The notes under the pieces: model-generated
What the model was told of the DNA's origin: nothing
The model's input: the letters and a program-made list of their open reading frames with translations, nothing else
The model's database searches: none
NCBI GenBank assembly: GCA_030699545.1
Contig: JAUYMC010000015.1
Coordinates: 1-36,120, forward strand
Length of the DNA stretch: 36,120 nt
From: Gemmatimonadales bacterium
GTDB lineage: Bacteria > Gemmatimonadota > Gemmatimonadetes > Gemmatimonadales > GWC2-71-9
Direction: 5' to 3'
Made by a program: the position numbers and the translations under genes
In this document: positions 1 through 36,120 of the stretch, piece after piece
How the letters are laid out: every line of letters begins with the position of its first letter
How positions within the stretch are numbered: the stretch's first letter is position 1

Positions 1-1814
1 TTGTCGATCCACCAGAACTTCCCGGCGTCGCCGCGGTCGCCGTGCTCCTGCGACCGCACCACCACGACGTCCGGCCGCTGGAGACACTCCGGCACGTCGT
101 CGGGGCCGTTGAGGTAGACGCACAGCATGTCAACCTGGTCGACGAGCGAGGCGACGACGCCCGGCAGGATGTCGACGCGTCCGGGGATCGTCGCCATGCA
201 GGCGACCACCCGAGGCCATAGCCCACCGGCCCGCTCGACCACGTCGCCCGTCTCCGGCGCTACCGGGCCCGGCTTCTCGCCCGCAGCCCACGCGGCCTCA
301 CGCTCTCGGATGACCTCCCATGCCTTCCTTCGGGCAGGCGTGTGACTGCCGCACTCGGGGTCCGTCGTCAACGAGCCTGGGTGCTTGCGCTCGAAGTAGA
401 AATGCTCGGGCACGACGCGCTCACGGAAGCTCAGGGCCCGGGCGCGATAGACCGTCTCCATGTCGGCGCCGAAGCGCCACGGTTCGTGCCCTCCGATGTA
501 GCGGTCCCACAGGTCCCGGCGCCAGCACCACACGCCGGCGCCCGCGATGTCGACGTCCCGAAACGCCGACGTCTGGCCCATGAGCCTCATGTCGAGGCGG
601 CGCCAGGTGTTGACCATCCCCAGCGCCGGGTCTCGGTCGATGGCCTCGCACATCTTGCGAAGGCGGTCGGGGTGGATCGTATCATCAGCGCCGACCTGGG
701 TGAACCAGTCGCCGACCGAGTGAGCAATCGCGGTGTTGACCGCCCGGTAGCAGCCCACGTTGTCGCCGAGGCGCAGCAATCCGACAAGCGGGTGACGGCC
801 GTACCGCTCGCTGACCGCCCGCCACGTCGCGTCGCAGCCGTCGACCGCTACCACGACCTCCAACGACCAGCGAGCGGGCAGCCGGGAGGTGAGGATCGAA
901 TCGACGCACTCGGCGATCCACCGCTCCGCCCGGTAGGCGGAGATGACCACGGACACTCGCCTCGCGCTCTCGGCGGCGGCGACGGAGGCTGGCAGCCCGA
1001 CCACGCCGAACGGCCCAGAGCGTGCGGCCTGCCCCGGTTCGGGAAACGGACGGCCGGCGTTCAGGTTGCGGCCGTGCTCCAACGCGACCGTGCCGTCAAG
1101 GCGCAGGTCGTGACAGCGGTAGCCCTCGGCGCGCAGGCGGGCGGCCATCGCGCCGTCCATCCCCCGCGCCACGTCGGGCCAGCCGTCGACGGCGAGGGCG
1201 ACGCCGCGGGCGAGGCTGGTGCAGGTCCCCACAAGCTCGGCCGGTCCCTCGTAGCGTGCCTCCCGCCCGTCGGCGGTGCGCCGGAACGTCAGCACCGAGC
1301 TCGACGTCCACGGCTGCCCGGCGTCGTAGGCGGTGCAGGCCGCGGCGAGACGGCGCGGGTCCTGGAGGTCGTCGTCGCCGGCGATGAGCACCAGGTCGGC
1401 GTCGGTGTCGTGCAGCGCCGCGTTGACCTTCGCCGTGACGCTCCGCCTCGGCGCCTCGACCACGATGCAGCCCAGCTCGGCAGCGACGGCCAGTCCCGGG
1501 TCGCCCGCCTCGCCGACAACGAAGACCGTGGCGGACCAGCCCGCCGGCGCGACCCGCCCGCAGATGGTCGCCAGCGCGCCGCGCAGCAGCTCCGGCCGGT
1601 AGGTCGTCGGGACGATCCACGCGGCGCAACGCGGGCGGTCGGTGACGGGGGCCCACGCGGCGGCCGGCTGCGACGGGGCGGGGCGGTCACGCTGTCGTCC
1701 GGCCGCTGCGCTCTGGACGAGGCGGGGCGGGTCGACGGCGGCGCAGACCTTCCGGCCGTCGAAGCCCCGGGCGCGAATGCGGGCTTTCGCCTTGGTCCGC
1801 TTCATCGCGCCCAT
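1..1814 (-). CDS. Glycosyltransferase family 2 protein (two GT-A-like segments), 3' end truncated by window edge
   Basis: Minus frame open from ATG at 1814 to position 1 (not in the ORF track because it has no stop in the window). Reads ...AAWIVPTTYRPELLRGAL...VFVVGEAGDPG...VLIAGDDDLQDP... then a second VSVVISAYRAERWIAECVDSIL...GDWFTQVGADDTIHPDRL, then CMATIPGRVDILPGVVASLVDQVDMLCVYLNG...GDRGDAGKFWWIDK, typical of phage-type GT2 proteins. Alternative ATG at 1805. Confidence 0.82.
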   Translation of the reverse strand, partial: MGAMKRTKAKARIRARGFDGRKVCAAVDPPRLVQSAAAGRQRDRPAPSQPAAAWAPVTDRPRCAAWIVPTTYRPELLRGALATICGRVAPAGWSATVFVVGEAGDPGLAVAAELGCIVVEAPRRSVTAKVNAALHDTDADLVLIAGDDDLQDPRRLAAACTAYDAGQPWTSSSVLTFRRTADGREARYEGPAELVGTCTSLARGVALAVDGWPDVARGMDGAMAARLRAEGYRCHDLRLDGTVALEHGRNLNAGRPFPEPGQAARSGPFGVVGLPASVAAAESARRVSVVISAYRAERWIAECVDSILTSRLPARWSLEVVVAVDGCDATWRAVSERYGRHPLVGLLRLGDNVGCYRAVNTAIAHSVGDWFTQVGADDTIHPDRLRKMCEAIDRDPALGMVNTWRRLDMRLMGQTSAFRDVDIAGAGVWCWRRDLWDRYIGGHEPWRFGADMETVYRARALSFRERVVPEHFYFERKHPGSLTTDPECGSHTPARRKAWEVIREREAAWAAGEKPGPVAPETGDVVERAGGLWPRVVACMATIPGRVDILPGVVASLVDQVDMLCVYLNGPDDVPECLQRPDVVVVRSQEHGDRGDAGKFWWID

Positions 1815-1906
1815 GGTGGCACGTCTTGGCACACATTGTCACGCTGAACACCCGCGCAGTTGCGGCGGGCGCCTCGCGTGCGCATCATCTCCGCAGGAGG
1901 TGGGCG

Positions 1907-2410
1907 ATGCGGAACGTGCTGTTGATCGGGGTGCTGCTGGCCGGGTGCGGGGACGAGGGCGAGGCGGACGGGTGCGTCCCCGTCGAAGGCGGCGCCCCGT
2001 GCTGCGATCAGTCATTCGACGTCTCGCCCGGCGACTGCCCGGAGGGAACGACGTTCGAGGAAGCGTGCATGATGACCCGAAGCGGCCAGACGACTCGTGC
2101 CCCGTGCGACGCCCCGGGCGCGATCAGCGCCTCGCGCGCGTGCATCGGTGACGACAGGAAGCCCCACGGCCCCGGCGTCAGCTACCACCCGAACGGCAAG
2201 GTCTCGGCCTTCTGGCGCAGCGATGAATGGCAGGTCAGTTGCCACGACAACGGGCTGATGATGCTGCGCCAGCGCGCCGTCGCCGTAAGCGTCTTCGAGC
2301 GCAACGGGTGCTTCGAGGCGTGCTACGACGTCCAGGGCGCCGCCGTCGCCTGCCACCCGGGCCAACCCTACTGCCCCGACTTCGGCCCGCCCGAGACCCC
2401 CGCCCCCTAG
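1907..2410 (+). CDS. Putative lipoprotein with MORN/YwqK-like motif
   Basis: MRNVLLIGVLLAGCGDEG: signal peptide with LLAGC lipobox; AGGAGG at 1895-1900, 6 nt before ATG 1907; HGPGVSYHPNGKVSAFWRSDEWQ resembles MORN_2/YwqK repeats. Oriented opposite to the flanking genes. Confidence 0.78.
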   Translation: MRNVLLIGVLLAGCGDEGEADGCVPVEGGAPCCDQSFDVSPGDCPEGTTFEEACMMTRSGQTTRAPCDAPGAISASRACIGDDRKPHGPGVSYHPNGKVSAFWRSDEWQVSCHDNGLMMLRQRAVAVSVFERNGCFEACYDVQGAAVACHPGQPYCPDFGPPETPAP

Positions 2411-5400
2411 TCGATGTCGTAGGCCGGATCCGCGGCCGCGCCCAACGTCCCCGCTGCATCGGCCCCGTACGCGAACGCCTGATGCGCCGACGACGCCACG
2501 TCGTAGGCCCGCGGTCGGATGGTGTCGCCGATGGACAGGCCATGCGGCGCAGCGAACGTCACCACGTTCCCGACGATGGACGTGATCGTCGTCTGGACGC
2601 GGGCCGCGAAGTTGCCGACCGGGATGCACGCCACCGCGTCGTTGACCGCGAAGTGTTGAACATCGGTCTGCACGGCGCCGGTGATCGGGTGCCGGTTGCG
2701 CGTGTAGTAGTTGGCCTCGACGATGACCACGTTCGGCGAGGTCGATACGGCCACGCGCAGCGCCGGCGCCCACCCGCTCCCGTTGATGCCGTAGGTGGTC
2801 GCGTGGATCTCGGAGATGCCCTCGCGCCAGTCGTGCGTCACCAGCAGGACGCGGGCGGGCGCATTGGTGATGCCGCGGCGCCCCGCCGCGTCCACCGCGT
2901 CGGTGGCGCTCAAGAGCACGACGCAGCCGGGGTCGATGAGGAGTGCATCGCCCGTCCAGATCCGCCCCTTCCATAGCCGCCTCGGTTGGCCGAACTGGAT
3001 CCGCAGTTGCTCGAAGGCGGGGGCCAGGACGCGGCGCGCGGCCTCCGGACTATCGGCGGGGACGTGTAGGCCGCGCAGCGCCAGCTCAAGCTCTCGACTC
3101 TCGCCCGTCTCGCCGATGCTGTCCCGGTCGTTGAAGGCGACCTTGAGCCCAGGGTCACCCGTGGCCGGGTCGTGATTCATCTCGAAGACGTAGCGGTTGA
3201 AGACGCGCTCATCCGTCCCGCTGGCCACGATGCCCGACCAATCGCCGGCCCCGATGGACGTCACCGCGTCGCGGGCGTTGTCGAGCCCCGTCGACACGAA
3301 CGCGATCCGTCGCGTCCCCGTCGTCGGATCGACGCGGGATGCGAGCACGCCACCAAGCACGCGAGCCATGGGCCCCAGGACGTCCTCGCCCGTGTCGCCG
3401 GCCCGGACGTCCAGCGACCACTTCGTCAGCTCCACGGGGATGGGGAAGTCCCAGAACGACCCAAGATCGACGTCGTCGTCGGTGAGGTTGAAGCCGAACG
3501 GCAGCACGTCGTAAGCGGCGTGGTTCGTCAACGTGCCCTGCCCCGAGTAGAGCAGCCGGAGCATGATGCGCCGCGGGTCCTCCTCACGGAACTCCACGAT
3601 CGGCGTGAACGTCGCTCGCTTCTCACCAGGCCAGTCGCCCATTGACGGGGCCAACTCGCGGTCGGCCCGCGCCACCTCGTAGCGGTAGCCCACCAACGTG
3701 GGCCCGGCGAACTCCTGTGCGCTGGAGACGACGCGGAATGATCCGCGCTTCTCCTCGCCCCCCTCGTACCAGACAGCTTCGAGCCGTTGCGGTACTGCGG
3801 TCAGGTCGAGCACGTCGGCCGAAAGGAGGATGTAGGTCTCGCCGGTCTGGTAGAACGTATCGGCGATGCCGCGGATCTCGTACCTATCCCACTCGCCACG
3901 GTCTCGCCGTTTGGTGACCCACTCGGTCCTTGTCCACTCGCCTTCGGCGTCCTCTTGATGCGAGCGGCCGCTGATGTCAGACGGCCGGGCGTCGTAGCGT
4001 CGCTCATCGTCCGGACGGGCGAAGTCGAGCGGATACCACAAGCGACGGTCGCCCCATACGTACATCCCCGGCCCACTCCCCGCGGAGAACCGCAGATCCA
4101 CGGGGGCCGGATAGTCCGTGTTCAGTCGGGCCATGAGAGCGGGCCGCGGCGTCGCCCCGTCGGCCACGATCTTGACGTCGGCCCACTGGCCCGCCGTCCC
4201 GAGATACGTTCCCGGCGTCCACCCGGTCGCGGCGTTGATGGCTTGGATCGCACCGTTCGGCCAGTCGACGAGAGACACGGCGCCCGCCGGTACCACGTCG
4301 GCCTGGATCGACTCTCGCAGGTCGGGATTCGATAGACCGTCGTTGTCGAGAACGCCCGGCGCGGCCAGCGGCGGGTTGATGAGGATCTGCGACGGCGGAC
4401 CGATGACGGTCCCGGTGATCTCGTAGGGCTCAGCGTGGCCATCGACGTCGATCAGGCCCTTGCGCGGATGACCGGCGGGCAAGGCGCCGCCGGAGTCGAA
4501 GACGCCCTCCACGCGGGCGCGAATGGACCCTTGGACGTTGATGAATGGATTGCCGGCGCCCGTGGCCAGCGCCCCAACGATGGACGTCGCGAAGACGCGG
4601 CCCGCCGGGTACTCCTGAACGTGCTCGACCGTCAGCGCGCTTTCTCCGTCGAAGACGTGGTAGCCCTGCGCCAGCTCGGCGACGGCATCTGCTCCGTTCT
4701 GGACGTCGCCCCCGAACGTCCCCGTCAGCAGCGCCCGCCATGGTTGGATGTAGAGGGTCACGGATAGGCCATCGTCGGCCAGTTGTGGCGACAAGCCGAT
4801 GAAGCCGCGCACGACGTCCACCGCATCGCTCAGGCCGCCCGAGTCGCGTTCGTTGGCGACCCGCAGCGTCGCCGGCCGGGTGCGCCAGTGGACCACCTCG
4901 CCGGTGACGTGCGGCTGCCAGCCCTGCTCAGCGTTGACCTTGTGGGCGTGGTGGCGAGTCCCCGCAGCGGCACGACTGACGTAGTTGAAGCGGTAGGGGT
5001 CTCCGAAGGCCCCGGTCCCGGCCGCGCCGTCTACCCAGAACGCCTCACGACCGATGTGGATCAGGCGCGGGAAGCCCCACCCCGAGACGTCTCGGTCCAC
5101 CTCGATGACCCCGCCGGGAATGACCGCGGAATGCGGGATGGACGTGATCAGCAGGGCGTCCAGCGTCGCGCCGCGGTTGCCGACGCGCATCAGTTGCGTC
5201 AGCGGGTCGGAGGCGTCGGTCAGGTCACCGCGGCTCGCCAGCGTCACCGTCACGCCCGAGTCGGACATGAAGCCCAACGACGGATCAAGCTCGGCCGTCT
5301 GTGCGGAGACTTCGGTGATGGCCTCGCGGTCGGTGTAGATGATCGCCGTTCCGGGTACGAGCGGCGTCGGCCAGTCGGTGCGCCGCGGGTCGCCTACCGA

Positions 5401-5481
5401 GTAGTACCGGACGCTCAGCCCGCCGACGGTGAGCAGGAACCGCCAGGCCGTCAGCCCGTCGGTGACCTCGCGCCACGTCAC
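2407..5481 (-). CDS. Large phage tail protein (distal tail/tip), ~1024 aa
   Basis: Long ORF downstream of tape measure; GTG start at 5481 overlaps upstream stop (GTGA). Position and length fit a tail hub/tip protein; no domain confidently recognised. Confidence 0.72.
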   Translation of the reverse strand: MTWREVTDGLTAWRFLLTVGGLSVRYYSVGDPRRTDWPTPLVPGTAIIYTDREAITEVSAQTAELDPSLGFMSDSGVTVTLASRGDLTDASDPLTQLMRVGNRGATLDALLITSIPHSAVIPGGVIEVDRDVSGWGFPRLIHIGREAFWVDGAAGTGAFGDPYRFNYVSRAAAGTRHHAHKVNAEQGWQPHVTGEVVHWRTRPATLRVANERDSGGLSDAVDVVRGFIGLSPQLADDGLSVTLYIQPWRALLTGTFGGDVQNGADAVAELAQGYHVFDGESALTVEHVQEYPAGRVFATSIVGALATGAGNPFINVQGSIRARVEGVFDSGGALPAGHPRKGLIDVDGHAEPYEITGTVIGPPSQILINPPLAAPGVLDNDGLSNPDLRESIQADVVPAGAVSLVDWPNGAIQAINAATGWTPGTYLGTAGQWADVKIVADGATPRPALMARLNTDYPAPVDLRFSAGSGPGMYVWGDRRLWYPLDFARPDDERRYDARPSDISGRSHQEDAEGEWTRTEWVTKRRDRGEWDRYEIRGIADTFYQTGETYILLSADVLDLTAVPQRLEAVWYEGGEEKRGSFRVVSSAQEFAGPTLVGYRYEVARADRELAPSMGDWPGEKRATFTPIVEFREEDPRRIMLRLLYSGQGTLTNHAAYDVLPFGFNLTDDDVDLGSFWDFPIPVELTKWSLDVRAGDTGEDVLGPMARVLGGVLASRVDPTTGTRRIAFVSTGLDNARDAVTSIGAGDWSGIVASGTDERVFNRYVFEMNHDPATGDPGLKVAFNDRDSIGETGESRELELALRGLHVPADSPEAARRVLAPAFEQLRIQFGQPRRLWKGRIWTGDALLIDPGCVVLLSATDAVDAAGRRGITNAPARVLLVTHDWREGISEIHATTYGINGSGWAPALRVAVSTSPNVVIVEANYYTRNRHPITGAVQTDVQHFAVNDAVACIPVGNFAARVQTTITSIVGNVVTFAAPHGLSIGDTIRPRAYDVASSAHQAFAYGADAAGTLGAAADPAYDID

Positions 5482-6080
5482 AGCGCCGTCTCCTGGACCG
5501 GCCACTCCCACGCGGTCGCGGACCAGACGCGGACGTTCGCGCAGTCGAAGCGCAGGACCACCTCGGTCCCTGCCGCGGCGCTGCCCGTCTCCAGCAGTCG
5601 CGGCCGCGGGGCCGGCGCCTGGATGATCGGAGGCGTGTACGCCGTGAGGAACGGGAACTCGTCGAAACGAAAGCCGGCGATGAACATCTTGACGCGATCG
5701 GTCTCAAGCGAACTGTCGTCCGTGGTGAACGTTACCGTGTCGTGGACCGGCGCCCCGGTGGGGTCTTCGAGGATGACGTCGACGGTGTTCGCCCCGCTGG
5801 TCATGGGGTGGGCCTGGTAGTCGAAGACCACGAACAGCCGCTCGCAGGCGTCGCGCAGCCGGAAGCGCATTCGCACCGTCTCGGTCGCGAAAGGCTGCAC
5901 ATCGAAGAAGCTCGCGACGCCGGGAGGGCGCGTCCACATGCACGTCGCGATGGCCCTGTAACGCCAGCCGATGAGGTGGGCGTAGCAACTCGCCAGCGTG
6001 CCGAGCGACCGGAGCTTGGCGCCGGTGTGCGTCACCTCCTCGTTCGGGGCCGCCGGGACGCGGAAGTCAATGAGCGCCAT
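5478..6080 (-). CDS. Hypothetical distal tail protein
   Basis: MALIDFRVPAAPNEEVTHTG...; ATG 6080 overlaps stop of the upstream gene (TGATG). The longer tracked ORF start (6464) is out of frame with the upstream gene. Confidence 0.7.
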   Translation of the reverse strand: MALIDFRVPAAPNEEVTHTGAKLRSLGTLASCYAHLIGWRYRAIATCMWTRPPGVASFFDVQPFATETVRMRFRLRDACERLFVVFDYQAHPMTSGANTVDVILEDPTGAPVHDTVTFTTDDSSLETDRVKMFIAGFRFDEFPFLTAYTPPIIQAPAPRPRLLETGSAAAGTEVVLRFDCANVRVWSATAWEWPVQETAL

Positions 6081-7153
6081 CAGCGACCCCAGACCGAGAC
6101 GGAGTGGATAGCGGGCCCGGCGTTGCCGCCGTTCTGGGGGTGCCGGTCGGTGAAGTCGCCGACGCCGGCACGATCGCGGGTGCCGGGCCAGATGGCGATC
6201 TGAGCCATCGGGTGCCGCGCGCCTGCAAGCTCGGACTCCTCGCGGAGCCGGATCGTCGCCGTGTACCACGTCGGGACGGCCGGACCGTTGGCCACGTCCA
6301 GCGCCGTCATCACGAACGGGCCCTGCGGGTGGCCGACGAGATGCCCCGGCCCGCCGTGGTGGATGTTGATCTGCGTGGCAAACACCGGATCGGGCGTGGC
6401 GCGGACGTGGACCGTGAGGACCATGCTGTCGTCCTCGCGCGTGCCGTAGTGGACGGGCACCCACACCCGATGGATGACCTCGTCCATGTCCGGCTGGATG
6501 GTGGACGGCCCGTTGATTCCGCTCCAGTTGTAGTAGACGCGCGGCAGGTCGAGGAACAGGTCGTAGTTGTCGATCAGGCGGCGCCCGACGTCGGCGGCGA
6601 CGGCGGAGTCGGCGTCAAGCTCCAGCGTGTCGAGCGGGCAGACGCCGTCCGACAGGCCGGCGGCGAGCACGCCTGCGAGCGGCTCGTACTCGACCTCGAC
6701 GCTGTGGACCGTGGTGGCCGAGACGCCGTCGCCCACGACGTGCATCCCGATCTCCTCGTAGCCCGCCGCCGGAGCGATGGGGCAGTTGCCGGAGTACCAC
6801 GCGGGCGCGCCGGGCGGAACCGCGAGGTCGACGAGGCCGGCGCCGGTCTGGAAGCGGACGGTCCCGTTGCCCGCGCCGCCGGCGAACTCGGCGTAGGCGT
6901 GGCACCGGACCGCCGTCCACACCGCCGCCAACTCAGGGAAGCGCCAGACGCAGTGCGCCGCGGCCAGAACGGCGGGCTCGGCCAGTAGCGATTCGGCGAA
7001 GCCCTGCGTCACCACGTTCTGAGCGTGGCCCCAGGCGCGACACCCGTTGGACGACAGTCCCAGGGTGGTCACGTCGCTGGCGAGCAAGTCGCGGCCGATG
7101 GCGAAGGCGGGCGCGTTCGGGATGATAACCGGCGCGGGGACGGTGCGGGCCAT
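6080..7153 (-). CDS. Hypothetical tail protein
   Basis: 357-aa ORF MARTVPAPVIIPNAPAFAIGRDLL...; in tail module and abutting neighbours. Confidence 0.7.
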   Translation of the reverse strand: MARTVPAPVIIPNAPAFAIGRDLLASDVTTLGLSSNGCRAWGHAQNVVTQGFAESLLAEPAVLAAAHCVWRFPELAAVWTAVRCHAYAEFAGGAGNGTVRFQTGAGLVDLAVPPGAPAWYSGNCPIAPAAGYEEIGMHVVGDGVSATTVHSVEVEYEPLAGVLAAGLSDGVCPLDTLELDADSAVAADVGRRLIDNYDLFLDLPRVYYNWSGINGPSTIQPDMDEVIHRVWVPVHYGTREDDSMVLTVHVRATPDPVFATQINIHHGGPGHLVGHPQGPFVMTALDVANGPAVPTWYTATIRLREESELAGARHPMAQIAIWPGTRDRAGVGDFTDRHPQNGGNAGPAIHSVSVWGR

Positions 7154-8398
7154 CTACCGCGCCCCGCTCAGGTTCATCGTGATCAGCGCCCGCGTCCGGT
7201 ACGGGGCCGAGCTCCACTGCACGACGCTGTTGGCCTGGTCGTCGCCGGAGCGGTAGGCGTCGAGCCGGCCCTGGTAGCCGTTGCGCTCCGAGGTGTAGAG
7301 CAGATCGTAACCCGGCTGGTCAGCCGTCACCTGGTGGCTCATGAGCGCCCGCCGCGGATCGCCCCAGTGCTGGTAGAGCGTGACGGGCGCCCCGGGCCAG
7401 ACGTAGCGGAGCACCTGGTCGAACCAGTGCCGGTGCAGATCGGTGGCGTCGGCAGATCCGGTGAGCCGGAACCCGAGTTGCCACTGCGGGACGAAGGCGA
7501 CGCGGTTCGAGACGTAGGCGCCCGACGTGAGCCGCGCCGCCACGCTGTCGTCGATGACGCCCGGGTTCATGAACTCCAGCCCGGCCGGCGCGACGTGCAG
7601 GCCCGGCAGCGGGTGCGTGGCGGTCAGCACCTCGGTCGCGCCGATCGCGCCGATCGCCTCGTCGCCTGCGAACCCGAGGCGGTCGCGGAACGACGCGCTA
7701 TCCCAGGTGACGGTTGCGATGAGGCCAGTCGGCCACGCCATGTATGCGTGGCCGTTGTCGTCGATCCCGAGGCGCAGCGTGTAGGCGCCGCCGATGGCCT
7801 CCTGGATCAGCCGCTCCAAGTTGCCGGGCGGGTTCAGCGCGTCGGCGTCCCCCTCGTTCTGGTTGCGGACGAAGGTGACCACCGACTGCGCCCGACTGAC
7901 GTAGATCGGATAGTTGGCGCCCGCGCCCGCCGGGTTGACCACGAGACCGATGTTCGTGATGTTCCCGCGCGTCCACTCCGCGGACGCGGTGTGGCGGAAG
8001 GGGGCGCCGCCGCCGACGTTGCCCGTACCGCCCGCCGGGAACCCAAGGAAGGCGTTCCCGGCGGCCGCGTCCAGGGCGAAGTCCTCGAGGCTCGACTCCA
8101 ACCAGACCCGGTCGTCGTCGTCGATGCCAGCGGTGAAGACCGTCGCGGCTCCGGTCCAACCGTTCTGCGCCAGGAGCGCCAGCGTCTGGCCTGAGATGCC
8201 GCCGCCGCCGAAGTCATCGTCTCGGCTACCGCGCCCGTTCAGGAACTCCATCGCGTCCCCGAACACGCCCTCGCCGGTACCGTACGCAGGCAGCGTGACG
8301 GGGGTCGCCGCGACGGTCACCACCTGCACGCCCGACCACGGGCGGGCGTCGAAGCGCGACGCCAAGCAGATCGGAGGATGCGGGTTTAGTGACGGCAT
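7154..8398 (-). CDS. Hypothetical tail protein
   Basis: 414-aa ORF MPSLNPHPPICLASRFDARPW...; immediately follows tape measure gene. Confidence 0.7.
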   Translation of the reverse strand: MPSLNPHPPICLASRFDARPWSGVQVVTVAATPVTLPAYGTGEGVFGDAMEFLNGRGSRDDDFGGGGISGQTLALLAQNGWTGAATVFTAGIDDDDRVWLESSLEDFALDAAAGNAFLGFPAGGTGNVGGGAPFRHTASAEWTRGNITNIGLVVNPAGAGANYPIYVSRAQSVVTFVRNQNEGDADALNPPGNLERLIQEAIGGAYTLRLGIDDNGHAYMAWPTGLIATVTWDSASFRDRLGFAGDEAIGAIGATEVLTATHPLPGLHVAPAGLEFMNPGVIDDSVAARLTSGAYVSNRVAFVPQWQLGFRLTGSADATDLHRHWFDQVLRYVWPGAPVTLYQHWGDPRRALMSHQVTADQPGYDLLYTSERNGYQGRLDAYRSGDDQANSVVQWSSAPYRTRALITMNLSGAR

Positions 8399-8401
8399 GG
8401 C

Positions 8402-10072
8402 TCAGCGTGCCCCCCGCCGGACGGCGGCCCGGCCGCGACTGGCCGCGTTGAGCGAGCGGGTCACGGCGTCGGCGATGTCCCGGTCGGTCGAGATAGGGCG
8501 GCCGGCGAAGTTGATGTTGAAGACCATCTCCGTCGGCCGGTCGTCTGCTCGTTCGCGCTCGGGCCGGGCCGGCTCAGGCCGGGCCGGCGCCGCTGAGCCT
8601 CCGCCGCCTCCACCGCCTCCACCGCCGGCCATCATCTTGCCGGCGGCCCTGAACACACCCGCCGCCGCACCGTGAAGCGCCGCGGCGTTGAGGAAGCCGG
8701 GGACGGCCGCCGGCGCGATGAACGCTGCCGCTGCCGCTCGGGCGAGCATCTCCAACGCCAAGCCGAGGTTACGAACGGCCATCGCATCGAGTTCCTTGCC
8801 GATGGCCTCCTTGACGCTCTCGCCTGCGAGCCAAGCGGCCGCCGCGGCTTGCCCCATGCCAGCGGCTGTTGCCGCTGCCGTGTCAACGATCGTGTCGCGG
8901 AAGCTCTCGTGCTCCTCGCGCTGGCGCTTGAGATCGTCGAGTTCGGCGGCGCGCGCGCGCGCAAGCTTCTGCGCGTCCGTCAACAGGTGCTCGACGCTTT
9001 GCCCTTGGATGTCCCGCTTGGCGATCTCGTGCTGGGTGAACGACGCCAAGGCAGCGTCGGCGCTCGCTTCAACCGTCTTCGCTTCGCTGCGCCTCTGGTT
9101 CTCCGCTGCGATCTCGGCGTCGATGGCGTCCTTGGCGGCCCCCTTGATGGCGTCCCATGCCGTCCGTACGCGCCCGAGGGCGTCGGCGTAGGCTTCGGCC
9201 GCGGGGCTCAGCCCTTCAAGGGCGGCCTGTTGCGCCTTCGTCGCCGTCGTGACGCCCAGCAGCGCGGCCTTCCGGTCCCGAAGCCAGATCAGGTTGTCAG
9301 CTTCGACCCCAATGAGAGCTCGGGCTTGAGCGATCTGCTCTTCGCCGCGCCTGACCGCCTGCTCGACGTTGAACAACTCGCCGAGCGCCCGCTGGCTCTG
9401 GCGGGCGGCCGCGTTCTCCCGCATCCGCTCGTGCTGCTCTTCGAGGCGGATCAACCTCTTGCTCTGCGCCGCTTCCGCCTTCGCCAGCGCGGCCCGCGCG
9501 TCAGTCACACCCTTGATCGCGTCCTGTTCGTCCTCCAGCAGTTTCTGAATCTGAAATGCTTCGTGCTCCGGGAACAGTTCCGGCAGCACGCCGCGGGCCG
9601 CGGCCACCTTGGCGATGAGGTCCTGCTGGGCCCTTGTCAGTTCTTCGACCTTGACGCGGGCGGCGACCGCCGCCTCCTTCATCGTCGCAAGCGCCCCCTC
9701 CATCATCCCGATGCCCTGGCTGGCACCGCGCGCGGCCTTGTCGGCCTCGGCGAGCTTCGCCTTCAGGAACGTGAACGCCGAGATCACGATGCCGGTGATG
9801 CCCATCACCGCGCCCGCGACCGACTGGAGAGCGGTCAGTCCCTTGATCAGATCCTCAGCACGCCGGACCGCCGTCTCCATCGCAAGCGATTTCTGGCGGA
9901 TTGCCTCAGTGAGCCCGCCTACGCTCCCGCGGGCGGCGGCGTCGGCAGCGGCCGACCGGCGGCTCGCGTCGGCGACCCGGTCGACGGCCCGCTCTACACG
10001 ATGCGTCTGATCCTGCGCTTCCCGTGCGCCCTCCTGCCGGAACCTCAGTTCGATGTCGCGGATGACGCTCAT
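8402..10072 (-). CDS. Tail tape measure protein
   Basis: 556 aa; long Ala/Glu-rich coiled coils, hydrophobic segment (VAGAVMGITGIVISAFTFL), poly-Gly linker; directly follows a frameshifting chaperone pair; ATGA overlap at 10069-10072. Confidence 0.85.
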   Translation of the reverse strand: MSVIRDIELRFRQEGAREAQDQTHRVERAVDRVADASRRSAAADAAARGSVGGLTEAIRQKSLAMETAVRRAEDLIKGLTALQSVAGAVMGITGIVISAFTFLKAKLAEADKAARGASQGIGMMEGALATMKEAAVAARVKVEELTRAQQDLIAKVAAARGVLPELFPEHEAFQIQKLLEDEQDAIKGVTDARAALAKAEAAQSKRLIRLEEQHERMRENAAARQSQRALGELFNVEQAVRRGEEQIAQARALIGVEADNLIWLRDRKAALLGVTTATKAQQAALEGLSPAAEAYADALGRVRTAWDAIKGAAKDAIDAEIAAENQRRSEAKTVEASADAALASFTQHEIAKRDIQGQSVEHLLTDAQKLARARAAELDDLKRQREEHESFRDTIVDTAAATAAGMGQAAAAAWLAGESVKEAIGKELDAMAVRNLGLALEMLARAAAAAFIAPAAVPGFLNAAALHGAAAGVFRAAGKMMAGGGGGGGGGGSAAPARPEPARPERERADDRPTEMVFNINFAGRPISTDRDIADAVTRSLNAASRGRAAVRRGAR

Positions 10073-11066
10073 CGGCGCCCGCCTCCAGGCGACGCGCCCG
10101 GCGCCGCCGCAGCCGCGACCTTGGCGTCGTACGCATCCGCGGCCCGCCCCGCGGCGTTCACGACATCCAGCGCGTCGAGGAGCGCCGCCGACGGCGCGGG
10201 GTGCAGCAGCGCCAGTTGCCCGTCGCGGGCGTAGCGCTGGGCGCGGAACACGGCCGCGAAGGTTGGGTCGTAGTCGACCTGAGCCACCGGGCAGCGGGTG
10301 AACGCGTCGCCGTCGAGGCCCGACGACGGGCGCAGCACGCGGTCCGCCGACAACTCGATCACGCCGTCACTGCGTCGGCGGGCGCCGTCGAGAACATCAC
10401 CGGGGGCGGCCGGATGGAGCCGGAGCAGCGCGTCCGTGAACGGGCCGCCGCAGTCGCCCAGCGCTGTTCTCCAACCGTTCACCTGGCAGTCCTCGCACGT
10501 CAGGGGACGGGCGTACCGGGAGGCGCGCCAGACCGCCCACCGGAGCAGGCTTTTCCCTCCGGGGCCGCGCTCCCGATGCGGTCGAGATGGTCCGCGATCT
10601 CCTGCCGCGCCTCGTCCGGGACGCGGTCGAGGTGCTCCGTCGGGTAGCAGCGCAGGCCGCCCACGGCGGCAGCGGTCACGCCGGGGAAGTCGGAGACGCG
10701 CTCGATGCCGTAGCGGCACAGATTGTAGGCACGCCGGCCGCGCCAGACCATGAAGCGCTCGAACAACGCCTCGTCCTCCGGGGTCAGCCGGTCCACGTCC
10801 GCCTCGCCGGTACGGATGCGGTCCAGGACGTCGTGGACGGGCTTGCCCAGCACGCCGGCCTCGGCCGTCGCGCGACCGGGTGCCTGCCCGTTGAGCGGCC
10901 GGATCGTGAAGCGGCTCGCGTCGTCGGGCACGACGATCTCGCTGAGGTCGCCGCTCGCGCGGTAGCGCTGGAGCGCCTCGGACGTGTTGGCCGCCGCGAC
11001 CGCCGGGTCGCAGACGCAGACGACGTCCACGAGCGTCCGCGCGTCGGGGTAGAACCTGAGCGCCAT
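10069..11066 (-). CDS. Tail assembly chaperone -1 frameshift fusion product (gpGT-like; predicted 332 aa)
   Basis: Second ORF (SLLRWAVWRASRYARPLTCEDCQVNGW...ASPGGGRR) has no clear start and lies in the -1 frame; joins at heptamer GGGAAAA (10551-10557). Confidence 0.78.
10500..11066 (-). CDS. Tail assembly chaperone, unshifted product (lambda gpG-like position)
   Basis: 188-aa ORF MALRFYPDARTLVDVV...; AGGAGG 4 nt before ATG 11066; lies between tail tube and tape measure; contains G|GGA|AAA near its 3' end. Confidence 0.82.
   Translation of the reverse strand: MALRFYPDARTLVDVVCVCDPAVAAANTSEALQRYRASGDLSEIVVPDDASRFTIRPLNGQAPGRATAEAGVLGKPVHDVLDRIRTGEADVDRLTPEDEALFERFMVWRGRRAYNLCRYGIERVSDFPGVTAAAVGGLRCYPTEHLDRVPDEARQEIADHLDRIGSAAPEGKACSGGRSGAPPGTPVP
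10551..10557 (-). promoter_or_regulatory. -1 programmed ribosomal frameshift slippery heptamer GGGAAAA
   Basis: Minus strand: ...CCG GAG GGA AAA GCC TGC...; in-frame as G GGA AAA (X XXY YYZ). Confidence 0.82.
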
Positions 11067-11074
11067 GGTGCCTC

Positions 11075-12355
11075 CTACAGCGCGAACGCGAGCCGTGCGT
11101 GCGTCCCCGCGGGCTCGGCGTTGGAGTTGTCGCCTGCGTTGCGGCCCTGCCGGTAGTTGAGCGACTGGCGCACGACGTCACCGCCGAGGTCGCGCAGAGC
11201 GGCGTCGTTGGTCAGATGCGCGGCGGGCAGGTACAGGCAGGCGCCGTCGCCCTTGCCGGGCGGCCCCCAGCCGACGAGGACCGACCGCTCCGTCTGGTCG
11301 AGGAGGTCGTCGTCCACCGTGTCCCACGCACGGGACAACGTCAGCGAGACCTCCGCGTCCTGCTTGGCGATGCGGTAATCGCTCATGCCGAGGATCGAGT
11401 CCGATCGCGAGAGCGGGGCGAGGGTGTTGGTGATGGACGCCGAGAACTCGTCCACGCCGACGACGTTGCGGGCCAGTTCCCAGGGCGCGGCGCCGGTCGC
11501 AGCCCCGGAGATCACGGCGTAGGAGCCGAGGGCGTGGACGATGGCGCCCGCTTCGTAGGTCGGCGGGGAGACGTCTGCGCTGGCGTGGTCGGTGTCGGCG
11601 TGCGCCGCCCGCAGCGTCACCTCGCAGACCACCTTGCGCCCGTCGTAGGAGATGGCGAGCGATTCCATTCGGCACCCAACGGCCACCGCGCGCCAGCCGT
11701 CGCCGTCGATGATCAGCGCGATCGACGGCCCGAACAGCGCCTCGTCCGTGGTGAGGTGGAACACGCGACACAGCCGCGCCTCGTCGTCCAAGACGAGCCC
11801 GGCGCTGAGGGCCGGGCTGTGGATCAGCGTGGCCGGGGCCGACTTGCCCGTGATGGCCGAGAACTCGGCCCGGCCTGCGATCTCCGTGGCGAGCATGTCG
11901 CCGACGACGGCGGCCGCGAAGTCGGCCACGCCCACAGTGAACCGGGTCGCGGAGCTGGCGCCCGTCGCGGTCACCAGCAGCGCCGCCGGGTTGTGGACGC
12001 CCATGCCGCTCGCGATCATCTGGGCAAGCGGGACCTGCCCGTAGTAGCTGAACGTCCCTCCGTGGACGCCCGCCGTCCGGAGGCTCGCCTTGACCTTGAT
12101 GGTGCCGGTCAGACGCCGGACCCTGCTACCGCCGGACCAGACCGTCACCGGCTCGGGCGGGCGGTGGTAGAAGCCGTCACGGCCGTCGGCGTTCTCGGTG
12201 GTCTCCGCCTCAAGGCTGGACAGGTCGACCGAGGCAAGCTCGAACTCGGCCTGCCGGAAGACCAGAGCCGCGACGTCCGGCAAGCCGGTGGCGGCGGCGA
12301 TGCTGCCGAAGCTGCTCTCAGCGGCGACGGCGAGCGCTCTTACGTGGGTGGTCAT
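11075..12355 (-). CDS. Major tail (tube) protein
   Basis: 426 aa MTTHVRALAVAAESSFGSIAAATGLPDVAALVF...; located between tail terminator and chaperone. Confidence 0.7.
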   Translation of the reverse strand: MTTHVRALAVAAESSFGSIAAATGLPDVAALVFRQAEFELASVDLSSLEAETTENADGRDGFYHRPPEPVTVWSGGSRVRRLTGTIKVKASLRTAGVHGGTFSYYGQVPLAQMIASGMGVHNPAALLVTATGASSATRFTVGVADFAAAVVGDMLATEIAGRAEFSAITGKSAPATLIHSPALSAGLVLDDEARLCRVFHLTTDEALFGPSIALIIDGDGWRAVAVGCRMESLAISYDGRKVVCEVTLRAAHADTDHASADVSPPTYEAGAIVHALGSYAVISGAATGAAPWELARNVVGVDEFSASITNTLAPLSRSDSILGMSDYRIAKQDAEVSLTLSRAWDTVDDDLLDQTERSVLVGWGPPGKGDGACLYLPAAHLTNDAALRDLGGDVVRQSLNYRQGRNAGDNSNAEPAGTHARLAFAL

Positions 12356-12837
12356 GAAGCCTCCCGGTACAGCAAGGTCATGGGAATCGGGTTCATCAGC
12401 ATGGCGCCGTCTGCGGTCCAGACGCCGGCCACATGCTCGCCCTCGAAGCCGACGTGCTCGATGCCGCTGGCGGGCCGGTCCCAGTTGTCGGGGTCGGTGA
12501 CGCGCCGCACGATTGACTCGGCGTCCTCGGCAGCGATCGTCTGCGCTTCAAGCCGGCTACCGTGGACGCCGACGTGGTAGAGCACGCGGATTGCGACGCG
12601 CGCCCGGAGCCGGCGGCTTGCCGTCTGCGGCTGCGCCTCGCCGTCGTCGTGCGGGCCGGCGAGCCACGCGAGGTCACAGACGCGGCTCTGGACTACCGCG
12701 GCGTCGCGGACCTGCTCCAGCGGCGCGATGGCGCCCGTGCCGTCATCGAGAAAGACGAACGTCTGCTCGGGGCTCGTGCGCGGGACGACCTGCGCCACCT
12801 GGTCCTGGAGGACAGCGAGAGCGGCGCGGACACCCAT
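12352..12837 (-). CDS. Tail terminator/completion-like protein
   Basis: 161 aa; position immediately upstream of tail tube gene; ATGA-type overlap. Confidence 0.55.
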   Translation of the reverse strand: MGVRAALAVLQDQVAQVVPRTSPEQTFVFLDDGTGAIAPLEQVRDAAVVQSRVCDLAWLAGPHDDGEAQPQTASRRLRARVAIRVLYHVGVHGSRLEAQTIAAEDAESIVRRVTDPDNWDRPASGIEHVGFEGEHVAGVWTADGAMLMNPIPMTLLYREAS

Positions 12838-13442
12838 CAGCGCCCCACCATCAGGCGGTCGACCTGCTCGCCGATCACGATGTCCAGCTCTACCATCTCC
12901 GCGTCGTGGTGGCCGAGGAACGGGCGGTCCTCGTTGACCGCCGGGCCGTACTCACGAGCCGGGCCGCGGATAGAGACGGTGCCCTGCTCGGCCGTGACTT
13001 GGACGGCGTCGATGGACCGCATGAGCTGGCCGGACAGCACCAGATCGACCTCCGCCGATCTGATGTTGCCCTTGCGACTGGCCTGCTTGTACTCCCGGTA
13101 CCCGCCGTCGTAGTACCGTCCAGTGATCGGCCAACTCTTCCCCGCCGGTGGCCTACCGCTGGCGCTGAGCAGCCTGCGCGGTCGGCCGGGGCCGTAGGCG
13201 GGCTTGCCGCCCTTGGGCTTGAGACGTATCGCCGTCTCGGACCGGAGCCCTACGGTCATCGCCTTCGTCGCGTAGGCGGCCAGCGGCTCACCGTCGGCGC
13301 CGATGCCGAGCCGCGTCGTGCGGTTCACGATGATCTCGACGGACCACGCGGTCACGGCGGCCATGGCCTGCTCGTCCCACAGCGTGATGTCGTCGAGGCG
13401 GGTGCCCTCGATACGGATGCCGACGTTGACGGTGATGGCCAT
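12837..13442 (-). CDS. Head-tail joining/neck protein (HK97 gp10-like by position and size)
   Basis: MAITVNVGIRIEGTRLDDITLWDEQAM...; 201 aa; downstream of MuF-like gene. Confidence 0.6.
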   Translation of the reverse strand: MAITVNVGIRIEGTRLDDITLWDEQAMAAVTAWSVEIIVNRTTRLGIGADGEPLAAYATKAMTVGLRSETAIRLKPKGGKPAYGPGRPRRLLSASGRPPAGKSWPITGRYYDGGYREYKQASRKGNIRSAEVDLVLSGQLMRSIDAVQVTAEQGTVSIRGPAREYGPAVNEDRPFLGHHDAEMVELDIVIGEQVDRLMVGR

Positions 13443-13444
13443 GG

Positions 13445-14596
13445 CTACCGCCGCCTTCGTCGCGCGGCCGCGGCGTTGACGCGGCGCACGTCGGTGTCGG
13501 TCGCGGCTTCGATGCCGCGCCGCTCGGCGATGGCCGGGGACAGCGCCATGAATCGGTGCCGGCAGTTGTACCCGCCGGCGCTCATGAGCGCGCCGGGGAT
13601 CTGGCGGTTGTCGAGTTGGCCGACAAGGTCCAGCGGCCAGACCTTGCCCGCCTCCAACATCGCCCGGCAGAACGGCCGTGTCAGCCCGTCCTCGGGCCCG
13701 CCGTAGAAGAAGGTCTGTAGTCCGGCCTTCTCGGCGACGGTCAGGTTGACCGTGCGATCGAAGATGGCCGCCTCGGTCCGGGCCGCGGTAACAGCGCGCG
13801 CCCGCGACGTCTCCAGCCGCTCGGCGATGCGCTCCACCGCCTGCGGCAAGCTCTCCATCGTCAGCGCCGATCGCAGGCCCTCGCGGAGCAGGGCCGCGTC
13901 CGGGCCGACCACCTTGGTCGCCCAGAACGCCTCGGACTGATCGCGGATGGCCGCCTTGATCGCGAGCGTGTCGGTGGAGACGACACCCGCTGGCAGGGCC
14001 TGAACGGCCGTTGACTTGTTCGCCGTCTCGATGACTCGCCGCTGGTCCTCCGACCACTGAGCGCGGGCCTCGATGATGCCAGCGCCCTCCAGAATATCCT
14101 CGAACCCCTGGAGGTTGGCGTTCAGGACCGCGGCCGACTCCGGCCGCGTCGGGTTGCGGATCGCCTCTTCGAGCACCGTGATGATCCGCGCGTGAAGCTC
14201 GCGTAGGTGGCCCTCGAAGGCATCGACGGTGTCGATCTCGATCTCCAGCCGGTCGGCCATGAGGCCGAGCAGTTCGCCGAACTCGCCACCGACGCGCCGG
14301 GCCTCGGTCCGCATGCGGCGGATCTTGGCTCGGGTGCGCCCGCTCTCATCGGCGAGCAGCAGCCGCCCGTCACCGTGCTCCACGCCGCAGCCGGGGCAGG
14401 TGTGCGCGCCCGGGTCGAGGGCGGAACGTAGCCCGGCCAGGGCCGCTCGCGCGCGCAGGCGTGCAGGCGCGGGCGTGCCGTCGTCCGCGTCAGCCAGGCG
14501 CTGCAGTCGCGCCACCGCGTCCGCGGCGAGACCGGCCGACCACTCGGCGATCTCGACCGGGGAGCGGCCGTGAGCGTCGCGGGCGGCTCCGGTCAC
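13445..14596 (-). CDS. Mu gpF-like minor head / head morphogenesis protein
   Basis: ARAVTAARTEAAIFDRTVNLTVAEKAGLQTFFYGGPEDGLTRPFCRAMLEAGKVW...GGYNCRHRFMAL typical of the MuF/SPP1 gp7 family; GTG start at 14596 overlaps upstream stop. Confidence 0.8.
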   Translation of the reverse strand: MTGAARDAHGRSPVEIAEWSAGLAADAVARLQRLADADDGTPAPARLRARAALAGLRSALDPGAHTCPGCGVEHGDGRLLLADESGRTRAKIRRMRTEARRVGGEFGELLGLMADRLEIEIDTVDAFEGHLRELHARIITVLEEAIRNPTRPESAAVLNANLQGFEDILEGAGIIEARAQWSEDQRRVIETANKSTAVQALPAGVVSTDTLAIKAAIRDQSEAFWATKVVGPDAALLREGLRSALTMESLPQAVERIAERLETSRARAVTAARTEAAIFDRTVNLTVAEKAGLQTFFYGGPEDGLTRPFCRAMLEAGKVWPLDLVGQLDNRQIPGALMSAGGYNCRHRFMALSPAIAERRGIEAATDTDVRRVNAAAARRRRR

Positions 14597-15606
14597 AGCC
14601 GCATGTCCCGCGTGAACGTCCGCGTCGGGGCCGAAGTGAAGCTGGAGCGGCCGAGGCGCGCCGTGGGGCCGGGGTTGACCTCGGTCTCGCCCTCGTCGAC
14701 CACCCCATCGCCGTCGTCGTCGACCCATGGGATCGACTGCATGACCGTCGCATACTGGCGCTCTGCGCTGTCCATGTAGTGGTCGCGCGCGGCCCCGCGA
14801 TCAGCGCCGGCGCCCGCGTGCCCCTGCATCACCAGGTACGCCGTGAGGAACGCGTGGACCAGCCGGAAGCCCGCGCCCGAGACGTCGTGCTCCCGGCGGC
14901 CGCGCTCGCGCAGGTCGCGCCGGAGCCACGCGACGAGAAGGTCGCGGGCCGCGTCGATCTGCGGCTGCCACGACGTCTGACGCGCGGGGACCTGGACGGC
15001 CAGCGACGGCACGAGCACGAGGACGTCGCGCGTGTTCAACCCCGTCTCGAAGGGCTGCCGCACGACGTCCAGTAGGCCCTCGTAGCGCCGCCGTGTGCGC
15101 GGGACGCCCGCGCCGTGGTCCTCCTGCCAGTCGACGCGCCACGCTATCGGGCGCGCAAGCGCCGTCTCGATGGGCTCGCCGGCGCCTGCGCCAAGCTCGG
15201 CGGTGTAGACCGACCAGCGCAACTCGTCGCCGGCCGCGACCGTGAGCGCCTGCCCGAGCGGTTCGGCAAGCTCCACGGTTGTGTTGGTCGGGAACGAGCG
15301 GATCTGGACGGGGATGACGCCGTGGCGCGCCGTGACGAGGTGGGCGTGGCCGCCCTGCTGGCCCTGGAGGCCGGACGTCAGGGCTGGCAGCGCCGCAGTC
15401 GTCAGCGTTCGGCGGTCGGCCGACAGCGCGGTCACGCTGGCGTCGACTGCCACGCGCGAGAACGCCGGCGTCAGGTCGCCGAGCGTCGGGTGCCGGACGG
15501 TCAGGACCGGGGCGACGGCGGGCGGCCCCGCGTCCTCGTAGACGGCGGTGGGCGCGTGCCACCAGAGGCGATACGCGACGCCGACGGTGGCGGTCAGACG
15601 GTCCAA
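14593..15606 (-). CDS. Hypothetical head-tail connector-region protein with DxDxDG motif
   Basis: 337 aa; between capsid-proximal gene and MuF; contains WVDDDGDGVVDEGE. Confidence 0.62.
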   Translation of the reverse strand: MDRLTATVGVAYRLWWHAPTAVYEDAGPPAVAPVLTVRHPTLGDLTPAFSRVAVDASVTALSADRRTLTTAALPALTSGLQGQQGGHAHLVTARHGVIPVQIRSFPTNTTVELAEPLGQALTVAAGDELRWSVYTAELGAGAGEPIETALARPIAWRVDWQEDHGAGVPRTRRRYEGLLDVVRQPFETGLNTRDVLVLVPSLAVQVPARQTSWQPQIDAARDLLVAWLRRDLRERGRREHDVSGAGFRLVHAFLTAYLVMQGHAGAGADRGAARDHYMDSAERQYATVMQSIPWVDDDGDGVVDEGETEVNPGPTARLGRSSFTSAPTRTFTRDMRL

Positions 15607-16199
15607 CGCAGGACGTCTCCCTCGCGCTCGATGGTGGCGTTGTGCTGCTCAGCGGCCAGACGTCGGGCGGCGCGCAGGACGTAGGGCAGGCGGCTCGCCT
15701 CGACGCCGAGCTCGGCCGCGACGTCGGCGCGGGTCGCCTCGCCTCGTCCGCGGAGGTAGTCGACGAGGCACTGCTCGGGCGTCGGGGGTGTCGGCTCGTG
15801 CGGCTCGTCTGCGACGCCGACGCCCTCCGGCGCCGCCGGAGGCGCCGGCGGGGGCGTCTCTACCTCGCGGTCCGCGTCGGCCACGGTCTCGACGATGAGC
15901 GGCGGGGCGGGCGCGTCTGCGCCCTCGGGCGCCGCGTCCTCGTCGAACTGCCACCCGCACCGCGGGCAGTGGGAGGGCGCGGCCCCGGCGCCCGCCGATT
16001 GGGGGGCGCCGGGCGCCGGGGCCGCGGGACGATGTGGCTGCTGGACTGCGGGCGTCACGGGTAGCGGGTGGAGGCGGGTCCGCAGCGCGGGGCTCGCGGC
16101 CTGCTCGTGCGTCAGTTCGACGATGTCGCCGGCGTGGGCCCAGCCCCCGGCGACCCTGATGCGGTCGCCGGGGTTCTCGGGCTGGAAGCGGTATCGCAT
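15594..16199 (-). CDS. Small protein with CxxC motif and winged-helix-like C-terminus
   Basis: CPRCGWQFDED plus CLVDYLRGRGEATRADVAAELGVEASRLPYVLRAARRLAAEQHNATIEREGDVLRW; GGGAG upstream of ATG 16199 (alternative ATG 16211). Confidence 0.65.
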   Translation of the reverse strand: MRYRFQPENPGDRIRVAGGWAHAGDIVELTHEQAASPALRTRLHPLPVTPAVQQPHRPAAPAPGAPQSAGAGAAPSHCPRCGWQFDEDAAPEGADAPAPPLIVETVADADREVETPPPAPPAAPEGVGVADEPHEPTPPTPEQCLVDYLRGRGEATRADVAAELGVEASRLPYVLRAARRLAAEQHNATIEREGDVLRWTV

Positions 16200-16240
16200 C
16201 GGGCTCCCCAATGCCCGCGGATGCTACGGGCGGATCATGC

Positions 16241-17242
16241 TCACGCGAAGGTGATGCGCCGCCCGTGGGCGGCGGATACGAGGCGGATCTCCTCCATGTA
16301 GCCGGCGATGAGCTGGCCGATGTAGCCACCGTCCCACTTCTCGCGCAGCTCCATGTCGCTGACGACCGGCCGCACGACCGCGACGTTATTCGACTTCCAG
16401 ATGCCCTCGGCGCGGCGCTGCCCGAGGTTCTTGCCGTCGCTCATGTGGCCGATCCACATCTGCGGCCCGTCGGTCTGCGTGTCCCAGATCGACCCGAGGG
16501 TGGTCGGCGAGATGGCCTGCGCGGACGTCTGCGCCATGGCCACGCCGATGTGGCCGAGCTTCAGGCTGGTCCACTTGCGACTCAGCCACGCGAGGACGTC
16601 GTCCTCGGTGAACAGCGAGCGGTCCACGGTCAGCGCCTGCGCCGCGATGATGTCGTCGTGGAAGCGCAGGTACTGCGCCGCGGTGTAGGACAGGATGACG
16701 CCGTTCGGGCGCGACCCCGTCGCCTCCCACACGGCGCGGTAGGCGTTGTCGATGTCGTTGATCGGCGTGCCGCCGCTGTTGGCCCACGAGGGCACGTTGT
16801 CGGCCGTGAAGTTCGCGCCGAAGAACATCTGCGCCGCCCGGTCCTCGCGGTCGAGCATCAGATCGTCCCAGAGCTGCGTGTAGTGCGCCTGCTTCACGTC
16901 CAGCGCCACATCCGAGGTCTTGACGTCGTAGACCTCGTCCAGCGGGAAGTACTCGGCGTAGTGCCGGCAGTCGTAGTCGACCGTCCCGTACTGGACGCCG
17001 CGGGCGGCCGCCGGCTCGGCGCCGCGGGGCCGCTCCAGCGTCGGCTGCCCGGGGCCGCGGCCGTGGAACGAGCCCGGCAGGGTGTAGGCGAACTTGCCGG
17101 TCTTCTCGCCTCCGACGCTGAACGCGGGCAGGACACGGTCCGCGATGAGATCGGTTTCGCGGTTCCGGTACGAGAGCATGAAGCCCTCGACCAGCCTTGC
17201 GACCGGTCGGAGGCCGGACGGCTGCGGATGGATGGCGGGCAT
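16241..17242 (-). CDS. Major capsid protein
   Basis: 333 aa MPAIHPQPSGLRPVARLVEGFMLSYRNRETDLIADRVLPAFSVGGEKTGKFAY...; AGGAGGT before ATG; follows protease and decoration genes. Confidence 0.82.
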   Translation of the reverse strand: MPAIHPQPSGLRPVARLVEGFMLSYRNRETDLIADRVLPAFSVGGEKTGKFAYTLPGSFHGRGPGQPTLERPRGAEPAAARGVQYGTVDYDCRHYAEYFPLDEVYDVKTSDVALDVKQAHYTQLWDDLMLDREDRAAQMFFGANFTADNVPSWANSGGTPINDIDNAYRAVWEATGSRPNGVILSYTAAQYLRFHDDIIAAQALTVDRSLFTEDDVLAWLSRKWTSLKLGHIGVAMAQTSAQAISPTTLGSIWDTQTDGPQMWIGHMSDGKNLGQRRAEGIWKSNNVAVVRPVVSDMELREKWDGGYIGQLIAGYMEEIRLVSAAHGRRITFA

Positions 17243-17260
17243 GGTGTGCTACCTCCTCAC

Positions 17261-17677
17261 TCAGACGCTGCCGACCGCGTCGGTGTAGAACGGGTTGACG
17301 AAGGTCATGGCGTCGACGCCCGCCGCCGAATCGGCGGTCCCGACGTGGAACCCGAGGACCCAGCACGGCCCCACGGCCGCGACACAGGCGCCATTGGCGT
17401 CGCTCATGACCGCCCCGCCGGGCTGCACCACGCCGCCGTACTCGGCGTACGTGCGACCGTGCTGGACGACGCCGACGGCGCCGCCGACGCGGTCGTCCAT
17501 GTAGGACGCGACGCCGAGCGGGATCTGCGTCTCGGCCGTGGCCCGCTCGACCCGGCCAGCGTTGGCGCCGTTCGGGACCTGCCGGACGATCCGACCCTCC
17601 GTGATCGTCGTGGTCGGGTTCGCCGCGGCTGCGGCGAGGAACCCGTTGCTGAAGTTCGCTCCCGTTCCGATGGTCAT
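17261..17677 (-). CDS. Head decoration/stabilisation protein (DUF2190-like)
   Basis: MTIGTGANFSNGFLAAAAANPTTTITEGRIVRQV...LGVASYMDDRVGGAVGVVQHGRTYAEYGG; small protein between protease and capsid; ATGA overlap. Confidence 0.7.
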   Translation of the reverse strand: MTIGTGANFSNGFLAAAAANPTTTITEGRIVRQVPNGANAGRVERATAETQIPLGVASYMDDRVGGAVGVVQHGRTYAEYGGVVQPGGAVMSDANGACVAAVGPCWVLGFHVGTADSAAGVDAMTFVNPFYTDAVGSV

Positions 17678-18711
17678 CGCCGAACTCCCTTCAGCTTCTT
17701 CTCGGCCTCGCGCTGGAGGGCCAGGAACTCGCCGCTCTGGATCTTGCTCGTGTCGATCTTCCGCTCGGCCGCGAGCCGGAGGACCTCGTCGTACAGGCGG
17801 TCCTCGTAGCTCTTCGGCGCCCCGATGGCACCGCCGCCGCCGCCGTGGCCGTAGACCATGGTGTCCGGCCCCTCGGGGTTGGCGCGCAGCCGCTCGATCT
17901 CCATGTCGAACAGACCGCGGTCGGCCTGCGCCAACTTGAACATGTAGGTTCGACGCAGGCCGGGCGCGCCGTCGTCGCCGGGCGCGCCGGGCGCGTACAG
18001 ACCGGCCGCCTCGTAGTTGTCGAGCTCGCGCTCGAGCTTCAGGTCGGCCTCGCGCCGCTGCGCGGCCGCCATGAACTGCGTGGCGACGTGCTTGTGGGCC
18101 GTCAGCCGGTCGACCTCGGCCTTGAGCCGGATGATCTCCGGGTCCGGGCCCCGCGACGCCTGCACGTGGGCCGGGGCCGCAACCTGCGGCGCGCGGGTGG
18201 GCGCGGGCGTCGGGGTCGGCCGCGGGGCCGCGGGGGTGGGCGCGCGGACTCCGGCGTTCGGCGGCCGGCGCGACATCGTCTCGCGGTCGTCCGCGAGATC
18301 CTGGCTGGCCTTGAGCTGCGCGATCTGCTCGCGCAGCGCCTCGTTCTCCGCCTTCAGCTCCTCGATCGACATCTCGTCGGCCTCCGGTTCCTCGCCGTCC
18401 TCGGCCAGCTCCTCCGACCCGGAGCAGGCCGCGATGCACTTGTCGCACTCGGTCGCGCACGTCTCGCAGGTCGGGTTGTCCATGGTGCGGCAGACGGCCG
18501 CGCACGCCTTGCAGGCCGCGATGCACATCTTCACCGCCGGCGACTCCGGGTCACCGCCAGCGCCGATGAGCGCCTCGCAGGCCAGGATGCACGCCTCGCA
18601 CGCGGCCACGAGCGAGTCGGGGTTGGCGACCGACTCGGCCTCGGCGACGCACGCCTTGCAGGCCGCGATGCAGGACTCGCACGCGGCGATGATCTTCTGG
18701 GGGTCGGGCAT
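17674..18711 (-). CDS. Predicted nested in-frame scaffold protein beginning at the Cys-rich domain (345 aa)
   Basis: Internal ATG at 18711 (MPDPQKIIAACESC...) preceded by GAGGAGGT with 7-nt spacing (GAGGAGGTCTCCACGATG); parallels nested lambda C/Nu3 and Mu I/Z arrangements. Confidence 0.6.
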   Translation of the reverse strand: MPDPQKIIAACESCIAACKACVAEAESVANPDSLVAACEACILACEALIGAGGDPESPAVKMCIAACKACAAVCRTMDNPTCETCATECDKCIAACSGSEELAEDGEEPEADEMSIEELKAENEALREQIAQLKASQDLADDRETMSRRPPNAGVRAPTPAAPRPTPTPAPTRAPQVAAPAHVQASRGPDPEIIRLKAEVDRLTAHKHVATQFMAAAQRREADLKLERELDNYEAAGLYAPGAPGDDGAPGLRRTYMFKLAQADRGLFDMEIERLRANPEGPDTMVYGHGGGGGAIGAPKSYEDRLYDEVLRLAAERKIDTSKIQSGEFLALQREAEKKLKGVRR

Positions 18712-19290
18712 CGTGGAGACCTCCTCGGTCACGCTCTCGTCGTCCCGCTGCAATCTACAGCAACGAGACAGAAGTACACAATTCATAGAATTCTGCGCCG
18801 GCCTCGGGGTGAGGCTGATCGCGAGGATCTCAGCGCCGCCGATCCGCTCGCCCGTGCCGCGGGCGAACACGTCGCGAATCACCAACTCGGGGCTGATGTA
18901 GAGCGCCGATGACTCGGTCTCGTCGCCCAGGTCAAGCCGGTGATCCTCGACGAGGGACCGGCCGCGATCGGTGTAGACGAGGCGCCCCACGAGCCCCAGC
19001 CGCGGGTCGACGCGCATTGCCTCGACCTGGCCGACCGCGCTCTGGAGCTCGGGCGCGAGCGTGTCGTCGCCCGAGCCGTGGGCCCAGTCGACGGGGATCT
19101 GGCCGCCCTCGGCGCGCCGTCGCTCGAACACCCGGAGCAGGTCGTCGAGCAGATCGGCCGTGACCTCCAGACGCAGCTTCCCGGTGTCCGCGTCGTACAG
19201 CGGGCCGGGCCGGAGCAGATGCACCTCGCGATTATGGGCGGCTGGCGACGCCGGGCCCGCGGCCCGCAGCCGGATGCGCTGCTCGGTCAT
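17674..19290 (-). CDS. Mu I-like prohead protease fused to Cys-rich helical segment and C-terminal scaffold
   Basis: 538 aa; N-terminus LLRPGPLYDADTGKLRLEVTADLLDDLLRVF...IPVDWAHGSGDDTLAP...ALYISPELVIRD...EILAISLTPRPAQNSM resembles Mu-type protease; middle has 16 Cys; C-terminal coiled coil and helical scaffold. Confidence 0.78.
   Translation of the reverse strand: MTEQRIRLRAAGPASPAAHNREVHLLRPGPLYDADTGKLRLEVTADLLDDLLRVFERRRAEGGQIPVDWAHGSGDDTLAPELQSAVGQVEAMRVDPRLGLVGRLVYTDRGRSLVEDHRLDLGDETESSALYISPELVIRDVFARGTGERIGGAEILAISLTPRPAQNSMNCVLLSRCCRLQRDDESVTEEVSTMPDPQKIIAACESCIAACKACVAEAESVANPDSLVAACEACILACEALIGAGGDPESPAVKMCIAACKACAAVCRTMDNPTCETCATECDKCIAACSGSEELAEDGEEPEADEMSIEELKAENEALREQIAQLKASQDLADDRETMSRRPPNAGVRAPTPAAPRPTPTPAPTRAPQVAAPAHVQASRGPDPEIIRLKAEVDRLTAHKHVATQFMAAAQRREADLKLERELDNYEAAGLYAPGAPGDDGAPGLRRTYMFKLAQADRGLFDMEIERLRANPEGPDTMVYGHGGGGGAIGAPKSYEDRLYDEVLRLAAERKIDTSKIQSGEFLALQREAEKKLKGVRR
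18501..18525 (-). repeat. 25-bp exact intragenic repeat, copy 1 (TGCATCGCGGCCTGCAAGGCGTGCG)
   Basis: Identical to 18648-18672; both encode CIAACKAC. A 15-bp partial copy lies at 18424-18438. Confidence 0.85.
18648..18672 (-). repeat. 25-bp exact intragenic repeat, copy 2
   Basis: Identical to 18501-18525. Confidence 0.85.
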
Positions 19291-20666
19291 GCCTGCCTCC
19301 GTCGGGCCTGCGCGAAGAGTTGCGCCGCGGCGCCCGCGGGTGAGCCTCCGGCGCTGCGCTCCGACGGCGTGCGGTAGTGGTCAGGGTCGAGCGGCGAGGC
19401 GCCCATGCCCACGCGGATCATGTCCTCGATCTCGTTCGTCGCCGTGAAGACCCCGCAGCCGATGAGCGCGGGCAGTTCGGCGGCGAGAGCCAGGATGGGC
19501 CCCGGGTCCAACCGGCCGAAGGACAGCCGCGGCCGGAAGCGGGGATCGAGCGTGGGGAAGTTCCAGCGCAGCAACCGAGCGATCGTGCCCTGCCCTGGTC
19601 CATCGTCACCGCCGAGCACGTCTGCGACGTGGTCCAGGCCGGCGACCGCCATCTCCCGGAAACTGCTGATCTGCACCTCGCCCGCAGCTCGCCCGCCGGG
19701 GCCGATCACGCCCTGGCCGAGGAACTCCAAACCGAACCCGAACATGAACTCGCGGTTGCAAGCCGTGATGATCTCGAGCGGCTGCTGAACGTCGAGCACG
19801 CGCTCGCCGAACGTGCCCAGTTCCATGCCCGGCAGGTCCTTGACGTAGCTCGCCTCGCCAGCGACGTACCGCTCGGCGGCCTGCTCGACCTCGGTCGTCA
19901 GCGCGGTGATCTGGTCCGGGGTCAGCTCCGCGTCTTCAAGGACCCGCTTGTCGGTTCGGATCTTCGGCGTGGGCGTCGCCCACCGCTCCAGGCCGATGCC
20001 GACCTGCCGCAGCGCGTGGGCCTTGAGCTTGGACGCGAAGTGCAGGGGCCGGAGCATGCCGACGCCCTCGAAGTTGTCGCCCGTGCGCTGGTGCGTGAAC
20101 AACGCCAGCTTGTGCGCGGGGATGGGTTCGCCGCCCGCGCCGACGGTCGTCCAGTCCTGAGTCACCGACTCCAGCGCGCGGCCGTCGGCGCTCATGTTCC
20201 AATACCAATGCGCGCGCGGCTCCCGGTCCCGGAAGTCGATCCAGACCCGCCCCGCGTCGGGCGTGTAGACCTCCTCGAAGTAGCGGAAGCCCTCCAACTG
20301 GTAGCGGAGGAAGTGCCGGAGCATCCCCTTCCAGCCGCCACGTAGGTAGCCGCGCCCCTCGCGCGACATCCCGAACGCCTCGGACAGGAAGTCGCGGGCG
20401 CGGTGTGCTTCGCCCGGCCAGTCGTCCTCGACCACGAACTGCGCCTCGGCCGTGGTCTGCGTATCGAGCAGCGTGCGGGCGAACGCGGCGATGACCGCGT
20501 CGGTCCGCAGCATCTGGTCGGCGGCCTCCGCCCACGCCTGGCCCTGGAGATCGGTGTTGAGCTCGTACTCGGTGATCCGCCCGCCGTAGATGCGGGTGCC
20601 CGACGTGCCAAGCTCGCGGTACAGCGGTCGGCGGGTCGAGGCGGGCGTCTCGGTGGGGCTGCTCAC
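19287..20666 (-). CDS. Portal protein (DUF935 / Mu gp29-like)
   Basis: 459 aa; TEYELNTDLQGQAWAEAADQMLRTDAVIAAFARTLLDTQ...RYQLEGFRYFEEVYTPDAGRVWIDFRDREPRAHWYW...; ATGA overlap with the protease gene. Confidence 0.82.
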   Translation of the reverse strand: MSSPTETPASTRRPLYRELGTSGTRIYGGRITEYELNTDLQGQAWAEAADQMLRTDAVIAAFARTLLDTQTTAEAQFVVEDDWPGEAHRARDFLSEAFGMSREGRGYLRGGWKGMLRHFLRYQLEGFRYFEEVYTPDAGRVWIDFRDREPRAHWYWNMSADGRALESVTQDWTTVGAGGEPIPAHKLALFTHQRTGDNFEGVGMLRPLHFASKLKAHALRQVGIGLERWATPTPKIRTDKRVLEDAELTPDQITALTTEVEQAAERYVAGEASYVKDLPGMELGTFGERVLDVQQPLEIITACNREFMFGFGLEFLGQGVIGPGGRAAGEVQISSFREMAVAGLDHVADVLGGDDGPGQGTIARLLRWNFPTLDPRFRPRLSFGRLDPGPILALAAELPALIGCGVFTATNEIEDMIRVGMGASPLDPDHYRTPSERSAGGSPAGAAAQLFAQARRRQA

Positions 20667-20680
20667 GCGCCCATGATGGA

Positions 20681-20701
20681 TGATCTACGAATCGTAGATC
20701 A
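20681..20701. repeat. Perfect 21-bp palindrome TGATCTACGA-A-TCGTAGATCA
   Basis: 10-bp arms around a single central base, in the gap between terL stop (20722) and portal start (20666). Confidence 0.85.
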
Positions 20702-20721
20702 AGCGGGCTGCGAATCGTGGC

Positions 20722-23121
20722 CTATGGGCCGGAGCGGGACGACGCGGCCCAGCCCCTCCGTGGGGTGGGGCGGGTGGGCGAGACGCCAGGCTTCAGGCCG
20801 GCGCCGCCGAGATGTAGAGACGGAGCATCGGCGGGGCGCTCGCCGTACCAGTGCCAGACGATCGCGTCATAGCGCAGGGCGTCGCAGTTCGAGACGAGCA
20901 CGCCGTTGGCGAAGTACTCGTGCTCGCCGTCAACGGTCAGGTTGTAGACGTCGCCTCGCCCGGCCCGTCGCACGCCCTGCACACGCTCGGGAGCAACGCG
21001 CGGTCCGGGTGTAGCGGTTGACGATGAAGGCGGCACCGCATTCGACGCACCGGCGCTCGACGTCATCAACGCCCGCGTCACGTCGCCACTTGGACTTGCA
21101 TGGGTTGGAGCAGAAGCGCGCCCCGGCGCCGCGCTTGAGGGTCTCGAAGCTGCCGCCGCACCGCTCACAGGTACGTCGTTCAGGTTCACGCCCGGCCCAT
21201 GTTCTGCGCCCGTGCTCCCGGTGCCACTCTCGCCCGGCGTCGCTTCGGTACCACTCCGTAGCGAGCGGCCTGATTCGCTGAAGGTGCGCGGCCCGTTTTG
21301 CGCAGTTCTCCTCGCATGCGTAGCACTCCTCAAGGTGGGCGCGCGTGTGCTCAGCCCCCAACACGCACTCGAGGTTTGTCGCGTCGTTGTTGAGCGGATC
21401 GCCGTCGACGTGGTGGATGACGTGCCCGGCGGGCACGCATCGCCCGTTGTGACGTTCCCAGACGGCAACATGTAGGTATTGAGGGCGACCACCCCACCCG
21501 GCGGATCTGAAGTAGACCCGATCGCTTCGCTGGGTGGCGTCAGGGTATCTCCTGAACGTGACCCCATGAAACTCGACTTCGGCGCTGCTTGGCCTCTCCA
21601 TACCGTAAGTGTATCGTATTGCGTCAAGGACGCAAGCGGAACGCGGCCCCTTTCGGCCGTCCATACCGGGTGGTCCTGCGTCCCAACGAGACGTATCCCC
21701 GACTCCGTCTCGACCTCCCACAGCGCCGCGTCTTCGCCCGTTCGGGCCGCGGCCAGCACATCGCGCAGTCCGGCCCGCGTCCATACGCGGTCGCCCACAC
21801 GAAGCGTCTCGATAGCCGCCGGGCCGTACTCCGCCTCCACGAGCGTCCCGGCCGGGAAGCAGTGATGATCGTGGACGTCGTCCTTGAGCGGCAGATCGCC
21901 CCCCTTCTCTGGGTAGCGATAGCCCTCGATGGCCTTGCGCAGCGTCCGGCCCGCCCGGCGCTCGCCGTCGTCCCACAGCTCGCGCGTGATGACCACGCGG
22001 CGCACGCCGTCCGGGCCGAGGATGCGGCGACGCAGGCGCTCGATGCCGTTCGGGATGTGCCGCTTGATCGGGTCCGTCTCGTAGCGCAGGCGCACGCCGC
22101 AGCCGATGGGCCGCGGCTGGCCGACGAACCGGATGGAGTCGATCCCCGTCTGGTCGTTGACCGCCTTCCCCGCCGGATCCCCGGCGCCAGCCTCGATGCG
22201 CACGCCCCAGCGGTCGGCCTCGGCGTTGATGGCCCGGCACAGTTCCGGGACGAGGCACTCGTCGGGCGCCACCTCGGCAAACACGACGTCGACCTGCTGG
22301 CCGTTGATGTCGGCGCTCTGAATCAGGATGACGGCCGGGGAGCGACGGCCGAAGTCAATCGCCATCCGAACCGGACGCGCGGGGTCCGGCCGCCAGCCGT
22401 CCAGGATGTTGCCGTCCGGCCACGACGACGGCTCCCAGCAGTCAAGGACCTGGCCGACCGGAGGGCGCGGCCGGTTGTTGATCATCGCCTCGTATCGCTC
22501 GGGAGACAGGACCGAGCGGGCGCGCTTGAACCAGTCCGGGGAGAGGTTTGCGGCGTTGACGTGCGACGTCGCGCGCAGGACGAGGCCGCTCGTCCCCGCC
22601 TGCTCCGCCCGCTTCACCCACCACGCGCCAGCGACAGGCAGGCCGGCGACGCAGATGGAGATCGGCGCGCCGCCCGCCGGCGTGCGGATGCGGCCTACCA
22701 GAGCCTCCAGCGCCTCGGGACGCAGCGCCTGGCCCTCGTCGATGAGGCCGAGCGAACCATTGACGCCCTCGAGCGGGTTGTTCTCCTGCGCCCGCGTGCT
22801 GGCCCGGTAGTACATCCGCAGCCAGAGGCGGAAGCCGTTGGGGTGGCGCCAGTAGTACTTGCTGGGGTCGGCGTAGAAGGTCCAGCCGAACCCGCGGAGC
22901 AACTGGTCACAGACGGGCTGGACGACCGACTCCAGCCGGGAGCGGGTGTCGGTGACCCATACCCCGGCGTCGCCCGGCCGCTGATCACCCGCGAGAGCGG
23001 CGATGAGTCCGAGGCCGAACGTCTTGCCGCTGCCCCACCCGGCCTGTACGGCGGTCAGGTAGCGGCCCTGGACGTGGGCCGCGACCATTTGGGCCTGGAG
23101 GGTGTTGAGGTCGAGGTTCAC
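20722..23121 (-). CDS. terL: Terminase large subunit interrupted by an intein (799 aa precursor; ~474 aa after splicing)
   Basis: Walker-A-like VQAGWGSGKTFGLG, SLGLIDEGQAL (Walker B-like), nuclease-domain FGRRSPAVILIQ, and DVHDHH|intein|CDALRYDAI, matching the conserved D-H-x-x-DALRY region of TerL. Confidence 0.87.
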   Translation of the reverse strand: MNLDLNTLQAQMVAAHVQGRYLTAVQAGWGSGKTFGLGLIAALAGDQRPGDAGVWVTDTRSRLESVVQPVCDQLLRGFGWTFYADPSKYYWRHPNGFRLWLRMYYRASTRAQENNPLEGVNGSLGLIDEGQALRPEALEALVGRIRTPAGGAPISICVAGLPVAGAWWVKRAEQAGTSGLVLRATSHVNAANLSPDWFKRARSVLSPERYEAMINNRPRPPVGQVLDCWEPSSWPDGNILDGWRPDPARPVRMAIDFGRRSPAVILIQSADINGQQVDVVFAEVAPDECLVPELCRAINAEADRWGVRIEAGAGDPAGKAVNDQTGIDSIRFVGQPRPIGCGVRLRYETDPIKRHIPNGIERLRRRILGPDGVRRVVITRELWDDGERRAGRTLRKAIEGYRYPEKGGDLPLKDDVHDHHCFPAGTLVEAEYGPAAIETLRVGDRVWTRAGLRDVLAAARTGEDAALWEVETESGIRLVGTQDHPVWTAERGRVPLASLTQYDTLTVWRGQAAPKSSFMGSRSGDTLTPPSEAIGSTSDPPGGVVALNTYMLPSGNVTTGDACPPGTSSTTSTAIRSTTTRQTSSACWGLSTRAPTLRSATHARRTAQNGPRTFSESGRSLRSGTEATPGESGTGSTGAEHGPGVNLNDVPVSGAAAASRPSSAAPGRASAPTHASPSGDVTRALMTSSAGASNAVPPSSSTATPGPRVAPERVQGVRRAGRGDVYNLTVDGEHEYFANGVLVSNCDALRYDAIVWHWYGERPADAPSLHLGGAGLKPGVSPTRPTPRRGWAASSRSGP
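20887..21861 (-). other. Intein (325 aa) within TerL
   Basis: Starts CFPAGTLVEAEYGPAAIETLRVGDRVWT (block A), GTQDHPVWT (block B TxxH), ends GDVYNLTVDGEHEYFANGVLVSN (blocks F/G) followed by +1 Cys. Confidence 0.88.
20930..21601 (-). CDS. HNH homing endonuclease-like ORF with two C-terminal Cys4 motifs, encoded out of frame inside the intein
   Basis: Frame offset from TerL; MERPSSAEVEFHGVTFRRYPDATQRSDRVYFRS...YLHVAVWERHNGRCVPAGHVIHHVDGDPLNNDATNLECV (HNH core), CERCGGSFETLKRGAGARFCSNPC and CVECGAAFIVNRYTRTARCSRAC. Confidence 0.82.
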   Translation of the reverse strand: MERPSSAEVEFHGVTFRRYPDATQRSDRVYFRSAGWGGRPQYLHVAVWERHNGRCVPAGHVIHHVDGDPLNNDATNLECVLGAEHTRAHLEECYACEENCAKRAAHLQRIRPLATEWYRSDAGREWHREHGRRTWAGREPERRTCERCGGSFETLKRGAGARFCSNPCKSKWRRDAGVDDVERRCVECGAAFIVNRYTRTARCSRACAGRATGRARRRLQPDR

Positions 23122-23753
23122 CCGTCGTCATCGCCCTCAGACGGCGGCGCGGGCAGCACGACCTGAGCGGCGCGGGCGAGGGCGTCGCTGATGACCTCGG
23201 AGGCCGTGAACTGGATCGAGCCGGAGTGCTCGATCTTCTGCGCCGTCAGGAAGCCGTCGAGATGAGCCACGCGCTCCGCGGCTATGAGCGCTACCTTGAG
23301 CGAGCCCTTGTCGCCGAGTCCCTTCTGGACGAGCTTCATGAAGCGTTCGCGGTGCTCCCGCCGGAGCGCCTCACGGTCGCCACCCTCGCGCTCTGCGTCC
23401 TCGCGCCACCGCCGCCGGACGCGGGCGCAGTAGGTGAGCGCCGTGTCGTAGCGGACATCGAACTTCCGCGCGAGACGTCGGGCCGCCTTGCGGTCGTTGC
23501 CTTCCAGCAGCATCACCCGCTCGGCGTAGAGCAGGCGGTCCTCGAGCTCGGCCTTGGTTGGCGCCTGCGGCTTTCGCCCACGCGCGGGCGTGGGCGCGGC
23601 GGGCGCGTCCGCCGGAGGTGCCGCGTCTCGCGCGGTCACGGCCCGCAACCCCGCGTCTTCACGCCTGAATGCCGAATTGCGGCAAAAACCCTTGAATTCC
23701 GAAGGGTTGGCGGTCGACAATCCTCCTGCCGCGGGTTGAAGTCGCCAAACCAC
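23118..23753 (-). CDS. terS: Terminase small subunit-like protein (start uncertain; GTG 23639 is an alternative)
   Basis: Immediately upstream of terL with ATGA-type overlap; helix-turn-helix-like NDRKAARRLARKFDVRYDTALTYCARVRRRW; LKVALIAAERVAHLDGFLTAQKIEHSGSIQF. Confidence 0.7.
   Translation of the reverse strand: MVWRLQPAAGGLSTANPSEFKGFCRNSAFRREDAGLRAVTARDAAPPADAPAAPTPARGRKPQAPTKAELEDRLLYAERVMLLEGNDRKAARRLARKFDVRYDTALTYCARVRRRWREDAEREGGDREALRREHRERFMKLVQKGLGDKGSLKVALIAAERVAHLDGFLTAQKIEHSGSIQFTASEVISDALARAAQVVLPAPPSEGDDDG
23687..23708. repeat. Inverted repeat AACCCTT-GAATTCCG-AAGGGTT
   Basis: 7-bp arms, 8-nt loop, at the 5' end of the terS ORF. Confidence 0.7.
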
Positions 23754-23770
23754 CTCCCGCGGCAGGAGGA
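23721..23770. repeat. 15-bp perfect inverted repeat TCCTCCTGCCGCGGG-(20 nt)-CCCGCGGCAGGAGGA
   Basis: Arms 23721-23735 and 23756-23770; right arm contains AGGAGGA, the SD of the plus-strand gene starting at GTG 23777. Confidence 0.88.
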
Positions 23771-23776
23771 CCGAAC

Positions 23777-24664
23777 GTGGAGAGTATCCCCTACGAGATC
23801 CGAGGCGCCGAGCGGCGCCACGGCACGACGAAGATCGAATGGACCGAGGCCACGTGGAATTGGATGATCGGGTGCACCCCGGTCTCCGCCGGCTGCAAGA
23901 ACTGCTACGCGATGCGCATGGCGTTCCGCTGCGCGGAGATGGGGCAGGAGCCCTACCGCGGGCTCACGACGCCCGGCCCCCGTGGGCCCGTGTGGACCGG
24001 CGTCATCCGCGAGAACAGTGACACCGTCGTCTACCGCCCGCTCGGCTGGCGCGCGCCGCGCCTCATCTTCGTCAACAGCATGTCCGACGTGTTCCACCCG
24101 AACGCGCCGGATTGGCTCCGCGAGATCGGCTTCGACATCATGCTCGAAGCGCCCCAGCACCGCTACCAGGTGCTGACCAAGCGCCCCGACCTCATCGCCC
24201 CATACCTCGCCCGCTCCGGCCGGCGCATCCCCGACTCGGTCTGGCTCGGGGCGACGGTGGAGGACGAGCGGGTCGCGGAGCGCGTCGACCACCTCCGCGC
24301 CGCCCCGGCCCGCGTCCGCTTCCTGTCCGTGGAGCCGATGACCCGCCGCCTCGGCCGGATCGACCTCAGCGGCATCCACTGGGTCATCACCGGGGGCGAG
24401 TCCGGGCCGGGCCGCCGCCGCATCGACCCCGAGTGGGTCCGCGAGGTCCGCGACGTCTGCGCTGAGCAGGGCGTCGCGTTCTTCCACAAGCAGTGGGGGC
24501 ACTGGAGCGACAACCCGCTCCTGGCCCGCTGCCCGGCGGGCGAGCCGCCCGCCGAGTGGATCAAGCGCGTCGACCCCCACGGCAAGGGTGGCGCCATCCT
24601 TGACGGCGTGCTCTGGCGCGAGTTCCCGGAGCGCCTCGACCATCAGGCGGCCCTCGCCGCCTGA
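23777..24664 (+). CDS. DUF5131 / phage Gp37-Gp68 family protein (three-Cys motif)
   Basis: KIEWTEATWNWMIGCTPVSAGCKNCYAMRMAFRC...LIFVNSMSDVFHPNAPDWL...HRYQVLTKRP...VWLGATVEDE...RFLSVEPM...WVITGGESGPGRRRIDPEWVREVRDVC are hallmark segments; AGGAGGA 6 nt before GTG. Confidence 0.9.
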   Translation: MESIPYEIRGAERRHGTTKIEWTEATWNWMIGCTPVSAGCKNCYAMRMAFRCAEMGQEPYRGLTTPGPRGPVWTGVIRENSDTVVYRPLGWRAPRLIFVNSMSDVFHPNAPDWLREIGFDIMLEAPQHRYQVLTKRPDLIAPYLARSGRRIPDSVWLGATVEDERVAERVDHLRAAPARVRFLSVEPMTRRLGRIDLSGIHWVITGGESGPGRRRIDPEWVREVRDVCAEQGVAFFHKQWGHWSDNPLLARCPAGEPPAEWIKRVDPHGKGGAILDGVLWREFPERLDHQAALAA

Positions 24665-25836
24665 GCACCCGTCTCCGCCTCCCAGCGGGCGACGATAACG
24701 TCGCACCGCTCGGGGTCCAGTTCAATCGCGCAGGCCCGCCGCCCCATCCGCTCCGCAGCGATGATGGTCGTCCCCGTGCCGCAGAAGGGGTCAAACACCA
24801 TCTCCCATTCGGGCGTCCAGTGGGTCAGGTGCTCGATGAACAGATCGACGGGCTTGCCGTGCCGTTGCAACCGACTGAACGGCCGCTCGCCGTCGACAAG
24901 GTGCTCGCCGATACCGATCTCGACGATCGACGGGAAGGTGAGCCGCTTATCATCCGGGCATTTCTTGACGCTTCCGACCTGAACGATCAGGGCGTGCGCG
25001 TGCGCCACCTGAGTCGTCGCGCTTCGGTGATGGGTCGGCCGGACGATCACCCGCTCGAACCGAAACCACTCATCGGGAATCAGGCGAATCACCTTCGCAG
25101 GGCCGAAGACGATGCTTGGGTCCGCGATGTGTTGCGAATAGGCAGCGTCGCCCACCTCGTAGGGCGGATCGACGATGGTTACACCGGGGACATCGCCAGC
25201 GCAGACCCGCGCAATGTCGTCCGCCGATGTGCCATCTCCGCACAGGAGCCGGTGCGCGCCCATGAGCCAGACGTCGCCGCGCTTGGTCACGACGTGCAGG
25301 GGCGGCTCGGGTACATCATCTCCGCCCCCGCTTGTGCCTCCGCCTTCGTCGTCCAGCGCTGCAAGCTCGCCCAGCCGCAACTCCTCGTAGAGCGCCGCGT
25401 CGTCCGCCTCGATCTCGGCGAGGATCGCGTCAAGGTCGTCGGTGAACTCGCCCGCGCTGTGGGGGTTGTTCGCCGCGACGTTGGCCGCCTTCTCCTTCGC
25501 CTCCGGCCACCGAACGCCGCGGATGCGGAAGCGGCCGGACGGCGTATCGAGCCAGCCCCAGCACTCGGGGCCGGACTCCGTGTCGCGCCACTCCTCTTCC
25601 CACTGGACGTCACCGGGCGCGAACGCCTCCAAGATGGGCGTGCGCTGGTGGCCGGTGACGAGGCGCTGCGTCTCGAAGTTGTAGACGATGCCGGAGATGT
25701 CGCCGAACGCGACGACGCTGGCACTGAGGCCGGCGCGCGCCTCGTCGGTGATGCGGCGCGGGTTGCGCTCCCAGCCCTTCAATTTCGTGGGCGGCGTCTC
25801 GGCGGCGTCTCGGCGTCTACGAGTCATGGCCTCCAT
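24643..25836 (-). CDS. ParB/Srx-domain DNA methyltransferase (N4/N6 type)
   Basis: N-terminal WERNPRRITDEARAGLSASVVAFGDISGIVYN...LVTGHQRTPIL (ParB-like); VTIVDPPYEVG (DPPY) and MVFDPFCGTGTTIIAAERMGRRACAIELDPERCDVIVARW (FxGxG). Alternative ATG at 25827. Confidence 0.88.
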   Translation of the reverse strand: MEAMTRRRRDAAETPPTKLKGWERNPRRITDEARAGLSASVVAFGDISGIVYNFETQRLVTGHQRTPILEAFAPGDVQWEEEWRDTESGPECWGWLDTPSGRFRIRGVRWPEAKEKAANVAANNPHSAGEFTDDLDAILAEIEADDAALYEELRLGELAALDDEGGGTSGGGDDVPEPPLHVVTKRGDVWLMGAHRLLCGDGTSADDIARVCAGDVPGVTIVDPPYEVGDAAYSQHIADPSIVFGPAKVIRLIPDEWFRFERVIVRPTHHRSATTQVAHAHALIVQVGSVKKCPDDKRLTFPSIVEIGIGEHLVDGERPFSRLQRHGKPVDLFIEHLTHWTPEWEMVFDPFCGTGTTIIAAERMGRRACAIELDPERCDVIVARWEAETGAQAARAA

Positions 25837-25867
25837 CCTACCATACGCGGCCTTGACGCCGCCCCGC

Positions 25868-26305
25868 CTACGGCTCGCCCACCATGAACGCGAGCGCCGT
25901 CGACTGACGCACGACCTCGGGGTCAAGGGCGCCGACCACGGCGCGCAGCTTGGACAGCGCGTACCGGGCTGCCCTCCAAGCGCCCCGGTCCATCGCGTCC
26001 GCGACGGCCCCGATAGCGGACTCGACGCACCGCGGGTGCTCCGACCTCGGCAGAGGCGGCGCGCCCCCGGCGAGTTCGTCCAGCGTCAGCAGGTGCCGCC
26101 CGTCCACGGCCGCCGTCGTCGGATCGGTGCCCGCCGACGTCCCGTAGCACGCAGCCGCCTCCTCCAGCGGCAGCGACCACAGGCCGGGGCCGACAGCGCG
26201 CCCCGTCTCGACCTCGAAGACGCGGCCGACGCAGGCGAACGGCACCTCGCCCTTGGCCACGCCGAGCACCAGACCGTCCTCACGAACCGTCACACGTATC
26301 CGCAT
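25868..26305 (-). CDS. Hypothetical protein
   Basis: 145 aa; GAGGAGGAGAAACG directly before ATG 26305. Confidence 0.7.
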   Translation of the reverse strand: MRIRVTVREDGLVLGVAKGEVPFACVGRVFEVETGRAVGPGLWSLPLEEAAACYGTSAGTDPTTAAVDGRHLLTLDELAGGAPPLPRSEHPRCVESAIGAVADAMDRGAWRAARYALSKLRAVVGALDPEVVRQSTALAFMVGEP

Positions 26306-26359
26306 CGTTTCTCCTCCTCGGGCCTTGCGACCAGCCTACTCCGCGCGCATCGTCTCCCC

Positions 26360-26647
26360 ATGGAACGTATCGCCATCGTCCTGCCCTGCCCCCACGGTGA
26401 CCACCACAGCAAGATCGGCGTGCAGCCCCTCTGGGAGTTGGTCCGGGCCGGCGAGCCGTACCCGTGCGGGGTGTGCGGCCGCCCCATCATCGTCGATGTC
26501 GTGGTCCGCACCCGCGCCCCGTCGCTGAAGATCGTGGGCGAGGAGAGGCCGGCGACGATCACGGTCCAGAAGCTCGCCATGGGTTCAGGCGCCATCCAGA
26601 TCGTCTTCGTGCGGGGCGAGCGAGCGGAGCCGCTCGACCAGCCGTAG
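26360..26647 (+). CDS. Small putative zinc-binding protein
   Basis: MERIAIVLPCPHGDHHSKIGV...PYPCGVCGRPIIVDV; CxHxxH/CxxC; strongly G/C-biased third positions in this frame. No clear SD. Confidence 0.58.
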   Translation: MERIAIVLPCPHGDHHSKIGVQPLWELVRAGEPYPCGVCGRPIIVDVVVRTRAPSLKIVGEERPATITVQKLAMGSGAIQIVFVRGERAEPLDQP

Positions 26648-27070
26648 CGCCGCGCGCTTGCTGACCGCCAGATCCGGCCGCCCCACGTACTCCGCGACGG
26701 CGCGCCGAACCAACGCCGCGACGTTCGTCCGCCGCATGGTGGCCGTCCCGTGCAGCACCCGCGCCCACTGCGGCGGGATCACGGCCGCGACGTAACTGCC
26801 GCACCGGGAGCGGCAGCGTGCGCCCCGACTGGGGGACGTCCAGCCGCACGGCGTGAGGTGCACGCGGGCCCGCCGCGCCCACTCCGCGAGGGCGCGGCGG
26901 ACCAGCGTCGAGACCGAGACGTTGTCGAGCTCGGAGCGGATGACCACGGCCTCCGCGAGGGCGCCGCAGACCGACACCATGATGCACACGTTCTCGCCGC
27001 GGTGGGCCTTGCGGCGGTCGGCGGGCGTGGTGAGGCCGCCCCCGACTTCGCCGCGGCGGGTCTGGGTCAT
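26585..27070 (-). CDS. Small Cys-containing protein with two similar helical (RHH-like) segments; paralogue of the 35863 gene
   Basis: NVSVSTLVRRALAEWARRARV and TNVAALVRRAVAEYVGRPDL flank CGWTSPSRGARCRSRCG; ATG 27070 overlaps upstream stop (ATGA). Confidence 0.68.
   Translation of the reverse strand: MTQTRRGEVGGGLTTPADRRKAHRGENVCIMVSVCGALAEAVVIRSELDNVSVSTLVRRALAEWARRARVHLTPCGWTSPSRGARCRSRCGSYVAAVIPPQWARVLHGTATMRRTNVAALVRRAVAEYVGRPDLAVSKRAALRLVERLRSLAPHEDDLDGA
26761..26905. repeat. Direct repeat copy 1 (145 bp, ~95% identical to 35976-36120)
   Basis: Manual alignment without gaps, about 7 mismatches; last ~75 bp identical. Confidence 0.85.
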
Positions 27071-27393
27071 GCCGCCGCCCCGAACCACGCCACGATCGCC
27101 TCCACCGCTTCATCCTCCGCCGCCGGCCGCTCGTCGTCGGGACCTGCGACCGCCACCCCCTCGCCCGTCGCCTCGACAACCAGCCAGTTGTCCTCGCCCT
27201 CCCACTCCGCTTGCAGCATCCCGCACCCCGGCGAGATGAACGGCTCGGCCCAGCGGGCGCCCACGCGCTCCTCGGCTCGGTCGAGCACGCGGCGCAGTTG
27301 GTCCGCGGCCTTGGGACTCGGCGGTGGCGAGCCGTAGGAGTCCCAGTCGTTGGGCAGGGCCAGCAGGGCGGTCAGGCGCTCATCGCGGGTCAT
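27067..27393 (-). CDS. Hypothetical protein
   Basis: MTRDERLTALLALPNDWDSYGSPPPSPKAADQLRRVLDRA...; 108 aa. Confidence 0.65.
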   Translation of the reverse strand: MTRDERLTALLALPNDWDSYGSPPPSPKAADQLRRVLDRAEERVGARWAEPFISPGCGMLQAEWEGEDNWLVVEATGEGVAVAGPDDERPAAEDEAVEAIVAWFGAAA

Positions 27394-27493
27394 CGTCGGC
27401 CTCCATCTCCACGTACGGCCCGCAGACCTCGCACGCCGCCACCCCCGCCAGCGAGACGCACATCGCCCACACTTCATACATCCCCACCGTCAT
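27380..27493 (-). CDS. Small CxxC-containing ORF (37 aa or less)
   Basis: MTVGMYEVWAMCVSLAGVAACEVCGPYVEMEADDDPR; fills the gap between neighbours with overlapping starts and stops. Confidence 0.35.
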   Translation of the reverse strand: MTVGMYEVWAMCVSLAGVAACEVCGPYVEMEADDDPR

Positions 27494-28433
27494 CCGTCTC
27501 GCACATGCCCCACCGCATACAGCCGTCGGTCGCGGCGTTGTCGAGCAGGTCGAACATCGGCATCTGACGCCCGCCGCGGTCCGTCTGCGCCCACGCAACC
27601 ACGTCGTCGATGCTCATCACGCCGTTGCGGGCCGGGCCCTGGAAGTAGCAGCGCTCGTGCCGTGGAGAGGCGGGGTCGCGCAGTTCGCGCTCCAAGTCCT
27701 CCAACTCCTCGTCGCCGGCGATCTTCTCCGGCCATGGCTTCTCCGCCCGCGCGGTCGATCGCGCTCGCGCCCCGGCCGTCATCTCGATCTCCAGCGCGCG
27801 GATCATGTCGATGCGCTCCGGGTCGTCGCGAGCCACCAGCGCGATCTCCGCCTTGCGCGCGTGGATGCAGGGCCAGCAGCCTACCCGGTTGGCGCCGCGC
27901 AAGTACAACGGGTTCGGCGCGATGCCGTGCCGCCGGTGGATCTCGATGACCTGCTCCTCGGTCCAGCCGATGAGCGGCCGCCAGATCATGCAGTCGATGC
28001 CGCCGCGCTGGTCCGCGGCCCACCGCTCCCACTCGGGCAGTTGCGCCCGCGCGGCCGACTCCAGGCGGCGGATGCCGACGGCGTTGACGACCGTCCCACC
28101 CGTCTCCTCGATCCGCCGGATCGGGTACTCGCGGATGGGCAGCACCTTCAGGCGTTCGGTACACCAGCGGCGCATCCGGCTCGGAAACATCACCTTGCGC
28201 CGGATCCACTCGACCATCCCACCCTCGGGCGAGCGCAGCCACCGGATGGGGCCGATCGCTGGGTCGAGCACGTCGCGGAGGTAAGTGTAGGTGTCGGGGT
28301 GCTCCCAGCCGGTATCGCAGAACACCGCCTCGTAGGCGATACCCTGCTCGCGCAGGTGCAGCGCCATCGCCGTCGAGTCCTTGCCGCCTGAGACGCTGAC
28401 AACAACAAGACGCCCATCAACATGTTCGTTCAC
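27474..28433 (-). CDS. PAPS reductase family PP-loop ATPase-like protein
   Basis: VVVSVSGGKDSTAMALHLREQGIAYEAVFCDTGWEHPDTYTYL... (SGGKDS P-loop), RRWCTERLKVLPI, RVGCWPCIHARKAEI; GGGAGGT 6 nt upstream of GTG 28433. Confidence 0.87.
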   Translation of the reverse strand: MNEHVDGRLVVVSVSGGKDSTAMALHLREQGIAYEAVFCDTGWEHPDTYTYLRDVLDPAIGPIRWLRSPEGGMVEWIRRKVMFPSRMRRWCTERLKVLPIREYPIRRIEETGGTVVNAVGIRRLESAARAQLPEWERWAADQRGGIDCMIWRPLIGWTEEQVIEIHRRHGIAPNPLYLRGANRVGCWPCIHARKAEIALVARDDPERIDMIRALEIEMTAGARARSTARAEKPWPEKIAGDEELEDLERELRDPASPRHERCYFQGPARNGVMSIDDVVAWAQTDRGGRQMPMFDLLDNAATDGCMRWGMCETDDGGDV

Positions 28434-28434
28434 T

Positions 28435-28494
28435 TCACACCTCCCCCGGGTATCCGAGCCCGGCCAACCACCGCACCGCGTCGGCGCTACCCAT
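28435..28494 (-). CDS. 19-aa mini-ORF MGSADAVRWLAGLGYPGEV
   Basis: ATG 28494 overlaps the end of the RusA-like gene (ATGGGTAG); stop lies 1 nt before the downstream GTG (TGAAGTG). Confidence 0.35.
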   Translation of the reverse strand: MGSADAVRWLAGLGYPGEV

Positions 28495-29074
28495 CAGCCA
28501 TCTCCACCGTCACCTCAACCCGCGGCGCGCCACGGTCCACGCCTCGCCACTCGATGCGCTGGCCAACGACCACCGTGCAGGCGTCGTCCGCGAGCACCTC
28601 AGCGCCCGCCTTCACGAGCCCGTCGAGCACCGTCTTCAGGATGTTGTCGAGGTCGCGGCGCCGTCGGTCCGGCGTCCAGACGTCCACCGACACGCGGCAC
28701 GGGCCCTGCCCCGCCCGGACGCCAGCGGCGCGGGCAGCGGCAGCGACGCGCGCCTTGTAGCGCCGCGTCTCGGGCGGGGTGTAGGTCCCGCTGCCAGTAA
28801 CCCGGGGCCGCTGCATCGCGACGGGCTTGCCGAGCACAACGAACGACCACGACGTCTCGGGCCGCGCCGCGCCCTCACCCCGGGCCATCGGGTCGCGACG
28901 ACGCCCCCGGGCAAGCCGCTCGTTGCCTGCATCAACCACCGCGCGGGCCTTCGACGACAGGCCGTCGGCGCGGCGGGCCTCCGCGGCTTCCAGCGCCGCC
29001 ACGAGGGCCGCGGGCGGGCGGGGGTCGTGGACGAGACCGAGGGCGCGGGCCAGTACAGTGGCGGTCGGCTTCAT
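28487..29074 (-). CDS. rusA: RusA-like Holliday junction resolvase
   Basis: FVVLGKPVAMQRPRVTGSGTYTPPETRRYKARV... RRRRDLDNILKTVLDGLVKAGAEVLADDACT: RusA signature (DxDN...LDGL...DD). Confidence 0.87.
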   Translation of the reverse strand: MKPTATVLARALGLVHDPRPPAALVAALEAAEARRADGLSSKARAVVDAGNERLARGRRRDPMARGEGAARPETSWSFVVLGKPVAMQRPRVTGSGTYTPPETRRYKARVAAAARAAGVRAGQGPCRVSVDVWTPDRRRRDLDNILKTVLDGLVKAGAEVLADDACTVVVGQRIEWRGVDRGAPRVEVTVEMADG

Positions 29075-29352
29075 GCGGCGGCCCTCTCGGCGTGGTAGGC
29101 GTCGATGTAGTCGTCCACATCGTCGGGCCAGAGCACTCGGCCTACGTCGGGGCCGGCGAGCACCACGATGCAGGCCGGCCGCCACGTCGTGACGCTCATC
29201 AGCGTGCCGCTGCCCCACAACGCCGGCCCCTGTGGTGCGCGGGCTTCCCGCAGCGCCTCGCGGGCCTCGCCCCAGGAGGGGACGACGGCAGCAAGTCGCC
29301 AGAAGCAACCCTGCTCGAGGCGGGCGATAGCGAAGGCGGCGGGGCGGTTCAC
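29071..29352 (-). CDS. Hypothetical protein
   Basis: VNRPAAFAIARLEQGCFWRLAAVVPSW...; GTGA overlap at 29349-29352. Confidence 0.62.
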   Translation of the reverse strand: MNRPAAFAIARLEQGCFWRLAAVVPSWGEAREALREARAPQGPALWGSGTLMSVTTWRPACIVVLAGPDVGRVLWPDDVDDYIDAYHAERAAA

Positions 29353-29615
29353 GACGCGATCTCCAGTCCAAGGCCCATCTGCACCGCTTCTGCGAGGGGC
29401 CGCGACCTGACGCCAGTGCACGACGGGCACTTCATCCGCAACACCCTCCCGACGACGACCTCAACGAACCCAGCCCCGATCACAGCCTCGGCACACGCGG
29501 CGCTCCGGTCGCTCTCGTTCGGCGGACCCAGCCCGGCGTACCGGCGCCCGCCTTCAGCCCGGCACCAGTCGCAAGCCGCCGCGGTCCAACGTCCTTCATA
29601 GTCGACGATGATCAT
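29349..29615 (-). CDS. Small Zn-ribbon-like protein
   Basis: MIIVDYEGRWTAAACDWCRAEGG...LRMKCPSCTGVRSRPL; two CxxC motifs. Confidence 0.65.
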   Translation of the reverse strand: MIIVDYEGRWTAAACDWCRAEGGRRYAGLGPPNESDRSAACAEAVIGAGFVEVVVGRVLRMKCPSCTGVRSRPLAEAVQMGLGLEIAS

Positions 29616-30472
29616 GAGGCAACCTCCAGGGCGAGTTCGATCTGCACGGCGGGGAGTCGGCGCGGCGCCCGGCTCATCGTGAGCCACTCGGGCTTCCCCG
29701 CGTCGCGCAGGCGGCAGGCGGTCCAGCCTTCGAGGGGCAGCGGCTCGGCCTCGGAGACGACCACCAGGTCCGCGACGTCGGCGTGACGCTGCGCGAGATC
29801 TAGCACGTCGGCCCGCGGCAGCAGCTCCGCGTACCGCGGCGCACCCAGGTAGGGCGGGTCGATGTAGACGACCGAGCCCGGCACCGGATCGACGTCGCGG
29901 ACGTCGCCGTGCACGACCTCGACGCGGCTCCAGTCGAGGTGGTCGAGGGCCTCGACGCGGTCGGCCAGCGTCGCGATCCGCTTGACCGCGTGCCGACGTA
30001 CTGGCGACCGGGTGGGCGTCACCTCCCCAACGCTGTCCCACACGCGGCCGCCGCCGTTTGCCTCCCAGCGCGCGCGCTCCGTCGACCACCACAGGGGCAT
30101 GCAGCCGGTCATTCGCGCCTGGAGGCACAGGTACTGCGCCGCGCGCCACGCGGGACCAGACGGCGGCTCGTGCAGCAGCGTCGGCCACACCTCGACGAGG
30201 TCGCCGCGGGCGTGCCAGGCGCGCAGGACCTCCACCGTCTCGCGGCGGATGTCTGCGTCGCGGAGCGTCTTCCACACGTCGCCCCACGGCCCGGCGTCCA
30301 CGAGCACCACGCGGGCCGGATCGCGCACGCCCAGCAGCGACACGAGCACGGAGGCGTCGCGGCGCTTCGATCCCATGAAGCCGGTGAGCGGGCGCGCCCG
30401 GGCGAGGGCCCAGAGCGAGACGCTCGCGGTGCCGCAGCACAACTCGACGAGGGCGGGGCCGGGGGTCGTCAC
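29612..30472 (-). CDS. D12-class N6-adenine DNA methyltransferase
   Basis: LVELCCGTASVSLWALARARPLTGFMGSKRRDA...VVYIDPPYLGAPRYAELL; GTG 30472 overlaps upstream stop. Confidence 0.82.
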   Translation of the reverse strand: MTTPGPALVELCCGTASVSLWALARARPLTGFMGSKRRDASVLVSLLGVRDPARVVLVDAGPWGDVWKTLRDADIRRETVEVLRAWHARGDLVEVWPTLLHEPPSGPAWRAAQYLCLQARMTGCMPLWWSTERARWEANGGGRVWDSVGEVTPTRSPVRRHAVKRIATLADRVEALDHLDWSRVEVVHGDVRDVDPVPGSVVYIDPPYLGAPRYAELLPRADVLDLAQRHADVADLVVVSEAEPLPLEGWTACRLRDAGKPEWLTMSRAPRRLPAVQIELALEVAS

Positions 30473-30768
30473 GTCGCGCTCCGCCTTGCCCGGCCCGCGA
30501 CCACCACCTCGCCCACCATGTCCTCGACCGACCGCGCCGGCGCCCGCCACACAGACAGGCAGGCCCGACCGCGCCCGTCCATCCCGACCACGCAGCGCAG
30601 GCCCGCGGCGCGCATCTCGCCCGCCAGCCGCTCCAGGACCGCGTGCGCCTCCGTCGGCCACGAGACGGCCGGCGCGCCGGGGCGCGGGCGCGCCATGTGG
30701 ACGCCCGCGACGTGCGGCCGCAGGTCGCAGCGCAGGCCGTCGCGCTCGGCGGGGCAGCGGGTGGCCAT
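30469..30768 (-). CDS. Hypothetical protein
   Basis: MATRCPAERDGLRCDLRPHVAGVHMARPRPG...; 99 aa. Confidence 0.6.
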   Translation of the reverse strand: MATRCPAERDGLRCDLRPHVAGVHMARPRPGAPAVSWPTEAHAVLERLAGEMRAAGLRCVVGMDGRGRACLSVWRAPARSVEDMVGEVVVAGRARRSAT

Positions 30769-31073
30769 CACGCGACACCCTCCGCTTCCTTCCACTTGTG
30801 GTGCGCCTCCAGGACCTTGGCGATGTGGATCGCCGCGTCCGACGCCTCGCGCTCCGCCCTGACGAGCGCCGACCGCAGGTTCTTGACGTCCCGGGCCGCG
30901 AGGAAGACGTGCGCCTCCGCGTCGCGGACGGCGTAGATCCACGCATCCGCCTCGGTCGCGAAGTAGGTGTTGCTGTTCATCGTCTCCCCGTCGGCGTCCC
31001 GGTTCGGGTAGCCGGGGGTCTCGCACTCGACGGCGCGCGGCATGTCGTCGACCAGCTTCCAGACGGTGGGCAT
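30768..31073 (-). CDS. Hypothetical protein
   Basis: MPTVWKLVDDMPRAVECETPGYPNRDADGETMNSNTYFATEADAWIYAVRDAE...; overlaps neighbours by 1 bp. Confidence 0.62.
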   Translation of the reverse strand: MPTVWKLVDDMPRAVECETPGYPNRDADGETMNSNTYFATEADAWIYAVRDAEAHVFLAARDVKNLRSALVRAEREASDAAIHIAKVLEAHHKWKEAEGVA

Positions 31074-31074
31074 G

Positions 31075-31959
31075 TCAGTCCTCCTCGTCGGGCAGCATGT
31101 CGAAGAGGTCGGGCGCATCGCGCAGGTCCGGGCCGATGCCGCGGCGCTGTTCTGCGACGGTCAGCGGCCGGGGCTCGGACGTGGGCTCGGTCGGCGGATC
31201 GTACGAACCGAACTCGCGCACCCATTCCCGCCCCAGCGCCCACCTCCGCCGCATCCCGATGGCCCGCCCCAGCGTGATGCCGAGGTCAGCGGCGGCGCGG
31301 CGGTCCTCGTCGGTCGCGCCCGGCGGGTCGCAGCGGGTGAACGACAGGAACGGCACGCCCGAGACGCCGATGGCCACCTCGACGTGGCCGCAGAGCGCCA
31401 CGCCCATCCACTCGATCGCGATCGAGTCACCGAACGCGCGGATGAGCCAGTCGGCCACATCCACCGGCTCCACGTTCGCCTGCGCCTCGGCGCTCTCCGC
31501 GACGCTCGTCTCCACGTCCCGAGCGTGCTCCAGGTAGTCGATGACCGCCTCAACGGCCTCCGCCATGGTCATCCCCACCACGGCGGCGTCTCTGTACCCA
31601 CGCCGATCGATGACGGCGAAGACCTCGTCGGCCGCCTTCTGGTGGTCGACCCATGTTCGCCGCTCGATCGCCCGCGCCTCGTCCCGCTCCGCCGTGAGGC
31701 GGGTGAGGGCGGCGTCGACAGCCACGCCGATGTCCCACCGGTGCGCGTCCCGCGGCGTGTCGGCGAAGCCGTCGCGCTCCAGCGCCCGCCATGCCTCGTT
31801 GACGGCGCGCGCGAGGCTGTAGCCGTGCTCGTTGGGCTGGTCGGCGAGCGTGAAGGCGCGCATCGCCCGCATCATGTCGTCCTCGGCGCGCAGTCGCTCG
31901 TTCTCGGCGCGCAGCGTGAGAATCAACCGCACCACATCGTCCCGTATGTCCTCGCTCAT
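31075..31959 (-). CDS. Hypothetical protein
   Basis: MSEDIRDDVVRLILTLRAENERLRAEDDMMRAMRAF...; 294 aa. Confidence 0.65.
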   Translation of the reverse strand: MSEDIRDDVVRLILTLRAENERLRAEDDMMRAMRAFTLADQPNEHGYSLARAVNEAWRALERDGFADTPRDAHRWDIGVAVDAALTRLTAERDEARAIERRTWVDHQKAADEVFAVIDRRGYRDAAVVGMTMAEAVEAVIDYLEHARDVETSVAESAEAQANVEPVDVADWLIRAFGDSIAIEWMGVALCGHVEVAIGVSGVPFLSFTRCDPPGATDEDRRAAADLGITLGRAIGMRRRWALGREWVREFGSYDPPTEPTSEPRPLTVAEQRRGIGPDLRDAPDLFDMLPDEED

Positions 31960-32258
31960 CGTTCGTCCTCCGTCCGTGTTCTTCCCGGGTGCCCGTCGTC
32001 GACGGACTGCTCCATCCCTACCTGCACCCGTGGCATCGGGCGCATCTCGATGGGCCGCGCGATGGCGCGGAAGTTGGCTTCCCGCCCCTCGGGGACGTGG
32101 ACGCGGAGGAAGGCCGACACCCCGCGGCCCATGCGCTTCGACAACCGCATCGAGCTCGTCATCGTCGACTCGGTCTCGATGAGCGCGCGCATGCACCGCT
32201 CCAGGCCCACGCGCGTCGTGTCGATGTCCACGTCCCAGGGCCAGCGCTTGGGGGTCAT
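31956..32258 (-). CDS. Hypothetical protein
   Basis: MTPKRWPWDVDIDTTRVGLERCMRALIETESTMTSSMRLSKRM...; ATGA overlap with both neighbours. Confidence 0.62.
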   Translation of the reverse strand: MTPKRWPWDVDIDTTRVGLERCMRALIETESTMTSSMRLSKRMGRGVSAFLRVHVPEGREANFRAIARPIEMRPMPRVQVGMEQSVDDGHPGRTRTEDER

Positions 32259-33175
32259 GCCGCCTCCTTCAGTCGTCCCAGCAGCCACGCGACGACAGGC
32301 GGGCAGACCGCGTTGCCGAGCAGATGGACGGCATCCTTGTGGCGCGTCGGCAGCCGGTAGCCGGCCGGGAAGCCCATGCCGTCGCGGATCTCATCACGGG
32401 TCAGCATCCGCATCCGGTCGTCGTCGACGAGCGCGAACCGGTCACGGGTAGGCAGCGTTCCGAGCGGCCGGGACAGCGGTCGACCGCCCCGCTCGCTCTT
32501 GTAGTAAGCGACGAGGAAGCGGTCGCCGTGACGTGCCCGCCCCGCACAGACGCGCGCCAACGTCGCAGCCGCCCGGCCCGGCCGCTCGATCGGAGACCAC
32601 CGGCCCGCCTCGAAGTCGACCACGTCAGACGCCGGGCGATGCTCCGCCGCAGGCGCGCCGAGATGCAGCGGCACCGTCGAGCGCGCGCCGACGATGAACA
32701 GGCGGCGCCGATGCTGGGGCACACCCACGTCGGCAGCGTCGATGACGTGCTCGGCCAGCGAGTAGCCCAGCGCGTTCATCGCCATGCGCCACGCGGGGTA
32801 GAGCTTCCAGCCCTGGAACTCGGGCACGTTCTCGACCACGACGAACTGCGGCGCATGGAACTCGGCGCACGACACCACCGCCCACGCCGTCGAGCGGCTG
32901 GAGTCGTGGTGCGCCTGATCCTTGCCCCGAGCCCGGCTGTGGCCTTGGCAGCACGGCGAGGCGAGGAGGATGTCATGCGCCGGCACGCGAGACCAGTCGG
33001 CGAGGTGAAGGTCCTGGCAGGCGTGCTCGACCTCGGGGTGGTTCGCGGCGTGCGTCTCCACCGCGAGCGGCCAGTGGTTCGCCGCCCACAGCACGCGGAC
33101 GCCCGCCGCGGCCGCGCCCTCAGTGAAGCCGCCGGCGCCGGCGAACAGGTCCACGGCAGTCGCCCACGATCTCAC
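32255..33175 (-). CDS. dcm: C5-cytosine DNA methyltransferase
   Basis: AVDLFAGAGGFTEGAAAAG (motif I), ILLASPCCQGHS (PC motif IV), FVVVENVPEF (ENV motif VI), VPQHRRRLFIVG (QxRxR motif VIII), LLGNAVCPPVV (motif X). Confidence 0.92.
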   Translation of the reverse strand: MRSWATAVDLFAGAGGFTEGAAAAGVRVLWAANHWPLAVETHAANHPEVEHACQDLHLADWSRVPAHDILLASPCCQGHSRARGKDQAHHDSSRSTAWAVVSCAEFHAPQFVVVENVPEFQGWKLYPAWRMAMNALGYSLAEHVIDAADVGVPQHRRRLFIVGARSTVPLHLGAPAAEHRPASDVVDFEAGRWSPIERPGRAAATLARVCAGRARHGDRFLVAYYKSERGGRPLSRPLGTLPTRDRFALVDDDRMRMLTRDEIRDGMGFPAGYRLPTRHKDAVHLLGNAVCPPVVAWLLGRLKEAA

Positions 33176-33672
33176 GCCCCGCCCTCCCGCGCCCGCCGCC
33201 GGCGCTCCGCGCTCACAGCCTCGTCCCACCGCGTCCCGTCCAACACCACGCGCCACCCCGCAGTCGCGAGCAGGTCCGCGGCGAAGACCCGGTGGCACCG
33301 TCCCGCCGCAGCCTCCGTCTGCGAGCAGGCACAGATGAGCGTAGCGCCGTCCTGCACGGGGCCGAGGTCCCTCGGATCGGCCCACAACTGCGCCATCAGC
33401 GCGCCGGGGCTCAGGTCCGCAACCACGCCTACGACGTAGCGGCGGCGGTACTCGCCGAAGTCGATGACGCCGAGGCGGATGGCGTCCAGGTCCTCGACGC
33501 GGGGGACGAGAGCGGGCACGAGGCCGTCCCCGCCCTCCCCGTAGTGGTGGCGCGGGCGGACCATGATGCACCAGACCTCGCCCGGGCCGACGCAGCGCTT
33601 GGACCGCTCCGAACCGCGGGCGGCGGCCCGCACTGTTGCTGCGTTGGTGAGGTAGACGGTCGGCGCGCTCAC
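33172..33672 (-). CDS. DUF488-like protein
   Basis: ATLICACSQTEAAAGRCHRVFAADLLATAGWRVVLDG resembles the CxC...CHR motif of DUF488-type proteins. Confidence 0.5.
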   Translation of the reverse strand: MSAPTVYLTNAATVRAAARGSERSKRCVGPGEVWCIMVRPRHHYGEGGDGLVPALVPRVEDLDAIRLGVIDFGEYRRRYVVGVVADLSPGALMAQLWADPRDLGPVQDGATLICACSQTEAAAGRCHRVFAADLLATAGWRVVLDGTRWDEAVSAERRRRAREGGA

Positions 33673-33905
33673 CGCCTCCCCGCCTTCCGCGCCTTGCGGG
33701 CCGCCTTCGCGCGGGCCCGGCTGCGCTCGCGCTTCCGGGCCGCCTCGCCGTCGTGGGCGCCGAGACGGAGCTTCGCGCTGTGCCCGCGGTCGCCGTCGAC
33801 CCCGGCGGGCGGGTCGTCATCGAGCATGGCGGGGCCCGTCAGGCCGGCCATCGCCGCGAGCACGCCCGCGGTCCGCGGGGTGCGCCTCGTCGGTGTGCCC
33901 TTCAT
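33669..33905 (-). CDS. Small highly basic protein
   Basis: 78 aa ending RKRERSRARAKAARKARKAGRR; ATGA overlaps. Confidence 0.5.
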   Translation of the reverse strand: MKGTPTRRTPRTAGVLAAMAGLTGPAMLDDDPPAGVDGDRGHSAKLRLGAHDGEAARKRERSRARAKAARKARKAGRR

Positions 33906-34318
33906 GCTGCTTTGCCCCCGTGCCGGCGCGAACGCCTCGCGTTGTACGAGGCTTTCGCCACCACGGCAGCTTCCAGGTCAATGCCGAGCGCTCCGGCGAT
34001 GTCCGCCACCCGGATGAGGATGTCGGCCAGTTCAGACGGGAGTCCCTCCGGCTTCCCGTCCTCACCGAACGTCAGTGCCATGTTGCCGAGGCGTACGTCC
34101 TCCATGGCCTCGGCGGCTTCGGAGCAGACCAGCCCGAGCCACGCGACGATGCGTATCGGGTCCGGCGGGGTCTCGTCGTCGTCGTGCCAGCCCTTCGCGC
34201 GCGCTGTCCCGTGCGCCTCGCGCACCAGTTCGCCGATGGTCATGCTGCTCCTCGCTATCCCCGACTTCGCCAAGGAGAAGCCGAACGCTGCCTCGCGCAC
34301 CAGATCGCCGATGCTCAT
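33902..34318 (-). CDS. MazG-like nucleotide pyrophosphohydrolase
   Basis: LVCSEAAEAMEDVRLGN...GLPSELADILIRVADIAGALGIDLEAAVVAKASYNARR. Confidence 0.8.
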   Translation of the reverse strand: MSIGDLVREAAFGFSLAKSGIARSSMTIGELVREAHGTARAKGWHDDDETPPDPIRIVAWLGLVCSEAAEAMEDVRLGNMALTFGEDGKPEGLPSELADILIRVADIAGALGIDLEAAVVAKASYNARRSRRHGGKAA

Positions 34319-34623
34319 GCCATACCTCCGCGCAGTTGGTCGCCGAGCGACGAGTAGCCGATGCTGCTGGCGCCGAGTTGCACCCACGCCGCGCCGTGAA
34401 ACGCCGGGGCAGGCGGGGCAGACTGGATGCTGGTCTCGCCGGGAAGCTTCGTGTCGTCGCAGCCGCCGTCGGCGCCGTCGCAGCCGCCCTCCGCCTCCGC
34501 CCTCGGTCGCACTGCGTCGCGGACCAACAGCGCCACCGCCGCGATGCTCACGAGCGCGCAGACGCCGAGGGCCACGGGCAGCAGGGCGAGGCGGACGGCG
34601 AGCGGGGCGCGGGGCACGGTCAT
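34315..34623 (-). CDS. Small single-TM protein
   Basis: MTVPRAPLAVRLALLPVALGVCALVSIAAVALLVRDAV... then hydrophilic C-terminus; ATGA overlap. Confidence 0.6.
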   Translation of the reverse strand: MTVPRAPLAVRLALLPVALGVCALVSIAAVALLVRDAVRPRAEAEGGCDGADGGCDDTKLPGETSIQSAPPAPAFHGAAWVQLGASSIGYSSLGDQLRGGMA

Positions 34624-35033
34624 GGCGCGGCCTCCAGCGCGGCGACCAAGCACCCCGCAGGGTCGCGACGCGTGATGTGTACCGGCATATCGTCGTCCCA
34701 GTTGGAGAGCCGCCACGCCCGGCCGCCGCGCTTGCGGTCCGGCGCGAGGTGAACGCTCTCGTCGCCCCACGCCTTCCGCACCAACGCCAGCAGGCAGCCG
34801 CGCGTGGCAGGATCGGTGAGGTCGGGGACTGCGCCGACCCATTCGTCGAGCGCCCACCCGGGCTTCATGTAGGCGGACGCTGAGCCGGAGGCCGGGTCGT
34901 GCCACAGGCACGGCACGCCGCGGCCGTCCACGTCGAGCACGGTGCGGCCTCGGTCGTCGATCATGCGGGGCATCCACCGCCACGACTTGCAGGCGACGGC
35001 GGCGCGGGCGACAGTCTCCTCCGCGGGGGTCAT
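34620..35033 (-). CDS. Hypothetical protein
   Basis: 137 aa MTPAEETVARAAVACKSWRWMPRMIDDRGR...; ATGA overlaps. Confidence 0.62.
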   Translation of the reverse strand: MTPAEETVARAAVACKSWRWMPRMIDDRGRTVLDVDGRGVPCLWHDPASGSASAYMKPGWALDEWVGAVPDLTDPATRGCLLALVRKAWGDESVHLAPDRKRGGRAWRLSNWDDDMPVHITRRDPAGCLVAALEAAP

Positions 35034-35866
35034 CGGCTCGCCTCCACCAAGTCATCGAACGACGGCAGCGAGACGTCGGTGCCGCTGTGACGCCCGGGCA
35101 ACCCGTCCTTGACGCGGTACGTGAACGCCCGGGCCATGTGAGCGAGGATCCGAGAGGCGCGCTCCGGCGCCGACGGCGTAGGTAGGCAGCGCGTCACGAT
35201 CGCGGGTGTCGAAGACAGGAACCCCCACCCCGGCGGTAGCTCGCCGTCCTGCACCACGCCGTCACAGGCGATGACGTAGCGGGCCGAGGTCTCGGCCAGC
35301 ACCGTCTCGCACCACAGCTTCCCGACCTTCGCCACTTCGCCGTAGGCGCCATCCGGCCCACGACCCCACTGCCGATGCTTGCGGACGGCGGCCTCCGCCT
35401 TGTCGAGTTCGGCCACGACCTCGACCTCAGCCGCCGACACCACGCGCCCGAACCGGCGTTCGAGCCCGTCCAACACCAGCGGGTGATGAAGCGTCCGAGC
35501 GTCAGCAACGAGATGACGGACCGCGTGGCGGATCTCTGCTGTGATGCCGAGCGCCGTCATGGCTTCCCGAGCGAGTCGCAGACGTTCCACCGCGCCCTCG
35601 GCCCGCGCCTTCCGCGCCACCTCCTGCCGGAAGTCGGAGCGGTGCCCTTTCGCCTCGATGACAAAGATCCGCGGGGTCTGGTCCTTCCCCCTTGGCCACT
35701 TCAGGCCCACAACGTCGAAGACCCAGGCGCCGATCGGCACCTCGAAGCCGATGACGCGGCACCCGTGCCGCCACAGCCAGCCGTAGGCCAGCAGCGTCAG
35801 CGCGTAGTGCTCCGGGGTCTGGTTCCGAGGCCGGCGGAGCTGGGTACTGACCGCAACGTGGCTCAC
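35030..35866 (-). CDS. PD-(D/E)XK-like nuclease-fold protein (MmcB-like)
   Basis: VIGFEVPIGAWVFDVVGLKW...RIFVIEAKGHRSDFRQEV: D-(x)n-ExK arrangement; GTG 35866 overlaps upstream stop. Confidence 0.66.
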   Translation of the reverse strand: MSHVAVSTQLRRPRNQTPEHYALTLLAYGWLWRHGCRVIGFEVPIGAWVFDVVGLKWPRGKDQTPRIFVIEAKGHRSDFRQEVARKARAEGAVERLRLAREAMTALGITAEIRHAVRHLVADARTLHHPLVLDGLERRFGRVVSAAEVEVVAELDKAEAAVRKHRQWGRGPDGAYGEVAKVGKLWCETVLAETSARYVIACDGVVQDGELPPGWGFLSSTPAIVTRCLPTPSAPERASRILAHMARAFTYRVKDGLPGRHSGTDVSLPSFDDLVEASR

Positions 35867-36120
35867 CGCCTCCTCCCCCACCCCAGCTCCGGGCGCCCCA
35901 GGTACTCGGCCACGGCGCGCCGCACCAGCGCCGGCACCGTCGTCTGCCGCAGTCGCGCTGTCCCGTACAGGACGCGCGCCCACTGCGGCGGGAGCACGGC
36001 AGCCACGTAGCTCCCGCACCGGGAGCGGCAGCGGGCGCCCCGGCTGGGGGACGTCCAGCCGCACGGCGTGAGGTGCACGCGGGCCCGCCGCGCCCACTCC
36101 GCGAGGGCGCGGCGGACCAG
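35863..36120 (-). CDS. Paralogue of the 26585-27070 gene, 5' end outside window
   Basis: ...LVRRALAEWARRARVHLTPCGWTSPSRGARCRSRCGSYVAAVLPPQWARVLYGTARLRQTTVPALVRRAVAEYLGRPELGWGRRR. Confidence 0.7.
   Translation of the reverse strand: MVRRALAEWARRARVHLTPCGWTSPSRGARCRSRCGSYVAAVLPPQWARVLYGTARLRQTTVPALVRRAVAEYLGRPELGWGRRR
35976..36120. repeat. Direct repeat copy 2 (145 bp, ~95% identical to 26761-26905; may continue past the window)
   Basis: Gap-free manual alignment. Confidence 0.85.

Follow-up and report, generated by a model that had tools for sequence, protein, structure and literature searches.

Does a phage capsid scaffold carry a copper-storage protein at its start, and if so, what might such a domain do during head assembly? 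The question is raised by a 538-residue reading frame in the genome of a Gemmatimonadales bacterium, in which a cysteine-rich segment had been described, from the DNA letters alone, as a bundle resembling copper-storage proteins (Csp; DUF326) within a phage capsid protease/scaffold. Scaffolds are usually viewed as inert, disposable helical proteins. A metal-storage bundle at the start of one would connect the chemistry of metals or thiols with the building of the capsid. It would predict something easily measured, copper in procapsids, and could serve as a natural model for designing protein shells loaded with metal. The window analysed here is one whole contig of 36 kb, from a genome assembly of 402 contigs.

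The reading frame and its neighbourhood

Profile searches place the 538-residue frame between the genes for a Mu-type portal and a major capsid protein, all on the same strand (Table 1). This position fits the original reading of a capsid protease/scaffold gene; the protease profiles match only weakly. The head maturation protease family phrog_328 is hit at 1.4e-4 by the whole frame and at 0.0068 by residues 1–165 alone, while PF10123 gives 0.18–0.22 on the protease part, under its cut-off. A protease identity for the N-terminal part is probable, mainly on the grounds of gene order. The scaffold body has weak matches, of leucine-zipper type and to phrog_4341.

Evidence that the frame is coding was needed because naive cysteine-spacing patterns in other viral contigs were matched mainly by antisense, low-complexity frames, together with a few free-standing Csp3s. 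Here the coding evidence is good, and the reading frame is real. Its start overlaps the upstream portal gene by 4 nt, and a single, uninterrupted frame runs from the protease to the scaffold. GC3 in the cysteine-rich domain is gene-like at 0.98, and TGC is the codon of all 16 of its cysteines. Cysteine makes up 0.3–1.4% of residues in the portal, capsid, small head and tail tube proteins, the head and tail components that could be recognised in the window. No copper genes were recognised in the window.

Table 1. Features of the reading frame and adjacent head genes, in window coordinates.
Feature	Position	Strand	Evidence
Predicted 538-residue fused head-maturation protease / Csp-like domain / scaffold	17674..19290	-	open frame, phrog_328 1.4e-4, gene order
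N-terminal part (residues 1-178), probable Mu gpI-like maturation protease	18757..19290	-	phrog_328, PF10123 sub-cut-off
Scaffold body: acidic linker, coiled coil, Pro/Ala-rich linker, second coiled coil	17674..18420	-	helices in full-length model
Csp-like 16-Cys four-helix bundle (residues 194-290), predicted	18421..18711	-	AlphaFold2 pLDDT 90.3; Foldseek top matches all Csp-type
Helix 1, domain Cys 11, 14, 18, 21	18637..18702	-	AlphaFold2 model; helical wheel
Helix 2, domain Cys 38, 41, 45	18562..18618	-	AlphaFold2 model; helical wheel
Helix 3, domain Cys 63, 67, 70, 74	18484..18540	-	AlphaFold2 model; helical wheel
Helix 4, domain Cys 82, 85, 89, 92, 96	18421..18474	-	AlphaFold2 model; helical wheel
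25-nt exact repeat TGCATCGCGGCCTGCAAGGCGTGCG, copy 1, helix 1	18648..18672	-	
25-nt exact repeat TGCATCGCGGCCTGCAAGGCGTGCG, copy 2, helix 3	18501..18525	-	
AGGAGG Shine-Dalgarno-like site	18720..18725	-	8 nt before internal ATG at 18711
Mu-type portal protein	19287..20666	-	PF06074 2e-21
Small head protein, probable decoration protein	17261..17677	-	phrog_673 (label: head scaffolding) 4.1e-10
Major head protein	16241..17242	-	phrog_1005 1.4e-20

A probable internal start at the head of the domain

The first codon of the cysteine-rich domain is, exactly, the ATG at 18711. The AGGAGG that precedes it is the longest Shine–Dalgarno match among all in-frame starts of the 538-residue ORF. Because the domain begins at the start codon with the frame's best Shine–Dalgarno sequence, it probably forms the N-terminal end of a scaffold nested in the frame, and is also carried by the longer protease form, rather than being an insert in the protease; the original prediction had it embedded in the protease/scaffold.

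In the Mu-type layout, the protease gene gpI contains the scaffold gpZ nested in the same frame. The present locus likewise follows a Mu-type portal gene and would join a probable protease to a scaffold in a single frame, with a strong internal start signal. It differs in that its scaffold would begin with a cysteine-rich bundle; to our knowledge, known Mu-type scaffolds lack such a bundle.

Shortly 5′ of the internal start, positions 18751–18840 are clearly lower in GC content (0.57) and GC3 (0.63). This low-GC stretch could keep the ribosome-binding region open, or it could be the scar of a fusion.

A predicted four-helix bundle lined with cysteines

As first described, the domain holds 16 cysteines in 97 residues, with residues 194–290 corresponding exactly to positions 18711–18421. 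The motif CxxCxxxCxxC had been assigned to all four segments. This was close: helix 1 has precisely that motif, but helices 2 to 4 carry other variants of the 3/4 step (CxxCxxxC, CxxxCxxCxxxC, and CxxCxxxCxxCxxxC, respectively). Successive cysteines are 3, 4, 3, 17, 3, 4, 18, 4, 3, 4, 8, 3, 4, 3, and 4 positions apart, and never 1 or 2. When 16 cysteines were placed at random over 97 positions, the observed count of i+3/i+4/i+7 pairs was matched in 2 of 100,000 placements. On helical wheels of the predicted helices, the cysteines of every helix lie on a single face, 126–177 degrees from the charged face (for helix 1, the vector length is 0.85 and the angle 177 degrees), and thus opposite the charged residues or at a wide angle to them.

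The DNA encoding helices 1 and 3 contains an exact repeat of 25 nt (TGCATCGCGGCCTGCAAGGCGTGCG), which leaves room for internal duplication. A 15-nt part of this repeat occurs again in helix 4, at 18424–18438.

AlphaFold2, run on the domain plus seven residues as a single sequence without an alignment, gave four helices with a pLDDT of 90.3 and a pTM of 0.79, with the caveat that the cysteine pattern may be recognised from training. In a model of the full-length protein, the protease part is not resolved and the four helices of the domain are still present, at a pLDDT of about 61–88. A Foldseek search of the PDB with the domain model returned Csp1, Csp3, or close relatives (PA2107) at all of ranks 1–31, with a probability of 1.00 for nearly all of them. 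Query TM values for these ranks are mostly 0.68–0.83 (lowest 0.57), and the first non-Csp matches have values of 0.6 or less. The E-values are modest (best 0.006), as is expected for bundles this short.

The AlphaFold model of the domain is thus a confident four-helix bundle whose best PDB matches are Csp-type. The model, the Foldseek matches, the cysteine register against real Csps, and the helical-wheel geometry all agree with the Csp-like reading given at the outset. Taken from these predicted structures, the segment is very probably a Csp-type, thiolate-lined four-helix bundle.

Among characterised proteins, Csp1 (5FJD/5FJE) gives the best Foldseek matches (TM 0.78–0.83), but it has an export signal, is free-standing, and shares 19% identity with the phage domain. 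The Csp3 proteins (BsCsp3, 5FIG/6WKT; MtCsp3; SlCsp3; and RkCsp3, 6ZIF) share the four-helix bundle with inner-face cysteines at 3/4 spacing, and in BsCsp3 (5FIG) the cysteine spacing across helix 3, the loop, and helix 4 is identical to that of the phage domain. In contrast to these free proteins, the phage domain is fused in frame to a scaffold, has about 25–32% identity to them, and scores below the family cut-off. It also lacks several of the conserved cysteines of classical Csp3s, as well as their three-histidine motif at the mouth of the bundle: the loop reads RTMDNPT, and there are zero histidines in the domain. The same motif is missing from RkCsp3 (PMC10155185), which, like the phage domain, has 16 cysteines.

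Relationship to bacterial Csps

The original prediction had named the lack of a profile match to DUF326/Csp as a result that would speak against it, and on this point the outcome is mixed. Curated cut-offs are missed: the domain scores 12.9–14.6 bits against Pfam DUF326 (cut-off 20.4) and 6.7 bits against NCBIfam TIGR04401, the Csp1 family (cut-off 100). A purpose-built profile of 37 Csps does match.

How far such similarity extends beyond the cysteines was gauged with shuffled controls. Aligned directly with BsCsp3, the domain reaches a score of 117, whereas shuffled versions reach 52 ± 8; shuffles with the cysteines held fixed score nearly as high as the domain. For a profile of seven classical Csp3s, 85 of 1000 cysteine-fixed shuffles did equally well, so cysteine spacing alone explains the similarity; the order of the helices has hardly any effect on the Csp3 profile score. 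The wider profile, in which 30 of the 37 Csps are from the host phylum, gives 63.8 bits. This score was reached by none of 1000 composition shuffles, by 4 of 1000 cysteine-fixed shuffles, and by 12 of 1000 that were both helix-aware and cysteine-fixed; with composition correction, the latter two counts become 17 and 33 of 1000. Against the best single cellular Csp (L166), the domain beats all 300 members of both cysteine-fixed control sets. Fifteen of its 16 cysteines sit in columns where cysteine is conserved among Csps. Similarity beyond the cysteines is modest with respect to the 37 mostly host-phylum Csps and absent with respect to the seven classical Csp3s. Judged on these sequence comparisons, the domain probably descends from a captured bacterial Csp (cytosolic copper-storage protein).

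Csps in the host phylum and in other phages

Relatives of the whole protein, the domain, the portal, the capsid, and the terminase were absent or very distant in the viral contigs, species genomes, phages, and plasmids searched. For the domain, BLAST negatives are uninformative because the search masks the cysteine-rich sequence through SEG and composition correction: BsCsp3 is matched at 45.8 bits without them, and there is no full-length match with SEG on. A search for the domain in homologous protease genes had been proposed earlier as a check; in the sole distant capsid relative, the scaffold has no cysteine-rich bundle. Scaffolds of this kind therefore do not generally contain the domain.

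No Csp was found in the host genome or in sampled relatives of the same genus; in the host phylum, Csps are present in 53 of 399 genomes. A second DUF326-like spot in the host genome looks like a chance match within another gene.

A P22-like viral contig (IMGVR_UViG_3300020202_000179) carries a Csp3 gene at 3845–4342 (+) that scores above the DUF326 cut-off. Its neighbours are a P22-type portal gene on one side and the genes for scaffold and coat on the other, and it is encoded on the opposite strand. Like the present domain, it is found beside portal and scaffold genes, but it is a separate, unfused gene and a clear member of DUF326. With this separate Csp3 among head genes, the link between Csps and phage head genes occurs twice. 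The 635-kb uncultured phage LR745206.1 has a free-standing Csp-like gene at 2917–3303, with 19.2 bits to DUF326 and hence near the cut-off; it too is phage-borne, but as a separate small gene.

Other candidates were set aside. A match in Xanthomonas phage Rb1 (0.07) does not lie in a head-gene context, and Acinetobacter phage records with a Csp look like bacterial DNA, in which the gene is surrounded by host copper genes. Also noted, in a 168-kb viral contig (IMGVR_UViG_3300031521_000011), was a 545-residue open frame, from 11456 (+), with a very long run of cysteine-rich repeats. The literature searched contained no account of a phage protein with a Csp in it, and a Csp-like bundle in a capsid scaffold is apparently new to description.

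A possible role in head assembly

The overall reading that we consider reasonably likely is that a captured Csp-type bundle stands at the N-terminus of the scaffold as a soft-metal-loaded, possibly oligomerising module. A bacterial cytosolic copper-storage protein would have been captured and fused to the N-terminus of a phage capsid scaffold. In the manner of Mu-type head operons, two products would be made, a long protease–bundle–scaffold protein and an abundant bundle–scaffold protein from the start at 18711, and the procapsid would receive both. Cu(I) would bind to the 16 core thiols in the reducing cytosol, and the bundle, tetrameric in Csps, might help scaffold chains to oligomerise. At maturation, the protease would cut the bundle free. 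A role in assembly or in copper tolerance may be envisaged for such a module.

Each chain of a Csp with 13–19 cysteines takes up about 13–20 Cu(I) by way of thiolates that point inward, and Csp3s bind Cu(I) in the reducing cytosol (PMC5171941, PMC10155185). With its 16 cysteines and no histidine motif, as in the RkCsp3 subgroup, the domain is therefore likeliest a Cu(I)-capable bundle that would enter the procapsid with each scaffold chain. It is likely to bind Cu(I) tightly in vitro. That copper handling is the function under selection can be put forward tentatively, as a somewhat doubtful proposition. A more far-reaching version is improbable: that procapsids carry hundreds of Cu(I)-filled bundles, that copper loading or release is functional in assembly, maturation, or infection, and that this is why independent phages have recruited Csps into their head modules. 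More generally, the locus suggests that, in some phages, the head under assembly takes in a metal- or thiol-binding module.

It is possible, though unlikely, that the captured Csp fold is no more than a compact domain for oligomerisation or spacing, with metal binding as a by-product and no role for copper. Such a structural exaptation would suit scaffolds, which act through oligomerising helices, and would fit the tetrameric state of Csp3s (PMC5171941); the lack of a Csp in the host genome and its sampled relatives also gives no sign of local copper storage. However, all 16 cysteines are kept on the inner face, 15 of them in Csp-conserved columns, when a structural bundle should lose many unless its capture was recent. 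The retention of inward cysteines thus favours a thiol function, with the qualification that a recent capture would look identical in sequence.

A history without common descent, in which an amphipathic Cys/Ala helix was duplicated within the scaffold and came to resemble a Csp, appears improbable. It would account for the repeat shared by helices 1, 3, and, in part, 4, for a profile score nearly indifferent to helix order, and for a likeness to classical Csp3s that is mostly cysteine spacing. Against it, the non-cysteine residues also resemble those of host-phylum Csps (0 of 300 controls against L166; 4–33 of 1000 against the profile), and the spacing of helices 3 and 4 and the Csp-type topology match too.

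Still less probable is that the ligand of the core thiols is a different soft metal (Zn, Fe-S, Cd, or Ag), or that these thiols form a disulfide redox switch that gates assembly or maturation. Cysteine-rich helices can hold other thiophilic metals, and a sulfur gene of PAPS-reductase type lies in the same window. Weak matches to 4Fe-4S profiles (PF13187, 0.039 on a fragment) point the same way, but they fall below the cut-off and are unlisted in a scan of the 97-residue domain. The helical 3/4 spacing is Csp-like, unlike that of a ferredoxin or zinc ribbon, and Csps hold their cysteines reduced, with no disulfides (PMC10155185).

That the domain is an artefact, either another gene read out of frame or an assembly chimera, is very improbable, since the mostly antisense, low-complexity cysteine patterns of other viral contigs and the lower GC3 at 18751–18840 are countered by a gene-like in-frame GC3, a single frame, same-strand portal and capsid genes whose ends overlap, and a fold predicted with confidence.

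Other genes on the contig

Apart from the head genes, several features of the window can be recorded. The large terminase gene, at 20722–23121 (−), is split by a probable intein spanning approximately residues 420 to 750 (Hint_2 2.2e-6; Intein_splicing 4.6e-4). Genes of PAPS-reductase type, for a RusA resolvase, for a C5-cytosine methylase, and for an N6/N4 DNA methylase lie at 27474–28433, 28487–29371, 32255–33820, and 24643–25926 (−), respectively. A gene for a family 2 glycosyltransferase, at 3–1832 (−), occupies the end of the contig.
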